From: Pirellulales bacterium
Lineage (GTDB): Bacteria > Planctomycetota > Planctomycetia > Pirellulales > JAEUIK01
Reading direction: 5' to 3'
Assembly (NCBI GenBank): GCA_019636335.1
Contig: JAHBXR010000011.1
Span: 124,001-188,000, forward strand
Length of the DNA stretch: 64,000 nucleotides
In this document: positions 1-64,000 of the stretch, one piece after another
How the letters are laid out: every line of letters begins with the position of its first letter
Numbering within the stretch: position 1 is the stretch's first letter
Position numbers and translations under genes: made by a program
Notes under the pieces: generated by a model
Databases searched by the model: none
The model's input: only the letters and a program-made list of their open reading frames with translations
What the model was told of the DNA's origin: nothing

Positions 1-371
1 ACCAGGGGGGCCAGTGGACTTAAACGCCAGGGAAATTGCTTGTAGCCGGGCCACACGAACCCGATCGCCACCAGCGTGCAGGCGATCTTCAGCGTGTAGA
101 TGAGCGGGTAGGAACGGTACTCGATGCCCAGGTCGAACCAGGCTTTTTCTTCTCCGGCCCCGCTCGGAGGCGTCGGCTCGAAAGAGTTGCCCAGCATGTA
201 GACGACAAAGGGGAGGACGAAGACGAGCCAGGGATGGCGCGCCAAAAGCGCCGCTCGGCCGCCTAAAGAGCTCTCGTCCAACTGTCCTGCTGGCGGCGGC
301 GTGCCAGCAGAATCACCCGGAGAGGCCGAGCGATCCCCTGCGCCAGCGTGGTTTTGTGGTTCTCGATTCAT
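1..371 (-). CDS. Membrane protein N-terminus, probable CPBP/exosortase-linked intramembrane protease (partial)
   Basis: The frame is open from the ATG whose complement lies at 369-371 to the window edge, so only the first 123 residues are seen and the C-terminus is missing. A hydrophilic, Gly/Pro/Ala-rich stretch of about 46 residues is followed by a membrane segment (WLVFVLPFVVYMLGNSF). Next comes a short acidic loop, then a second hydrophobic segment (LIYTLKIACTLVAIGFVWPG). This order resembles the N-terminus of planctomycete CAAX-protease-related proteins that accompany exosortase systems. The catalytic Glu and His motifs would lie outside the window, so the family call is inferred from the membrane pattern alone. 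The gene is divergent from the EF-G gene. Confidence 0.5.
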   Translation of the reverse strand, partial: MNREPQNHAGAGDRSASPGDSAGTPPPAGQLDESSLGGRAALLARHPWLVFVLPFVVYMLGNSFEPTPPSGAGEEKAWFDLGIEYRSYPLIYTLKIACTLVAIGFVWPGYKQFPWRLSPLAPL

Positions 372-783
372 GGCACCTAACGCTAGTTTCGATAAAGAGA
401 TGAGTCAAGCAACGGGGGGGCGAAACGGGGTTGGGCGGAGAGCATGAAGAGGGCTTTTCGCAGTCTGGTTGTAAAGTCTCGGTGAACCTTGCAAAATCGC
501 CCTTCGCTAAACGGCGAAATCGATTACTATAGGTAGGTTAGAGCTGCGCCCTGGCGGGAATATACCGGTGGGGCCGTCGCAGAAGGCCCCGCCTGCGCGG
601 GTCGCCCTGTACGCTTGGCGGGGATAATAGGCGTCCCGCTCGGTGGCAACCGGTCAGGGCGGATCGCGCTACACGCCACGTCGCCGTTGTGCGGCCACTT
701 GGCATCCCCTGCTCCAAACAACCCCTGCCCCGCGCGGGCACAGGGCTGGTGTCGTTCGTTTCGTTATCGATCTCGTTGAGAAG
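372..783. other. Divergent intergenic region
   Basis: This 412-base spacer separates the leftward membrane protein from the rightward EF-G gene and should hold both promoters. I see no gene and no convincing paired -35/-10 boxes. A small GC-rich hairpin (GGGGCC paired with GGCCCC) lies near 573-594. Confidence 0.4.
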
Positions 784-2874
784 ATGCAAGCCATGGACTT
801 GAGCAAGCTGCGTAACATTGGGATTTCCGCTCACATCGACTCGGGCAAGACGACGCTCAGCGAGCGCATCTTGTACTATGCCGGCCGCATTCACCGCATG
901 CAGGAGGTGCGCGGCGAAGGTGCCACCATGGACCACATGGAGCTCGAGAAGGAGCGCGGGATCACGATTACCAGCGCCGCCACGAGCGTGACGTGGGACG
1001 ACCACGCCATCAACCTGATCGATACGCCGGGGCACGTCGACTTCACCGTCGAGGTGGAACGCAGCCTCCGCGTGCTCGATGGCGCCGTGCTCGTGCTCTG
1101 CGCCGTGGGTGGCGTGCAGTCGCAGTCGATCACGGTCGACCGCCAGATGAAGCGCTACCACGTGCCGCGCCTGGCTTTCATCAACAAGATGGACCGCACC
1201 GGATCCGATCCGCACCGCGTGATCCAGCAGTTGCACGAGAAGCTCGATTGCGACGCCGTGTTGATGCAACTGCCGATCGGCAAGGAGCAGGATTTCCTCG
1301 GCGTGGTGGATCTCATCACGCAGAAGGCGGTCTACTTCGATGGCAACGACGGCGCCGACGTCCGCGAGGCCGAAGTGCCCGCCGAGATGAAGGAAGAAGT
1401 CGCCGCCGCGCGTCAACAAATGCTCGAGACGCTGGCCATGTACAGCGACGAGCTGATGGAGATGTTGCTCGCCGAGCAACCCATTCCCGAGGAATTGATC
1501 TATCCGATCGTCAAGTCGGCGGTGCAGGAGCAGGACCTGACCCCGGTGTTCATGGGGACCGCCTATCGCAACAAGGGGGTGCAGTGCCTGCTGGACGCGG
1601 TGGTGCGTTACCTGCCGTCGCCGCTGGAGCGCGAAGTCACCGCCCGCAAGTACGATCAGCCGGACGAGAAGTTCCCGCTCGACCCCGATCCCAAGAAACC
1701 CTCGGTGGCGATGGCCTTCAAGATCGTCGACGACCCGCACGGCCAGTTGACGTTCATGCGGATCTATCAGGGAACGATCGCCAAGGGCGAAACCTACTAC
1801 AACCAGCGCACCGGCAAGAAAAGCCGCATTGGCCGCGTCGTGCGGATGCACGCCGACAAGCGCGAGGAAATCGATTCGGCCTCGGCCGGCGATATCGTCG
1901 CCGTGATGGGCATCGACTGCGCGAGCGGCGATACCTTCGCGAGCGAGCACAAGTACGGGACGCTCGAGAGCATGTTCGTGCCGGAGCCGGTCATCAAGAT
2001 GGCCGTCACGCCGACCACACGCGACGGCGCCGACAAGATGAGCAAGGCCCTGCAGCGCTTCATGCGTGAGGATCCGACCTTCGTCGTCGGCACCGATGAA
2101 GAATCGGGCGAGACGGTGATCGCCGGCATGGGCGAGTTGCACCTCGAGATCTACGTCGAGCGCATGCGTCGCGAATACGGCGTGGCGGTCGAGGTGGGTG
2201 CGCCAAAGGTGAGCTACCGCGAAGCCCCGACCCAATTGGCCGAGTACGACTTCCGCCACAAGAAGCAGACGGGCGGTTCCGGTCAGTTCGCGCACATCAA
2301 GGGCAAGATCGAGCCGCTCCCCGAGGACTCGGAAGAAGTCTTCCTGTTCGAGGAGACGGTGGTCGGCGGTCGCGTGCCGCGCGAGTACATCCCCTCGGTC
2401 GAGAAGGGCTTCCGCGATTCGATCAAGAAGGGCCCCGTGGCGGGCTTCCAGATCGTGGGCGTGAAGTGCATTCTCGAGGACGGTTCGTACCACGAAGTGG
2501 ACAGCTCCGACATGGCGTTCCAGACGTGCGCCCGCAACTGCTTCCGCGAGACGTTCCTGAAGACGAAGCCCGCCCTGCTCGAGCCGGTCATGAAGGTCGA
2601 GATCGAAGTGCCTTCGGCCGCGCAAGGTTCGGTCGTGGGAGACTTGACCAGCCGCCGCGGCATGGTGGTTTCGACCGAAATGAAGGGCCCCCTCGCCACG
2701 ATCGAAGGCGAAGTGCCGCTGGCCGAGACGTTCGGCTACTCGACCGACCTGCGCAGCATGACGCAGGGTCAGGGCACCTTCACCATGGAGTTCGCCCGTT
2801 ACCGCCGCGTGCCCGCCTCGATTCAGACCGAGATCGTGGCCGAGCGCAAGGCGCAGCTTGTCGGTGCGAAGTAA
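784..2874 (+). CDS. fusA: Translation elongation factor G, mitochondrial/spd-type
   Basis: This 696-residue ribosomal translocase GTPase carries the whole set of EF-G motifs: P-loop HIDSGKTTL (residues 17-25), switch II DTPGH (80-84) and NKMD (134-137), followed by domains II-V. The P-loop has Ser and TTL where common bacterial EF-G has HIDAGKTTT. The stretches ATMDHMELEKERGITI and NKMDRTGSDP also resemble mitochondrial EF-G1 and the planctomycete/spirochaete/deltaproteobacterial spdEFG1 group. The frame is open further upstream, but homology starts at the ATG at 784 or the one at 793. No str-operon genes (rpsL, rpsG, tuf) flank it, so it is a stand-alone copy. A strong terminator follows 36 bases after the stop. 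Confidence 0.95.
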   Translation: MQAMDLSKLRNIGISAHIDSGKTTLSERILYYAGRIHRMQEVRGEGATMDHMELEKERGITITSAATSVTWDDHAINLIDTPGHVDFTVEVERSLRVLDGAVLVLCAVGGVQSQSITVDRQMKRYHVPRLAFINKMDRTGSDPHRVIQQLHEKLDCDAVLMQLPIGKEQDFLGVVDLITQKAVYFDGNDGADVREAEVPAEMKEEVAAARQQMLETLAMYSDELMEMLLAEQPIPEELIYPIVKSAVQEQDLTPVFMGTAYRNKGVQCLLDAVVRYLPSPLEREVTARKYDQPDEKFPLDPDPKKPSVAMAFKIVDDPHGQLTFMRIYQGTIAKGETYYNQRTGKKSRIGRVVRMHADKREEIDSASAGDIVAVMGIDCASGDTFASEHKYGTLESMFVPEPVIKMAVTPTTRDGADKMSKALQRFMREDPTFVVGTDEESGETVIAGMGELHLEIYVERMRREYGVAVEVGAPKVSYREAPTQLAEYDFRHKKQTGGSGQFAHIKGKIEPLPEDSEEVFLFEETVVGGRVPREYIPSVEKGFRDSIKKGPVAGFQIVGVKCILEDGSYHEVDSSDMAFQTCARNCFRETFLKTKPALLEPVMKVEIEVPSAAQGSVVGDLTSRRGMVVSTEMKGPLATIEGEVPLAETFGYSTDLRSMTQGQGTFTMEFARYRRVPASIQTEIVAERKAQLVGAK

Positions 2875-2910
2875 GACTACTTCGCGAACTTTACTGAGCG
2901 AGAATTCATG

Positions 2911-2945
2911 AAGAGGCACAGGCGTTTCGCCTGTGCCTCTTTTAT
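2911..2945 (+). terminator. Rho-independent terminator of the EF-G gene
   Basis: A perfect 14-bp stem (2911-2924 with 2928-2941) closes a TTT loop and runs into TTTAT. The stem core GGCACAGGCG/CGCCTGTGCC resembles other palindromes in this window (39529-39602 and 55582-55655). Confidence 0.85.
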
Positions 2946-3295
2946 TCCAGCTCACCACGATGCATCGTCGGGCGCGCGAGCCGCGACGGTGTCGCACGGC
3001 TGAACACCCTTGTCGATCACAATGGCGCGCGCACGCGCCGCTACGACTTGCTTCGCTCCGAGTGTTGCCAAGAGAGATTGCGTTGTCCGCCGGCATGGGC
3101 GCAGCGCGCGAAGAGCGCCCGACCGCAGCTTCCGCCGGTCATGCGACGCGCCCCTACGCCGCGGTGCAAGCAGCGCTCACTGCGCTCATCACTCGATGTT
3201 GATTTCAACGACACCGGCGCGCGCAATGCGACACGCACGAATAATGCGCGGCGTTCCACTAGAAGGAAAACGTTGGCACTTGCTATGGTGCGGAC
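2946..3295. other. Intergenic region without recognised feature
   Basis: About 350 bases lie between the EF-G terminator and the DUF1559 gene. I found no gene, no clear promoter and no repeat. Frames open on the opposite strand here belong to the antisense shadow of the DUF1559 gene. Confidence 0.4.
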
Positions 3296-4330
3296 ATGCT
3301 GCTGCTTTTTGCATGTCTGCGTCATGGCACGCGTCGGATGCTCTCGCGACGCCTTGCGCCTCGCAGGAGCGATTGCCCTCGCTCGGCACCGCGCCGCGCG
3401 CTGACGCTCGTCGAGTTGCTGGTGGTCGTGGCGATCATCGGCATCTTGATGGCGCTCCTGTTGCCCGCCGTGCAGGCCGCGCGCGAAGCGGCCCGTCGCA
3501 TGAGCTGTCTGAACAACATGCGGCAGATCGGTCTGGGGGTACACAACTTCGTCGACTCGCGCAGCCGTTTTCCCGCGGGCTACGAATTCAAGATCATGGA
3601 CGATCAGACGATCGGCAATCGCGGCTCGGTCGTGAATGGCTTCTTCACTCTGATCCTGCCCTACCTCGAGCAGAGTGCGATCGAAGGCATCTACGACTAC
3701 GAGCAGGGCTACGATCACCTGGTGAACCAGCCGCTCGTCAACCTGCCGGTGTCGATCTATCAATGCCCTTCGACGCCAGGGGATCGCTCGATGAAGATCA
3801 TCAACAATCTCTCCTTCTATTCGCTGGGCACGCCCGACCTGGGACGTATGGGACAAGCCACCGATTACTTCGGCATTCGCGTGGTCATGGACCGCGATCA
3901 AACGCGGCGCAAAGGGGTGTTTCGCGCCGTGTTCCCCCAGATCTCCGGCTTCGAGCGCGAAGAACCGCTGAAGCTCAGCCAAGTGACCGACGGTTTGTCC
4001 AACACGATTCTGCTGGTCGAAGAGGCCGGGCGTCCCGAGCGCTATGCCGGTAAGCAAGCCATCGGCAAGCAGAACTACTACGCCGGCACCTGGGCGGGGG
4101 TGAATGGCGAGATGCTCTACTCGATCGATCCCCACGTGCAAACGGCCCCGGCGGCGGGGGACTGCTTCATCAACGGCAACAACTTCTACACGCCATACAG
4201 CTTTCACCCCGGCGGCGTGGTGATCTGCCTCTGCGATGGCTCGGCCCGATTCCTGCCCGAGACGATCGAATTCTCGACCTGGTGGGATCTGGCGGCCCCC
4301 GACGATGGGCACATGATCCCCGAATATTGA
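3296..4330 (+). CDS. DUF1559 (H-X9-DG) pseudopilin-like protein
   Basis: This 344-residue protein has a basic leader and the type-IV-pilin-like sequence LTLVELLVVVAIIGILMALL, followed by PAVQAAREAARR. The C-terminus has the hallmark His-X9-Asp-Gly (His304, DG 314-315). Planctomycetes carry many such proteins; they are thought to be cleaved and exported by a type II/IV pilus-like machine, and their role is unknown. The residue before the predicted cleavage site is Ala (RRA|LTLVE) where the family normally has Gly-Phe, so processing may be less efficient. An internal ATG at 3338 would give a shorter leader and is a real alternative start. Confidence 0.9.
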   Translation: MLLLFACLRHGTRRMLSRRLAPRRSDCPRSAPRRALTLVELLVVVAIIGILMALLLPAVQAAREAARRMSCLNNMRQIGLGVHNFVDSRSRFPAGYEFKIMDDQTIGNRGSVVNGFFTLILPYLEQSAIEGIYDYEQGYDHLVNQPLVNLPVSIYQCPSTPGDRSMKIINNLSFYSLGTPDLGRMGQATDYFGIRVVMDRDQTRRKGVFRAVFPQISGFEREEPLKLSQVTDGLSNTILLVEEAGRPERYAGKQAIGKQNYYAGTWAGVNGEMLYSIDPHVQTAPAAGDCFINGNNFYTPYSFHPGGVVICLCDGSARFLPETIEFSTWWDLAAPDDGHMIPEY

Positions 4331-4778
4331 GCGGAGTATCGATCCTCTCCTGGCTTGCGCGCAGTTGCAGGAATGCGACGCTGAGCGGGATCAACGTTGC
4401 ATCAGTCCTTGCCTGCGTCGCGCGGCAGCCGCACAGCAACTCTCGCGCGAACTGCTGGCGCACGACTCACACGATCTTCACACTCATTTCACATGCCGAA
4501 CACCTGGAGGTGTTAGGTTCATCGTGACATGGGACTTTTAAGGAAGCATCGTCCCCGACTCTACGAGCGGCTTGCCGACGGTCGTCGCACGGCGGTCTTG
4601 GCTCCCACTCGATTCGCCTTGGTGCGGCGAACTGCCAGAGAGCTTCCCACGGTCGTTGTTGGCCGCACTTCGTCCGCCATGCCTCACAGCACGTCGTGCC
4701 CATCGGCTGCGCAGCGTTTGAACCTCCGCGCGTTCGCTACGTGTCACACCGTCACTTGTCAGGAAGGCAGCACTCCCC
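4331..4778. other. Intergenic region with a small inverted repeat
   Basis: The 448-base spacer holds no gene I can support. At 4499-4514 there is a perfect inverted repeat, AACACCT-GG-AGGTGTT, which could be an operator half-site pair or a weak hairpin. AGGAAGG at 4761-4767 is the ribosome site of the next gene. Confidence 0.4.
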
Positions 4779-7277
4779 ATGACCGCACGCGCCGATGTCC
4801 ACGTCCATAGCAAGTATTCCGACCGTCCCAGCGAATGGCTCCTGCGCCGCATCGGCGCACCCGAGAGCTTTGTCGAGCCGCTGGAGCTCTATCAACGCGC
4901 TCGCCAGCGCGGCATGGATTACGTCACGATCTCGGATCACAACTGCATCGACGGCGCGCTCGAGATCGCGCACCTGCCCGGCACGTTTCTCTCTGCGGAG
5001 ATCACGACGTATTTCCCCGAGAATGGCTGCAAAATACACTGCCTGGTGTTGGGCATCAGCGAAGAACAGTTCGCCACGATCCAGCGTATCCGCGGCAGCA
5101 TCTACGATTTTCAGAGCTACGTGATCGAGCAGGGCATTATCTGCTCGGTGGCGCATCCGCTCTTTCGTGTCAACGGGCAGCTCACGGTTCGCCAACTCGA
5201 AAAGTTGTTTCTGTTGTTCCATCGCTTCGAGGCGATCAACGGTACCCGCGACGGCCGCGCCTGTGCCCTGTCGAACTACGTGCTTGGCAGCCTCACGCCC
5301 GAGCTGATCGAGGAAATGAGCGACTGGCACGGGCTCGCCCCCTGCGGCGCCATGCCCTGGCGCAAGACGTTCACTGCCGGCAGCGACGACCACAGCGGGC
5401 TCTACATCGCCAGCGCGTATACGACGACGCCCGACGCCATCACCGTCGACGAATTCCTGGCACACCTGCGTCGCGGCGAGCATGAGCCCGCGGGCACGTC
5501 GGGTACAAGTCTGCGCCTCGCGCACAGCTTCTATCACATCGCGGCGGCCTTCTACAAAGCCCGTTTTCTCAACCAGGCCGACGAGCAGCACTCGTTTCTT
5601 GGCGAGCTGTTCCGCAAGCTGCTCGAACGCCCGAGCCGCCCCACGTCGATCTTCCTGGGCGACAAGCTGCGCGGCATGGCGGGCTGGCTCATCGGCGCCT
5701 CGCCCCAGCACGAGTTGACTGAGATCGAACAACTGCTGCTCGAAGAATTCCACGACCTGTTCGCCGCGCGCGATCTGGCCGAGAACCGCTCGAGCGAAAC
5801 GCCCCCCGCCGAGGCCGACGATCGACACGTCTTTCAGCTTGCCTCGACCATCAGCCAGCAGCTCAGCTACGCCTTTCTGAAGAAGTTCGTCGCTGGCTTC
5901 CAAAAGGGGCGTTTGATCGAGAGCCTGCAAACGCTGGTGTCGCTCGGTCCCGTCGGATTGGCCGTCGCTCCCTATCTGGCGGCGTTTCACACGCAGCACA
6001 AAGACGAGCGATTTCTGCAAGCCGTCGCCGCGCGATTTCATCTGCCGCCAGAGCTGTGCGAAAAGAGTCCACGCAAGGCCTGGATCACCGACACGCTGGC
6101 CGACGTGAACGGCGTCGCCCGCACGATCGTGGCCCTCGGCCGTGTCGCCGCAAACACGGGTTGCGATCTCACCGTCGTGACGTGTCTCGACCGCGTGCCG
6201 GAAGAAATGCAGACGCCCCTCTTGAACTTCCGCCCCGTCGGTGATTTCGAACTGCCGGAGTACGAATCGCAACGACTGGCGATTCCTCCTTTCCTTGAAG
6301 TGATCGAGCGGCTCGAGCGAGAATGCTTTTCAGAGTTGATTATTTCGACTCCCGGTCCGCTCGGGTTGATGGGACTCGCGGCGGCCAGACTGCTGGGCCT
6401 CAAAGTGACGGGCATTTACCACACCGATTTCCCACGCATGGTGCGCCACTTCACGCAGGACGCCGGGCTCGAACAACTCACGCTGCGCTACATGCTCTGG
6501 TTCTTCGGTCAGATGGACACTCTCTTCGTGCCGAGCGAAAGTTATCGCGAGCTGCTCACGCGACAAGGTTTCGATCCCGCCAAATTGGTTGTGTTACGTC
6601 GCGGCGTCGATTGTGCGCTCTTCCATCCCGCGCGACGGGAGGAGAGCTTCTGGCACCGTTATGGTCTGGGCCCCGGGCCGAAGCTGCTCTATGTCGGTCG
6701 CTTGTCGAAGGAAAAGAATCTCGATCGTCTCTGCGAAGAATTCGCGCTGGCCCAGCGCCGTGGGATGAAGGCCTCGCTGATTCTGGTCGGCGATGGCCCT
6801 CAGGCCGACGAACTGCGGGCACGTTGGCAGCAGCACGGCGTGCTCTTTACCGGCGTGCTCGAAGGCCCCACGCTCGCCACGGCCTACGCCAGCGCGGATC
6901 TATTCGTCTTTCCCAGCACGACCGATACGTTCGGCAACGCCGTGCTCGAGGCGATGGCCTGCGGTCTGCCGGCGATCGTCTCGGATCGCGGCGGGCCGCA
7001 AGAAACGGTCGGCTTCTACCAGGCGGGCGTCGTGGCCGACATTTACGAACCGGGACGTTGGGCAGAGGTCATGGCGCGGCTCGTCCAGGACAACCACGAA
7101 CGGGACGAATTGTCACGCCGCGCGGTAAGGACTGCGCGCGAATCTCGTTGGGAGCTTGTCTTCGACCAGCTCTGGAATGCTCGCGCCGCGGCGCCTCTTT
7201 CGCCCGAGCTGCTCGATGCGCCCGTGTGCTCGGATGCGGCCGAGTTGCCGGCCTACGAGGCGTTCGATCTCGCCTGA
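4779..7277 (+). CDS. PHP-domain / GT4 glycosyltransferase fusion protein
   Basis: This 832-residue protein joins two enzyme folds. Residues 1 to about 235 form a PHP phosphoesterase-like domain with the metal motifs HVH (8-10) and SDHN (52-55) and later a GSDDHSG motif. The region from about 428 to 800 is a GT-B glycosyltransferase of family 4: an N-half with a TDFPRMVRHF stretch, then LLYVGRLSKEKNL near 637, LVGDGP, and the nucleotide-sugar motif DTFGNAVLEAMACG near 720. A helical linker of about 190 residues joins them. No signal peptide or membrane segment is seen, so it should be cytoplasmic. A cell-surface glycan or glycolipid product is likely but unproven, and the PHP substrate is unknown. 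AGGAAGG lies 11 bases before the ATG. Confidence 0.85.
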   Translation: MTARADVHVHSKYSDRPSEWLLRRIGAPESFVEPLELYQRARQRGMDYVTISDHNCIDGALEIAHLPGTFLSAEITTYFPENGCKIHCLVLGISEEQFATIQRIRGSIYDFQSYVIEQGIICSVAHPLFRVNGQLTVRQLEKLFLLFHRFEAINGTRDGRACALSNYVLGSLTPELIEEMSDWHGLAPCGAMPWRKTFTAGSDDHSGLYIASAYTTTPDAITVDEFLAHLRRGEHEPAGTSGTSLRLAHSFYHIAAAFYKARFLNQADEQHSFLGELFRKLLERPSRPTSIFLGDKLRGMAGWLIGASPQHELTEIEQLLLEEFHDLFAARDLAENRSSETPPAEADDRHVFQLASTISQQLSYAFLKKFVAGFQKGRLIESLQTLVSLGPVGLAVAPYLAAFHTQHKDERFLQAVAARFHLPPELCEKSPRKAWITDTLADVNGVARTIVALGRVAANTGCDLTVVTCLDRVPEEMQTPLLNFRPVGDFELPEYESQRLAIPPFLEVIERLERECFSELIISTPGPLGLMGLAAARLLGLKVTGIYHTDFPRMVRHFTQDAGLEQLTLRYMLWFFGQMDTLFVPSESYRELLTRQGFDPAKLVVLRRGVDCALFHPARREESFWHRYGLGPGPKLLYVGRLSKEKNLDRLCEEFALAQRRGMKASLILVGDGPQADELRARWQQHGVLFTGVLEGPTLATAYASADLFVFPSTTDTFGNAVLEAMACGLPAIVSDRGGPQETVGFYQAGVVADIYEPGRWAEVMARLVQDNHERDELSRRAVRTARESRWELVFDQLWNARAAAPLSPELLDAPVCSDAAELPAYEAFDLA

Positions 7278-7484
7278 ACGCTAGGACCCGAACCGTGCGG
7301 ACTTTCAAAATAGTCCCCAAGGCCACTCGGTCCTGCTAGCAGTGTATGCTTGCTTCGCCCCCTCCGGCGCGAGAGAATCCCCCCTGCCTTGACGGTGCGG
7401 GGATTTCGGCCGCCCGGTGAAGGGCCTTCGCCGCGGACCGTACGACATGGCCGCGGGCACACTATTAGAGGAGCGCTGTCCGCA

Positions 7485-7772
7485 ATGCGACTAGTCCCGC
7501 TCGGCGACCAGGTCGTCGTCAAACGAATGACCGCCGAGGCCACGACGGCCGGTGGCATCGTGCTGCCCGAATCGGCCCGCGAGAAGCCCCGCGAAGGGCG
7601 CGTCCTTTCCATCGGAGACGGACGGCGCGTCGAGAATGGCCGCCGCGTCAAGCTGCAGGTGAACGAAGGAGACCGCGTCCTGTTCAGTAGCTACGCCGGC
7701 ACCGAGGTGAAGGTCGAGGGGGACGAACTGCTGATCCTGCGCGAAGCGGACATTCTGGCGGTGCTCGAATAG
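7485..7772 (+). CDS. groES: Co-chaperonin GroES (Cpn10)
   Basis: This 95-residue protein matches Cpn10 along its full length: [13 protein letters not shown] at the start, the mobile-loop region with [10 protein letters not shown], and the C-terminal half with [15 protein letters not shown] and [10 protein letters not shown]. It would cap GroEL and assist protein folding in the cytoplasm. The ATG at 7485 follows AGAGGAG by ten bases, although the frame stays open upstream. No groEL follows; the next gene encodes a secreted protein 364 bases away. It is therefore one of the stand-alone groES copies that planctomycetes often have. I see no CIRCE operator upstream. Confidence 0.93.
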
Positions 7773-8136
7773 GGACTTCTGGCCACGTGAACGCCGCCGG
7801 CACGATCCCCTCAAACGGCGCCTGATGCCTGGCGCGACTCGCCGGCGCGAACCAAATGCCCTGCGAGAGCGAAGAAATAACGGCTTACGCCGCGCAGCCA
7901 GCACCGCGTCGAACGGCTAGCGCGACTTGTTGATTTTTTCGACACGGCAGGGAGCTGATGATGCGTGGCGGATCCGCGCGAATCGCTTCCCTCACGTCGC
8001 CACGGGGCTAGAATTCGGGGGTTGTCTGTTGTGCTTGGCGCGCGAGACGGTGTCCGCACATCGCAGCGCCGGCGGTGAATTGCCTTCGCCGCGCTGTCGC
8101 CGATTCTATCTCTGCGAATACAAGGAACCTGAGACG
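7773..8136. other. Intergenic region without recognised feature
   Basis: This 364-base spacer follows groES. I see no gene, no clear terminator and no repeat. AAGGA at 8122-8126 serves the downstream gene. Confidence 0.35.
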
Positions 8137-9258
8137 ATGTTCGCTTCCACGGTCCGCCGCTATTCAGCGCTTGGCTTGATACTCGCGTTGGTTGCCTCGA
8201 ATCACGCCCGCGCAGCCGATGTGCCTTCGCCCGGCATCGATACGAAGCAGTACGCCGCCGTCGTCTCGCAGGGGGCCGAGTTCCTGAGCAAGGCGCAGAG
8301 TGAGGATGGCTCGTATAGCAAGCAGGCGGGGCCGGGCGTGACGGCGCTTGCCACCACGGCGCTGTTGCGCAGCGGGCGTGGCGTCGACGATCCGATTGTC
8401 GCGAAGAGCCTCAAGTATCTCGCAGGTTTCATCTCGCCCGATGGCGGCATCCACCAACCGAATTCGCCCTGGGCCAATTACGAGACTTGCATTTCGATTC
8501 TCTGCTTCACCGAAGCCAATCGTGACGGGCGTTACGACAAGCTGCTCGCCGACGCGGAGAAGTTCATCCGCGGCATTCAGTGGGACGAAGACGAGGCCCA
8601 CGACACGACGAGCAACAGCTACGGTGGCGCCGGCTACGGTGGACACAAGCGTCCCGACTTGTCGAACACGCAGTTCCTGCTCGACGCGTTGAAGGCGGCG
8701 GGGGCCGGCCCCGATGATCCGGCCGTGCAAAAGGCGCTCGTCTTTGTGTCGCGCTGCCAGAACCTCGAGAGCGAGCACAACACCACCGCCTTTGCCGCCA
8801 AGGTGAACGACGGCGGTTTCTACTACACGCCCGCCGCCGGTGGCTCGAGCCAGGCCGGCAAGACCGACGACGGCGGACTGCGCAGCTACGGCTCGATGAC
8901 TTACGCCGGACTGAAGAGCATGATCTACGCGGGACTCACGCCGAGCGATCCGCGCGTGCATGCCGCGCTCGGCTGGCTGGCGAAGAACTACGATCTGACG
9001 CAGAACCCCGGCATGGGTGACGCCGGCCTGTTCTACTATTACCACACGCTTGCCAAGGCGCTCGCCGCCACGGGGAACGATGAGTTCCAGGACGCCGCGG
9101 GCAAGCAGCACAACTGGCGCCAGGAGCTCGTCGAAACGCTGGCTTCGAAGCAGCGTCCCGACGGTGCGTTTGCCAACGAAAATGCACGTTGGATGGAAGG
9201 AGACCCCAACCTGGTCACGGCCTACGCCCTGTTGGCGCTCAGCTACTGCAAGCCGTAA
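8137..9258 (+). CDS. Secreted prenyltransferase/squalene-cyclase-repeat protein
   Basis: The 373-residue product begins with a signal peptide (basic MFASTVRR, hydrophobic core, probable cut after ARA at about residue 27). The rest is an alpha/alpha-toroid of repeats such as GAEFLSKAQSEDGSY, SLKYLAGFISPDGGIH and TLASKQRPDGAFANE. These look like degenerate QW-type repeats of terpene cyclases and prenyltransferases. The catalytic DXDD of squalene-hopene cyclase is not visible. Export also argues against lipid cyclisation, so it may be a binding or structural toroid. The frame is open upstream, but the ATG at 8137 has AAGGA ten bases before it and starts the signal peptide. Confidence 0.8.
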   Translation: MFASTVRRYSALGLILALVASNHARAADVPSPGIDTKQYAAVVSQGAEFLSKAQSEDGSYSKQAGPGVTALATTALLRSGRGVDDPIVAKSLKYLAGFISPDGGIHQPNSPWANYETCISILCFTEANRDGRYDKLLADAEKFIRGIQWDEDEAHDTTSNSYGGAGYGGHKRPDLSNTQFLLDALKAAGAGPDDPAVQKALVFVSRCQNLESEHNTTAFAAKVNDGGFYYTPAAGGSSQAGKTDDGGLRSYGSMTYAGLKSMIYAGLTPSDPRVHAALGWLAKNYDLTQNPGMGDAGLFYYYHTLAKALAATGNDEFQDAAGKQHNWRQELVETLASKQRPDGAFANENARWMEGDPNLVTAYALLALSYCKP

Positions 9259-9292
9259 CCCAAGAGACGGTTCCTTCGTCTACGCAGACTTT

Positions 9293-9323
9293 GCAGGTTT
9301 TTGCTCCTGGGGCAAAAGCCTGC
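9293..9323 (+). terminator. Hairpin after the toroid protein gene, possible terminator
   Basis: A 12-bp stem (9293-9304 with 9312-9323, one G-T pair) closes a seven-base loop. Only a weak T run follows, so it may be a factor-assisted terminator or a dispersed palindrome. Confidence 0.45.
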
Positions 9324-9412
9324 TTGCGTTGCTACTCGCCTCTCGCGTTGGATACACTGATGGCACGCCACACATCGCGTGTCATGGGTAATCCACACGA
9401 GGAGCGCCACGC

Positions 9413-10744
9413 TTGTTTCAGCCCGGGAACATCTCGCGCCGCGAAGTGTTGCGCATCGGCTGCGTAAGCCTGTTTGGCTCGGCGGTCGGCCGCGCAAGTC
9501 TGGCTGGCACGGCCGAGAGACCCGCGGCGTCGCACAACGGCCGTAGCTGCATCTTCATGTTGCTGCAAGGTGGCCCCAGCCATCTTGATCTTTGGGACCC
9601 CAAGCCCGAGGCGCCGGCCGAAGTACGCGGCGGTTATGCTCCGATCGACACGAACGTGCCGGGCATCCGCTTCACGACGATGCTGCCCGAGACCGCCCGC
9701 GTCGCCGACAAGCTGGCGGTCGTCCGCTCGGTGACGCACGCGTTCAACAACCACATCGCCGGCACGTACATCACGCTGACCGGCTCGGCCGATCAGCCGA
9801 ACCAGGATCGCGAGGCGAAAGGGGACGACTTTCCCGGCCCCGGCGCCGTGCTCAATTATCTGCAGCGCGTGCCGACGGCCGTGCCGCCGGCCATCTCGCT
9901 GCCGACGTGGCTCAGCATTCCTGGTCCGTCGAATCGCATGCCGGGCCAGTACGGTGGGTTTCTCGGCGGCGTACACGATCCGTTCCTTATTTCGGGCGAT
10001 CCGGAGCAGGAAGATTTCCGTCCGCTGAGCCTGACCCTGCCCGACGGCTGCGACGCGGGCCGCATGTCGGGGCGCTGGAGCCTGCTCGGCGAGATGGATG
10101 CGGCCGCTTGTGCCATCGATCGCCGCGAGACGCAGACGTACGATCGGCTCCACTCGTGCGCGTACGAATTGCTCACCGATCCGCGCGTGCGCGAGGCCGT
10201 CGATCTGTCGCGCGAACCTGACTCCGTACGCGAGCGCTATGGCAAGACGAAGATCGGACAGTCGTTGCTCCTCTCGCGGCGCCTGGTCGAAGCGGGCGTG
10301 CGGCTGGTCGGCTACAACGCTTTCAACCAGGAATGGGACACGCACCAGAACATTCCTGGGCGATACAGCCAGATCATGCCCGGCATGGATCGCGCGTATA
10401 GCGCACTCATTTCGGATCTGGCCGAGCGTGGGGTGCTCGACACGACGCTGGTGATCAACGCCGGCGAGTTCGGGCGCACGCCGCTCATCAATCAGGATGG
10501 CGGCCGCGATCACTGGCCCGATGTCTATACGGTAGCGCTCGCCGGCGGGGGCATTCGTGGCGGACAGGTCTACGGTTCATCGGACAAGAAGGGGGCGTTC
10601 GTGGGCAGCGACCCGGTCAGCCCCGCCGACCTGCTAGCCACGATGTGGCAGATCCTGGGAATCAACCCCGCTACGGAACTGCGCGACCGCTTGAACCGGC
10701 CACTGGTATTATCGCGCGGGCGTGTGCTGAGCGAGCTTTTATAG
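9413..10744 (+). CDS. DUF1501 domain protein with Tat signal
   Basis: This 443-residue protein starts with a twin-arginine leader (ISRREVLRIG, then a hydrophobic stretch) and continues as a typical DUF1501 protein. It has LLQGGPSHLDLWDPKP near residue 50, a central RLVEAGVRLVGYN, then NAGEFGRTPLIN and DGGRDHWPDVY near the end. DUF1501 belongs to the alkaline-phosphatase/sulfatase-like fold. It is abundant in planctomycetes, usually next to a DUF1549/DUF1553 cytochrome-type partner, and its substrate is unknown. No such partner is next to this copy. The start appears to be TTG at 9413, with GAGGAG a few bases upstream; the ATG just upstream (9384) is out of frame. Confidence 0.88.
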   Translation: MFQPGNISRREVLRIGCVSLFGSAVGRASLAGTAERPAASHNGRSCIFMLLQGGPSHLDLWDPKPEAPAEVRGGYAPIDTNVPGIRFTTMLPETARVADKLAVVRSVTHAFNNHIAGTYITLTGSADQPNQDREAKGDDFPGPGAVLNYLQRVPTAVPPAISLPTWLSIPGPSNRMPGQYGGFLGGVHDPFLISGDPEQEDFRPLSLTLPDGCDAGRMSGRWSLLGEMDAAACAIDRRETQTYDRLHSCAYELLTDPRVREAVDLSREPDSVRERYGKTKIGQSLLLSRRLVEAGVRLVGYNAFNQEWDTHQNIPGRYSQIMPGMDRAYSALISDLAERGVLDTTLVINAGEFGRTPLINQDGGRDHWPDVYTVALAGGGIRGGQVYGSSDKKGAFVGSDPVSPADLLATMWQILGINPATELRDRLNRPLVLSRGRVLSELL

Positions 10745-10847
10745 TGGGCACACTTCCGTCGTGAGTGGTCGCCTGTCGTCAGGAAGTCCGAGGAACCTAC
10801 TTTCTATACTCTGGACGACGCCCAACATACATTGCCGCGTCACATGA

Positions 10848-11043
10848 CTCCGAGTTAGAGAATCAAAGCGTGAGCTGGGCATGGGACACTACGAAGCCCG
10901 GGCCTGGACAAGCTGGCATCATCACATGGCACTGGTCGACATGACACACTTGTTCGCGACCTTGGTCCGCCAGGAATGCCACGCCGACAAGACGCAACTG
11001 ACGTTCTACAAAACCGCAAAAGACTTGCCAAAGAACGGATACT
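10848..11043 (+). pseudogene. IS701-type transposase C-terminal remnant
   Basis: In the frame after a stop at 10845-10847 the DNA encodes ELGMGHYEARAWTSWHHHMA, then LVDMTHLF and later a QLTF segment. The pattern HYE-R-W-WHHH-ALV-H-F followed by QLT is the C-terminal signature of IS701-family DDE transposases. No N-terminal part, catalytic region or terminal inverted repeats are visible nearby, and the frame runs into the next gene, so this is an inactive relic. Confidence 0.6.
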
Positions 11044-11079
11044 GTAAGAACTGGAAGGCTGCCAGGGGAGTTGCTGCAC

Positions 11080-12567
11080 ATGGCGGAACAAGCGTTTATC
11101 GGAGTCGATCTGGGGGCCTCGGGCGGTCGCGTTCTGGTGGGCCTCTTCGACGGCAAGAATCTCCGGCTCGACGAGGCGCACCGCTTCGGCAATGGTCCCA
11201 CGAACGTCGCCGGCACGCTCCATTGGGATCTCCTCGCCCTGTGGAATGACGTGCAGGCCGGACTGCGACGCGCGGGCGCGAAGTACAAAGGACAGATCCG
11301 CAGCGTCGGGGTCGATACCTGGGGCGTCGATTTCGGACTGCTCGGGCGCGGCGACACCCTCTTGGGTAACCCAGTGCATTATCGCGATCGACGCACCGAG
11401 GGAATGCCCACGCGCGCCTTCCGCTACGCCTCGCGAGAGGCGATCTTCGCGGCGACCGGCTTGCAATTCATGCCCTTCAACACGCTCTTTCAGTTGCTCG
11501 CCATGCGCGAAGGCCATTCGCCACTGCTCGACGTGGCCGAGCGGATGCTGATGATGCCCGACCTGTTTCACTGGCTGCTGTCGGGCGAGAAGACCAACGA
11601 GATCACGAACGCCACGACCACGCAGTGCTTCAATCCGCAGACGGGCCGCTGGGCGACCGACCTGCTGCAACAATGCGGTCTTGCGCCGGGCCTGTTCGGC
11701 GAGCTCGTCCAGGCCGGCGCCGACATTGGCGCCTTGCGCCGCGACGTGGCAGAAGCGACGGAGCTGGCGAACGTGCGCGTGGTCTTGCCAGGCACGCACG
11801 ATACGGCCAGTGCCGTGATGGCCGTGCCCGCCCAGTCCGACGGCGGAGGGCCCTGGGCCTATCTCAGTTCTGGCACGTGGGCGCTCTTGGGGGTGGAAAT
11901 CGATCGCCCGATCGTCAACGATCGTTGCCGCGAGTTGAACTTTACGAACGAAGGAGGTGTCGGCGGCACGATCCGCCTCTTGAAGAACATCACCGGGCTG
12001 TGGCTCGTGCAAGAGTGTCGCCGCGTCTGGAGCCAGGCGGGACGCGACTATAGCTGGGAGGAGCTGACGCGCCTGGCGGCCGAAGCCCCGTCGCTCGCCT
12101 CGCTCGTCGATCCCGACGATGCCAGCTTCGCCGCGCCGACGGACATGCCTGTTGCGATTCGCGAATACTGCCTTCGCACGCGCCAGCCGGTGCCCGAGAG
12201 CGAAGGTGCCGTCATCCGCACGGCAATCGAGAGCATTGCGCTCCGCAGCCGCCAGGTCTTGGGTTGGGTCGAAGAACTGAGCGGCCAGCGCATCAAGACA
12301 CTGCACATCGTCGGCGGCGGCACGCAGAATCGACCACTCTGCCAGGCCACGGCCGATGCTTGCGGAGTACGCGTGGTCGCGGGCCCCGTCGAGGCGACGG
12401 CGATCGGCAACGTCATGATGCAGGCCGTGGCGGCGGGCGCCGTTGGCTCCATCGCCGAGGCGCGGCAGATCGTGGCCCGTTCGTTCGCAGTCGAAGAGTA
12501 TGCACCGCGCGAGACAGATCGCTGGCAAGAGGCCTTCGCACGGTTTCAACAAGTCACGCGTCGATAG
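11080..12567 (+). CDS. rhaB: Rhamnulokinase
   Basis: This 495-residue FGGY-family kinase would phosphorylate L-rhamnulose to L-rhamnulose-1-phosphate in rhamnose breakdown. Visible marks are the ATPase motif FIGVDLGASGGRV at the N-terminus, GVDTWGVDFGLL, the sugar-pocket region HYRDRRTEG, and LPGTHDTASAV with SSGTWALLGVE. The second nucleotide motif LHIVGGGTQNRPLCQATADA lies near residue 410. Length is normal. The ATG at 11080 has AGGGGAG nine bases upstream; an in-frame TTG at 11071 is less likely. No rhamnose isomerase or aldolase is adjacent. The next gene, a Gfo/Idh/MocA oxidoreductase, starts 32 bases downstream on the same strand and is probably co-transcribed. Confidence 0.93.
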   Translation: MAEQAFIGVDLGASGGRVLVGLFDGKNLRLDEAHRFGNGPTNVAGTLHWDLLALWNDVQAGLRRAGAKYKGQIRSVGVDTWGVDFGLLGRGDTLLGNPVHYRDRRTEGMPTRAFRYASREAIFAATGLQFMPFNTLFQLLAMREGHSPLLDVAERMLMMPDLFHWLLSGEKTNEITNATTTQCFNPQTGRWATDLLQQCGLAPGLFGELVQAGADIGALRRDVAEATELANVRVVLPGTHDTASAVMAVPAQSDGGGPWAYLSSGTWALLGVEIDRPIVNDRCRELNFTNEGGVGGTIRLLKNITGLWLVQECRRVWSQAGRDYSWEELTRLAAEAPSLASLVDPDDASFAAPTDMPVAIREYCLRTRQPVPESEGAVIRTAIESIALRSRQVLGWVEELSGQRIKTLHIVGGGTQNRPLCQATADACGVRVVAGPVEATAIGNVMMQAVAAGAVGSIAEARQIVARSFAVEEYAPRETDRWQEAFARFQQVTRR

Positions 12568-12599
12568 ACGCATCGAAATAGCGTCACGAAGGAGTACGC

Positions 12600-13661
12600 A
12601 TGCTGCGAGTCGGAATTGCCGGAATCGGCTTCATGGGCATGATTCATTATCTGGCCTACCAGCGCGTGCGCGGCGTGCGCGTGGGAGCTATCTCGACGCG
12701 CGATCCCAAGAAGCTGGCCGGCGACTGGCGCTCGATTAAGGGAAACTTCGGCCCCCCCGGCGCGCAGATGGATCTGTCCAACCTCGCGCGCTACGAACGG
12801 TTCGCGGACCTGATCGCCGATCCGCAGATCGACTTGGTCGATATCTGCCTCCCCCCCGATCAGCACGCCGAAGCCACGATCGCGGCGCTCCAGGCCGGCA
12901 AGCACGTCTTCTGCGAGAAGCCGATCGCCCTTTCGACGGCCGACGCCGAGCGCATGGTCCGTGCCGCCGAGAAGGGGGGCAAGCAGCTCACGATCGGTCA
13001 CGTGCTCCCCTTCTTTCCCGAGTACAAGTTTGCCCGCCAGGCGATCGCCAGCGGAAAGTATGGCAAGCTGTTGGGCGGGAACTTCAAACGGGTGATTTCC
13101 GATCCGCTGTGGATTCCCGACTTCTACGACCCGCGGCGAGTCGGCGGACCAGTCGTCGATCTGCACATCCACGACGCGCATTTCATTCGCCTCGTGTGCG
13201 GCATGCCGCGCGTGGTGTCGAGTCGCGGACGCCGGCGCGGAGAGGTGGTCGAGTATCTTGAAACCCACTTCGAGTTCGACGACCCGGCGCTCGTGGTCAC
13301 GGCCACGAGCGGTGTCATCCGCCAGCAGGGACGCGCCTTTACGCACGGCTTCGAGATTCATCTCGAGCGCGCCACGCTGCTCTACGACTTCAGCGTCCTC
13401 GCCGACAAGCCGACGTTGTCGATGCCCTTGACGGTGCTCAAGCAGGATGGCAGGGTCGAGCAGCCGAAGCTCGGCGCCGGCGATCCCCTCGAGGCCTTCG
13501 TGGCCGAGATCGCGGAAGTGGCCGGCTCGATCAAACGCGGGACGCCTTCGGCCTTGTTGAGTGGCGATCTGGCCCGCGATGCCTTGGTGCTGTGCCAGAA
13601 GGAAAGCCAATCGGCACTCACCGGCAAAGTGGTCCGCATCGGGGGTGCTGCCAAGAAGTGA
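12600..13661 (+). CDS. Gfo/Idh/MocA-family oxidoreductase
   Basis: This 353-residue NAD(P)-dependent dehydrogenase has the Rossmann motif GIAGIGFMGMIHY at the N-terminus, DLVDICLPPDQHAE, and the family's EKP motif in HVFCEKPIALSTADAE. The substrate-domain segment GGPVVDLHIHDAHFIR carries the usual Asp and His residues. It has no signal peptide and should act on a sugar or cyclitol in the cytoplasm. AAGGAG lies five bases before the ATG. Its position right after rhaB suggests a role in deoxysugar use, but this is inference from context only. Confidence 0.9.
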   Translation: MLRVGIAGIGFMGMIHYLAYQRVRGVRVGAISTRDPKKLAGDWRSIKGNFGPPGAQMDLSNLARYERFADLIADPQIDLVDICLPPDQHAEATIAALQAGKHVFCEKPIALSTADAERMVRAAEKGGKQLTIGHVLPFFPEYKFARQAIASGKYGKLLGGNFKRVISDPLWIPDFYDPRRVGGPVVDLHIHDAHFIRLVCGMPRVVSSRGRRRGEVVEYLETHFEFDDPALVVTATSGVIRQQGRAFTHGFEIHLERATLLYDFSVLADKPTLSMPLTVLKQDGRVEQPKLGAGDPLEAFVAEIAEVAGSIKRGTPSALLSGDLARDALVLCQKESQSALTGKVVRIGGAAKK

Positions 13662-13710
13662 TCGAGAGGCTTCGTGAACGAGCGCTCTGACTGGATTTGA
13701 ACCGCATCTC

Positions 13711-13736
13711 GCTGCTGGGCAAGCCAGCAGTGGCAC
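13711..13736. repeat. Dispersed palindrome, copy 1 (CTGCTGG-CAAG-CCAGCAG type)
   Basis: The segment contains CAAGCCAGCAGTGGCAC, which differs by one base from CAAGCCAGCAGTGCCAC at 37906-37922. Its inverse is at 37808-37824. It can fold as CTGCTGG with CCAGCAG. Confidence 0.7.
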
Positions 13737-14009
13737 ACTTGCGTGCGTGCGTCGTGGTTCAAGTCAGACTCCCGATCGGCCTTCCACCGTCGCTACCAGT
13801 TGGGTCGGCGTGTGCCGGTTGTGCGGGCGAGCCGGGTTCTTCCGGGGGGCTGCGGATAAAGCGCACCGAGGGGCGCCGGCGGCCTGTTCGGGCAAATTCG
13901 GCGCAACAAATTTTTCTGTTTTCCAGGGGCGAACCGTCCCCTTGTACACCCCGTAGAAACGCCTGTAGGGGTCGTGCCAGCGAGCTCTAAATTCTCTGCA
14001 CCAAGTTCT

Positions 14010-14038
14010 TTGACCACCACCAGAACGTGGCCTATACT
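14010..14038 (+). promoter_or_regulatory. Sigma70-like promoter for the S41 protease gene
   Basis: TTGACC at 14010-14015 and TATACT at 14033-14038 are separated by exactly 17 bases. The implied transcript would have a leader of about 170 bases before the ATG at 14214. Confidence 0.65.
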
Positions 14039-14213
14039 CATTTTTGGCTGACCGGCTAGACCCGCCGATGAGCCACCGCCTTTGACGGAACTGAGTAAGG
14101 CCGCGCCCGCCGTTGCCCGTGGTGGCGTCCGAACTTCACGGACGGTGCTGCTCGCCGGGGTGCACGACCGCGATATCCTTCCGCGGTTCAGCGCATTCCC
14201 CTTGGAACACATC

Positions 14214-15887
14214 ATGCTACGTTGGGTCTCCCCCGCTATCCGAGCGCTCGTACTCGGCTTCGTCGTATCCCTGTCGATTTCCGGCGTGGGTTACGCGCAG
14301 ACGCCGCCGGCCGTCGTCGACAGCTCTGCTAGCGTCATCGACGAAGTGTTGCGTCGCGGCGGCGAGCTCGAGCTCGAGCGTCGTTGGGCCGAAGCACTCG
14401 TGCATTACGAGAAAGCGTTGCGCGAGCATCCCAGCCAGCGCCAGCTCGAAGAACGCTGCACGCTGTCGAAGATTCACTACGACCTGGGCCGTCGCTATCA
14501 CGACGCCAGCTTCCTCGATGCGACCCGCACGATGTCCGAAAAGGACGCGCTGGGTCTGTACAGCGAGGTGCTGCTCAAGATCCAGCACCATTACGTGGAC
14601 AACCTCGATTGGAAGCGGTTGGTCGATCGCGGCACGCGTGCGCTCGACGAAGCGCTGATCGATCCGATCTTCCTCGAGCGCAACCTGCCGGGCATCGATC
14701 CGCAACGGATTCTCCGCTACCGCCAGGATCTCCGCACGTCGTTCTCGACGCGCCGCGTGGCCGATCGTTACGAGGCCCAGGCGGCGGTGCGTGCGGCGAG
14801 CGCCCTGGCCCGGCAGCAGTTGGGGTTGGCCCCGGCCGTCGTGGTGTTCGAGTACACCTGCGGCGCGGCCAACTATCTGGATGAGTATTCGGCCTTTCTC
14901 ACCGCCGATCAACTCAACGAAGTCTACTCGCAGATCGACGGCAACTTTGTCGGTCTCGGCGTGGAGTTGAAGTCGGGCGATGGCTCGCTCGAGATCGTCG
15001 GCGTCATCACGGGCAGTCCCGCCGCCAAGGGGGGCGTGCTCGCCGGCGATCGGATCATCGCTGTCGACGGTCGCTCGACGGAAAATGTGAACTCCGACGA
15101 AGCCGCCGACCTGTTGCAGGGTCCGGAAGGGAGCACGGTCGAAATCACCTTGCGCCGTCAAGGCGGCACGCACACCGTGCGGCTGCGCCGTCAGCAGGTC
15201 GAGGTCCCCAGCGTCGAAGACATTGCGATTCACGACAAGGATTTCGGCATCGGCTACTTCCGTCTGACCTGCTTCCAGAAGACGACCACGCGCGATATCG
15301 ACGCGGCCCTCTGGCAACTTCATCGCCAGGGCATGCGCAGCCTGATTATGGATCTCCGCGGCAACCCGGGCGGTCTGCTCAACAGCTCCGTCGAGGTGGT
15401 CGATCGCTTCGTGTCGCGCGGCACGATCGTCTCGACGCGCGGCCGCGATCCGCGCGAGGACTATACCTACTCGGCCCACGATCAGGGTACTTGGGGCGTG
15501 CCCCTCGTCGTTTTGATCGACCGCGACAGCGCCAGCGCCAGCGAGATCTTTGCCGGCGCCATTCGCGACCATCGCCGCGGTGTCATCGTGGGCGAGCGCA
15601 GCTACGGCAAGGGGTCGGTGCAAGGGATCTTCCCGCTCGGATTCAGCCGCACGGGTCTGCGCCTGACGACGGCCAAGTTCTACTCTCCCAGCGGTCAGCC
15701 CTTCGCGCGGGTTGGCGTGCAGCCGGATGTGCTCGTGCCCGAGCTGGCGCGCCCGACCGGACTCGACGGCGCCGAAGGCCTTTCGCTCGACGCCGCCGGT
15801 GCAACCGAGGTCGATCCGGCGTTGGCCGCGGCCTTGCGAGTCTCGCGCCAGCAGATGGCCAGTCGTGCGACGAAGACTGCCGAGTAA
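14214..15887 (+). CDS. Carboxyl-terminal processing protease, S41 family with PDZ domain
   Basis: This 557-residue exported protease begins with a signal peptide (hydrophobic core ALVLGFVVSLSISG, probable cut after YAQ). A helical, TPR-like region is followed by a PDZ domain (GLGVELKSGDGSLEIVGV and LAGDRIIAVDGRS, near residues 245-330). The S41 core has LIMDLRGNPGG, then SASASEIFAG with the likely nucleophile Ser441, and SYGKGSVQ with general-base Lys466. This spacing is normal for Prc/CtpA enzymes, which trim C-termini of envelope proteins. The frame is open upstream, but the ATG at 14214 starts the signal peptide. A sigma70-like promoter lies at 14010-14038. Confidence 0.92.
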   Translation: MLRWVSPAIRALVLGFVVSLSISGVGYAQTPPAVVDSSASVIDEVLRRGGELELERRWAEALVHYEKALREHPSQRQLEERCTLSKIHYDLGRRYHDASFLDATRTMSEKDALGLYSEVLLKIQHHYVDNLDWKRLVDRGTRALDEALIDPIFLERNLPGIDPQRILRYRQDLRTSFSTRRVADRYEAQAAVRAASALARQQLGLAPAVVVFEYTCGAANYLDEYSAFLTADQLNEVYSQIDGNFVGLGVELKSGDGSLEIVGVITGSPAAKGGVLAGDRIIAVDGRSTENVNSDEAADLLQGPEGSTVEITLRRQGGTHTVRLRRQQVEVPSVEDIAIHDKDFGIGYFRLTCFQKTTTRDIDAALWQLHRQGMRSLIMDLRGNPGGLLNSSVEVVDRFVSRGTIVSTRGRDPREDYTYSAHDQGTWGVPLVVLIDRDSASASEIFAGAIRDHRRGVIVGERSYGKGSVQGIFPLGFSRTGLRLTTAKFYSPSGQPFARVGVQPDVLVPELARPTGLDGAEGLSLDAAGATEVDPALAAALRVSRQQMASRATKTAE

Positions 15888-15905
15888 ACCACCCACGCCA
15901 CGCCC

Positions 15906-16766
15906 ATGTCCCGAAGACCTGCGGCGTCCGAACTTCTGTGGTGCCACGAGACGGAAGCGGCGATCGGGCTGTTTTCGTTCGCCGCCGAAACGCAAACGGT
16001 GGCGCTGGCCACTTCGACCGGAGTCGTCCAGCTCGTCGAACGTAACGGCTTCGTGGCCTCGCAGTGGCAGGCCGGTGGCACGCTCGTCGCGCTGGCCGCG
16101 AGCGACGACGGGCGAGCGGTCGCATCGCTCGATTCGGCCGGCATGCTGTATTGGCACGATCGCCGCGGACGGGAGCATTGGCGACAATTCGCCAGCGACA
16201 GCGCCCGGGCGGTGGCGATCGATTCGACCGCCTGGTACGCCGCCATCGCCGATAGCGACGCGCGCGTTCTGCTGTTCGATCGTCACGGTCGTCTCGCGGC
16301 TCAATTTCCGTCGCCCGCCCCCTTGTCCGCGATCGCATTCTCGCGCGAATCTCCCGAGCTCGTTGCCGTCAGCGAGTCGGGTTTTGTCTGGGCGATGTCG
16401 CTCGAGGGAGAATTGCTGTGGCGTTCGCGCGTCACGGGATCGCCCCGGCAGCTCATCTTGAGCGCCGGCGATATTCACGTCACGAGCGAGGCGGGTGTCA
16501 GCACGCTCGACGTCGCGGGGCGTTTGATGAGTGGTCTGACGGCCCAAGGCGCCGTTCCCCTGGTCGCCTCGTCGGCCGATGGAGACACCTTGCTGCTGGC
16601 CGATCGAGGCACCGTGACGCTCGCCCGCCGCGATGGCGCGCCGCGCTGGAAGTACACGGCCGAGGCGCCGATTCTCGCCCTCGCGCTCGATCCCCTGCTC
16701 CGCCACGCCTGGCTGGCCATCGCGCCGAATCGACTGGCCTGCTTTCCGCTGCCACGCGCGTCGTGA
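15906..16766 (+). CDS. Beta-propeller (WD40/PQQ-like) protein of unknown function
   Basis: This 286-residue protein consists of repeats of about 40 residues of the pattern VALATSTGVVQLVERNG, ALAASDDGRAVASLDSAGML and AVAIDSTAWYAAIADSDARV. Each alternates hydrophobic strands with Asp-Gly or Asp-Arg turns, as in WD40 or quinoprotein-like propellers. There is no signal peptide and no catalytic motif. It begins 18 bases after the S41 protease gene on the same strand and is probably co-transcribed with it, so a partner or regulatory role in that pathway is possible. Comparable propellers usually serve as protein-binding platforms. I do not recognise a named family. Confidence 0.75.
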   Translation: MSRRPAASELLWCHETEAAIGLFSFAAETQTVALATSTGVVQLVERNGFVASQWQAGGTLVALAASDDGRAVASLDSAGMLYWHDRRGREHWRQFASDSARAVAIDSTAWYAAIADSDARVLLFDRHGRLAAQFPSPAPLSAIAFSRESPELVAVSESGFVWAMSLEGELLWRSRVTGSPRQLILSAGDIHVTSEAGVSTLDVAGRLMSGLTAQGAVPLVASSADGDTLLLADRGTVTLARRDGAPRWKYTAEAPILALALDPLLRHAWLAIAPNRLACFPLPRAS

Positions 16767-16857
16767 GACGCGCGGAGGCGCGCCATGTGGCGAAACGCGC
16801 ACTCGTCGTGTCGGCTGCTGCGCACCCCTACGAACAGACTGCCCCGGGAAGAGAGGG

Positions 16858-18168
16858 CTACGGTGCGGTGGCCGTCTCGTGCGAATGATCCAACGAAGTC
16901 GTCCCTTCACTGGTTGGCCGGGCATCGCGTGCCTTACTTCTGGCATGTTGCAACGCTTCAATCAGCCGGAGTCCCCAACGGGCCGAACGACCACGACCGC
17001 CGATGACGAGCCGCGCGATCTCGTATTGCCGCGTGCTCCACCGTTGCGTGGCGTCGCTGAGTGGGCCGAGGTAATCCACCAGTCGGCAATCGCCAGTCGT
17101 GTGAAAGGCTTCGTACAACTTGCTACGTAGCAGTTGGCCCGGGCGATACGACGCGAACTCGCCATCGTAGCCCACCTTCAGCGAAAAATAGACCTGCTTG
17201 GCGCGCCAGCCATACTCGAAGGCGATGGCTCGCTCCTGATGCTCGAGGAAGACGAGCTCGAGTTCTCCGCGCGCATTGAGCAGTTCGGCCTGCCGCGCGT
17301 AGAACTCGCAGGCGCCAGGTGTCCGCAAGACCGACGTGCTTGTGCCCCCTTTCCACGAGCGATCTTCGACTTCGAAGCCGCGCCGCAGCAGCGGCGCCAC
17401 CTCGGACGCGGACAGGTCGGCATGGCGCACCAGCCGCGTCGCGCCCTGACGCTCGATGCGGCGCCACAATTTGCGCATCTGCTGACGATGATTCCGGGAC
17501 CGGGATGCCTCGTAGGTTTCCCAGTCGTGGCCGATCTCCACCTGACCGATGGAGTAGAGCGGTTGCACGCTGGTGGCCAGCCCGTGCCGCTCGAATGCCT
17601 CGAGCATGGCGCGCCAGCGAGGCAGTCCCCAGGGCACGAAGTCGAACCAGGCCAGCATCCACGGTCCGCGCAGCAATTCCTCGGCCAGCAAATCGGTGGC
17701 CCGAGCCACGTCGCTTTGGGGATCGAGTAGCAGGTCGCCGCTGGGAGAAGCCAGGTTTGTCGGCAGGCTGGCCGTCTTGAGCAGATGCCCGCGACGCCGC
17801 TCCACGAGCGGCAAGGCGGCCACGAAGCGGTTTCCCTCTTCCACGACCAGAGCACGCCAGGGCACGCTACCTGCAAACGTCTCGAGCCACCAGGCCACCT
17901 GCTCGGCACGCAGGGTGGGCAGGGCCAGTTCGCTGCGCAGCCAAAGATCGTCCCACAAAGTGGCCGCGCTTTGGAGCTCGTCGATCGAATTCAACAATGT
18001 GAGTTTCAAGGCAGGTGTCGCTTTTGCAGCCAGTTCGATCGCAGCGGGGATCGACAACTTCGGAGCCCCGTGGTTCGGCGCGCTGATCGCCGTCTTCAAC
18101 TCTGGCATGCGGTCGCGCGTTCGTCGCCGGCCGCCGCGGATTCCAAAGGAAAAAGTCGGCACAATCAC
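16858..18168 (-). CDS. GNAT-type acetyltransferase, CelD/BcsL-like
   Basis: The 436-residue protein resembles the CelD/BcsL group of GNAT-fold acyltransferases associated with exopolysaccharide synthesis. Visible parts are LWDDLWLRSELALPTLRAEQ near residue 70-90, WRALVVEEGNRFVAALPL, and the segment HRQQMRKLWRRIERQG. The C-terminal acyl-CoA half has ERAIAFEYGWRAKQVYFSLK and SYRPGQLLRSKLYEAF. The reading starts with GTG at 18168; an ATG at 18108 is an alternative and neither has a strong ribosome site. The gene is convergent with the propeller gene and divergent from the sulfatase-fold gene. The acceptor substrate is unknown. Confidence 0.78.
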   Translation of the reverse strand: MIVPTFSFGIRGGRRRTRDRMPELKTAISAPNHGAPKLSIPAAIELAAKATPALKLTLLNSIDELQSAATLWDDLWLRSELALPTLRAEQVAWWLETFAGSVPWRALVVEEGNRFVAALPLVERRRGHLLKTASLPTNLASPSGDLLLDPQSDVARATDLLAEELLRGPWMLAWFDFVPWGLPRWRAMLEAFERHGLATSVQPLYSIGQVEIGHDWETYEASRSRNHRQQMRKLWRRIERQGATRLVRHADLSASEVAPLLRRGFEVEDRSWKGGTSTSVLRTPGACEFYARQAELLNARGELELVFLEHQERAIAFEYGWRAKQVYFSLKVGYDGEFASYRPGQLLRSKLYEAFHTTGDCRLVDYLGPLSDATQRWSTRQYEIARLVIGGRGRSARWGLRLIEALQHARSKARDARPTSEGTTSLDHSHETATAP

Positions 18169-18270
18169 TACAGGCCGTCGCGCGGCTCCCTTCGAGTCGA
18201 CCGGCTACTGGTCTACAATCGTGCAAGCTCTGCCTGTTGTCTCCCGCTGCTTTCGCCCCGCCGGTCTTAC

Positions 18271-19548
18271 ATGCGTGCCCTCGTCTTGGTGATCGATGGA
18301 TTGCAGCCTGCCTATCTCGGCTGCTACGGCAATTCATGGGTCGGAACGCCCGAACTCGATCGGCTCGCGGCAGAGTCGTTCGTGCTCGATCAGGCCTATC
18401 TCGACAGTACCTCCTGGCAGTCGCTCTACCGCTCGTACTGGGAGGGCAAGCACGCCTGGCAACAGCGCGAAGGAGAGCCCAACGGAGTATCGCTCGTCGA
18501 CCGCTTGCGCGCGGCCGGCGTGACGACGGCCCTGCTGACTGACGATCCGGCAATCGCCGATCAATCGCTCGCGGGCGATTTCGACGACATCTTGCTGGTG
18601 CCGGCGCCACGTGTCGATCAGGCCGCCGAGTCGATCGAGGAGACGCAGTTCGCGCGGCTGATTGCCGCCGCCGCCGACTGGCTGACGCGCGCTGATGAAT
18701 CGTTCCTGCTGTGGATTCATGCACGGGGGTTGTCGGGCCCATGGGATGCTCCCACGGCGTTGCGCTACCAGTACCTCGACGAGGTCGACGAGGAAGAGGG
18801 GGCCGACACGCCACCTCCCACCGAGGTCGAGTTTCTGCCGCGGCGTTTGCCGGACGGCTTCGATCCCGATGCTTTACTAGGAATTCGCCGCGCCTATGCC
18901 GGGCAGGTGGCGGCGATCGATACCTGCGTGGGCGCGTTGATCGATGTCCTGGACGAGGTCGGCCTGCAAGACACGCTCATGCAATTGGTTTCACTCCGCG
19001 GCTATCCGCTGGGCGAGCATGGTCGTCTGGGACACGTCGACGACTCGCTCGACGAGGAACTCGTACACCTGGCCTGGATCGTCCGGCAGCGCGAGCGCAT
19101 TGAGCCCGCCGTGCGCAGCCAGGCCTTGGTACAGCCGGCCGATGTACACTTCACGTTGCTCGAGCACTTCGGCATCGAGGTTCCATCCAACGCCCCCTGG
19201 GCCGCCAGCACGCTCCCCCTGGCGCGCGAAGAGGCCGCACCACTGCGCGACCGCGCCTTGCTCGAGAACGAGTCGGGCGAGCGGGCCATTCGCACGCCGG
19301 CCTGGTATCTCAAGCTGGTGCCCGCCGTCGAGGATGAGGACTCCGCCTCCACGGCCAAGAACGTGCGTCATGCACTCTTCCGCAAACCGGATGATCGCTG
19401 CGAGGTGAATGAGATCGCCAATCGTTGCCACGACGTGGCGCTCGCGCTCGAACGCGTTGCAGGGGCCAGCGCGCAAGCGGCCGACGATCCCGCCGCGCCA
19501 GCAAGCTGGCAGCCCCTCGACGATGTGCTCGTTGAAGGCATTGAATAG
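18271..19548 (+). CDS. Alkaline-phosphatase/sulfatase-fold protein, probably atypical
   Basis: This 425-residue protein starts like a sulfatase (ALVLVIDGLQPAYLGCYGN, then a TPELDRLAAESFVLDQAY segment). It keeps the fold's later features, such as YAGQVAAIDTCVGALIDVLDE and the LGEHGRLGH segment. The usual nucleophile motif Cys/Ser-X-Pro-X-Arg is missing: the equivalent place reads STSWQSLYRS. The paired metal Asp at the N-terminus is a single Asp followed by Gly. It may therefore be catalytically altered or a pseudoenzyme. There is no signal peptide, unlike most planctomycete sulfatases. The ATG at 18271 is where homology begins. Confidence 0.75.
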   Translation: MRALVLVIDGLQPAYLGCYGNSWVGTPELDRLAAESFVLDQAYLDSTSWQSLYRSYWEGKHAWQQREGEPNGVSLVDRLRAAGVTTALLTDDPAIADQSLAGDFDDILLVPAPRVDQAAESIEETQFARLIAAAADWLTRADESFLLWIHARGLSGPWDAPTALRYQYLDEVDEEEGADTPPPTEVEFLPRRLPDGFDPDALLGIRRAYAGQVAAIDTCVGALIDVLDEVGLQDTLMQLVSLRGYPLGEHGRLGHVDDSLDEELVHLAWIVRQRERIEPAVRSQALVQPADVHFTLLEHFGIEVPSNAPWAASTLPLAREEAAPLRDRALLENESGERAIRTPAWYLKLVPAVEDEDSASTAKNVRHALFRKPDDRCEVNEIANRCHDVALALERVAGASAQAADDPAAPASWQPLDDVLVEGIE

Positions 19549-19755
19549 CTAGCAGCGCGCCGGACGAAAATGCACAACCTGCGCGGCAAGCTGCGCGAAG
19601 CAGGCGAGACTTGGTGGCGGACGCCCTGCCAGCAAACCGCGCCCACGAGCGTAATCTCTCGCCGGTGAATCCGGCGTAGCTGGTGCCGGGGGCGCTCGCT
19701 ATAATCCCGCCTCTTTTCCCCGACCTTATCCCTTGGCACTCCGCAAGTTACCACG

Positions 19756-22700
19756 ATGATCGGACAAGGATGTCCGACTGCATCGCGGGTGCGGCGAGGG
19801 CCTTCCGCGCGGGTGCGGCGCAAGCCGCTCACACGGCGCGCGAAGTCTCTTGTGCTCGCCCTGCTGGTGTTCGCGCTCACGGCGATCGCGCCCGCGATGG
19901 CCGAAGAGGTGTCGCTGCGCCTGCGCATCGCGTGGGGCGGCGGCGCCGAGCGTCGCTGGGAGGGACGCGTCGCGATCGAGGGGGCGAAGCTGGCCGAGCC
20001 GGTGGCGCTGGGCGTCGAGGCCGACGAACCCGGTTCGATCTGGCTGGAAGAAGGCGCGATTGTCGTGCAGGCGCGCAGCCCGCGCAATTACGACGGACTC
20101 GACGTGACGATCACGGCTCCCGCCGAGTCAAAGCTTGTCGTCGCGCTCGGCAGCGCGGACAGCACGACCGTTCCCGCGCCGATCGAAGTCACGCTCGAGC
20201 AACTGTTGAAAGAAGAGTTCAACGCGACGCTCGACGAGCAAGGCAATCGCCTGCTCGTGCGCCGTGCCCCGGGCGACTTGTTGCGCGTCCGCCCCGCGAA
20301 GGACGCGCTCGTCTACGCGCCGGGCGAGATGGCCGTGTTCGAGATCGAGCCCCATGCCAGCCTGCTGGCGCAAGAGCCGCAGCTTCGCATCAGTGCGCAG
20401 TTCTACGAGATCCGCAGCGATCGGCGCGTGGGACCGGCGGTCGAGCTCGACCCCGTGTCGGGCACGCTGCCGCTCGAGATCGCCGTGCCAAACCTGGAAG
20501 GCGCTTACGATCTCGTGCTCACCGCGCTCGGCAAGCGTTTGCCGTTGCGCTTGAACACGTTGGGTCCGCTCAACCGCGGGCTGGCCGATCGCCGCGTGCA
20601 GTTGATCGTGCTCGGCACGGAATCTCCCGAACGCGGGCTGGGGCGCGAGATTGAATTGCGGCGGCTGGTCGAGATCGACCCGGCGACGAATCCGCGCTGG
20701 TGGGATCGACTGGCATCGTTGCCGCTGCTGCCGGGCATGCGCAAGGGGCCGCTCGGCAACGGTGACGCCCACACCTGGGAGCATCCGCTCGGCCAGCTCA
20801 TCCAACTAGGTCCGCGCGGCCGCGAGCCCGAGATGAGCTGGGAGGCCTACACGCTACCGATCGAGCACACGGGCAAATGGCACATGCTCGAGGTCGAGTT
20901 CCCCAGCGACGTGCCGCAGTCGATGGGCATCTCGATCCTCGAGCCGAACGCCGCGGGGGCCATCGCCCCGGTCGGGCTCGATTCGGGCATCTATCTGCCC
21001 GATTCCGCGGCGGGTAGCTCCCCCGAGTGGCGCCGCCATCGCCTGTGGTTCTGGCCCAAGACGCGGACGCCGCTGGTGCTGATTACGAACCGACGCGACG
21101 GAGCGCAGGCCGTGTATCGTAAGCTCCGCGTGCTCGAGGGCCCCACGCGGCTGCCGCGCGCCTTCGCCCTCGGCACGCCCAAGCCCGAGCGATTGCTGGC
21201 GGGTTATTTCGACCAGCCCCTGTTTCCCGAAAACTTCGGCGCGAGCGAGGCGCTCGACGCCTGGAGCGGGCGAAGTCTCGACGACTGGGCCACCTTTCAT
21301 CAGGGAGCGGTGCGTCTGGCCGAGTATCTGCAGCACGTCGGCTACGGTGGCGTCATGCTCAACGTGTTGGCCGACGGCAGCACGATTTATCCTAGCCGCC
21401 TGCTCGAGCCGACGCCCCGTTACGACACGGGACTCTTCTTCGACTCGGGACAAGATCCGATTCGCAAGGATGTGCTCGAGCTGTTGCTGCGCGTCTTCGA
21501 TCGCGAGCAGTTGAAGTTGATTCCCGCGCTCGACTTCTCCGCGCCGCTCCCCGAACTCGAGCAGTTGCGCCGGCAAAGCGGCACCGCGGGGATCGGGCTC
21601 GAATGGGTCGGCGCCGATGGTCGCACCTGGAGCGAGGCCAATCCGCAGCATCGCGGCGCTGGCCCCTACTACAACACGCTCGATCCGCGCGTGCAGCAGG
21701 CGATGATTCGCGTGGCACGCGAGCTGGCGACACGCTATGCGCGACAGCCCGCGTTCGACGGCCTGGCGCTGCGACTCTCGGCGAGCGGATACGCCCAGCT
21801 TCCCGGCATCGAATGGGGATTCGACGATCATACGATCGAGCGGTTCGTGCGCGAGACGGGGACGCAGGTGCCCGGCGCCGGCGAAAACCGCTTTGCCGAC
21901 CGAGCCCGCTTCCTGACGGGACCCGGTCGCCAGACGTGGCTCGCGTGGCGGGCCAAAACCCTGCATCAATTCTATGCGGCACTGCAGGCCGACGTGGCTC
22001 GCGTGCGTCCCGGGACACGGCTCTACCTGGCCGGGGCGCAGATGCTCGATCATCCGTCGCTGCGGTTGGCGCTGCGTCCCAGCCTGCCGCGCCCCGTGGC
22101 GGTGGAAGACGCCTTGCGGCTGGTCGGCATCTATCCCGAACTGTACCACGACTCGCGCGAGCTCGTGCTGCTGCGACCGCAGAGCCTGGGACCGCCGCAG
22201 CCGGGCTCGCTCGATCGCGTGATCGATTCCGAACTGAACGATTCGCCCGACATCGACAAGCACTTCCGCGGCGCGGCTCACCCGGGCGTGCTGGCCTTCC
22301 ACCGGCCGGCGCCGGCGCGGCTTCCTTCGTTCGATGCGCGCAGCCCCTATCGCAACAGCTACACGTGGCTGCTCGCGCAGATGTCTCCTGCCGCCGAACG
22401 CAATCGTCGGCAACTGGTGCATGCGCTTGCCTCGCTCGACGTGCAGACGCTCGTCGACGGCGGGGCCATGCTCCCCCTGGGACAAGAAGACGCCCTGTAC
22501 GACGCACTGGTCGTCTATCGTTCGCTTCCCGCGGCGCCCTTTGCGACCGTCGCGCTCGACACGCAACCGGTCGTCGTGCGCACGCTCGAACGCGACGGCC
22601 GCACACACATGTACCTGGTCAACGATTCTCCCTGGCCGGCGCACGTCGAGCTGCAGGTCGCGGCAACGGCCGAGGCGAAGTTCGTCGAACTAGGGTCGAC

Positions 22701-23655
22701 CAACCGTGCCGCGCAACTCACCCGCGACGCGTCCGGCTGGAAATGGACGCTCGATCTGGCCCCCTACGATCTGGTTGGCGGGCATTGGACGACTGCCGAC
22801 GTTCGCGTGGCGGAAGCCAGCGTCAAGCTCCAGCAGAACATCGAGACGGAACTGGCCGAACGCGTGCATGACGTTCACTTGCGCGTGATGGGGCTGCAAA
22901 ATCAGCCGGCGCTCGAGGTCCTGTCGAATCCCGGCTTCGAGAATCCACCGACCGTCGACGAGACGCTGCCGGGCTGGCAGATCGCGATGGGACCGGCCGA
23001 GGCCGCCACGCTCGACGGTGCGAATCCTCGCACGGGCGGGCAAACGCTCAAATTGACGGGAACGGGCGCCCTGACCACCGTGGTCAGTCGCGCCTTCGAT
23101 CCCCCCAAGACGGGTCGCCTCTCGATGTTCGTCTGGCTTCGCGTCGCCGACGCCAGCCGTCAACCCAACTTGCGACTAGCGCTCGAGGGTATTCTCGACG
23201 GCAAGCCGTACTATCGGCATGCCATCGTCGGGCTCGAACGCCCCGACGGCCAGATCGGCACCGGGTGGACGCAGTATCAGTTCCAAGTGAACGATCTGCC
23301 GCTCGAAGGGCTGCGCGATCTCAAGGTTCGCTTCGACATGAAGGGGCCCGGCGAAGTCTGGATCGACGACGTCGACCTGCGCCACTTGAGCTTCACGAAG
23401 CAGGAACTCGTCGAGCTCTCGAAGCTTGTACACCTGGCCGATGCGAAGCTGCGCTCGCGACAGTTTGTCGACTGCGTCCGCGTGCTGGATAGCTATTGGC
23501 CGCAGTTTCTCGTCGCGCACGTGGCGCTGACGGAAGGACGCGTGGCACGCGCTCCCGATCCAGTGCGGGCGCCCCCCCCCGTCATGCCGGCCCCGAAAGA
23601 GGACTCTCTGTGGGGCAAGGTCAAACGGTTGGGTGGATCGATCCTGCCCTACTGA
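19756..23655 (+). CDS. Large secreted protein with glycoside-hydrolase-like TIM-barrel region
   Basis: This 1299-residue protein has a basic N-terminus and a signal peptide (LVLALLVFALTAIAPAMA, cut near residue 49). The first 450 residues are beta-rich. The middle (about 470-880) looks like a barrel of the family-10-like glycoside hydrolase type, with YLQHVGYGGVMLNVLADGST, LKLIPALDFSAPLPELEQ and FDGLALRLSASGYAQLPGIE. The C-terminal third has a carbohydrate-binding-like jelly roll (NPGFENPPTVDETLPGWQIA, WIDDVDLRHLSF). No catalytic Glu pair can be assigned by eye. It ends in a Pro-rich, basic tail. Role in polysaccharide handling at the cell surface is inferred. Confidence 0.7.
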   Translation: MIGQGCPTASRVRRGPSARVRRKPLTRRAKSLVLALLVFALTAIAPAMAEEVSLRLRIAWGGGAERRWEGRVAIEGAKLAEPVALGVEADEPGSIWLEEGAIVVQARSPRNYDGLDVTITAPAESKLVVALGSADSTTVPAPIEVTLEQLLKEEFNATLDEQGNRLLVRRAPGDLLRVRPAKDALVYAPGEMAVFEIEPHASLLAQEPQLRISAQFYEIRSDRRVGPAVELDPVSGTLPLEIAVPNLEGAYDLVLTALGKRLPLRLNTLGPLNRGLADRRVQLIVLGTESPERGLGREIELRRLVEIDPATNPRWWDRLASLPLLPGMRKGPLGNGDAHTWEHPLGQLIQLGPRGREPEMSWEAYTLPIEHTGKWHMLEVEFPSDVPQSMGISILEPNAAGAIAPVGLDSGIYLPDSAAGSSPEWRRHRLWFWPKTRTPLVLITNRRDGAQAVYRKLRVLEGPTRLPRAFALGTPKPERLLAGYFDQPLFPENFGASEALDAWSGRSLDDWATFHQGAVRLAEYLQHVGYGGVMLNVLADGSTIYPSRLLEPTPRYDTGLFFDSGQDPIRKDVLELLLRVFDREQLKLIPALDFSAPLPELEQLRRQSGTAGIGLEWVGADGRTWSEANPQHRGAGPYYNTLDPRVQQAMIRVARELATRYARQPAFDGLALRLSASGYAQLPGIEWGFDDHTIERFVRETGTQVPGAGENRFADRARFLTGPGRQTWLAWRAKTLHQFYAALQADVARVRPGTRLYLAGAQMLDHPSLRLALRPSLPRPVAVEDALRLVGIYPELYHDSRELVLLRPQSLGPPQPGSLDRVIDSELNDSPDIDKHFRGAAHPGVLAFHRPAPARLPSFDARSPYRNSYTWLLAQMSPAAERNRRQLVHALASLDVQTLVDGGAMLPLGQEDALYDALVVYRSLPAAPFATVALDTQPVVVRTLERDGRTHMYLVNDSPWPAHVELQVAATAEAKFVELGSTNRAAQLTRDASGWKWTLDLAPYDLVGGHWTTADVRVAEASVKLQQNIETELAERVHDVHLRVMGLQNQPALEVLSNPGFENPPTVDETLPGWQIAMGPAEAATLDGANPRTGGQTLKLTGTGALTTVVSRAFDPPKTGRLSMFVWLRVADASRQPNLRLALEGILDGKPYYRHAIVGLERPDGQIGTGWTQYQFQVNDLPLEGLRDLKVRFDMKGPGEVWIDDVDLRHLSFTKQELVELSKLVHLADAKLRSRQFVDCVRVLDSYWPQFLVAHVALTEGRVARAPDPVRAPPPVMPAPKEDSLWGKVKRLGGSILPY

Positions 23656-23677
23656 GTCGTCTCCTGAGTGGCGGCGG

Positions 23678-24025
23678 CTAACCGGGAGGCCAGCCGTGCC
23701 CGCGGCCTCCCAGGAGATGCAAGTGCAGATGGTCGACCGTCTGCCCACCATCGACTCCGCAGTTGATCACGACGCGGTAGCCGTTGGTCAGCTTTTGCTC
23801 GACGGCAATCTTGCGCACCGCGGTGAGCAAGTGCCCCAAGAGTTGCTCATCGCCGTCCGACGCATCGGCCAACGAAGGGATCTCCTGCTTGGGAATCACC
23901 AGGATGTGCGTGGGCGACTGTGGGTTGACGTCGTGAAAGGCCAGGCACTGATCGTCCTCGTAGACGATGCGGGCCGGGATCTCGCGGTCGATGATCTTCT
24001 TGAAGATCGTTTTGCCGGACATCAT
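23678..24025 (-). CDS. HIT-family (histidine triad) nucleotide hydrolase
   Basis: The 115-residue protein is a short Hint-type HIT protein. It begins SGKTIFKKIIDREIPARIVY and has the triad HLHLHLL (His99, 101, 103) near the C-terminus. Such enzymes hydrolyse purine nucleoside phosphoramidates and aminoacyl-adenylates in the cytoplasm. Two adjacent ATGs are possible (24025 and 24022); both lie just after a GGAG. The Trm112-like gene is 126 bases upstream on the same strand, so the two may form a small operon. Confidence 0.92.
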   Translation of the reverse strand: MMSGKTIFKKIIDREIPARIVYEDDQCLAFHDVNPQSPTHILVIPKQEIPSLADASDGDEQLLGHLLTAVRKIAVEQKLTNGYRVVINCGVDGGQTVDHLHLHLLGGRGHGWPPG

Positions 24026-24151
24026 TCGTTCTCCGGGAGGTCGGCGAACCAGGTCATCGGTACGGTGGGCACCAAGACGTCGCGTCGCAACGGCGCGGTT
24101 TGCCCCGAGCATGTCGAACGGGGGCTTGAGGAGACACGCGATCGCGCTGCT

Positions 24152-24409
24152 TCAGGCAAGTTGGTCGAGCGGAATCGCCTCGTCGACGAGCATCACGGGA
24201 ATGCCGTCGCGGACGGCATAGAGCAGCGTGCCATCTTCGCGCACGAGCCCATCGTCGAGCCGCTCCTCGACCCGGGCACCCGACCGATTGCGGAGGCGGC
24301 CCGCCGCCACGGCCTCGTTCAAGCGGCGTATAAGTTCCCCATCCGCGCGCGTCAGGCGGGTGTGATTCTCGGGACAGACCAGGATTTCGAGCAGTTCATT
24401 TCGAATCAC
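24152..24409 (-). CDS. Trm112-family small protein
   Basis: This 85-residue protein matches the Trm112/YcaR family: ELLEILVCPENHTRL at the N-terminus and the conserved end LLYAVRDGIPVMLVDEAIPL. The archaeal and eukaryotic relatives activate methyltransferases, while the bacterial role is not settled. Only one Cys remains of the zinc-type CP-X-C motif, so metal binding is unlikely. Translation starts with GTG, nine bases after GGAG. It precedes the HIT gene. Confidence 0.85.
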   Translation of the reverse strand: MIRNELLEILVCPENHTRLTRADGELIRRLNEAVAAGRLRNRSGARVEERLDDGLVREDGTLLYAVRDGIPVMLVDEAIPLDQLA

Positions 24410-24733
24410 GCCGCGGCTCCTCTCGGTGGCTGGTTACCCCTGGCGAAGCATTTGCTAGCGCCTCGGGCTTTACCCGCTTCACGCTTGACCTTACGTGCAA
24501 TAAACGCCTGGTACGGGGACGTTCAAAGTGCCCCATTTCGCGTCGAAATGCAAGGTGGTCGTGGCCGTTGCCACGGCCGGCTGTGCCTCCCGTGGCGGTC
24601 GTACCTATTCATGATTTTGTTCCACGTGCGCCGATAACGACGAACAGCCAGCCGGGCGATCCAGGATGCTGCACTGACGTGTCGCCCGAGCCAGGGGATG
24701 GCAACTCGCAGCACGAGACCGGGAGCCGGAAGC
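24410..24733. other. Divergent intergenic region
   Basis: This 324-base spacer separates Trm112 (leftward) from a small secreted protein (rightward). A short hairpin GGCCGT-TGCC-ACGGCC lies near 24561-24576. I see no gene and no well-spaced promoter boxes. Confidence 0.35.
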
Positions 24734-25333
24734 ATGCGTCACCGGATCAAATTCGTCGCGACGACGATCGCCTTGCTCGTCGCGTCACAGGCCCAGGCCC
24801 AACAATCGCGGGTCTACCAGGAGGGGGACGTCACCTATCACGAGACGCGGCACGTGGTCCAACGACCCGTCACCGAGACGACGATCGAAGCGCGACCTCG
24901 CACCGTCTACCGCGAACGCTACACCACCGATCTGCTCGATTCTCACCGCGTTTCGTGGACGCCCGTAACCGAATATCGCTGGGAATCGAACTGGCGGGGA
25001 CGATTTAATCCCTTTGTCCAGCCCTGGATGGAGACCCGGCTGGTGCCGCGGACCTACTGGTCTCCCCACACCGAAATCGTGAAAACGCCCGTCACGCGAC
25101 GCGAGCTGGTGCCCGAGACGGTCACCGATCAGGTGCCCGTCGTGACGCGGCGCTTCGTGGCCGAGGAGCACATCAGCCGAGTGCCGATCAGCCCGACCAC
25201 CACGGCAAGCACCCCAACCACGGTGGCCCGTGCCAATCAGATTGGCGGCGTGGCCAACCTGTCGAGCGATCGGCCGATTCGCTCGGCCGACTCCGAGTGG
25301 CGTCCGTCGGTAGCCCCCAGCGTACGGTACTAG
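24734..25333 (+). CDS. Small secreted protein of unknown function
   Basis: The 199-residue product starts with a signal peptide (MRHRIKFVATTIALLVASQA, cut after AQA). The mature part is Tyr-, Arg- and Thr-rich with repeated charged/aromatic strands such as RVYQEGDVTYHETRHVV, PRTVYRERYTTDLL and PVTRRELVPETVTDQVPVV, and a Thr/Ser-rich tail. Internally similar Val-Thr-Arg-X-Val units suggest beta repeats of a surface or matrix protein. The ATG at 24734 was preferred to the in-frame one at 24698 because it begins the signal peptide. The stop codon overlaps a dispersed repeat element. Confidence 0.65.
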   Translation: MRHRIKFVATTIALLVASQAQAQQSRVYQEGDVTYHETRHVVQRPVTETTIEARPRTVYRERYTTDLLDSHRVSWTPVTEYRWESNWRGRFNPFVQPWMETRLVPRTYWSPHTEIVKTPVTRRELVPETVTDQVPVVTRRFVAEEHISRVPISPTTTASTPTTVARANQIGGVANLSSDRPIRSADSEWRPSVAPSVRY

Positions 25334-25467
25334 CAGCCTGCTAGGATCGCCTGGATGCGATCACAAAATAGCGACGGAAGTCGTTCTTTTGCGAGCGGTG
25401 CGGAGTTCAACTCCGCACTTCGCGAGGCTGAAAAGGCCACGACGGACCTTTTTCAGCAGCCTGCTAG
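25332..25467. repeat. MITE/REP-like element bounded by a 13-base direct repeat
   Basis: AGCAGCCTGCTAG occurs at 25332-25344 and again at 25455-25467. Between them is a perfect hairpin GTGCGGAGTT-C-AACTCCGCAC (25398-25418), and partly complementary flanks extend the fold. The left copy overlaps the upstream stop codon. Confidence 0.65.
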
Positions 25468-25562
25468 AACCGCTACGGTGGGAAAAGCTTGCCTCCGAAA
25501 CGCAACATGCCCACTCGGCAATGGCCGGGTGGGCATGTGCTGTTTTCGGGATAGGAAAGAAT

Positions 25563-25850
25563 CTAGCGGGCACGCGAACGGCGTTTGCGTCCGCCACGAT
25601 TGGCCGACCATTCCTTCGTCAGGGTCTCGAAGACCTCGGGCGATTCGTAACGGACGGTGTCTTTCCCCTCGGGAATGGGACCGATCAGGCCCCGGAAGAC
25701 CGGCATGCCGCGCAGCCCCAGGTCGGTGCTGCAATCGTCGACGCCGATCTGCGTGTGCATTTTCAAGAGCGCGTCGCTCTTGGGATAGTCTTTGATGCGG
25801 ATGCTGCCATCGGTGCCACGGGTGACAACGCGAAAGATCTCCTTCGCCAT
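25563..25850 (-). CDS. Small conserved-looking hypothetical protein
   Basis: The 95-residue protein begins AKEIFRVVTRGTDGSIRIKD and has a Gly-rich middle (DLGLRGMPVFRGLIGPIPEG) and a basic tail (RGGRKRRSRAR). There is no signal peptide or membrane segment. The basic tail could bind nucleic acid, but nothing more can be said. I do not recognise the family. Codon use fits the neighbours, and the gene stands alone between a repeat element and tRNA-Ser. Confidence 0.6.
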   Translation of the reverse strand: MAKEIFRVVTRGTDGSIRIKDYPKSDALLKMHTQIGVDDCSTDLGLRGMPVFRGLIGPIPEGKDTVRYESPEVFETLTKEWSANRGGRKRRSRAR

Positions 25851-26313
25851 CGTGTCTGCACTCCTCGAAAGCGCGGTCGCTGGGGGGACGACTGTTGGAC
25901 CAAGAGCAGCTATCGGCGCGCCTGGTCGGCGACGCGCATGCTTTTATCCCGGCGCGACATAGCGATTGATTGCGCCAGAACCGGCATATCGCGCTCGCGA
26001 GTTGCCGACCGCACAATCGGCGCGCCGTCGCGATGCGTGCGAACGCTCGCAACAGTCGTACGGCCCTCGCTCCGGTGGTCGCAAGGAATGTGACACCCTG
26101 GCTGCGCTGAGCCGTCCCTTCGCCCCGAGCGCGACGACCGCTAGAACCGAACCGACCGGCCGCGGGCGTGTCCTCGTCAGAGGCGGCCGCGGAGCGCCGT
26201 GGACGTGAAAGCGAGGGCCTGGACAACGGATCGGGCCAAAAGCAAATCGTCACCCGACCCCACTCAGGCGAGCTTGCCGATCGGCCCTCTTGCCGCTAAA
26301 TTTCGAGTATTCC
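25851..26313. other. Intergenic region before tRNA-Ser
   Basis: About 460 bases hold no gene, repeat or clear promoter that I can support. The tRNA promoter must lie near its right end, but no canonical boxes stand out. Confidence 0.35.
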
Positions 26314-26396
26314 GGAGGGTAAGCGAATTGGCCAGCGGCCTGACTCGAAATCAGGTGCCCCGCAAGGGGTTGTGGGTTCGAATCCCATGCCCTCCG
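26314..26396 (+). tRNA. tRNA-Ser (anticodon CGA)
   Basis: The acceptor GGAGGGT pairs with GCCCTCC. The anticodon arm CCTGA-CTCGAAA-TCAGG gives anticodon CGA, which reads UCG. A long class II variable arm (GCCCC-GCAA-GGGG) is typical of serine tRNAs, and the T arm is GTGGG-TTCGAAT-CCCAT. The discriminator is G and CCA is not encoded. The D arm is short and somewhat irregular. Confidence 0.9.
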
Positions 26397-26423
26397 CTTT
26401 TTCGCCCTTGGGCCGAAAAAGCA
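26396..26423. terminator. Hairpin after tRNA-Ser
   Basis: GCTTTTTCG (26396-26404) is complementary to CGAAAAAGC, with a ten-base interior that contains its own CCC/GGG pairing. It directly follows the tRNA and probably ends its transcript, although there is no trailing T run on the plus strand. Confidence 0.45.
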
Positions 26424-26491
26424 GAGCAGTCGAGCAGGAGAGCAGTAGAAAGTCGATGTGCTCGACTGCGGTCTACTGTTCCACAGCTCTG
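26422..26491. repeat. Interleaved inverted repeats
   Basis: Three complementary pairs occur: CAGAGC (26422-26427) with GCTCTG (26486-26491); GCAGTCGAGCA (26426-26436) with TGCTCGACTGC (26459-26469); and CAGTAGA (26443-26449) with TCTACTG (26472-26478). The second and third pairs cross each other, as in a pseudoknot. Confidence 0.55.
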
Positions 26492-26512
26492 CTGTCCTTC
26501 TTCAGGTTTCTC

Positions 26513-27337
26513 TCACGGGCACACGGGCATTGCCGGCTTCAACACGCTGGCCGCCAGTTGGGCAAAGTGCTGCTCGGGTCGGGTAAAGAAGGCCGGTTCG
26601 AGAAGTTTGTAGTCGTCGAGCGCCAATTCGACGCGATCCCAGCCGACCACGGCGGCCAGATCGAAGGCCGTCAGACCGTTGCGGATTCTTTCCTGCTGGT
26701 CGGCAAAGTTGCGAAAGGCGAGACACTTGCCTGCCGGTAGATAGGCAAACCGCACGCGGGGGCGCAGTGCCAGGAAGCGGACCAACGGCCACTCGAATTC
26801 CTGGGTCGCACACGCGACCGTTTCGCCCACGATCGTGCTCTGCTCGTGCAGAAAATGAGCCTCGAACACCGCACGACGTTCGAGATCGGTAAGCGCCACG
26901 CCACGTTCGCACGCCGCGTGGAGCATGCGCAACGCCGCGAGCAATTCGCCAGGAATATACGCGGCGAGATCGGGATGCGTCGCATAACGCTGGCTCAAAT
27001 GAAACTGAACATAAGTATCGACGCAGACGCGGCGATTCACTTCGCGCAACGCATCGCGGAAGGCGGCCAGTTGTGCGAGCCGGCGCTGCCGCAACCTCTC
27101 GCGGCCGACGTACTGCCACGAAAGCAGCTCACCGATGCGCATGTGCTTGCGGAAATGGCCGCCGGCCCAGAGAGCACCGTGCGCGGCAATCAAGGGAAAT
27201 ACGTGATTGCGCTGCGAGGCGCGAAAGATGTGCCGGTAGACGGCCGCCCGCTGGGCAAGATCACTCAGCCCACCGGCTAACGCGGTGGCTTCTCGTTGCA
27301 GGGCTTCATACGCATCGGCAAGCGGTGGCTGGTGCAT
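26513..27337 (-). CDS. Hypothetical protein behind a ribosome-site hairpin
   Basis: This 274-residue, mostly helical protein has no signal peptide and no motif I recognise. It is rich in Ala, Leu, Arg and Phe, with segments such as VYRHIFRASQRNHVFPLIAA, VCVDTYVQFHLSQRYATHPD and VRFAYLPAGKCLAFRNFADQ. It contains several conserved-looking His residues, but no catalytic pattern can be named. The ATG complement lies at 27335-27337, with AGGA eight bases upstream inside a strong hairpin (27341-27390). It may be a phylum-specific cytoplasmic protein. It ends near the hairpins that follow tRNA-Ser. Confidence 0.7.
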   Translation of the reverse strand: MHQPPLADAYEALQREATALAGGLSDLAQRAAVYRHIFRASQRNHVFPLIAAHGALWAGGHFRKHMRIGELLSWQYVGRERLRQRRLAQLAAFRDALREVNRRVCVDTYVQFHLSQRYATHPDLAAYIPGELLAALRMLHAACERGVALTDLERRAVFEAHFLHEQSTIVGETVACATQEFEWPLVRFLALRPRVRFAYLPAGKCLAFRNFADQQERIRNGLTAFDLAAVVGWDRVELALDDYKLLEPAFFTRPEQHFAQLAASVLKPAMPVCP

Positions 27338-27340
27338 GAT

Positions 27341-27390
27341 CGTGATCCTGCCAAGGTTCTCGTGTTAACCCGAGAACCGCAGGAATCACG
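27341..27390 (-). promoter_or_regulatory. Hairpin that would mask the ribosome site of the 274-residue protein
   Basis: CGTGAT-CCTGC-CAA-GGTTCTCG (27341-27362) pairs with CGAGAACC-GCAGG-A-ATCACG (27371-27390), giving 19 pairs with two small bulges and an eight-base loop. In the leftward mRNA the AGGA at 27346-27349, eight bases before the ATG, lies in the stem. Confidence 0.55.
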
Positions 27391-27479
27391 TACGTCATAA
27401 CCGCAGGCAACAAAGAAAGATGGTCAGCCTCTCATCACACAGGCCGGCGGCCAGTGCCACTTGCTTGCACTTTGCCAGC

Positions 27480-27519
27480 TTTGCGTCTCTGCGTCTTCGC
27501 GCCTTTGCGTTAAAAAAAT
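27480..27519. repeat. Repeat-family arm after rtcB (TTTAACGCAAAG type)
   Basis: Read in the direction of rtcB, the transcript goes straight from the stop codon into T7, AACGCAAAGGCGC and AAGACGCAGAGACGCAAA. It is the same arm found in pairs at 35421, 37713, 43384 and 46057. No inverted partner is evident on the other side of this copy. Confidence 0.7.
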
Positions 27520-28911
27520 TCAGTCTTCCGCACGGCTGCCGTCGCCGCACATTTTGACGACGCGAGGATCGAAGCGGGCCACGATCTCGACCAGGTCCTG
27601 CTGTTCGGCCATCACCTGCTCGATATTCTTGTAGACCCCCGGCACTTCGTCCGCGCCGGCCGAAAGCACGCGCACGCCGCGGGCCGCAAGCTGCTTGCGC
27701 ACCGTGGGCCAACTGAACTTGCTCTTCGCCTGCGTGCGCGACATCTGCCGGCCGGCGCCGTGCGAGGCGGAGTTCAAACTGTCGGGGTTTCCCAGTCCGC
27801 GCACGACGAAGGCCGGATCGGCCATCGAGCCCGGAATCACGCCCAGCTCTCCGCGCGCGGCCGGGGTTGCTCCCTTGCGATGCACGATCACGTCGCGGCC
27901 GCCATGCTCTTCGCGCCAGGCGAAGTTGTGGTGGTTCTCGACGTCCGCGATCACATCGGCGCCAAGCTCCTGCGCCACGAGGCGGTGGATCACGTCGTGA
28001 TTCGCGGCGGCGAAATCACCCATCAGGTTCATCGCGGCCCAATATTCCTGCCCCTCTTCGCTGTCGAGGCTCAGCCAGCCCAGGTGCGTCAGGTCGCTGT
28101 AGTGCGCCGGCAGGCGCGCCCGCGCGATGCGGCTGTAGAAATCGCACACCGCGGCGCCCGGCCCACGGCTGCCACTGTGGCTGAGCAGCGCCACGTACTT
28201 GCCCGGGGCCAGGTTGAAATCGTCGCTCGGCTCGCTGACGGTCAGCAGGCCGAACTCGACGAAGTGATTGCCCGAGCCGGAGGTGCCAAGCTGCGATCGG
28301 GCCTTGTCCTTGTTGTCGCGCGTGACGCGCGAGACGCTCCAGTCGGCGTCGAGTACGGCATGCGACTGACGCTTCTGGTGAACCGAACCAACGCCGAAGC
28401 GCGTACCGCGCTCGAGCGCCTGGTCGAAACGCGAGGCCTTCGAGTCGTCGTCGAGCTGCTCGGCCGGCACATCCAGCACCGAGAGCTTCATGCGGCAGGC
28501 AATATCGACGCCCACCGCGTAAGGGCAAACCGCGTTGTCGAGCGCCAGCACGCCGCCAATCGGCAAGCCGTAGCCGACGTGCGCGTCGGGCATCAGCGCG
28601 GCGCCGGTCGCCATCGGCAGCGCGCAGGCCTGGCGCATCTGCGTGTGCGCGGCGGGATCAATGCCTGCGTCACCCCAAGTGCGATAGCCGATCGGTTCGC
28701 CACGCACATAGGGCGCAGCGTCGATGAGACTCTCGGCCAACTCGCCGAAGAGCGGATCGCCCAAGTGTGCCTGCGGATTATCGAGCACGGCGGAGATCAA
28801 CCGCTTGACCTCCTGGCCCTGTCCCGCCTTGGCGGCCCGCTGCACGCCGACGATGGCCGGCCTGAAGCTCGACTTCGGCACGCCCAGTTTTTCGAGTTGC
28901 TTGCTATTCAT
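27520..28911 (-). CDS. rtcB: RtcB-family RNA ligase
   Basis: This 463-residue protein belongs to the RtcB family, which joins RNA 2',3'-cyclic-phosphate or 3'-phosphate ends to 5'-OH ends using GTP and Mn2+. Visible are GVDIACRM (metal Cys), GSGNHFVEFG, the ENHHNFAWREEH metal histidines, GSMADPAFVVRG, and SHGAGRQMSR with the probable guanylylated His384. It ends in SAGADEVPGVYKNIEQVM, as is usual. The frame extends upstream, but the ATG at 28911 starts the homologous region. No rtcA, rtcR or archease gene is adjacent. Family roles include tRNA and rRNA repair after nuclease damage; which applies here is unknown. Confidence 0.93.
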   Translation of the reverse strand: MNSKQLEKLGVPKSSFRPAIVGVQRAAKAGQGQEVKRLISAVLDNPQAHLGDPLFGELAESLIDAAPYVRGEPIGYRTWGDAGIDPAAHTQMRQACALPMATGAALMPDAHVGYGLPIGGVLALDNAVCPYAVGVDIACRMKLSVLDVPAEQLDDDSKASRFDQALERGTRFGVGSVHQKRQSHAVLDADWSVSRVTRDNKDKARSQLGTSGSGNHFVEFGLLTVSEPSDDFNLAPGKYVALLSHSGSRGPGAAVCDFYSRIARARLPAHYSDLTHLGWLSLDSEEGQEYWAAMNLMGDFAAANHDVIHRLVAQELGADVIADVENHHNFAWREEHGGRDVIVHRKGATPAARGELGVIPGSMADPAFVVRGLGNPDSLNSASHGAGRQMSRTQAKSKFSWPTVRKQLAARGVRVLSAGADEVPGVYKNIEQVMAEQQDLVEIVARFDPRVVKMCGDGSRAED

Positions 28912-29240
28912 GACCGATTGCCCCCACGAGACCGCAAAGCTGCGTATGGACCGATACCGACATGGTACCCGATCCTGCGGGTGACAAGGGTCACTACCGC
29001 GAGGTTCGCTTGCCAGCACCGCGGAAGTGATGCAAGGAAAAAGGGGTTACCGCGAAGGCGCGAAGAACGCGAAGGAACGGCGCAGAACAGCAAGCTTCTT
29101 CGCGCCTGTTGCTTTAGAGGGTGCCGCTTAGCGATGCAAGTCAGCAACAAATACAGTCAGTTCAATTAAGGGCCCAGCTTGATGGCATAAGCCGTTAGCT
29201 GTGGCCAAATGAGCGGTGCCGTTCGCGAGATGAATAATAC
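28912..29240. other. Intergenic region with degenerate repeat arms
   Basis: Around 29044-29075 the sequence TTACCGCGAAGGCGCGAAG resembles a decayed copy of the AACGCAAAGACGC repeat arm, and a weak inverse appears near 29097-29110. I see no gene and no terminator hairpin for the SIR2-kinase gene. Confidence 0.4.
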
Positions 29241-31598
29241 CTATTCAAACTGCAATGCCTGAAACACCTCCGCGACTGCGGCAGCGCTTTTTTCCACGTT
29301 GCCTCGCAGTTTTGAAACGCCTATTCGGCCTTCACCTGAGATCTGTCCGGTGTTGATCGTGCCGCGAACCTCCCATCCGGCAACGCGCAGAGCAGCCAAG
29401 GCGCGATCCTTCGCACGCGGAAGCCACTTCTTGACGTTCTGGTGGTGCTCACCTCCAGTCTTAAGCCATTGAAACGTACAGATCACTTGCTGCAAATCTT
29501 CGTTCGCTTCTACAACTAGCTTGATGGAAGCCATATCACATTGCGCTTGAAGGCGGTCCGAGTTCCAAGAATAACGATTCGGAAATGCCCTGGCAGCAAT
29601 CTCTTCAGCGAGTAATTCAGCGGACGCAACTCGTTCAGGGGCAGTCGCTGCATCTCGAAGCCTAACTAGTTCATCCTCTATTCTTGCGACATCGAGTCGT
29701 TGCTCCTGTTTGTCTCGCGTAGCGCTGTGGATCAGCCTGCCGAACCGGTTAGGTAGCGACTCCCAAGCGGCACATGGGTGCTTGCGAGCACATTCCTGCA
29801 ACGTCTCGTTCCAGTCGGAATAACGGTGTTGTCCAAATCGTGGCTCAATCGCTGATCGCATGAAGTACAGTGTCATTCCAATCCCGAAGGAGTCTACCGC
29901 AGCGTTCCGTGTCGATACGCCCGAGCTGCGGTCAACCTGTTCTGGTGCAAGAAAGCCGTTCGTGGCACTCGGTTGCGAGATCGACACATCGAGTGAATCC
30001 AAATGATAGGACAAGTCAAAGTCGAGGACCCATAGTTTCACTTGTTCCCATTTTGGATCAGGTCCCCAGCACCCTTCAAGCATTATGTTTGAAGGCCGAA
30101 TATCCCTGTGCAAGACCCGTTGCGGCAGCCTATGTGAAGTTCGGATGATCTCAGCGAGCCGCACTGCCCATTTGAGTAGGACGTCCCAGTCACGCAATAC
30201 TCCTTTACGAACGGCCTCTGCAAGGTCTATGCCTTCTATGAAATCCATAGCAACCATCGCAGGGATTTCGGACGCGTTGTAGTACTTTACAACCCCATCT
30301 AGATTTGCCTCTGTCAATATCCTCATTGACTGAACACCGCGTCGAAAGCTATGGAGCATCTCCCGATTCGACCGAACTCGCTCGTGAAGGATCTTTAAGG
30401 CATACATGCGCTCTTCGCTATCCGTTGCGCGATACACCGTACCGAACGCGCCGTCAGCGCACTTCTCATGCAATGTATATCCAAGCACGTTGTTTTTTGG
30501 CGGATCGAGTGAGACGTACCAGGCGCGATAAATTGCTTCGGAGTACTTTGACGCGAATTGCTCAAACTCGTTTATGCTTTCTTCGTTTGTGTCAGCAAGT
30601 ATTGCCGAAGCCTTTGCATTGAGAATCTGTCGTATGTCGGTCGCCGACCTTTGCTCCAATTCATCTGGAGCGGGCACTTCAGCACTTTCAATCGGTACCT
30701 TGGGGCGGACTGGCCGCGCAGCCGTCTCCACCGGCTTGTATTGCTGTAGGTCGTCAAAAAGTTCATTCAACTCAGAATGGTTCCCATCCCGAGCGTTGTA
30801 TTCAATTAGGCGAATGCCGGACTCTTCTGCCCACGCCCTCTTGTCGCGGCCAAGATGAGTGATCCAAAAATGGTTGCCGCAGTCGATTCCTAGCTGTGTC
30901 AAGCGCCTTAGGTGGCCACCAGCTGCTATGTCATCGGCGGTGATGCCAACAAATACGACTGTTCTCGCGGAAAAGCATGTCGATAGTAGATTGTCGTAGC
31001 CGTGTTGACTAAAGAGTCGTTGTAGATCACTCGCAGTAAACACCCAGCTAGACACATCTTCTAGTTGCCCGTGGAGATGTGCCTGCCAGGGGACCTGTCC
31101 CTTTAGTAGGTGGGTAAACTGTCCGGCTCGCTCTCCAGAGAATTCGTGAAGTAGTTTTCCGCCAAAAACAGTAGTGAAGGCGCGTGTCGCAATACGGTCG
31201 ATATTCAGATTCAATAGACCGGATATACCGAGCTTCCACAGTCGTTCGTAGATTGGAGGTATGCTGCAAGTTTCGGCACCGCGAAATGCTCTCCGAATTG
31301 CCGACTTGTATGATTCGCTGCCTAGTTTTTCTTTCAGCAGGCCAAAGGCATTCCACAAATTCGGATCCACGGCGGCAGCATCAGCACATCTCCGAAGTGT
31401 AAGCTGGGTTTCTGGGTCAGATATCGCTTGCGCCAGCTTTCGCAGTTCTGTAACGAGTAAGTCACGAAGTTGAGCCCACGTGGGCATTCCTGCCGCTACA
31501 CTTAGTCCGGCACCTACCCACGCAATGAGGGGATCAGACCGTTCGGCTACGATACTTCGAAGATCTTCGTAAGCAGATTGCGAGGTATTAAATGACAT
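29241..31598 (-). CDS. SIR2-like domain / protein kinase fusion, candidate single-gene defence protein
   Basis: The 785-residue protein has three parts. Residues 15 to about 265 form a SIR2-like NAD-binding domain: WVGAGLSVAAGMPTW (27-41), NLNID (130-134), HLHG (174-177) and VVFVGITADD. Residues about 372-650 form a Hanks-type kinase: DGAFGTVY loop (382-389), Lys402 in YALKIL, HRDIRPSN (497-504), DFD at 526-528 in place of DFG, and APE at 551-553. The alpha-C Glu is not obvious. Residues about 655-785 are an unrecognised domain. No signal or membrane segment is seen. GC content is clearly below that of the neighbours. SIR2 effectors (ThsA, DSR, SIR2-HerA) deplete NAD during phage defence, so a kinase-gated abortive-infection role is plausible but inferred. 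Confidence 0.85.
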   Translation of the reverse strand: MSFNTSQSAYEDLRSIVAERSDPLIAWVGAGLSVAAGMPTWAQLRDLLVTELRKLAQAISDPETQLTLRRCADAAAVDPNLWNAFGLLKEKLGSESYKSAIRRAFRGAETCSIPPIYERLWKLGISGLLNLNIDRIATRAFTTVFGGKLLHEFSGERAGQFTHLLKGQVPWQAHLHGQLEDVSSWVFTASDLQRLFSQHGYDNLLSTCFSARTVVFVGITADDIAAGGHLRRLTQLGIDCGNHFWITHLGRDKRAWAEESGIRLIEYNARDGNHSELNELFDDLQQYKPVETAARPVRPKVPIESAEVPAPDELEQRSATDIRQILNAKASAILADTNEESINEFEQFASKYSEAIYRAWYVSLDPPKNNVLGYTLHEKCADGAFGTVYRATDSEERMYALKILHERVRSNREMLHSFRRGVQSMRILTEANLDGVVKYYNASEIPAMVAMDFIEGIDLAEAVRKGVLRDWDVLLKWAVRLAEIIRTSHRLPQRVLHRDIRPSNIMLEGCWGPDPKWEQVKLWVLDFDLSYHLDSLDVSISQPSATNGFLAPEQVDRSSGVSTRNAAVDSFGIGMTLYFMRSAIEPRFGQHRYSDWNETLQECARKHPCAAWESLPNRFGRLIHSATRDKQEQRLDVARIEDELVRLRDAATAPERVASAELLAEEIAARAFPNRYSWNSDRLQAQCDMASIKLVVEANEDLQQVICTFQWLKTGGEHHQNVKKWLPRAKDRALAALRVAGWEVRGTINTGQISGEGRIGVSKLRGNVEKSAAAVAEVFQALQFE

Positions 31599-31735
31599 GT
31601 TGACCTGCCCTTATCGCGCGGACTCACTTAGTGCGGCATTGTTAAACACCACATGCGATCAGTTTAAGCGAGCGAAGTCAAGAGGCTATCAGGGTGATTA
31701 AAGCGAGGTTCTATCGCTCTTGATGGAATATTCGA

Positions 31736-34700
31736 TCACCCCCTCGCACCAGCTCGTTCGTATCCGTTCTTCTGACGTTGCGGTGCCGCCGGCTTGGGTG
31801 GTTCGGCGACGAGGCTCAATTGCCCTGGGCCGAGAAGTTCCTCCACGCGGCGGCGCATTTCGGCGTTCACCTCGACGCGCATCTTGTCGCACTGGCAGCG
31901 GACGCGACTGCCGTCGTTCAGCGTCAGCACCAGGTGCAGTTCGTGCTGGCCCGGGTAGCCGCGGAGGATCTCGTAGAGGCGCTCGAGCCCGCGCTCGCTG
32001 TGCGTCGCTTCGCTGACGCGGATGCGCACGCCCTTCGTGAAACGCCCGTCCAGCTCGGCCATGGGAATCAACTCGTTGACGATCAGGTTCGCCTCTTCGC
32101 TACCGGGGCGCTTGTCGACGGCGCCGCGGATCACCAGGATCGCGTCGGGGGCGACCAGCTCGCCGCATTTGGCGAAATCGTCGGGCCAGAGAATGCAGCG
32201 CATCATGCCGGCGGTGTCTTCGAGATCGAACATGGCGTACTTCGTCGCCGTGCTACCCGGCCGTGCGTTCTTCGTGTGCGAGAACTTGATGGCCGAGAGC
32301 ATGCCTCCCACGATTACCTCGGCGCGGTTCGAGAGTTGCGCCGCCTCGACCGTGGTGTGGGAGCAGAAGAGCCTGAGCTTCTCTTCGAATTCGGCCAGCG
32401 GATGGCTGGTGAGATAGAAGCCCAGCACTTCCTTTTCGGCGGCCAACTTTTCGCGTTCTTCGAGCTCGGGGATGTCGGGCAGGCTGGCCTGCACGGCGGC
32501 GGGCGAATCGTCTTCCTCGGCATCGTCGAAGAGTCCCTTCTGGCCACTGCGGCGATCGGCCAGCGTGGCGGCACCCGCCTGCAGGGCGCGCTCGAGCACC
32601 GCCAGCAGTTGCGAACGCCGCGCGCCGCTGAAGTCGAACGCTCCCGCCTTGATGAGCGATTCGATGGTCGAGCGGTTGACCACCGCCGGGTCGAGCCGGC
32701 AGCAGAAGTCGTACAGATCGCGGAAGGGGCCATCCTTCTTCCGCGCGGCCTTGATGGCCTCGGCGGCCAGCACCCCGCAACCTTTGATGGCGGCGAGGCC
32801 GAAGCAGATCTTGCCGTCGGCCACCGTGAAATCACCTTCGGAGAGATTCACGTTGGGCGGCACCACGGTGATCTGCATGCGGTGGCAGTCTTCGAGATGC
32901 TCGACCAGCGAATCCTTGCGTTTGAAGTTGCGCCCCTGGATATCGCCCGAGAGGAGCGCCGCCATGAACTCGACCTGATAGTGCGCCTTCAGGTAGGCGG
33001 TCATGTAGGCGATGAGCGCGTAGGCCGTGGAGTGGCTCTTATTAAAACCGTAGCCGGCGAACTTCTCGACCATGCCGAACAGTTCTTCGGCATCTTTCGA
33101 GGAGAGGCCTTTTTCCGTGGCGCCGGTGATGAACTCGCCGCGGAACTTGGCGATGATCTCCAGCTTTTTCTTGCTGATGGCCTTGATGCACGTGTAGGCA
33201 CTCGAGAGCTCGATGCCTCCCAGCGCGTTCAAGATGCGCATCACCTGTTCCTGGTAGACCATCACGCCGTGCGTCTCTTCGAGAATGTCGCGCATCACGG
33301 GGTGCTTGTACTCGGCCTGCTGGCGGCCGTGCTTCACCTCGATGTAGTCGTCGACCATGCCCCCTTCGAGCGGGCCGGGACGATAGAGCGCCGCGGTGGC
33401 GATGATGTCGCGGAAGTGGTCGGGCTTCATCCGCTGCAGCAGGTCGCGAATGCCGCCGCTTTCGAGTTGGAAGATGCCCTTCGTCTCGCCGCGGCAGAGG
33501 AGCGCGAAGGTCGGCTTGTCCTCGAGCGGGAACTTATACGGGTCCACACGCTCGCCGGTCGTCTGCTCGATCAGGTCGACCGCCTTCGAGAGAATCGTCA
33601 AGTTCCGCAGCCCGAGGAAGTCCATCTTCAGCAGGCCGGCCGCCTCGACGTCCCCCATGGCCCACTGGGTGATCGTTTCTTCTTTGTCCTTCACGCGGCA
33701 CAGCGGCACGTACTCGTCGAGCGGCCGATCGGCGATCACCACCGCCGCGGCGTGGGTGCCGACATTGCGCGCGAGGCCCTCGATCTTCATCGCCAGCGTG
33801 ATGACCTCGCGGATCTCGCCGTCGCGATCGAAGGCGGCCTTGAGTTCCGCGCTCTTCTCGAGCGCGGAGGCGAGCGTGATGTGCAATTCCTCGGGCACCA
33901 TGGCCACGATCGAGTCGACCCGCGCGATGGGGAGCCCCAGCACGCGTCCCACGTCGCGGATGGCCGCCTTGGCCGCCAATGTGCCGAACGTGCCGATCTG
34001 CGCGACGTTCGCCTCGCCGTACTTGTCTTTCACGTACTGGATCACCTCGCCACGGCGATCCTTGCAGAAATCGATATCGATATCGGGTGCTTCCTTGCGG
34101 CTCTTGTCGAGGAAGCGCTCGAAGAGCAGGTCGTAGCGCAAGGGACAGACGTGACTCATGCCCAGGGCAAAGGCCACAAGCGAGCCGACCCCCGAGCCGC
34201 GCGCGGTGGCCGGAATGTCGCGCTCGCTGGCAAACCGCACGAAGTCCCACACGATGAGGAAGTAATTGGCAAAACCGAGCGTGTTAATTACTTCAAGCTC
34301 GCGCTCGAGCCGGTCGATTACTTCGGTCGAAAGCTGACCGTCGACCAGACGCTCGGCGTCTTCCGCGTAGCGGCGCTCGAGCCCCGCGATGCAAAGCTCG
34401 CGCAGGTATTCGGCCGCGGTTTTCTCGGGCGGAAGCTGAAACGAGGGGAAGTGGCGTTTGCCGAGCTCGAGATCGATGTCGACCCGATCGGCAATCTCCT
34501 GGCTGCGGGCCACCGCGTCTTCGTAGCCGGGGAAGGCGGCGTACATCTCTTCCGGCTCGCGGAGATAGAAGAGATCCCCCTCCATCCGCATGCGATTCAC
34601 GTCGGTGCGGAACTTGCCCGTATTGATGCAGAGCAGCACATCCTGCGCCTCGGCATCCTCGCGATTGACGTAGTGGGCATCGCTGGTGGCCACCAGGGGC

Positions 34701-35317
34701 AGGCCCATGCGCTGTGCCACATCGACGGCCCCTTCCATCGCCAGACGTTGGATCTCGAGGCCGTTGTTCTGGATCTCGATGAAGTAGCGATCGCCGAACA
34801 CCCCGCTGAACCAACGGGCGATTTCCTGAGACTCGGCGATGTTGGGCTCGGCTCCCACGCCACGCAGGATGGCGCGGCTGAACTCGCCCGACACGCAGCC
34901 GCTGAGACAGATGAGTCCTTCGTTGTGCGCGGCGAGCAACTCGCGATCGATGCGTGGCTTGCGATAGAAGCCTTCGAGATAAGCCGCCGAGGCCAACTTG
35001 AGCAGGTTGCGAAAGCCGGTGCGATTCTGCGCGAGCAGCGTCAGATGGTAGCTTGCCTCGTCGTTCTTGCTGGCCTCTTTCTTGAACCGGCTCTCTGGGG
35101 CGACGTAGGCCTCGTAGCCCACGATCGGGTTGATGCCGGCATCCCGCGCTTTGCGATAGAACTCGAGCGCCCCGTGCAGGTTGCCGTGGTCGGTCAGCGC
35201 CAGGGCGTTCATGCCGGCCGACTTGGCCTTCTTGACCAGTCCGCCGATCGAACTGGCGCCGTCCAGCAGGCTGAAATGGCTATGGCAGTGGAGGTGGACG
35301 AAGGGGCGGGTGCTCAT
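31736..35317 (-). CDS. dnaE: DNA polymerase III alpha subunit
   Basis: This 1193-residue replicative polymerase has the full DnaE1-type layout. It opens with a PHP domain (FVHLHCHSHFSLLDG). The polymerase core carries the catalytic PDIDIDF near residue 410 with VAQIGTFGTLAAKAAIRDVG. Then come the fingers (YQEQVMRILNALGG), a helix-hairpin-helix region (GFNKSHSTAYALIAYMTAY) and a C-terminal OB-fold (MAMFDLEDTAG-type, seen as KYAMFDLEDTAGMMRCILW). The ATG at 35317 follows GAGGAG and starts the PHP domain; the frame is open 21 codons further upstream. It is divergent from acs, and a repeat element lies between them. The lower-GC SIR2-kinase gene lies just downstream. Confidence 0.96.
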   Translation of the reverse strand: MSTRPFVHLHCHSHFSLLDGASSIGGLVKKAKSAGMNALALTDHGNLHGALEFYRKARDAGINPIVGYEAYVAPESRFKKEASKNDEASYHLTLLAQNRTGFRNLLKLASAAYLEGFYRKPRIDRELLAAHNEGLICLSGCVSGEFSRAILRGVGAEPNIAESQEIARWFSGVFGDRYFIEIQNNGLEIQRLAMEGAVDVAQRMGLPLVATSDAHYVNREDAEAQDVLLCINTGKFRTDVNRMRMEGDLFYLREPEEMYAAFPGYEDAVARSQEIADRVDIDLELGKRHFPSFQLPPEKTAAEYLRELCIAGLERRYAEDAERLVDGQLSTEVIDRLERELEVINTLGFANYFLIVWDFVRFASERDIPATARGSGVGSLVAFALGMSHVCPLRYDLLFERFLDKSRKEAPDIDIDFCKDRRGEVIQYVKDKYGEANVAQIGTFGTLAAKAAIRDVGRVLGLPIARVDSIVAMVPEELHITLASALEKSAELKAAFDRDGEIREVITLAMKIEGLARNVGTHAAAVVIADRPLDEYVPLCRVKDKEETITQWAMGDVEAAGLLKMDFLGLRNLTILSKAVDLIEQTTGERVDPYKFPLEDKPTFALLCRGETKGIFQLESGGIRDLLQRMKPDHFRDIIATAALYRPGPLEGGMVDDYIEVKHGRQQAEYKHPVMRDILEETHGVMVYQEQVMRILNALGGIELSSAYTCIKAISKKKLEIIAKFRGEFITGATEKGLSSKDAEELFGMVEKFAGYGFNKSHSTAYALIAYMTAYLKAHYQVEFMAALLSGDIQGRNFKRKDSLVEHLEDCHRMQITVVPPNVNLSEGDFTVADGKICFGLAAIKGCGVLAAEAIKAARKKDGPFRDLYDFCCRLDPAVVNRSTIESLIKAGAFDFSGARRSQLLAVLERALQAGAATLADRRSGQKGLFDDAEEDDSPAAVQASLPDIPELEEREKLAAEKEVLGFYLTSHPLAEFEEKLRLFCSHTTVEAAQLSNRAEVIVGGMLSAIKFSHTKNARPGSTATKYAMFDLEDTAGMMRCILWPDDFAKCGELVAPDAILVIRGAVDKRPGSEEANLIVNELIPMAELDGRFTKGVRIRVSEATHSERGLERLYEILRGYPGQHELHLVLTLNDGSRVRCQCDKMRVEVNAEMRRRVEELLGPGQLSLVAEPPKPAAPQRQKNGYERAGARG

Positions 35318-35420
35318 GGGACTCCTCAGAGCAAAGCGGCGGTCCATCGGCAAACCGAGCGGCGCGATTGGAACGGTCATTCTACCCTGCTGCCGGGCAC
35401 CTTCAACGCAGTAGGAGAAG

Positions 35421-35655
35421 GCTCACGCGGAGCCGCGGAATCGCGGAGGATTGGGGGATTTTAACGCCAAGACGCAGAGGCGCAGAGGCGCAAAGGCGCA
35501 AAGGAATGCTGTGTAGGGGTCACTGCTGATTCAAGAGGCAATTGCACTTGGAAGGATTGCGGGACTTGGACCGCCGCTGGTGAATCAATCGTTAGTTATT
35601 TCCCTTTGCGTCTCTGCGTCTTGGCGTCTTGGCGTTAAAAATGCTCCGCGTGAGC
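35421..35655. repeat. Paired-arm repeat element 1
   Basis: The left arm (35421-35504) reads GGCTCACGCGGAGC, then TTTTAACGCCAAGACGC and CGC-rich repeats. The right arm (35602-35655) is its inverse, ending GCGTTAAAAATGCTCCGCGTGAGC split over the two boxes. About 100 unrelated bases lie between. It sits between the dnaE and acs starts. Confidence 0.75.
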
Positions 35656-35747
35656 TTGTTTGCCGAAGAATTGACACGCGCCGGAGGGTGCCCAACAATG
35701 ACGGGTCTATTCACTGTCAGGGGAAACTCGAGCGGGAGATTTCGAGG

Positions 35748-37712
<1,965 letters not shown>

Positions 37713-37985
37713 GAGCTCACGCGGAGCCGCGGAATTCTTTGAACGCAAAGACGCCAAGGCGCAGTGACGCAGAGAACCTGAATGTTTGCCGCAAGCCAAA
37801 CGGCGGTGTGGCACTGCTGGCTTGCCCAGCGGTCGAGATCGCGGCAGATGCTGTCTGGCAGAACTGCCCTCATACGCTGGATCAACAGGTGTTCCCGCTG
37901 CTGGACAAGCCAGCAGTGCCACGCGAAGGCATTTCCCGGGATTTCTCATCTATCTTTGCGTCTTTGCGACTTTGCGTTGAAATCC
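37713..37985. repeat. Paired-arm repeat element 2
   Basis: The left arm starts one base after the acs stop with GAGCTCACGCGGAGC, followed by GAACGCAAAGACGCC. The right arm (about 37954-37982) is the inverse, CTTTGCGTCTTTGCG and TTTGCGTTGAAA. The core contains GTGGCACTGCTGGCTTG (37808-37824) and its perfect inverse (37906-37922). Confidence 0.78.
37808..37922. repeat. 17-base inverted repeat inside element 2
   Basis: GTGGCACTGCTGGCTTG at 37808-37824 is exactly complementary to CAAGCCAGCAGTGCCAC at 37906-37922. Each half can also fold on itself. A near-identical half is at 13720-13736. Confidence 0.8.
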
Positions 37986-38056
37986 CTGTCGGCACAAAGA
38001 CCAGGGTTAGTCTTCCCCCGCCGGTCGGGCTATACTGAGCGGCCGGAGGATTCTCG

Positions 38057-39463
38057 ATGGATGCCGCACACGGTCGATCCCATGCCGAGCAGCACGCCTT
38101 CACGCATTTCCATGCGCGGCGGCGCGAGGGGCTGACCGTCGTCGACCGGCGTGGCATGCTCAAGGCCAGCCTGCTGGGCATCGGCGGATTGACGCTGCCC
38201 GACCTGCTGCGTCTGCGCCACCAGGCGGCCGCCGCGGGCCGGCCGTTGCCGGGTCGCAAGAGCGTCATTCTGCTCTGGATGACCGGAGGCCCCAGCCACA
38301 TCGATACCTGGGACGTCAAGCCCGACGCTCCCGTCGAGATCCGCGGCCCCTTCCGCACGATTCAATCGGCGCTTCCCGGCGTGTTGCTCTGCGAGCATCT
38401 GCCGAAGCAGGCCGCGATGATGGATCGACTGACGATCATTCGCTCGATCGATGCGCGCGGGTCGAATCACGAGCCGAACCAGGTCTTTCAGACGGGCAAC
38501 GTGCTGGCCGAGCCGCGCGTGAATCCCGAGGCCGATAAGTATCCGGCGATTGCCGCCCTGGCCGCCAAGCTGCGCGGCGAGCAGCGTGCCGAGTTACCCC
38601 CTTATGTCGTGCTGAACATGAAGTCGACGTCGCACGTCGCCTGGGGGGGCTATCTCGGCAAGCAACACGATCCGTTCGACGGCAACAAGGTGGGCAAGCT
38701 GTTCGAGTTGCCCAGCGGGCTTTCGCACGAGCGGCTCTATTCGCGCCAGTCGGTCCTGCGGCAACTCGATCGCTTGCGGCGCGATCTCGATCGATCGGGC
38801 TCGCTGGCGGCGATGGATGCCTTCGAGCAACAGGCCGTCGATATGGTCACCGGCGGCGTGGCGCAACGGGTGTTCGACCTGTCGCAAGAATCGGAAGAGA
38901 CGCACCGCCGCTACACGAATCACGTCTGGTGTCAGCAGGCCCTGCTCGCGCGGCGACTCGTCGAAGCGGGCGTCAGCTTTGTCACCCTCGACATGAGCCA
39001 TCACGGCGCTTCGGGGACGTGGGATACGCACGGCGACAACATTCCGCCCTACGGCGGCATCATGAACGGGCTGCGTCCGCTGCTGCCCGTGTTCGACCAC
39101 CTGCTGACGACGCTCGTCGAGGATCTGACCGAACGGGGCTTGATCGACGACGTGCTGGTGCTCGCCATGGGCGAATTCGGCCGCACGCCCAAGATCGGCA
39201 CGCAGGGAAGCACCGACGGCCGCGACCACTGGCCGAACGTCATGTCGATGACGCTGGCCGGGGGCGGGTTCCGTCATGGGCAGGTCATCGGCTCTTCGGA
39301 ACGAGACGGTGGGCAGCCGAAGGAACGCCCCGTCACGCCCGGCGATCTCGCCGCCACGATCTATCACCACCTGGGCGTGCCGCTCGACGCGACCTATCTC
39401 GATCACCGCGGCCGCCCGCGATATATCGTCGAGAACGGCGCGCCGATTTCCGAGCTGCTCTAA
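38057..39463 (+). CDS. DUF1501 domain protein
   Basis: This 468-residue protein is a second DUF1501 member. It opens with an N-terminal Arg-rich segment VVDRRGMLKASLLGIGGL that resembles a late Tat signal. It then has ILLWMTGGPSHIDTWDVKP, RLTIIRSIDARGSNHEPNQ, VSFVTLDMSHHGASGTWDTH and VLAMGEFGRTPKIGTQG with DGRDHWPNVMS, and ends with PISELL as is usual. The metal-type residues of the family are kept. GGAGG lies seven bases before the ATG at 38057. TATACT at 38031-38036 could be a -10 box, but no good -35 is present. No DUF1549/DUF1553 partner adjoins it. Substrate unknown. Confidence 0.9.
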   Translation: MDAAHGRSHAEQHAFTHFHARRREGLTVVDRRGMLKASLLGIGGLTLPDLLRLRHQAAAAGRPLPGRKSVILLWMTGGPSHIDTWDVKPDAPVEIRGPFRTIQSALPGVLLCEHLPKQAAMMDRLTIIRSIDARGSNHEPNQVFQTGNVLAEPRVNPEADKYPAIAALAAKLRGEQRAELPPYVVLNMKSTSHVAWGGYLGKQHDPFDGNKVGKLFELPSGLSHERLYSRQSVLRQLDRLRRDLDRSGSLAAMDAFEQQAVDMVTGGVAQRVFDLSQESEETHRRYTNHVWCQQALLARRLVEAGVSFVTLDMSHHGASGTWDTHGDNIPPYGGIMNGLRPLLPVFDHLLTTLVEDLTERGLIDDVLVLAMGEFGRTPKIGTQGSTDGRDHWPNVMSMTLAGGGFRHGQVIGSSERDGGQPKERPVTPGDLAATIYHHLGVPLDATYLDHRGRPRYIVENGAPISELL

Positions 39464-39528
39464 TCCCCGGCTCGCGCAGAGGCGCGGAGGGGAGCTGAGG
39501 AGTAAGCTGCTCGTCAAATAGATCAGTC

Positions 39529-39602
39529 AAGTGGCACAGGTCGCCGACCTGTGCATTCGCCCTACTCAACATTCTTGCACAGGCCAGCGACCTGTGCCAC
39601 TT
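39529..39602. repeat. Palindromic repeat between convergent genes
   Basis: AAGTGGCACAGGTCG (39529-39543) is perfectly complementary to CGACCTGTGCCACTT (39588-39602). Each half also forms its own hairpin, for example GCACAGGTC-GCC-GACCTGTGC. It lies between the ends of the DUF1501 gene and the small secreted-protein gene and could end transcription from both sides. Confidence 0.75.
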
Positions 39603-39642
39603 TTGTTGCTGCACGCCCTTGCAATCTGCATGGTGGAACCAA

Positions 39643-39990
39643 CTACAGTCGCACGCCGAAACGGCGGGCCTGTTTGGTCATCGCGAACTGAAAGTATTGG
39701 AACGGGTGACGTGGCTGGCGTCGCGCCCAGAGGAAAACCTGCTCGACCTCTTTGCGCGGCAAGCGACCGGCGTCGACCTCGGTGACCACCTCGTCGACGA
39801 AGGCGAACTCGCTCTTGCGTCGCGACTTGAGTCCCTTGTTGAGCATGTCTTTCAGGTCGACTTGAATCGCGCCGTCCAGAGCGCGGCGTTCCGAGACGGC
39901 CCGTTGTTTGGCCAGCGCCGCCGGCAACCAGGAGACAACGGCGCCACCGACGAGCGCGGCCAGAAACGTGCGACGATGGAAGTACCGCAT
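39643..39990 (-). CDS. Small exported protein of unknown function
   Basis: The 115-residue protein begins MRYFHRRTFLAALVGGAVVS, a signal peptide with an RR pair and a cut after ALA near residue 27. The mature part is basic and helical, with DLKDMLNKGLKSRRKSEFAF and ARRQPRHPFQYFQFAMTKQA. GGGAGG lies nine bases upstream of the ATG. I do not recognise a family. It may be a periplasmic binding protein, but nothing in the sequence fixes a role. Confidence 0.7.
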   Translation of the reverse strand: MRYFHRRTFLAALVGGAVVSWLPAALAKQRAVSERRALDGAIQVDLKDMLNKGLKSRRKSEFAFVDEVVTEVDAGRLPRKEVEQVFLWARRQPRHPFQYFQFAMTKQARRFGVRL

Positions 39991-40308
39991 GAAGTGCGCC
40001 TCCCGACGCGTGGTCGTGACAGGGATCTTGCCGTGGTGGATGTGGGAAAGCCACCGAGAAAAGAGGGGAGACTTCTAATCGGTTCTGCCGGGGCCGGCAA
40101 GCCCGACCTCGCGATACGCCGACAAAGACAGGCGTTCACATCGCGCGCTGCTAGCACGCGTTGCAGGCAGAAGGGGGCGACTGCATTCGACCTTGACCCT
40201 GCGGTTCGCAGCCACCTATACTCCCCGCCCTTCGCGGTGAATTAGAGTCTCTTGGGCTTGAGACACGTCCGCGTCCGCATTCAACGATCGTGCTAGGGAG
40301 AGAACGCG
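39991..40308. other. Divergent intergenic region with promoter
   Basis: The 318-base spacer between the small exported protein and the PPIase gene holds one strong rightward promoter (40193-40222). No gene is seen. Confidence 0.45.
40193..40222 (+). promoter_or_regulatory. Sigma70-like promoter of the PPIase gene
   Basis: TTGACC (40193-40198) and TATACT (40217-40222) are 18 bases apart. The ATG follows 87 bases after the -10 box. The boxes match those before the S41 protease gene exactly. Confidence 0.65.
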
Positions 40309-42387
40309 ATGTCCAAGGATGGAATCGTACTCGGCGCCAAGCGCCGGGCCGCCGGCTGGCAAGTCGTCGTGGCGAGTATCGCAACGTCGGCCGTTTCGCT
40401 GGGACTGGTTCTCTCGGGCCTGTCCACGGCAGTCTTCGCTCAAGCGCCGGCGACACGTCCGGCGGCGGGTCCCAAGTTGTCGACGTCGCCACGTTCGGCC
40501 AAGGAAGTGGCCGCCACGCCCGCTCCGGCGGGGAGACCGGTCGTGGGGGGCTCGCCCGACGCCAACAAGCCGCAAATCGTGGCCGTGGTGAATCGAGAAG
40601 ACATCAGCCGCAACGAATTGGCGCAGCAGGCGCTGTGGCACTACGGCGAGGCCGTGCTCGAAAGCCTGGTCAATCGACAAGTCGTGACGCAGCAGTGTGC
40701 CGCGCGCGGCATCACGGTGAAGCCCGAAGAGGTGCGGGCCGAGATCGAGCGCCTGGCGACCCGTTTCGGACTGGCGACCGATCAGTATCTACAGATGCTC
40801 GAAGAAGGTCGCGGCATCACGCCGACACAATACGCCGACGACATGGTCTGGCCGACCCTCGCCCTGCGCAAGGTCGCGGCCGAACGCCTGACCGTGACTC
40901 AAGAAGACATCGATAAGGCCTACGAGACCGAATACGGACCATCGGTCCAGGTGCGCGTCATCGTCTGCGACACGGAGCAGAAGGCGCGGCACGTCCACCA
41001 GATGGTGATGAACGATCCCGAAAATTTTCCGAACATCGCCAAGGATGAATCGGACGATCCCAACAGCGGTAGCGCCCGCGGCCTGATCCAGCCGATTCGT
41101 CGGCATCTGGGCGACCTGGCCGTGGAACAGGCGGCGTTTGCGCTGAAGCAGGGTCAGATCTCGAACATCGTGCCGGTGAACGACAAGTTCGTGATTCTCA
41201 AATGCGAGAAGCACCATCCGGCGCGTCCCGTGGCGATCCGCGAGAATGTCGACAAGATTCTGGCCGAAGCGATCCGCGACAAGAAGCTGCAGGCGGCGGC
41301 GGCCGATCTCTTCAAGGAACTGCAGGCCGCGTCGCAAGTCGAGAATATCTTCAACGATCCCGCCAAGCGCAAGGCGATGCCCGGCGTGGCGGCGATCATC
41401 AACGGGCACAAGATCACGATGCGCGAGCTGGCCGAGGAGTGCATCGATCGCCACGGCGCGGAAGTGCTCGAAGGCACGATCAGCCGCAAGCTGCTCGAAC
41501 AGGCCCTGCGCTCGAAGAACCTGACAATCACCGACGCCGATATCGACGCCGAGATCGCCCAGGCGGCGATGCTCATGGGCAAGTTCACCCCCGACGGCGG
41601 CCCCGACGTGCAGGCCTGGCTCGACGAAGTGATACAAGAGCAGGGCATGCCGATGGACCTCTACGTCCACGATTCGGTCTGGCCGTCGGCCGCGCTCAAG
41701 AAGCTGGTCGGCGACAAGATCGAGGTTACCGAGGCCGATCTGCAGATGGGCTTCGAAGCAAACTTCGGCCCCCGCGTCCGAATTCGGGCGATCGTGCTGA
41801 ACGACATGCGCCGTGCCCAGGAAGTCTGGGAGATGGCCCGCAAGAACCCCGCGTCCGACTACTTCGGTCAACTGGCCGAGCAGTACTCGGTCGAAGCCAG
41901 CAGCCGCGCCCTGGCCGGGCAGGTGCCGCCGGTGCAGCGTCACGGCGGACAACCCATGCTCGAGCAAGAGGCCTTCTCGCTCAAGCCGGGAGAGCTGTCG
42001 GGTATCGTGCAGGTCGAGGACAAGTTCGTCGTCATGCTCTGCGAGGGTCGCACCGAACCGGTCAAGGTCGACTTCGCCGAGGTCCGCGAGGAACTTTTCA
42101 CCGATTTGCGCGAGAAGAAGATGCGCATCTCGATGGCGGATTACTTCGCGCGGTTGAAGGAGACGGCCCAGATCGACAATTACATCGCCGGCACCACGCA
42201 ATCGGGCGTGCGTAACAACGAGAAAATGAAGCTCGACCCGGCGATTCGCAAGGCCAGCGCCACCGAGGAGCTGCAGATGCCGGCCGTCGAAGCGCCCAAG
42301 GAAGCGAAGGCCGCCGAAGGCCTGCCTCGTGCGGGTTCGGCACAACCGGTTCCCCAGGCCGCTCCTCCCGCTCGCACGCGCCGCTAA
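40309..42387 (+). CDS. Exported SurA/PrsA-like foldase with duplicated chaperone-parvulin units
   Basis: The 692-residue protein has a signal anchor or signal peptide (VVVASIATSAVSLGLVLSGL, then AVFAQAP) and a Pro/Ala-rich linker. It then has two similar units. Unit 1 (about 85-345) begins IVAVVNREDISRNELAQQAL and ends in a parvulin-like NIVPVNDKFVILKCE. Unit 2 (about 355-640) begins AAIINGHKITMRELAEECID and ends GIVQVEDKFVVMLCEGR. Each pairs a SurA-N-type helical domain with a degenerate rotamase domain. It should help fold exported proteins in the envelope. A Pro/Ala-rich tail follows. Promoter boxes lie 87 bases upstream and a hairpin follows the stop. Confidence 0.85.
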   Translation: MSKDGIVLGAKRRAAGWQVVVASIATSAVSLGLVLSGLSTAVFAQAPATRPAAGPKLSTSPRSAKEVAATPAPAGRPVVGGSPDANKPQIVAVVNREDISRNELAQQALWHYGEAVLESLVNRQVVTQQCAARGITVKPEEVRAEIERLATRFGLATDQYLQMLEEGRGITPTQYADDMVWPTLALRKVAAERLTVTQEDIDKAYETEYGPSVQVRVIVCDTEQKARHVHQMVMNDPENFPNIAKDESDDPNSGSARGLIQPIRRHLGDLAVEQAAFALKQGQISNIVPVNDKFVILKCEKHHPARPVAIRENVDKILAEAIRDKKLQAAAADLFKELQAASQVENIFNDPAKRKAMPGVAAIINGHKITMRELAEECIDRHGAEVLEGTISRKLLEQALRSKNLTITDADIDAEIAQAAMLMGKFTPDGGPDVQAWLDEVIQEQGMPMDLYVHDSVWPSAALKKLVGDKIEVTEADLQMGFEANFGPRVRIRAIVLNDMRRAQEVWEMARKNPASDYFGQLAEQYSVEASSRALAGQVPPVQRHGGQPMLEQEAFSLKPGELSGIVQVEDKFVVMLCEGRTEPVKVDFAEVREELFTDLREKKMRISMADYFARLKETAQIDNYIAGTTQSGVRNNEKMKLDPAIRKASATEELQMPAVEAPKEAKAAEGLPRAGSAQPVPQAAPPARTRR

Positions 42388-42418
42388 GGCGAGCGTCGTT
42401 CGTGAACCATCGAAGTGT

Positions 42419-42450
42419 CATGGCCACGGCGGTTTTCCGTCGTGGCCATG
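42419..42450 (+). terminator. Hairpin after the PPIase gene
   Basis: A 14-bp stem (42419-42432 with 42437-42450, one G-T pair) closes a TTTT loop. No T run follows, so termination is likely but not certain. It lies between convergent genes. Confidence 0.6.
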
Positions 42451-42515
42451 TGCGTTGTGTGGCGTGGCGGCTTCACGCCCGGCGCCGGGCTTCGCGGCGG
42501 TCATCAACCCGCCGG

Positions 42516-43256
42516 CTAGAATTTCACCACTTGCAGGTCGCCGGCGATCTCCGTCGGCGGAAAGATCGCGCGTGCCACGTTCAGATCGATCGCGTCGGGC
42601 TCGGGGCCGAGCGGATTGACGTGGACCAGCAACAAACGCCCCACTCCGGCCTGCCGCGCCAATTCGGCCACCGGCGTTGTGTAACTGTGTCCGGTCGTGC
42701 GGGCCCAATCGGCCATCGCATCAGGGAAATAGCATTCATGCACGAGCAGGTCGACGCCGCGGATGTGGCGGATATAGTCCGCGTCTTTCGTCGCCGTCGT
42801 GTCGGTCACGTAGGCCATCGATGCCTGGGGCCAATCGAGCCGGAAGCCGGTCGAGCCCCCCGGATGCTCGAGCGGAAAGTGGGTCAGCCGTCCTCCGTGC
42901 ATCAGCGCGGCGTCTCCTTCAAGGGCCCGGAATTCCCACGGCGGATCGACCGGGAAAAGTGGACGCGAGAAGAGATGCTCGCGCACCGCGGCTAGCTTGT
43001 CCGCAGCCCCATGAATCGTGACTCGGCGCATCGACCGCCCCACGAAGATGTCGTGCAGGAAGGTGAGGCCCATGATGTGATCGAGATGCGCGTGCGACAG
43101 GAAGATGTCGAGCTCGTCGGTCACCAAGCGCGGACCGACTCGAAACATGCCCGAGCCGGCGTCGAGCACGATGCCCAGCTCGGGCAGCATCAGGCACGCC
43201 GTGTGCCGGGTCTCGCTGGGGTGATATCCGGTGGTGCCGAGAAAGACGAGCTGCAT
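42516..43256 (-). CDS. Metallo-beta-lactamase-fold hydrolase, RNase Z-like
   Basis: This 246-residue protein is a beta-lactamase-fold metal hydrolase of the RNase Z/ElaC-like branch. It starts MQLVFLGTTGYHPSETRHTA and has the metal motif HAHLDH (55-60) with a preceding LDAGSG. Further ligands appear in YVTDTTATKD and in GVDLLVHECYFPD. The C-terminal His is in LLLVHVNPLGPE. It has no signal peptide. True RNase Z enzymes are longer and carry an exosite arm that is not seen here, so the substrate may be a small phosphodiester or another ester. The gene is convergent with the PPIase gene. Confidence 0.85.
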   Translation of the reverse strand: MQLVFLGTTGYHPSETRHTACLMLPELGIVLDAGSGMFRVGPRLVTDELDIFLSHAHLDHIMGLTFLHDIFVGRSMRRVTIHGAADKLAAVREHLFSRPLFPVDPPWEFRALEGDAALMHGGRLTHFPLEHPGGSTGFRLDWPQASMAYVTDTTATKDADYIRHIRGVDLLVHECYFPDAMADWARTTGHSYTTPVAELARQAGVGRLLLVHVNPLGPEPDAIDLNVARAIFPPTEIAGDLQVVKF

Positions 43257-43383
43257 AAGGCTGTTCTAACGGACGCGGAAGGCGGATCAACAGGGCGAGC
43301 CTAGATCGGCACTTATTGTGCCAGATCGGCCAACCACGGTCGCCTGCCCTCGAAAAACGCCGTTCTTGGGGTCTTTCAGAAGC

Positions 43384-43581
43384 AAACGCAAAGACGCTAA
43401 GGCGCAGAGACGCAGAGAGATACCAGGTGGGTACGTGACGCGCAATAAAAGTGGACAGGCTGCCAGCCTGTGCAGGAATCTTGCGCGAGTTCAAGCATAC
43501 TGCTCAACGCTGACGCAAAATCGAGACAGTACCATCAAAGTGACTGCTCCCTTTGCGTCTTTGCACCTTTGCGTTGAAAAC
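43384..43581. repeat. Paired-arm repeat element 3
   Basis: The left arm AAACGCAAAGACGC continues to about 43420. The right arm CTTTGCGTCTTTGCACC and GCGTTGAAAAC ends at 43581, 16 bases after the rsmG stop in rsmG orientation. The core contains the hairpin ACAGGCT-GCC-AGCCTGT near 43454-43471. Confidence 0.75.
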
Positions 43582-43597
43582 GATTCAACGAAAGACA

Positions 43598-44257
43598 TCA
43601 GGAAGCCGAGCGGCGGCTGAGTTGCAGGATGACGCTCTGCGAATCGGTGCCGTGCAAGGGGTACTCGGCCAGCTTGCGCAGGTCGAGATCGTTCATCAGC
43701 CCGCGATGACGCGCCTCGCCCCGTTCCTCGACCCAGGCGGGGCCTTTGATTACCAGCATGCGCCGGAACGAGCCCCAGTGCGGCTTGACCCATTCGAGCA
43801 GCTTCTCGAGCCGGGCCACCGCGCGCACCACAAGCGTGTCGTAACGGCGCCGCGGCAGATGATCTTGCAAACGCTCGGCGTGGACGTTGATCGGCAGGGG
43901 CAAACGCCGCACGATGTCTTCGACCGCCCGGGCCTTCTTGCCCACCGAATCGATGAGCGCCACCTGGAGATCGTCGCGCACGATGCGGAGCGGGATGCCC
44001 GGCACGCCCCCGCCGGTGCCTACGTCGAGGACGGCTTCGTGCTGTTCCATCAGCTTCGCCAGTTGCAGCGTATCGGCGAGATCGCGCGCCACGAATTTCT
44101 CGTAGCTGGTGTGCCGCGTGAGATTGAGCTTTTCGTTCCACTCCCACAGCAATTGGCAGTATCGATCGAGTTGCTCGACCTGCTCGGGGGGCAAGGCAAT
44201 CGCATGCCGCACAAGTACGGCGTTCAGATCTTCGCCCGTGGAGTTTTCGTCGCTCAT
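43598..44257 (-). CDS. rsmG: 16S rRNA (guanine-N7) methyltransferase RsmG
   Basis: The 219-residue protein matches RsmG (GidB), which methylates G527 of 16S rRNA using S-adenosylmethionine; loss gives low-level streptomycin resistance in other bacteria. It has the N-terminal WEWNEKLNLTRHTSYEKFVA, the SAM motif VLDVGTGGGVPGIPL, IDSVGKKARAVEDIV, and VVRAVARLEKLLEWVKPHW. Length is normal. The ATG at 44257 is preceded in the mRNA by a 9-bp hairpin (44264-44284) whose loop carries GGAG. No mnmG or parA/parB genes adjoin. Confidence 0.95.
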   Translation of the reverse strand: MSDENSTGEDLNAVLVRHAIALPPEQVEQLDRYCQLLWEWNEKLNLTRHTSYEKFVARDLADTLQLAKLMEQHEAVLDVGTGGGVPGIPLRIVRDDLQVALIDSVGKKARAVEDIVRRLPLPINVHAERLQDHLPRRRYDTLVVRAVARLEKLLEWVKPHWGSFRRMLVIKGPAWVEERGEARHRGLMNDLDLRKLAEYPLHGTDSQSVILQLSRRSAS

Positions 44258-44263
44258 GGGTAG

Positions 44264-44284
44264 GTCAGGTACTCCGTACCTGAC
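44264..44284. repeat. Short palindrome before rsmG (GTAGGTCA...TGAC family, copy 1)
   Basis: GTCAGGTAC-TCC-GTACCTGAC is a perfect 9-bp stem with a three-base loop. The same outer bases with different inner arms recur at 46031-46051 and 46824-46845. In rsmG mRNA the hairpin ends about six bases before the ATG. Confidence 0.7.
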
Positions 44285-44330
44285 AATGGTGTTAGTGTTC
44301 TGTCAAAGCCTAATTTTCGGTTCCCCAGCC

Positions 44331-44568
44331 GGGTAGCACCGACGAGGGTGCGGCGCGACGTCGCACACAACAACACACTCGAGTCGCACCGTCGTCGGTG
44401 TTGCGCAGCAACCAGAGGGTTGATCGGGCCTGCACATTTCAGCAGCGCAGCCTCATCACAACGCCGGTCCGGTCGAAACGAACATCTTGTCGCTGCGCGA
44501 CACCGACGAGCTTCCGACTTGCACGAGAAAAGTTTTAAACCGTCTCCGGAAACTCGTCGGTGCTACCC
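44331..44568. repeat. 238-base MITE-like element with perfect 16-base terminal inverted repeats
   Basis: GGGTAGCACCGACGAG (44331-44346) is complementary to CTCGTCGGTGCTACCC (44553-44568). Inside are two more copies of the CACCGACGA core in opposite orientation (near 44385-44402 and 44500-44510). The unit therefore folds as two adjacent hairpins, 44337-44402 and 44500-44562. No coding capacity and no clear target duplication are seen. Confidence 0.75.
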
Positions 44569-44740
44569 CCCTAGTCCAGCGTCACACAATGATGCGTGCC
44601 CTACGAACGTATCGCACGCGCCGCGATTGAACCAGGGGCGAGCGGGCACGAAACGCGGCGGAATTTGCCCGGCCTGTGCGGCCTGGGTATGCTGCGAAGC
44701 AGCGATTTTCCCGCCCTGCCGCCTCGAAGGACCCACCGCG

Positions 44741-46030
44741 ATGTACGATCCCGTCAGCCGACGAGAATTCCTGCGGCGCGCCGCACTGGCCGGCGCCGCG
44801 ACCGCCACGGCGAGCATGCTCCCCCGGCCGCTGCTGGCGGCCACGCGCTCGCCCAACGAGAAGCTGAACCTCGGCGTCATCGGCGTGGCGGCGCAGGGAC
44901 GCTACAACCTCGACAACGTGGCGACCGAAAACATCGTGGCCCTGTGCGACATCGACGCCCAGCGGCTGGCTGGCGCCAAAGAGGCGTACCCCAAGGCCGA
45001 GACCTACGCCGACTATCGCCAACTGCTCGAGCGCAAGGATCTCGACGGGGTGGTGATTGCCACGCCCGACCATTCGCACGCGATTCCCACCGCCTGGGCC
45101 CTGAAGGCCGGTCTCGACGTCTATTGCGAGAAGCCCCTCGCACACTCCGTGTGGGAAGTGCGCCAGGTGCGCGAGCTGGCCAAGCAACACAACGCCGTCA
45201 CGCAGATGGGCACGCAGATTCACGCCGGCGACAACTATCGCCGCGTCGTCGAGCTGATCAAGTCGGGCGCGATCGGGCCAGTCCGCAAGGTGCTCGTCTG
45301 GCAGGGCAATCGCATCGCGGTACCAGGGGTGCGCGTGGCCGAAGCGACGCCGCCGGCGCATGTCGATTACGACCTTTGGGTCGGGCCCGCCCCGATGCGA
45401 CCCTTCCACCCCTCGCACTTCCATTTCAACTGGCGCTACTGGTTCGACTTCGGCGGGGGCATTCTGGCCGACATGGGCTGCCACTACATCGATCTGCCCT
45501 ACTGGGCACTCGATCTCCGCGCGCCGACCAAGGTCAGCGCGAAAGGCGAGCTCGCCCAGGAAGGCGAGAACGACGTGCCGGCCCACATGCAGGCCGATTG
45601 GCATTTCGCGGCGCGGGGCGAGCAGCCGGCGGTCGACATCACCTGGTACCACGGCAGTTGGATGCCCGAGGGGGCCGAGGAATACAAGAAAGGGGCCGCC
45701 GTGTTGTTCGAGGGAGATCGCGGACGGCTCTTGGCCGATTACGGTTCCCGCCAACTCTTCATGAATGACGGCGCGACGGTCGAAACGCCCGAGCCCAGCA
45801 TTCCCAACTCGATCGGTCACCATCAGGAGTGGATTGCCGCGGTGAAGAGCCGCGGGCCGACCACCTGCAACTTCGACTATTCCGGCGCCCTCGCCGAAGC
45901 GGTCCTCCTGGGCAACGTGGCCTATCGCTCCGGCGAAGAGATCTCATGGGACGCCGACAAGCTGACGACAAACTCATCGAACGCAGATCAGTACCTCAAG
46001 CGCGAATACCGCCAAGGCTGGGTTTTGTAG
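44741..46030 (+). CDS. Gfo/Idh/MocA oxidoreductase with Tat signal
   Basis: This 429-residue protein starts with a twin-arginine signal (SRREFLRRAALAGAATATAS, cut after LAA) and continues as a Gfo/Idh/MocA dehydrogenase. It has LNLGVIGVAAQGRYN, DGVVIATPDHSHAIPTAWAL, the EKP motif in VYCEKPLAHSVWEVRQ, and the C-domain segment FDFGGGILADMGCHYIDLPY. Planctomycetes carry many such exported members thought to act on sugars in the periplasm with tightly held NAD(P). The frame is open upstream, but the ATG at 44741 has GAAGGA nine bases before it and starts the signal. It ends next to a palindrome and a paired-arm repeat. Confidence 0.9.
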   Translation: MYDPVSRREFLRRAALAGAATATASMLPRPLLAATRSPNEKLNLGVIGVAAQGRYNLDNVATENIVALCDIDAQRLAGAKEAYPKAETYADYRQLLERKDLDGVVIATPDHSHAIPTAWALKAGLDVYCEKPLAHSVWEVRQVRELAKQHNAVTQMGTQIHAGDNYRRVVELIKSGAIGPVRKVLVWQGNRIAVPGVRVAEATPPAHVDYDLWVGPAPMRPFHPSHFHFNWRYWFDFGGGILADMGCHYIDLPYWALDLRAPTKVSAKGELAQEGENDVPAHMQADWHFAARGEQPAVDITWYHGSWMPEGAEEYKKGAAVLFEGDRGRLLADYGSRQLFMNDGATVETPEPSIPNSIGHHQEWIAAVKSRGPTTCNFDYSGALAEAVLLGNVAYRSGEEISWDADKLTTNSSNADQYLKREYRQGWVL

Positions 46031-46051
46031 GTCACGCACTCCGTGCGTGAC
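46031..46051. repeat. Short palindrome, copy 2 of the GTAGGTCA family
   Basis: GTCACGCAC-TCC-GTGCGTGAC is a perfect stem directly after the oxidoreductase stop. It has the TTTTGTAG flank shared with copy 3 and the CTCCG loop of copy 1, but different arm bases. Confidence 0.7.
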
Positions 46052-46056
46052 AGGGA

Positions 46057-46300
46057 TTTAACGCAAAGACGCCAAGAGACAAAGGCGCAAAGACTGAGTT
46101 GGTGAAGTGCGCATGTCTGTCGCTCGAAGGTTGCGCAGCAGTTTTTTAACCACACGTCGTCGTGTCGTGGTGCCGCCGTGGTAAGTCGAATGCTTCACCA
46201 CAACGGCACGACGGGCACAACGCTGTGAGATCAGCGCGCGATTCGGATCTGCGCTCGCGCTCCTTTGCGTCTTTGCTCCTTCGCGCCTTGGCGTTGAAGA
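46057..46300. repeat. Paired-arm repeat element 4
   Basis: The left arm TTTAACGCAAAGACGCCAAG begins 26 bases after the oxidoreductase stop. The right arm CTTTGCGTCTTTGC through TTGGCGTTGAAG ends six bases from the gdx stop. The core holds a bulged hairpin (46164-46212) with arms GCCGCCGTGGT and ACCACAACGGC. It fills the gap between two convergent genes. Confidence 0.75.
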
Positions 46301-46306
46301 GTGTGA

Positions 46307-46621
46307 TCAAGCCGTGAGCTTCAAGCCTACGATGCCGGCGACGACCAGGCCGATGCAGGCCAGGCGAGCGGGCGAGACCGACTCGCCGAACAGGGCGATT
46401 CCCACGGCAGCCGTGCCGACGGCGCCGATGCCGGTCCAGATGGCGTAGCCCGTGCCGAGCGGAATGGTGCGGATCGCCTGCGCCAGCGTGAAGAAGCTCA
46501 CGAGCATGGCGAGGATCGTGACGACGCTGGGCCAGAGCCGCGTGAAGCCATCGGTGTATTTGAGGCCCGTCGCCCACACGACCTCGAAAGCCCCTGCTAC
46601 GATGAGAAGCAGCCAGTCCAT
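46307..46621 (-). CDS. gdx: Guanidinium exporter of the SMR family (Gdx/SugE)
   Basis: The 104-residue protein has four membrane segments and the Gdx-type signatures of small multidrug resistance transporters: [20 protein letters not shown] with the essential Glu13, then [20 protein letters not shown] and [18 protein letters not shown]. The Gdx subgroup exports guanidinium in exchange for protons as an antiparallel dimer; the W-T-G pattern and Lys after GL separate it from EmrE-type drug pumps. I looked for a guanidine riboswitch upstream and did not find a convincing one. It is convergent with the oxidoreductase, with a repeat element between. Confidence 0.9.
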
Positions 46622-46823
46622 CTCGTTCCATGCTCCGTGCGGGAATTGATTATGTAGTTCGTGGAAGTGTGATTGCGTCAGGCAGGGGAAACAACTGACG
46701 AGAGCGCGAGGACCGCCGTCGTGGCGTTGGATCGTTGTGGTTAGCTACTTCGGCTGCGGAAGGATTCGATTACCACCACGGCACGGCAGAGGATTCCGAG
46801 CAGTAGAGTTTCTTCTGCAATTT

Positions 46824-46845
46824 GTCAGGTACGCGCGTACCTGAC
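46824..46845. repeat. Perfect 22-base palindrome, copy 3 of the GTAGGTCA family
   Basis: GTCAGGTACGC is followed directly by its complement GCGTACCTGAC. On the minus strand it is preceded by TTTTGTAG, as in copy 2. Confidence 0.7.
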
Positions 46846-46852
46846 CTACAAA

Positions 46853-46883
46853 AATACCCACACTGCAGAACAGTGTGGGTATT
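46853..46883 (-). terminator. Rho-independent terminator of cysK
   Basis: AATACCCACACTG and CAGTGTGGGTATT form a perfect 13-bp stem around a five-base loop. On the minus strand the stem runs into ATTTTTG. It lies 57 bases after the cysK stop. Confidence 0.85.
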
Positions 46884-46939
46884 GAGATAATCGACAGCTT
46901 CCAAACCTAGGCGCCTTCGCGGTGAAAAACTCCTGCGGT

Positions 46940-47899
46940 TTATTCCGGGAAGAGCTTCGTCGAGAGGTAGCGTTCGCCCAGGTCGGGCAGGATCACGACG
47001 ACCTGCTTGCCCGCGTTCTCCGGGCGCTTGGCTACTTGAATGGCGGCCCAGGCCGCGGCGCCGCAACTGATGCCGCACATGAAGCCCTCGAGCTTGGCCA
47101 ACTGGCGGCTGGTTTCCATGGCATCTTCGTCCTGCACCTGCACGACGTCGTCGATGATGTCGACATTCAGCACGTCGGGAATGAACCCTGCGCCGATGCC
47201 CTGAATCGTGTGCTTGCCTGGCTTCAGTTCTTGTCCCGCGAGGCGCTGTGCGATGACGGGGCTATTGGTCGGCTCGACGGCGACGATCTTCACCCCCGGC
47301 TTGCGCTTCTTGAGCACCTCGCCCACGCCGGTAATCGTCCCCCCCGTTCCCACGCCCGAGACGAAGATATCGACCTGGCCGCCGGTGTCGCGCCAGATTT
47401 CCTCGGCGGTCGTCTGGCGATGAACTTCGGGGTTCGCGGGATTCTTGAACTGCTGCGGAATGAAGTAGTTCTTGTTCTCGGCGGCAAGTTGCTCGGCGCG
47501 GCGCACGGCGCCCGGCATCCCTTCGGCGGCTGGCGTGAGCACCAACTCCGCCCCCAACGCCTTGAGCATGCGGCGACGTTCCAGGCTCATGCTCTCGGGC
47601 ATCGTCACCATCAGCTTGTAGCCACGCGCCGCGCAGACAAAGGCCAACCCGATGCCCGTGTTACCGCTGGTCGGTTCGATGATGACCGTATCGCTCTTGA
47701 TGCGGCCGTCCCGTTCGGCGGCGTCGATCATGGCCCGGGCGATGCGGTCCTTCACGCTCCACAACGGGTTGAGATTTTCGAGCTTGGCCACGACGTCGGC
47801 GACGCAGCCCTCGGTCACTCGGCGCAACCGCACCAGGGGCGTATTGCCAATGCATTGCGTGATCTCTTCGCGGATGCCATGTTCGACGGCGCTGGCCAT
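46940..47899 (-). CDS. cysK: Cysteine synthase A (O-acetylserine sulfhydrylase)
   Basis: This 319-residue pyridoxal-phosphate enzyme makes cysteine from O-acetylserine and sulfide. Lys50 in [11 protein letters not shown] binds the cofactor; [12 protein letters not shown] is the substrate loop; [15 protein letters not shown] holds the phosphate. [10 protein letters not shown] and [11 protein letters not shown] complete the CysK pattern. Length is normal and the protein is cytoplasmic. AAAGG lies upstream of the ATG. No serine acetyltransferase gene is adjacent. A strong terminator follows. Confidence 0.96.
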
Positions 47900-48111
47900 G
47901 ATCTAGAACCTTTCCCTTGCTCGTAGCCCCAGCGAATGGAATGAGCGGTGGGACGCATAACGATGTGACCCCCCGGTGCGAACCAGGAGTATAGGGGAGC
48001 TTGATTTCGCGGGTCAACGCGGGAACGGATTTCGACAGCCCGATCGGCGCGCGCCCAGAACGCCTGCTGGCCGGCGACCAAATGTGCAGGCCAAACACGC
48101 TCTCGAAATGC

Positions 48112-48321
48112 CTATTTCTGGTCTGGCCGATGTTCGACGGTGGGCTCGTCCGCGTCCTGCTCGTCCTGATGAGTGGCGTCGTACTCGGCCGAGTAGACGC
48201 TGGGGCAGACATCGGCCACGCCACATTGGGGACAGACGATGCGGATCAGATCGCCGCTCGTGAGCTTGAGATTATTCTGCTGGCAGAGTTGGTAGAGCTG
48301 TTTCACATGTTCGCAAGTCAT
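48112..48321 (-). CDS. Small Cys-containing protein, zinc-ribbon-like
   Basis: The 69-residue protein starts MTCEHVKQLYQLCQQNNLKL and has the zinc-type pair CPQC (in IRIVCPQCGVADVCP) and an acidic tail rich in Asp and Glu. Four or five Cys could bind one metal ion. The frame is open upstream, but the ATG at 48321 has GAGG eight bases before it. I do not recognise a family; cytoplasmic regulatory or RNA-binding roles are common for such ribbons. Confidence 0.6.
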   Translation of the reverse strand: MTCEHVKQLYQLCQQNNLKLTSGDLIRIVCPQCGVADVCPSVYSAEYDATHQDEQDADEPTVEHRPDQK

Positions 48322-48642
48322 CGGGCAAACCTCGCGGCGGCGGGGGGACTTGTGCCGGGTCGCACTCCCTGCATTGTCGCGATTCGCCCGGCTCGGGTCG
48401 AGATGCTCGTACGCCGAAGCGTCGCCGGCCGCTTCTCGTGGAACCCGACGCGGCGGGGGGGTGACGGTTGCGCGGGGAGCGGAAGTCCTCATCTGGGCGG
48501 GAAGTAAGTGTGCTGCCAGGTCTCCCCAACTTGACCATGCCGCGCCGACGGACGTACAGTAAGGCCACGCGTACGGGCCGGTCTTACCCGTCGCCGGCGG
48601 AACCGCCGTTCCGCCTTCGCACGTCTCGGAAAGTCACCGCGC
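48322..48642. other. Divergent intergenic region with promoter
   Basis: The 321-base spacer separates the zinc-ribbon-like gene and the GNAT gene. It has one rightward promoter candidate at 48531-48560. A GC-rich tract with a run of eight G lies near 48454-48461. Confidence 0.4.
48531..48560 (+). promoter_or_regulatory. Sigma70-like promoter of the GNAT gene
   Basis: TTGACC (48531-48536) and TACAGT (48555-48560) are 18 bases apart, 82 bases before the ATG at 48643. The -35 box equals that of the other two promoters noted in this window. Confidence 0.45.
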
Positions 48643-49785
48643 ATGGGAAGCGTCGAAGTTGCCCCGGTCAGTTCGCGCCGGGATCGCGCAGAATTCTTGG
48701 ATTTTGCCTGGGAGCTTTATCGGGGCGACCCGAACTGGGTCCCGCCGTTGCGGCATAACCAGAAGAAGCTCCTGGGCTTCGCGCGGCATCCCTTCCATGA
48801 AATCGCCGAGATGCAGACCTTTCTCGCGCGAAAGAACGGCCGGGTCGTGGGACGCATCGCCGCCATTCTGAACCACAATCACAACCGCCAGTATGGTGAG
48901 CAGCGGGGGTTCTTCGGCTTCTACGAGTCGATCGACGATCAAGAGGTCGCCGATAGCCTCTTCGACGCCGCCCGCCGTTGGCTCGCCGAACGCGATATTC
49001 ACGAATTGCGCGGACCCGTCAATCCGTCGATGAACTACGAGTCGGGACTTCTCATCGAGGGGTTCGACAGCCCGCCGACGTTCATGATGACCTACAACCA
49101 GCCCTACTACGCCCGGCTCTTCGAGAGCTACGGCTTCCGCAAGACGCACGACCTGCTGGCCTATTTTGGCGAGATTCAGCAGTTGCCCGAGGTCGAAAAA
49201 CGTCTCGGGCACCTGGCGGACCAGGCCATGGCCCGTTCGCAGGCGACCATTCGCCCCATGGAAAAGAATCGCTTTCGCCAGGAAGTAGAACTGTTTCTCG
49301 ACCTCTACAACCGCTCGTGTACGTCGATGTGGGGCTTTGTGCCCCTCTCGCCCGGCGAATTGCGGCAACTGGCGGCCGACCTGCGCCACTTGCTCGTGCC
49401 GGAGTTAGCCGTGGTGGCCATGGCCGAAGGCCGCGCCGTGGGGGTCATCCTGGGCCTGCCCGACTACAACCCACGCATCAAGGCCATCGATGGGCGTCTC
49501 CTCCCCTTCGGTTTCCTCAAGCTGTTGAGCCGCAAGAAGGACATCAAGCGGGTACGCGTCGTCAGCATCAACGTGTTGCCCGAGTTTCAACGCTGGGGCC
49601 TGGGGCTCGTGTTGATGCGGAGCCTGGTGCCCCACGCGCTCGGCATGGGCATCTGCGAAGCGGAATTCTCTTGGGTCTCCGAGACCAACGACCTGGCACG
49701 CATGGGGCTCGAAAAAGGCGGCGCCCAGGTCTACAAGACCTATCGCATCTACGACTACGCCGGCAAAGACGCACCGGCGACGTAG
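48643..49785 (+). CDS. GNAT-fold N-acetyltransferase-like protein
   Basis: The 380-residue protein resembles a planctomycete and proteobacterial family annotated as GNAT acetyltransferase. It has an N-terminal [40 protein letters not shown] with the Gly-Arg turn of the acetyl-CoA site, and [20 protein letters not shown] second half has [20 protein letters not shown], which matches the Q/R-X-X-G-X-G/A CoA loop. It has no signal peptide. The substrate is unknown. It is followed by purE after 116 bases on the same strand, but a functional link is not evident. Confidence 0.82.
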
Positions 49786-49901
49786 GTAGGGGGCATTCGC
49801 GACGCACGCCGTGCAAAGCGTCGTCCAATTGCTATCATGGGGGCTCCCCGTTCGCCGGTGGTTGCGGCGGGTGGTTTTCTCGTTTTGGAACGCGCACGCC
49901 C

Positions 49902-50396
49902 ATGCCCGATTCTTCCTCTCCGCTCGTTGGCGTCATCATGGGGAGCAAGTCGGACTGGGAGACGATGCGCCATGCCGACGAGGTGTTGACCGAGTTGGGC
50001 ATTCCGCACGAATGCCGCGTCGTGTCGGCCCACCGCACCCCCGACTGGATGCGTGAATATGCCCTCGAGGCCGAGTCTCGCGGAATTCAAGTCATCATCG
50101 CCGGCGCCGGGGGCGCGGCCCACCTGCCGGGCATGGTCGCCTCGCACACCTTGCTGCCCGTGCTCGGCGTGCCGGTCGAGAGCCACGCGCTGAAGGGCAT
50201 GGATTCGCTCCTCTCGATCGTGCAGATGCCGGGGGGAGTGCCCGTCGCGACGCTGGCCATCGGCAAGGCAGGCGCCACGAACGCTGCCCTGCTGGCCGCC
50301 GAGATCCTGGGCATCAGCCATCCCGAGTTCCGCCAGCGACTTCGCACGCGCCGCGAAGAGCAAGCCCGCAAAGTGCTCGGGGAAACCCTGCCGTGA
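49902..50396 (+). CDS. purE: N5-carboxyaminoimidazole ribonucleotide mutase
   Basis: This 164-residue class I PurE converts N5-CAIR to CAIR in purine synthesis. It has the nucleotide-binding start [28 protein letters not shown] with the catalytic His, [18 protein letters not shown] and [20 protein letters not shown]. The frame is open far upstream as a shadow; homology starts at the ATG at 49902. Its stop overlaps the purK GTG start by four bases, so the two are translationally coupled, as fits consecutive enzymes. Confidence 0.96.
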
Positions 50397-51547
50397 GCGC
50401 GGTGATACTTCCCGGTCGAACGGTCGGAGTCCTCGGCGGCGGCCAATTGGGACGGATGTTCGCCATTGCCGCACGACGCATGGGCTACGGCGTACACGTC
50501 TTCGTACCCGAGGACGAAAGTCCGGCTGGGCAACTCGCCGATCGCACGACGAACGCCCCTTACGACGATCTCGACGCCGTACGGCAATTTGCCCGCGGCG
50601 TCGATGTGGTCACCTTCGAATTCGAGAACGTATTGACCGCCACGGCGGAAGCGGCCGCCGAGTTCGCCCCGGTGCGCCCCGCGGGCAAAGTCTTGCATAC
50701 CACGCAGAACCGTCTCCGCGAGAAACGCTTTCTCCAGTCGGCGGGTTTTCCCGTCGCCCCCTTTGCCGAAGTCCGCACGCTCGACGAATTGCATGCGGCG
50801 CTCGCCACGATCGGCACGCCTGCCGTGCTCAAAACAGCCGGCTGGGGCTACGACGGCAAGGGACAAGCCAAAATAACGAACTCCAGTGAAGCCGCGGCCG
50901 CTTGGAAGTCGGTTGCGACCGACGAAGCGGTGCTCGAAGGATTCATCGATTTTGACGGCGAGATCTCGGTCGTCGCGGCGCGCGGAATCAGTGGCGAGTT
51001 CGCCCACTACGGCGCCATCGGCAATGCGCACCGCAATCATATTCTCGACATCTCGGTCTCGCCGGCCGACGTGAGCGAGCAACTTGCACGCGAAGCGGTT
51101 CAACTGGCACGTGGCATCCTCGAGTCGCTCGAAGTGGTGGGCGTTTTGTGCGTCGAGCTGTTCGTCACGCGCGACGGCCGCTTGATAGTGAACGAGTTGG
51201 CGCCGCGACCGCACAACTCGGGACACCTGACGTTCGACGCCTCGCTTACCAGTCAGTTCGAACAGCAGGTCCGCGCGATTTGTGGTTTGCCCTTGGGCAG
51301 CACGGAGTTGTTGCGTCCTGCGGCGATGGCGAATCTGCTGGGAGATCTCTGGCAAGGTGGCGAACCCAACTGGGCGGCCGCCTGTGCGCTGTCGGATGTG
51401 AAGCTGCACCTATACGGCAAACCCGAGGCGCGCCCCGGCCGCAAGATGGGGCACTTCACCGCCATGGCCGCCACGCCACAGCAGGCCGTCGAACGCGTCC
51501 TGGCCGCGCGTGATGCACTCGGCATTGGGCACGTGCGGAACTCGTAA
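50393..51547 (+). CDS. purK: 5-(carboxyamino)imidazole ribonucleotide synthase
   Basis: This 384-residue ATP-grasp enzyme makes N5-CAIR from AIR, bicarbonate and ATP. It starts at a GTG that overlaps the purE stop (GTGA). Motifs seen are [50 protein letters not shown] and [11 protein letters not shown] with the ATP/Mg residues. Length is normal. The next gene starts 16 bases after its stop and may share the transcript. Confidence 0.96.
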
Positions 51548-51563
51548 ATCGGCGAGACGCACG

Positions 51564-52220
51564 ATGAACTACTTTGCTCACGGCCGACGCTTCGTTGATG
51601 ATCCCTACTTTCTGGCCGGCACGGCGGTTCCGGACTGGATGAACGTGGTCGATCGCCGCGTGAGGGTGCGCGAGCGATATGCCGCGCAGCACGTCGCGGC
51701 AGACGACCCACGCGTGGCCTCGCTGGCACGGGGCATCGTGCAACACCATCGGGACGATGCCTGGTTCCACGAGACGCGGGCCTTCACCGAGTTGTCCTGG
51801 GCCACCACGGTCGTGGTGCGCGACGCCTTGCCGGCGGACGACGGCTTTCGGCCGAGCTTCCTGGGGCACATCCTGGTCGAGATCGTGCTCGACGCGACCT
51901 TGATTGCCGAAGATCCGGCGAGTTTGGAACGGTACTACGAGGCGATGCAGGCGGTCGACCCAACGCTGATCGAGTCGGCTATCAACCAAATGGTGCCGCA
52001 CGGGACGGAACGGCTGGCTTCGATGATTCCCCTGTTTTCGCGGGAACGATTCTTGTCCGACTACCTCGACGATGAAAAACTGACGTTCCGCTTGAATCAG
52101 GTCATGCGCCGTGTGAAACTGCCGTCGCTGCCCGACTCGTTTCGAGAGATTCTGCCCGGCGTTCGCCGCGAGGTGACCGCCCGACGTGACGAGCTGCTCG
52201 CACCGCCTGAATTGCCTTAG
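51564..52220 (+). CDS. Hypothetical helical protein, possibly AcpH-like
   Basis: The 218-residue protein starts MNYFAHGRRFVDDPYFLAGT and contains GIVQHHRDDAWFHETRAF and PSFLGHILVEIVLDATLIAE. The N-terminal MNYFAH-type start and His/Asp-rich helices recall acyl-carrier-protein phosphodiesterase and related HD-like helical hydrolases, but the match is weak and I would not assign an activity. It has no signal peptide. It follows purK by 16 bases and precedes the epimerase-like gene by 55 bases on the same strand. Confidence 0.6.
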   Translation: MNYFAHGRRFVDDPYFLAGTAVPDWMNVVDRRVRVRERYAAQHVAADDPRVASLARGIVQHHRDDAWFHETRAFTELSWATTVVVRDALPADDGFRPSFLGHILVEIVLDATLIAEDPASLERYYEAMQAVDPTLIESAINQMVPHGTERLASMIPLFSRERFLSDYLDDEKLTFRLNQVMRRVKLPSLPDSFREILPGVRREVTARRDELLAPPELP

Positions 52221-52275
52221 CCGGCCAAACATACTGCCACGACCTAAACCACCTGCTCGTTGAGGAGCCGCGCCG

Positions 52276-53118
52276 ATGAAGTTCGGAATGAACCTGCTGT
52301 TGTGGACCGACAAGCTCAGCGAACAGCAGTTGCCGGTGCTCGAAGCGCTGAAGCGTATGGGCTACGACGGCGTCGAGTTGCCGATGTTCGAGCTCGATCC
52401 CGACGACTATGCCCGCTGGGGACGCCGCCTCGACGATCTGGGACTCGAGCGCACGGCGGTGACGGTTCGCGGACCCGACGATAATCCGATCTCCGAGGAC
52501 AAGCAGATTCGCGCCGCAGGGGTCGCCAAGAACAAGCTGGCCATCGAGTGTTGCCAGGCGGCCGGCGTCAAGGTGCTCGTCGGGCCGTACCACTCGGCGC
52601 TCGGGCAATTCAGCGGGCAGGGCCCCACGGCCGACGAATGGCAGCGCGGCGTCGAAAGCATGCGCGAGGTGGCCGAACATGCCGCCAGGCACGATGTCAT
52701 GCTCGGAGTCGAATACCTCAACCGTTTCGAGTGCTATTTCCTCAACTCGGCGGTCGATACGGTCCGCTTCGTGGAAGAAGTGTCGCATCCGCATTGCCGG
52801 ATGATGTACGACACGTTCCACGCCAATATCGAGGAGAAGAACCCGGCCGAGGCGATCCGCGCGTGCGCCAAGTACACGGTCCACGTCCACATCTCGGAGA
52901 ACGATCGCTCCACGCCCGGCCAGGGCGACATCCGTTGGGACGAGACGTTCCAGGCCCTACGCAGCACCGGCTACGACGGTTGGCTGACGATCGAGGCCTT
53001 CGGCATGGCCCTGCCTCATCTGGTCGCGGCCACGAAGATCTGGCGCCGCATGTACGACACGGAAGAGCAACTGGCCAGCGACGGGCTGAAATTCATGCGC
53101 AGCCAGTGGTCGGCCTGA
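52276..53118 (+). CDS. Tagatose/psicose 3-epimerase-like sugar epimerase
   Basis: This 280-residue TIM-barrel protein belongs to the AP-endonuclease-2-like sugar isomerase/epimerase group and is closest in motif to ketose 3-epimerases. It has KFGMNLLLWTDKLSEQQL at the start, LGVEYLNRFECYFLN (metal Glu), CRMMYDTFHANIEEKNP (Asp and His), HISENDRSTPGQGDIRW, and LTIEAFGM with the second metal Glu. The HISENDR-PG-G-W box is typical. GAGGAG lies eight bases before the ATG. There is no signal peptide. The exact ketose is unknown. Confidence 0.88.
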   Translation: MKFGMNLLLWTDKLSEQQLPVLEALKRMGYDGVELPMFELDPDDYARWGRRLDDLGLERTAVTVRGPDDNPISEDKQIRAAGVAKNKLAIECCQAAGVKVLVGPYHSALGQFSGQGPTADEWQRGVESMREVAEHAARHDVMLGVEYLNRFECYFLNSAVDTVRFVEEVSHPHCRMMYDTFHANIEEKNPAEAIRACAKYTVHVHISENDRSTPGQGDIRWDETFQALRSTGYDGWLTIEAFGMALPHLVAATKIWRRMYDTEEQLASDGLKFMRSQWSA

Positions 53119-53524
53119 GCGTGAGCTACGTATAGAAGCAACACGTCACGCTAGCCGTGCGATGCTTTCAAGTGCTGGCGATGGCTTGCTCGCCCGGGGC
53201 GCGAATTCCCGTGCGTAGCCGCCAAAGTTGTCGCGATCGAAAGTTTTTTGCACGGCTTGTGGGAATTGTGGCCGATTTATGCCCTGGCGGTGCGTATCGA
53301 TTGTAGGGGCGCGCGCCAGCGGTCTTTTCAGGTCCATCCCCGCATCGCCGTCACATCCGTTAAGTCCAAGCTACCTTTGAGAATAAACGCGATTGGCCAG
53401 GTGAGAAAACCTGGACCGCTTCGCGGGGAACCATTAGGCTGAAAGCCAGCGAAGGCATTTCGGCCTGCTTGCTGATCTCTTTTCCAGGCCGCTTCTTTTC
53501 TGACACCGCCGACTGGGCTCGCGC
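53119..53524. other. Leader region with a cluster of small hairpins
   Basis: The first 270 bases hold nothing I recognise. From 53397 to 53474 four small stems follow one another: CCAGGT/ACCTGG, CCGC/GCGG, GGCT/AGCC, and AGGC/GCCT enclosed by CAGC/GCTG. This could be a structured 5' leader of the downstream gene, but it matches no riboswitch class I know. Confidence 0.4.
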
Positions 53525-55558
53525 ATGAGCACCGAACAATCGGTCGACCCTCAATTGCTCGAACAGACCAAGCAGCAAATCCGCAGCTTGGTTGCCGAGA
53601 TTGCGCAAATCTCCAAGTCGAGCGTGACGCCCCTCGAGTTCTATTCCGAATTCTTGAACCGCGTCGTCCAGGCCCTCGCGGCCGTGGGGGGGGCGGTTTG
53701 GACCCCTGGTGAGGGGGGGGGGCTCCAGCTCGAATACCAGATCAATCTGCAGCAGACGCGCCTCGCCGAAAGCCGCGAAGATCAGATCCGACATCACCGC
53801 CTCTTGCAGCAAGTGCTGACGCAGGGCGAAGGGATGCTCGTCGCTCCCCACTCGGGCTCGGGGGACGACGACGGGGCGAGCAACCCGACCGAATTCCTGC
53901 TCGTCCTCAGCCCGCTCAAGGCCGACCAGCAGACCCGGGGCGTGGTCGAGGTCTTCCAGCGCCCCGGCACGCGTCCGACGACGCAACGCGGCTATCTCCG
54001 CTTCCTGCTCCAGATGTGCGAGCTGGCGAGCGACTTCCTCAAGACACGCGAGCTGCGGCACTTTACCGATCGCCAGCAGTTGTGGTCGCAGCTCGAGCAG
54101 TTCACGCGTTCGGTCCATTTGAGCCTCGATCCCCACGAGACCGCTTTTACGATCGCCAACGAAGGTCGCCGCCTGATCGAGTGCGACCGCGTAAGCGTGG
54201 CGATTCGACACGGCCGTAAGTGCAAGATCGAAGCGATTAGCGGTCAGGACACTCTCGACAAACGCTCGAACGTCGTCACGCTGCTCAATCAATTGACCAC
54301 CGCCGTCGCCGCCACCGGCGAGCCGATGTGGTACACCGGCGACACGTCGAACATGGCGCCCCAGGTGGAAGACGCCGTACAGGCGTATGTGGACGAACAG
54401 CACTCGAAGACCGTGGCCGTGTTGCCCCTCAAGCGTCCGGCCGAGCCGGGACAGATCGAGGACGAAGAAGACAAACGCGAGACGATCGGCGCGCTCGTCG
54501 TCGAGCAGATCGAAAACGCCCGCCCGCGCGAAGGCATGTTGCAGCGCGTGGACGTCGTCACCGAGCATAGTAGCGCCGCTCTGTCGAACGCCCTGGCGCA
54601 TCACGACCTGTTCCTGATGCCCCTCTGGAAAACGCTGGGCAAGTCGCGCGTCGTCGTCGAGGCGCGGCATTTGCCCAAGACGATCAGCGCGCTGATCGCC
54701 GTCGTCGGCGTAATCGCGGCGCTGTTCCTCATTCCCGCCGATTTCGATCTCGAAGGCCGCGGCGTGTTGCAGCCCGTCATTCGCCGCGAGGTCTTCGCGG
54801 GCATCGATGGCGACGTCACCGACGTCGAGGTCGATCATGGCGATATGGTGACCGCGGGCCAGGTCGTGGCCCGCATGCGCAATACCGATCTCGAAGTGGC
54901 CATCCGCGATCTGCTCGGCCAGTTGCAGGAATCGGACGAACGTCTCGATTCGTTGCGTTACCTGACGCTGAACAGCAACAACCGCGTCGATCAGCAGCAG
55001 CGCGACCAGGCCGCGGCCGAGATCCAGGCCCTCGAACAGAAACGCAATGCGCTGCAGAACGAGCTCGAACTGAGCCGCGAGAAGAAAAAGAAGCTGGAAG
55101 TCGCCAGCCCGATCGACGGGCAGATCGTCACCTGGGACGTGTACGACAACTTGATCTTCCGCCCCGTGCAGCGCGGTCAGGTGCTGATGCAGGTGGCCGA
55201 TCCGTCGAAGGATTGGGAGCTCGAGGTCTACATGCCCGAGGACCGCATGGGGCACATCGCGCAGGCGCAATCCGAGAGGGGGGCCGACCTGCCGGTGAAG
55301 TTCATTCTGGCGACTGATCCCGCCACCGAGTACCAGGGGCGCGTCACAGAGGCGCACCTCTCGGCCGAGGTCCGCGGCGATCAGGGCAACACCGTGTTGA
55401 TCCGCGTGGCCTTCGACAAGAGTCAATTGCCGCCGAATCCTCGACCGGGCGCGGGGGTGCAAGCGCAGGTGCATTGCGGCCGGGCGTCGATCGGCTACGT
55501 CTGGTTCCACGACCTCGTGGCGTTCGTGCAATCGAGAATTCTGTTCCGGTTTTTCTAG
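53525..55558 (+). CDS. GAF-domain / HlyD-type membrane-fusion protein
   Basis: The 677-residue protein has an N-terminal cytoplasmic part with two GAF-like regions (about 10-175 and 195-345; the second has DPHETAFTIANEGRRLIECD and VSVAIRHGRKCKIEAISGQ). One membrane helix follows (TISALIAVVGVIAALFLIPA, about 385-405). The rest is a periplasmic HlyD-type adaptor: a lipoyl-like start GVLQPVIRREVFAGIDGDVT, a coiled coil rich in Glu and Gln, and a second lipoyl half with ASPIDGQIVTWDV. Such adaptors bridge inner-membrane machines to the envelope. The sensory GAF part is unusual. It opens a three-gene set. Confidence 0.85.
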   Translation: MSTEQSVDPQLLEQTKQQIRSLVAEIAQISKSSVTPLEFYSEFLNRVVQALAAVGGAVWTPGEGGGLQLEYQINLQQTRLAESREDQIRHHRLLQQVLTQGEGMLVAPHSGSGDDDGASNPTEFLLVLSPLKADQQTRGVVEVFQRPGTRPTTQRGYLRFLLQMCELASDFLKTRELRHFTDRQQLWSQLEQFTRSVHLSLDPHETAFTIANEGRRLIECDRVSVAIRHGRKCKIEAISGQDTLDKRSNVVTLLNQLTTAVAATGEPMWYTGDTSNMAPQVEDAVQAYVDEQHSKTVAVLPLKRPAEPGQIEDEEDKRETIGALVVEQIENARPREGMLQRVDVVTEHSSAALSNALAHHDLFLMPLWKTLGKSRVVVEARHLPKTISALIAVVGVIAALFLIPADFDLEGRGVLQPVIRREVFAGIDGDVTDVEVDHGDMVTAGQVVARMRNTDLEVAIRDLLGQLQESDERLDSLRYLTLNSNNRVDQQQRDQAAAEIQALEQKRNALQNELELSREKKKKLEVASPIDGQIVTWDVYDNLIFRPVQRGQVLMQVADPSKDWELEVYMPEDRMGHIAQAQSERGADLPVKFILATDPATEYQGRVTEAHLSAEVRGDQGNTVLIRVAFDKSQLPPNPRPGAGVQAQVHCGRASIGYVWFHDLVAFVQSRILFRFF

Positions 55559-55581
55559 TTCGATCGCCTGGTGAATAAATC

Positions 55582-55655
55582 AAGTGGCACAGGCGGTCAG
55601 CCGGTGCTGCGAAGAGTTGAAAGACAAGGCACAGGCCAGCGGCTTGTGCCACTAG
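55582..55655. repeat. Palindromic repeat between the first two genes of the trio
   Basis: AGTGGCACA (55583-55591) is complementary to TGTGCCACT near the right end. GGCACAGGCC with GGCTTGTGCC forms a local hairpin. It belongs to the same group as 39529-39602 and may attenuate read-through. Confidence 0.6.
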
Positions 55656-55680
55656 ACCGCACATCGCGGAGAGAAAGAAT

Positions 55681-56649
55681 ATGAACGTGCTCTTCCCAGT
55701 CCTTACCGCGATCGCCCTGGCTGGTCAGGCTCCGGCCGAACGGGGCAACAGCGCGCCGATTCAATCGGCGGGCGAAGTGACGCTGCCACGCTGCCTGCTG
55801 GCCCTCATCGAAGAGGCCGAGGTACCTGCCCGCGAAGCCGGCCAACTCGTCGCGCTCGAGGCGTACGAAGGGCAATCGGTCGATAAGGACGACTTCCTCG
55901 GCCAGATCGACGATAGCATTGCCAAGATGGAGAAAATCGTCGCCCAAAAGGAACTGGCCATTTCCGAGGAAGAGGCCAGCAGCATGATCAACATCCACTT
56001 TTCGGAAAAGGCGACGAAGGTCGCCCAAATGGAATACGAGAAGGCGGTCGACGCGAACAAGCAGTTCAAGGAAACGGTCTCGCACAGCGAGTTGATGAAG
56101 CGTCTGTTCGAGTGGGAACGCTCGCGACTCTCGATCGAGAAGGCCCTGCAGGACCAGAAGATCGCCAAGCTGACGGCCGATGCCAAGGGAGCCCAGGTCG
56201 ATGCCTCCGATCAGAAGATTCAGCACCGCGTCATCACGGCCCCCATCCCGGGCATCGTGGTGCGCAAGTTCAAGAAGTATGGCGAATGGGTGAACCCCGG
56301 CGATCCGGTGGTGCGCATCATTCGTATGGATCGCTTGCGGATCGAAGGGCTCGTTGACGCGGACTACTACAGTGCCGTCGATCTCAACGGTCGCCGCGCC
56401 ACGGTGCGTGCCGAGTTGCCGCATGGCCGCGTCGAGCAGTTCGACGGCAAGATCGTCTACGTGCATCCCGAGATCGAGCCGGGGCACAAGCGGCGCGTCT
56501 GGGCCGAGGTGGTCAATCGTCGCGAGGATGACGAGTGGCTGCTGCAGCCGGGGCTGCGGGCCGACATGACGATTCACTTGCAAAGCCCCGCCGTCGGCGC
56601 CGAGGGCCTCAGCGGCTCGAGCGCGCCGAATCAGGGACGCTATCGCTGA
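55681..56649 (+). CDS. HlyD-family membrane-fusion protein
   Basis: This 322-residue protein has a short, weak signal peptide (NVLFPVLTAIALAGQAP) and then a typical HlyD-type fold: a lipoyl half (ALIEEAEVPAREAGQLVAL), a long coiled coil (about 75-170, rich in Lys, Glu and Ala), the second lipoyl half (ITAPIPGIVVRKFKKYGEWV) and a beta-barrel (RIEGLVDADYYSAVDLNGRR). GGAGAG lies nine bases before the ATG. It should be a periplasmic adaptor working with the flanking genes of the trio. Confidence 0.85.
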   Translation: MNVLFPVLTAIALAGQAPAERGNSAPIQSAGEVTLPRCLLALIEEAEVPAREAGQLVALEAYEGQSVDKDDFLGQIDDSIAKMEKIVAQKELAISEEEASSMINIHFSEKATKVAQMEYEKAVDANKQFKETVSHSELMKRLFEWERSRLSIEKALQDQKIAKLTADAKGAQVDASDQKIQHRVITAPIPGIVVRKFKKYGEWVNPGDPVVRIIRMDRLRIEGLVDADYYSAVDLNGRRATVRAELPHGRVEQFDGKIVYVHPEIEPGHKRRVWAEVVNRREDDEWLLQPGLRADMTIHLQSPAVGAEGLSGSSAPNQGRYR

Positions 56650-56775
56650 GATCAACCTGTTCCACGACTCGACGCGCGTGACCTGCCCACGCCCCGTGCG
56701 CGGGATGGCACGGCACGTTCGATGAGCCGCCGATTTGCCTCCCCGACAGACCTCGCCGACACGACCTGACGCAAC

Positions 56776-59013
56776 ATGGCGACTCTCGCCGACAGCCTGG
56801 TTTCCAGTTCCGCCCGCCAGCTCACGCTGCGCAAGCGACCCGATCTTACGGCGGAGAAGCAACGCTATCAGGGTTGCACCTATTGGGTGGTCAAGGATCC
56901 GGTCGGACTCAACTACTTCCGCTTTCACGAAGAGGAATATGCCATCTTGCAGATGCTCGATGGCAAGATCAGTCTCGACGAGATCAAGGAGCGGTTCGAG
57001 CGGCAGTTCCCCCCCGAGAAAATCACCGTCACCGAGTTGCAGCAGTTCCTGGGCACGCTGCATCGCAGCGGGCTCGTGATCGCCAATGTGCCGGGGCAAG
57101 GGCACCAGTTGCGGCTGCGCCACGGGGAACGTCGCCGCAAGGAACTTCTCGGCGCCCTGTCGAACGTGCTGGCGATACGGTTCAAGGGGATCGACCCCGA
57201 TCGCCTGCTCACCTGGATGCTGCCCCATGTCAGGTTCATGTTCCATCCGGCGACGGTGACGCTGTGCATGCTGTTCGCGCTTTCGGCGCTGACGCTCGTC
57301 ACCGTGCAGTTCGACGTTTTCCAGTCGAAGCTGCCCACGTTCCATCAGTTCTTCACGCTGCAGAACGCCTTCTGGCTATCGGTGACGCTGGGGGTGACGA
57401 AGGTTATCCACGAGTTCGGCCACGGGTTGTCGTGCAAGTATTTCGGCGGCGAGTGCCACGAAATGGGCGTGATGGTGCTGGTGTTAACCCCCTGTCTTTA
57501 CTGCAACGTCTCGGACTCGTGGATGTTGCCCAATAAGTGGCACCGCGCGGCGATCGGCGCGGCTGGCATGTACATCGAGGTCGTCATCGCCTCGATCTGC
57601 ACGTTTATCTGGTGGTTCAGCGAGCCGGGCATGCTGAATCACCTGGCCTTGAGCACGATGTTCGTCTGCTCGGTGAGCACGCTCATTTTCAACGCCAATC
57701 CGCTGCTGCGCTACGACGGCTACTACATCCTCTCGGACATCACCGAGATTCCAAACCTGCGCCAAAAGGCCACCTCGATTCTCAGCCGCACGTTGAGCGA
57801 GTGGTGCCTGGGCATCGAGCAGCCCGACGATCCGTTCCTGCCGGAGCGGAACCAGATGTTCTTCGCCGCCTACAGCGTGGCGGCGGCCGTCTATCGCTGG
57901 TTCGTCGTCTTCTCGATCATGTGGTTCCTCTACAAGATCTTCGAGCCCTACCGACTGCAGATCATCGGGCAGGCGATCATTCTGCTGGGCCTGTATGGCC
58001 TGCTGGTCCAGCCATTGTGGAAGTTGGGCAAATTCTTCTACGTGCCCGGGAGAATCGACAAGGTGAAACGCAAGAATCTGCTGGGTTCGCTCGCCGTGGT
58101 CGCGGCCGTGGCCGCGGCGATCTTGTTCATCCCCCTGCCGTTCCGTGTGCTCAGCACGTTCGAAGTGCAACCCCACAACGCCAGGCCGGTTTACATTGAC
58201 GTGCCTGGCACGCTCGAGAAAATCGACGTGCGCGAAGGCGCCGTGGTCGAAAAGGGGACGCAACTGGCGATGTTGTCGAGCATCGACGTGCAGATCGACA
58301 TCTCCAAGCTCGAAGGACAACGGGCCTTGTTCACGGCCCAGATCGACAGCCTCGAGCGACAGATACTCAATAACGACCGACTGGCCGCCTTGCAGCTTCC
58401 CGACACGAAGGTCCAACTCGAAACGGTCCTCGATCAGCTCCGCGAGCGCGAGACCGATCGCAAGCGGCTGACGCTGACCGCGCCCATGACGGGCACCGTG
58501 CTCCCCCCCCCGGAGACGCCCAAGAAGGACGATCCGACGCGCCAGCTACCCACCTGGCACGGGACACCGCTCCAGCATCGCAATCTGGGCAGCTTTCTGC
58601 AGCCGGGCGTCTTGTTCTGCCAGATCGGCGACCCCAAGAAGCTCGAGGCAGTGCTCGTCGTCGATCAGGCCGACATCGACTTCCTGGCCGAAGGTCAGGA
58701 GGTCGACCTCAAGCTCGACGAGTTGCCGGGCGAGACATTCCACGGCACGATCCACCGCATCTCGAAGGACGAACTCAAGGTCAGCCCGAAGCAGTTGTCG
58801 AACAAGGCCGGTGGCGAGCTCCCCACGAAGACCGACGAAAGTGGCGTCGAGCGACCGCTGAGCACCTCGTACCAGGCCCAGGTCCTGCTCGAAGACCCGA
58901 GTGGCGTGATGCGACTCGGCTTGCGCGGCACCGCCAAAATCCACGCCGGCCATCGCACCATCGGGCAACGTCTGTATCGCTTTCTGTATCAGACGTTCAA
59001 TTTCCGGATGTAG
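56776..59013 (+). CDS. PqqD-like / site-2 protease (M50) / HlyD fusion
   Basis: The 745-residue protein has three parts. Residues about 25-105 resemble a PqqD-type peptide-binding winged helix (DPVGLNYFRFHEEEYAILQM, then a LDGKISLDEIKERF segment). Residues about 155-460 are multi-pass membrane with the zinc-protease motif HEFGH (212-216) and the distal ligand Asp314 in NANPLLRYDGYY, which marks a peptidase M50/site-2 protease core. After a last membrane helix (about 434-456) a HlyD-like adaptor follows with coiled coil and lipoyl halves (TFEVQPHNARPVYIDVPGTL, RLTLTAPMTGTVLPPP). Related proteins occur in peptide or bacteriocin export loci. The substrate here is unknown. Confidence 0.85.
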   Translation: MATLADSLVSSSARQLTLRKRPDLTAEKQRYQGCTYWVVKDPVGLNYFRFHEEEYAILQMLDGKISLDEIKERFERQFPPEKITVTELQQFLGTLHRSGLVIANVPGQGHQLRLRHGERRRKELLGALSNVLAIRFKGIDPDRLLTWMLPHVRFMFHPATVTLCMLFALSALTLVTVQFDVFQSKLPTFHQFFTLQNAFWLSVTLGVTKVIHEFGHGLSCKYFGGECHEMGVMVLVLTPCLYCNVSDSWMLPNKWHRAAIGAAGMYIEVVIASICTFIWWFSEPGMLNHLALSTMFVCSVSTLIFNANPLLRYDGYYILSDITEIPNLRQKATSILSRTLSEWCLGIEQPDDPFLPERNQMFFAAYSVAAAVYRWFVVFSIMWFLYKIFEPYRLQIIGQAIILLGLYGLLVQPLWKLGKFFYVPGRIDKVKRKNLLGSLAVVAAVAAAILFIPLPFRVLSTFEVQPHNARPVYIDVPGTLEKIDVREGAVVEKGTQLAMLSSIDVQIDISKLEGQRALFTAQIDSLERQILNNDRLAALQLPDTKVQLETVLDQLRERETDRKRLTLTAPMTGTVLPPPETPKKDDPTRQLPTWHGTPLQHRNLGSFLQPGVLFCQIGDPKKLEAVLVVDQADIDFLAEGQEVDLKLDELPGETFHGTIHRISKDELKVSPKQLSNKAGGELPTKTDESGVERPLSTSYQAQVLLEDPSGVMRLGLRGTAKIHAGHRTIGQRLYRFLYQTFNFRM

Positions 59014-59025
59014 CGGATCCGAGTC

Positions 59026-59343
59026 ATGATGAGTAAAGCGAAGATTAAACCGAGCGTTTCTCACGACAAGGCACTCGTTCGCGAGTTGCGCGAGCGGCCT
59101 CAATTCGCCGTCGAGTACCTGAAGGCGGCGCTCGAGGACACCGAAGAACCGAAGGTGCTGCTGCTTGCCCTGCACCACATTGCCGAGGCACATGGAATCA
59201 GCAAGATTGCCAAAGCGGCAGGCATCGAGCGAGAAAGTCTCTACCGAGCACTTTCGCCGCGCGGCAATCCGCGACTATCGACACTGGTGGCCGTATCGCG
59301 AGCCATGGGGTTGCAGCTCACGGTCGAGCCTGTCGGCAAATAG
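59026..59343 (+). CDS. HigA/HI1420-type addiction-module antidote protein, orphan
   Basis: The 105-residue protein has the pattern of the HI1420-like antidote family: LRERPQFAVEYLKAALED, then VLLLALHHIAEAHGISKIAK and a helix-turn-helix with ERESLYRALSPRGNPRLSTL. Such proteins bind DNA and neutralise a RelE-like toxin usually encoded just upstream. Here the protease gene ends 12 bases upstream and no toxin gene is present, so it is an orphan. It may now act as a plain regulator. Confidence 0.82.
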   Translation: MMSKAKIKPSVSHDKALVRELRERPQFAVEYLKAALEDTEEPKVLLLALHHIAEAHGISKIAKAAGIERESLYRALSPRGNPRLSTLVAVSRAMGLQLTVEPVGK

Positions 59344-59489
59344 AACCTTTGTTCTCTGCTGTGCCTCGTTGAAGTTTGACGCGGCTAGCAACCCCTGGCT
59401 ACTGCCATGCCTCCTTTGGTGGAAGCCTCGCGCGACGTCTAATTGAAAAAACCGTTGGATAATGAGTGGCCCTGATCGGGGAGCATTCT

Positions 59490-59741
59490 ATGAAAACGAC
59501 ACTCAAGGGAATTGTTCACGGCAGGATCATCGAGTTGTCCGATTCGCTTGGCGTCCCTGACGGTCACCAAGTCGACGTTACGATCGAAACAGATCGCTTT
59601 TCCTCCCCCACGAGCGATGAAGCGCGCGCCGCGCTATTACGTTCAGCCGGTGCCTGGGCCAACGAAGGTCCTGAACTCGACGAGTATCTAGAATGGTGCC
59701 GTCAGCAGCGCAAGCTTGATCGACCGGAGATCGAGCCGTGA
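59490..59741 (+). CDS. VapB/AF2212-type antitoxin, toxin lost
   Basis: This 83-residue protein begins MKTTLKGIVHGRIIELSDSL and continues GVPDGHQVDVTIE, a beta-type DNA-binding antitoxin start seen in PF01954-like VapB partners. The C-terminal half is a charged toxin-binding tail (LDEYLEWCRQQRKLDRPEIE). GGGGAG lies seven bases before the ATG. The stop overlaps the GTG of a truncated toxin reading frame, as in intact vapBC operons. Confidence 0.78.
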   Translation: MKTTLKGIVHGRIIELSDSLGVPDGHQVDVTIETDRFSSPTSDEARAALLRSAGAWANEGPELDEYLEWCRQQRKLDRPEIEP

Positions 59742-59775
59742 GCTTTATGCTGGACACGGATACGTGCTCGGCATT
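59739..59775 (+). pseudogene. Truncated VapC (PIN) toxin stub
   Basis: The GTG overlapping the antitoxin stop reads SFMLDTDTCSA, the exact start of a PIN-domain VapC toxin with its first catalytic Asp. Similarity then stops and the DNA soon enters the 3' end of the leftward gene. The rest of the toxin has been deleted. Confidence 0.7.
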
Positions 59776-59798
59776 CGGCGTGACGCTGCCCCGGCGTC

Positions 59799-61088
59799 TC
59801 AATGCGCCGGGCCGCCGACCAGTTCCGGGTCGAAAGGTTCCAGGTTGCCGTCGGGACCGAAGGGCATCTCGCGCGGCTCGACGATGATTTCCAGATCGTC
59901 GCGCTGGCGTGCCTCGTCCAGGTAGCATTCCGCGCACTCGACTTCCGAAAGGTGCAGCGTGTTGCGAATCCAGAGGATGCGCGACGCGTTCCCTTCGCGC
60001 AGGCCGCACGTCGACAGGGCCGCGTCCAATACCTCGCGATCGGTGTCGTAGTAAACCGGCACCTGGGCCCCCGAGGGATGCCCCCCCGTCAGGCAGTTGA
60101 TGCGGGTGATGTTGAAGTCGATCTGCTCGTAGCAGCGCGTGGTGCAGAATTCGGCGATGCCGATACCGGCGGCGTTGCCATGCGTTTCCTCGGTCAGTCC
60201 GCGAACCATGATGCGTTTGACCTTGGGCCACTCGTCGTCGAGCGCCTTGTGATCGTGGAACTTGCGTCCCACGACGTTCGTATCCATGCCGGCGCCCGAG
60301 ATATTCTTGCCGATCTCTTCGATAATCAGCACGTCGGCCGTGCGGAAGGGGAGTCGCGGCATCCAGCGCTTCGCCAGCACGAGCAGTTCCTTCTCGCGCG
60401 ATTCGAACTGCGCCGGCGCGACCGCCTCGATCAGCGCGGTCTCGTCGTAGCCGTTCTCGACGATGCCCACGCCCGCCACGACGCGGCACTCGGCCAGCAC
60501 GCGGTCGGCCACGCTCCGCACGATCTGTCCGAAGCTGTAGTCGTTGATCGCGCGGTGATAGATCTTCGCCCCTTCGTGCTTGCCCAGCCCGATGAGCATC
60601 ATCTTCATCAGGCCACTTTCGATATCGCCGACAAAGCCGGTATGGGGCTTGATGCGGCCACAGACGACCACGTGATTGGCCCCGTAGGCGTGCTTGTCGA
60701 AATGGACGGGAATCCCCTCGGCCGTCTGGCAGACGATCACCGTTTCCATCGACGCCTGGATCGGGCAGCCCATCGCGCTTTCGGTGATGCCGTAGCCCGC
60801 CAGAATGCCCCGCTGTCCCTCGGCCGTGCCACCGCCGTGGCTCCCCATCGCCGGCACGATGAATGGCTTCGCGCCGATCCCCTGCAGGTGGTCCACAATC
60901 GCCTTGATGATCGTGGCGATGTTGGCAATGCCGCGGCTCCCGGCGCTGATGGCCACCGTCTCGCCCGGCTGGATACGGTCGCGCAGCGAGAGTCGCGCGA
61001 GCTGCGACTTGACCTCGGCCGGAATGTCAAGGACGCGCGGGCGTTCGAACGTCTGACGGACACGGAACATCTGCGGATAGCCGGACAT
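59799..61088 (-). CDS. LarA-like (DUF2088) nickel-pincer racemase family protein
   Basis: This 429-residue protein resembles lactate racemase LarA and its DUF2088 relatives. It has an N-terminal substrate domain (VAISAGSRGIANIATIIKAI), VPAMGSHGGGTAEGQRGILA, and a His-rich core CGRIKPHTGFVGDIESGLMK with GLGKHEGAKIYH. Canonical LarA uses a nickel-pincer cofactor held on Lys with several His. The spacing differs here, so the substrate is probably another 2-hydroxy acid. The ATG at 61088 has CGGAG upstream; the frame is open further. No larB, larC or larE is near. It is divergent from the uronate-isomerase-like gene. Confidence 0.82.
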   Translation of the reverse strand: MSGYPQMFRVRQTFERPRVLDIPAEVKSQLARLSLRDRIQPGETVAISAGSRGIANIATIIKAIVDHLQGIGAKPFIVPAMGSHGGGTAEGQRGILAGYGITESAMGCPIQASMETVIVCQTAEGIPVHFDKHAYGANHVVVCGRIKPHTGFVGDIESGLMKMMLIGLGKHEGAKIYHRAINDYSFGQIVRSVADRVLAECRVVAGVGIVENGYDETALIEAVAPAQFESREKELLVLAKRWMPRLPFRTADVLIIEEIGKNISGAGMDTNVVGRKFHDHKALDDEWPKVKRIMVRGLTEETHGNAAGIGIAEFCTTRCYEQIDFNITRINCLTGGHPSGAQVPVYYDTDREVLDAALSTCGLREGNASRILWIRNTLHLSEVECAECYLDEARQRDDLEIIVEPREMPFGPDGNLEPFDPELVGGPAH

Positions 61089-61391
61089 GGGCAAGCAACT
61101 CCGAGGCCAAAAACGGGAGGGTCCCTGGATCTTAGCCGGGGTAAGTTTCGTCGTCCATGACGCCGCACAGGGAGCGAGCACCCCCGGTCCGGCCGTGGCG
61201 CGGCATCGGCTGGTACGCCTTGCAAACAAGACGCGGCCGGCGGCCTTGCCGGGCGATAGCCGTTCGGTGAGTCTGTTGTTGCGGTTTGTCGTTGGCGTTA
61301 AGGTGGACGGCGGCCCCCTCGGCCTGTTGCGAACAGCGACCGGCGCCCGTTTAAATCTCGCAATGTCTTTTCTTCGCAAGGAGCGTGTTCG

Positions 61392-62678
61392 ATGTCGTTG
61401 GAGCTTCGTGGGCGTTTGTTCGACGAGTTGGATCGGTTGGTGATTGTCGACCCGCACACGCACATCAACCCCCACGCGCCGGCCGCCGCGAATCTGGGCG
61501 ACATCCTGGGTTACCACTACTACACCGAGCTGGCGCACTCGGCCGGCATGCCCCGCGAGCAGATCGAGCAGCCCGGCATCGAGCCCCGTGAAAAGGTGCG
61601 CCGACTCGTCACGAATCTCGCCCCGCTCGACAACACGATCCAATACAGTTGGCTTATGGAGATGGCGCGCCGACTCTTCGACTTCGATGAGGAGCGGCTC
61701 ACCCCCGAGAACTGGGAACGACTGTACGACCGCGTCTCGCAGCGGGCCGCCGCCCCCGACTGGTCGCAACAGGTGCTCGAGAAGAGCCGCCTATCGGCCG
61801 TCTTCCTGACGAACGATTTCGACGATCCGCTCGAGGGCTTCGACACGAAGGTCTATATCCCCTGCCTGCGTACGGACGATCTCGTCTTCCACCTGGCCAG
61901 ACCCGAGGTGCGCGAGCGGCTGCAAAAGTCGACGAACCTCTCCGTCGATAGCGTGACGGCCTTGCGCCAGGCGATCGCGGCGCGGTTCGAGCACTTTACG
62001 CAGCGCGGCGCCCGGGCCTGTGCCATCTCGCTCCCTCCCGACTTTTCGCCAGCCTCGGTATCGAACCACGATGCCGAAACGGCGGTCGAGAAGCTCCTCG
62101 CGGCCGGTGTTGCGGCCGATGCGGAGACTCGCAGCGTGGTGGCGCGCTTCGTCTTCTGGACGCTGGCCGAGATGTGCGCCGAGTACCGCCTCCCCTTCGA
62201 TCTCATGATCGGCGTAAACCGCGCCGTCTACGCCGGCGGCGTTTACCAGGGGCAGGATCTCTACGACAGCCGCGTGTCGCTCATTCAGTATCGCGAGCTG
62301 TTCAACGCCTTCCCCCGGGTCACGTTCCCCATTTCCGTGCTGGCCAGCGTGACGAACCAGGAGTTGGTGAGCTATAGCTGGATCTTTCCCAACGTGGTTA
62401 CCAATGGGCACTGGTGGTATTCGAACACCCCGAATTACATCGAGTTCGATGCGGCGGCTCGTCTCGAAGCGGTCCCCCGCACGAAGCAAATCGGCTACTA
62501 CAGCGATATGTACAAGCTGGAATTCGCCCTGCCGAAGTTCGCCATGTACAAGCGGATCCTGGCCAAGATCCTGGCCGAGCGGTTCGTGCTCGACCGCGGC
62601 TGGAGCGAGTCTCGCGCCGTGGCCCTGGGGACGGAAGTCTTGCGCGACAACACCACTCGTATTTTCGGTGAAGTATAA
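61392..62678 (+). CDS. Uronate-isomerase-like amidohydrolase
   Basis: The 428-residue protein has the amidohydrolase metal start IVDPHTHINPHAP and aligns in pattern with uronate isomerase (UxaC), with long helical insertions, LPFDLMIGVNRAVYAGGVYQ (metal and substrate residues) and a C-terminal YSDMYKLEFALPKFAMYKRI. True UxaC is about 470 residues and isomerises glucuronate and galacturonate; this is a shorter divergent member. AAGGAG lies eight bases before the ATG. It is divergent from the LarA-like gene, which suggests a shared sugar-acid pathway. Confidence 0.8.
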   Translation: MSLELRGRLFDELDRLVIVDPHTHINPHAPAAANLGDILGYHYYTELAHSAGMPREQIEQPGIEPREKVRRLVTNLAPLDNTIQYSWLMEMARRLFDFDEERLTPENWERLYDRVSQRAAAPDWSQQVLEKSRLSAVFLTNDFDDPLEGFDTKVYIPCLRTDDLVFHLARPEVRERLQKSTNLSVDSVTALRQAIAARFEHFTQRGARACAISLPPDFSPASVSNHDAETAVEKLLAAGVAADAETRSVVARFVFWTLAEMCAEYRLPFDLMIGVNRAVYAGGVYQGQDLYDSRVSLIQYRELFNAFPRVTFPISVLASVTNQELVSYSWIFPNVVTNGHWWYSNTPNYIEFDAAARLEAVPRTKQIGYYSDMYKLEFALPKFAMYKRILAKILAERFVLDRGWSESRAVALGTEVLRDNTTRIFGEV

Positions 62679-62818
62679 TTGCCAGCATCGAGTTCATCCG
62701 GTGGCGGCCGCGCGGACAGCCACGCTCGCGGTCGGCGAGAGCCCGAGCGGCCGTGAATCGGCTCGGCGGTACGGCGAGGAACAATCTTCCGCGACGTGGA
62801 GGCCGTAGAAGAGACACC

Positions 62819-64000
62819 ATGAAGATTGCCTCACACACGTTCCGCCCCTGGTTCGCGTTTCTGCTGGCCGCATTAGTCATTGGACTTGCGTCAGGCAACG
62901 CCAGGGCCGAAGAGCAGTTGCTGTTCGATTTCGAGGCCACGCCACTCGGCGAACACTGGGGGGCCTTTCGCGATATCACGGTCCAGCGGTCCGCGATTCC
63001 CGCCCCCCCTCCGGCCGACGCCAGCCGCGACGGCGCCATCGTGCCGGCCGAGCACGCCCTGCACGTCGAGACCGTGGGGAGCGCGGGGCTGGTGAGCGCG
63101 CAGGGCGAGCTGCCCACCGATTGGCGCCCCTTTCAGACCTTGAACTTTTGGGTCTATCGCGATCCCGCGGCGTCGCTGGCGCAGCCTCTCTCGACCTTCG
63201 AGGTGCGCCTGTCCGATCACAACAACAAAGTTTCCTTCTGGCGCCGGATCGAGGTCTCGCACGAAGGTTGGAAACGCATCAGCCTGCCGCTCCGCTGGAT
63301 GCGCTGGGGCGAAGGGCCGATTCCCCGCTGGGACGATGTCACGCGGTTGGCCTTCTGGTTTCGCGATGCCGCCGATCTCTGGATCGATTCCGTTTCAATA
63401 ACACCCGGCAATGATGCGGAAGCCAGCGAGCTCAGTGCCAAGGATCTCTTCGACGTGGCGTTCCCCGGTGGGGATCCCGCAAAGATCATCGTGATCCAGA
63501 CGGGGGACTACCTGGTCATGACGAACGCGCGAGACCTGGAGCCCTACCGTCTGGGACGCCATCTCGACGAAGTGGTGGCCTCCGTGCGGCGCGATCTCCC
63601 CTTCCTCGATCGGCGCGCGGGGCGGGCCAAGATGCTGATCTTTGCCACGCGCGGAGAGTACCAGGCGTTCACCCCACGGTTCGCCGAGAAGCTAGGGGGC
63701 GTGGCTCCACCCCCCACGAGCGACGGCTTCACCACGCAGGCCGTGGCGACCTCGTCCTGGGATCCGCAGTTCGGCACCCTCCGTCCGGTCTTCACCCATG
63801 AGTTCGTCCACTCGCTGGTGGCGCAAGGCACGCGCTTGCCCAACTCGCAGGAATGGTTCCACGAGGGATACGCGACCCTCGTGCAGCGGCGCTTTCATCC
63901 GCAGGCGAATCTGCCCGAGCTGGTCCGCGCAGGGCTGGCCGATCCTTCACTCAGGCTACCGTTGTCGCGCTTGTGCGACGGCAAGCTGATTCCGCTGACG
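62819..64000 (+). CDS. Secreted zinc metallopeptidase of the MA clan (partial)
   Basis: The frame runs from the ATG at 62819 to the window end (394 codons), so the C-terminus is missing. A signal peptide (FAFLLAALVIGLASGNARA) is followed by a beta-rich region like a carbohydrate-binding module (LLFDFEATPLGEHWGAF, SLPLRWMRWGEGPIPRW, WIDSVSITPG). The protease part has HEFVH (327-331) and WFHEGYA with Glu349, which is the gluzincin pattern of zinc peptidases (two His and a distal Glu). It should act outside the cytoplasmic membrane. It follows the uronate-isomerase-like gene by 140 bases. Confidence 0.85.
   Translation, partial: MKIASHTFRPWFAFLLAALVIGLASGNARAEEQLLFDFEATPLGEHWGAFRDITVQRSAIPAPPPADASRDGAIVPAEHALHVETVGSAGLVSAQGELPTDWRPFQTLNFWVYRDPAASLAQPLSTFEVRLSDHNNKVSFWRRIEVSHEGWKRISLPLRWMRWGEGPIPRWDDVTRLAFWFRDAADLWIDSVSITPGNDAEASELSAKDLFDVAFPGGDPAKIIVIQTGDYLVMTNARDLEPYRLGRHLDEVVASVRRDLPFLDRRAGRAKMLIFATRGEYQAFTPRFAEKLGGVAPPPTSDGFTTQAVATSSWDPQFGTLRPVFTHEFVHSLVAQGTRLPNSQEWFHEGYATLVQRRFHPQANLPELVRAGLADPSLRLPLSRLCDGKLIPLT

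Follow-up and report, generated by a model that had tools for sequence, protein, structure and literature searches.

The stretch of DNA analysed here (the window) comprises 64 kb on contig C11; the planctomycete genome to which it belongs measures 6.38 Mb. Three open reading frames encoding 677, 322, and 745 amino acids lie on its plus strand, exactly where a previous sequence-only reading had placed a GAF-HlyD, an HlyD, and a PqqD-M50-HlyD gene; all of these domains were found, and the order of the three genes is conserved among related loci. The first gene (53525..55558, +) encodes a GAF-TM-HlyD protein of 677 amino acids with a cytoplasmic GAF region, one membrane span, and a periplasmic adaptor. 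Its GAF domain at residues 202-346 (54128..54562, +) was identified by Pfam (PF01590, 1.1e-8; 36.1 bits at a cut-off of 22.4), and a weaker second GAF-like stretch covers residues 39-169 (GAF_3, PF13492, 1.3e-4). The single membrane span, predicted by hydropathy scan at residues 382-411 (54668..54757, +), separates the GAF part from the HlyD domains at residues 425-633. The second gene (55681..56649, +) encodes an HlyD-type periplasmic adaptor of 322 amino acids, as judged from Pfam (HlyD_3, 51.3 bits) and hydropathy. Its hydrophobic N-terminus is likely a Sec signal, and it has no other transmembrane segment.

Immediately downstream of the trio, an HI1420-type antitoxin-like HTH protein is encoded (window 59026-59343), beside which no partner toxin was recognised in the window, and a small ORF without Pfam match follows at 59466-59741. 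Upstream, an ordinary purine pair consisting of a PurE-like frame and PurK (50393-51547) occupies positions 48978-51547. The sole Rfam match in the window is a weak-scoring tRNA at 26314-26396.

The third gene (56776..59013, +) encodes a protein of 745 amino acids (protein 3), in which Pfam, NCBIfam, alignments, and the predicted structure revealed a fusion of an RRE/PqqD domain, an M50 site-2 protease, and an HlyD domain. By sequence, the PqqD match stays below the Pfam gathering score (15.1 versus 23.4 bits); a plasmid-encoded homologue passes it with 28.7 bits. The structure of protein 3 was predicted with AlphaFold from 48 homologues (mean pLDDT 85). In this model, residues 16-103 (56821..57084, +) form the three-strand, three-helix leader-binding fold of a PqqD-like RiPP recognition element (RRE). 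They match the leader-binding domains of TbiB1 and lasso B1 over nearly their whole extent (Z 10.0 and 9.7; 84 residues; 2.9 A), and the matched structures 5v1v (Z 10.0), 5v1u, and 6jx3 (Z 9.7) were solved with leader peptides. The PqqD-like domain recognised in the sequence-only reading is thus borne out by the predicted structure, though its Pfam score is below the cut-off. Residues R21, D23, K40, P42, L45, Y47, and R49 of the RRE are conserved, and K40, Y47, and R49 would fit an acidic leader.

The multi-span M50 core of protein 3 scores above the Pfam cut-off (30.2 versus 27.2 bits). Both its HEFGH zinc motif at residues 212-216 (57409..57423, +) and an NPLLRYDGYY motif at residues 308-317 (57697..57726, +) are invariant in the alignments, including H212, E213, H216, N308, and D314. 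The NPLLRYDG stretch, which we take to match the NPxxxDG motif of M50 proteases, lies like HExxH in membrane helices, and D314 is expected to provide the third zinc ligand. Sequence similarity to solved site-2 proteases is weak (3b4r, E 0.29); the listed structural matches leave the M50 part uncovered, which does not speak against the assignment. HExxH was kept in all family homologues checked, distant members among them (30/30, 49/49, and 15/15 from plasmids). Had most homologues lacked HExxH or the PqqD groove, the sequence-only reading would have been overturned by its own criterion; no such loss was found. The C-terminal part (residues 454-736; 58135..58983, +) is a periplasmic HlyD/MacA-like adaptor domain with an alpha-hairpin. 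It matches HlyD_D23 and HlyD_3 in Pfam, and residues 454-726 of the predicted structure match MacA with a Z score of 17.

Scanning bacterial and archaeal genomes yielded 80 planctomycete loci, with the window counted as the 81st, and neighbouring genes were counted by clustering within the limits set by contig ends. The M50 gene was joined by the GAF-HlyD gene in 57/81 and by the HlyD gene in 65/81 loci. The most frequent small neighbour was a DUF3467 protein, present beside the trio in 28 loci (e.g., L048:12378-12794), found also in proteobacterial operons, and encoded on contig C13 in the genome of the window. In deeper Planctomycetota lineages, DUF3467, GAF-HlyD, M50-HlyD, and SecA-like genes form one operon. 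The search for a conserved small ORF that had been proposed for homologous loci was successful as such, but did not deliver an obvious precursor peptide: the DUF3467 protein, the only small neighbour recurring among the 81 loci, is devoid of leader-like features and may have a role in substrate handling. The BBP7 porin (6 loci) and other neighbours were rejected as core parts, being too rare or lineage-bound.

In seven Pirellulales-type loci, the trio is adjoined by a gene for a divergent SecA-like ATPase of approximately 650 amino acids. The genome of the window encodes an orthologue at C3:352552-354432, on another contig than the trio. In a quick tree, this protein and the trio-linked copies formed one group (100% SH-aLRT), and nine housekeeping SecAs made up a single, fully supported clade of their own. 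SecA domains were confirmed by Pfam in five of the plasmid and planctomycete copies, and SecA2 models scored far below their cut-off. No ABC exporter occurred among the identified recurrent planctomycete neighbours or in seven annotated SecA-type plasmid loci. The missing energy source of the trio is a SecA-like ATPase and not an ABC ATPase; the sequence-only reading, which had noted that the window contains no ABC ATPase, was right to suggest that the partner is encoded elsewhere and wrong or incomplete as to its type. It had also listed no outer-membrane channel in the window, in agreement with the TolC-family matches of the genome, which all fall on contigs other than C11. An independent report of the same SecA-linked module has been published (Kamneva, Poudel, Ward, 2015; PMC4452313).

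Homologues of protein 3 are also encoded on annotated proteobacterial plasmids, in two types of loci. Those of the SecA type comprise genes for a giant protein, DUF3467, an HlyD protein that often includes GAF, PqqD-M50-HlyD, a SecA-like protein, and HlyD and/or TolC, with some parts absent from individual loci (in Thalassospira, no SecA was present within the annotated stretch). Their SecA-like genes are annotated as SecA, helicase, 'prepilin peptidase', or hypothetical, and of three HlyD proteins analysed with Pfam, two contain GAF. The second type is devoid of SecA and comprises genes for a giant protein, TolC, HlyD, an HlyD without GAF, and M50-HlyD. In this sister form (L249, L245, L248, L254, and L255), TolC is accompanied by giant DUF4347, Ig-like, or tandem-95 proteins with an LE[PA]Rx[MLV][FY]D-like tag. 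No ATPase was visible in these SecA-less loci, though the giants there are similar. Both a TolC-like gene and a large surface protein had been put forward as neighbours worth surveying, and both indeed adjoin the proteobacterial loci.

All adjacent giants with a readable N-terminus (11/11) carry a LEPR-type motif. The six from SecA-type loci read VEQLEPRLLLAAD, DTLEPRVLLNAD, LDPMEPRVLLSAD, VEPIEPRILLSAD, MEALEPRFLLSAD, and FEALEPRLLLSAD, and the five from SecA-less loci read LALEPRMMFDAA, MALEPRFMFDAA, SLEPRMLFDGA, MALEARYMFDAA, and LALEPRVVYDAS. The flavour of the motif follows the type of locus, with LEPRxLLxAD in the former and ALExRxx[FY]DA or LEPRMLFDGA in the latter. If the loci were independent, such a split would have a probability of 1/462, but the SecA-less loci form one clade, so that the split does not represent eleven independent events and is taken as supporting evidence only. 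In L238 (NZ_CP123586.1), a LEPR motif lies upstream of the annotated start of a giant of 8000 residues, and the start is therefore probably misplaced in the record. A SapC family protein adjoins the loci of the system in two Rhodobacterales plasmids (L223:14218-15039 and L238:2058-2855).

When the genome of the window was searched with the core motif as a degenerate DNA pattern, 18 matches were obtained, and none with the reversed control. Conservation within these matches is partly built in, since the pattern was designed around the motif; two features outside its design are a frequent proline two places past the first conserved residue and an end of conservation just after LLA/S. In 17 of the 18 cases, the match lies in an open frame of about 850 to more than 2300 amino acids, 33-125 residues past its start. 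The 40 residues preceding the motif are basic and contain no hydrophobic core in any of them, the 12-residue mean hydropathy before the motif being below 0.6 compared to 2.5 for a Sec signal. Beta-helix, PKD, Ig-like, or RTX domains were present in those motif proteins that were checked, and a motif protein encoded beside the SecA-like gene of another planctomycete (G121) has a dockerin domain. The 24-position model NF012209 had no match in the genome of the window at E 0.001, though the core motif is the same. As this model alone finds no cargo there, a profile was built from the genome's own motif sequences, which returned 25 places at E 0.01. In total, about 25 proteins of this genome, mostly large and surface-like, have an N-terminal LExLExRxLLA/S and no ordinary signal peptide. 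One match in this genome (G000), in a tRNA-synthetase-like protein, as well as those in G081 and G179, were discounted as internal or chance matches.

Within the genome of the window, no linkage of motif genes to the trio was found; as they are dispersed, their connection with it there is statistical only. In other planctomycetes, the trio or SecA-like loci are flanked by motif proteins, with 14 N-terminal matches (two of them in stretches fetched for LEPR hits), one match in an internal control stretch, and none in reversed N-termini. The only exception to HExxH conservation that was met is a distant paralogue on contig C1 of the window's genome (L002:1438-3753, approximately 521.6-524.0 kb), which has a PqqD-M50-like N-terminus and an HlyD domain and, judged by its missing HExxH, is a dead protease. 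It is followed on the opposite strand by a TolC-family gene and a motif protein, and the surrounding 35 kb or so contain a second TolC gene as well as genes for two more motif proteins. This group of three motif genes and two TolC genes was not counted as significant.

Co-occurrence was explored in 199 Planctomycetota genomes, 45 of which contain the machinery, defined as a long M50-HlyD match of at least 100 bits. The cargo criterion was the presence of large motif proteins (with a size filter of 700 residues, chosen by hand) or of LEPR-8K matches. Large motif proteins were found in 20/45 genomes with and 3/154 genomes without the machinery (odds ratio 40, p 2.5e-12), a p-value which, like those that follow, overstates independence because the genomes are related. 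The association persisted when the window's own class was left out (11/33 versus 3/154, p 2.7e-7), when counts were made by family (11/24 versus 3/57, p 4e-5), and when the profile was used alone without size filter (20/45 versus 9/154, p 5.9e-9). Pattern totals were 95 versus 24 for the control in machinery genomes and 75 versus 64 for the control in the others, which thus have hardly any excess. By profile or LEPR-8K models, 25 of the 45 machinery genomes had no motif match; some of these carry the divergent variants LEPRLALA and LEQRIMLDA, which do not explain all of them. Three genomes had a match and no machinery, namely G165, G179 with an internal false match, and G186 with a genuine N-terminal motif protein. 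The G186 genome, in which no machinery was detected, is 91% complete and 6% contaminated.

Taken together, we consider it probable that the trio supplies the inner-membrane and periplasmic components of a type-I-like, SecA-powered machine that exports large, motif-tagged surface proteins. The earlier suggestion that the three proteins process and export a leader-bearing substrate is thereby upheld as the probable function. The motif proteins are strong candidates for the cargo, given their linkage and co-occurrence with the machinery. Their putative tag would consist of a basic stretch without hydrophobic core, followed by LExLExRxLLA/S, 20-125 residues from the frame start; its proteobacterial version would be LEPRxLLSAD. 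The RRE of protein 3 would bind this leader at the membrane, expectedly on the cytoplasmic face, a step proposed with moderate confidence. The short SecA-like ATPase may push the cargo chain. SecA normally requires SecY, and confidence is weak both for the direction in which the ATPase would work and for the identity of the membrane pore. The M50 domain would trim the leader by a cut in or close to its LLA/S end, which is likewise suggested with moderate confidence. The HlyD parts of all three proteins may form a periplasmic conduit to a TolC-family channel, and the GAF part of the first protein may gate or regulate the exporter. Such a chain from RRE via SecA, M50, and adaptors to TolC is the simplest arrangement for a leader without Sec core, a leader-binding fold, a protease, three adaptors, a SecA-like motor, and a neighbouring proteobacterial TolC.

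Other explanations were weighed against this exporter. A role of the motif as a general mark of surface proteins, e.g., for anchoring or folding, which the machinery would export without reading it, is unlikely, though the least so of the alternatives: motif genes are unlinked to the trio in the genome of the window, and one motif-bearing genome has no detected system. It is opposed by the motif shared across phyla among 11/11 adjacent proteobacterial giants, by its location at the position of a signal in proteins without an ordinary one, and by the leader-binding fold of the machine. Less probable still is a RiPP-type system in which the RRE-M50-HlyD protein would mature a small peptide and export it, in the manner of the daptide or epipeptide pathways. 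The predicted RRE fold would suit it, and among NCBIfam models, protein 3 is matched best by the daptide intramembrane metalloprotease and YydH/LiaK. On the other hand, the loci have no conserved precursor-like small ORF, with only DUF3467 recurring, the loci read contain no recurrent peptide-modifying enzyme, and giant motif proteins occupy the place of the precursor in proteobacteria. The sequence-only reading had considered a peptide or a membrane-anchored substrate. A small RiPP or a membrane-anchored peptide is unlikely, and the evidence points to giant LEPR-motif surface proteins instead.

Two further functions fit the data poorly. GAF and M50 domains would also be present in an envelope signalling protease, with GAF sensing a cytoplasmic ligand, M50 performing regulated intramembrane proteolysis, and HlyD merely spanning the periplasm. 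We regard this as very improbable: a set with three adaptor domains, partners of the SecA-like and TolC kinds, and genes for giant cargo points to export, and no conserved regulator is found nearby. An efflux pump for small molecules or metals, built from unusual parts, is less probable still: the HlyD parts do resemble the MacA and MexA adaptors, but the conserved set contains no pump protein, and the SecA-like ATPase, the RRE, the protease, and the giant neighbours would be left unexplained.

Beyond the exporter itself, the chances are about even that it represents a distinct Gram-negative pathway for very large proteins, common to Planctomycetota and Proteobacteria. In such a pathway, an N-terminal RiPP-like leader would take the place of a Sec/Tat signal peptide and be read by an RRE that forms one protein with an intramembrane protease and a periplasmic adaptor, a dedicated SecA paralogue would be the motor, and the SecA-less sister form would use another flavour of the tag. 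For a locus without known role since 2015, this amounts to a definite prediction of the cargo and of a short, mutable signal. If true, it would account for the export of giants without signal peptides by planctomycetes and many proteobacteria, it would put a RiPP-style leader reader at the service of giant proteins, and it would offer a rule for annotating proteins that at present appear cytoplasmic when judged by signal-peptide predictors.

Among known systems, the closest is the secondary SecA_DEAD / T1SS-related module (Kamneva, Poudel, Ward, 2015; PMC4452313). It comprises the same GAF-HlyD, HlyD, M50-HlyD, and short SecA genes in the same phyla, sometimes with TolC, and its short SecA has no scaffold/wing region. 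According to that paper, Methylobacterium extorquens AM1 has the locus as META1p2402-2399. By this description, the genome of the window contains the module, with the trio together and a second short SecA_DEAD gene linked to it in relatives. The biological role of the module is stated there as completely unknown, and its main text names no substrate, leader motif, LEPR, or DUF3467, nor do the sections consulted mention PqqD or an RRE. LEPR-XLL proteins (NF012209, LEPR-8K) are giants with an N-terminal LEPRxLL, encoded in the same operons in proteobacteria. In the open-access literature searched, we found no link between this name and a secretion machinery, and nothing on a planctomycete combination of PqqD, HlyD, and M50.

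The M50 core of protein 3 is arranged like that of the daptide protease (NF041824) and the YydH/LiaK epipeptide protease (NF058609). The scores of protein 3 are below the respective cut-offs (185.7 bits versus 300 and 50 bits versus 225). The daptide model spans the PqqD-like stretch as well, with a match from residue 31, but unlike protein 3, both models stop short of an HlyD domain, and the substrates of these proteases are small RiPPs. With type I secretion (HlyB-HlyD-TolC), the trio shares the logic of adaptor and TolC and a large, often RTX-containing cargo; it differs by a SecA-like ATPase instead of an ABC exporter, and by a proposed N-terminal rather than C-terminal signal. In Gram-positive bacteria, accessory SecA2 systems likewise have a second SecA, which in known cases serves special, often large surface proteins, whereas the present system is Gram-negative and has HlyD adaptors and an M50 protease. 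The machinery was thus known as a locus and LEPR-XLL as the name of a protein; the proposed link between the two as exporter and cargo, and the proposed reading of the motif as a leader, are new here.
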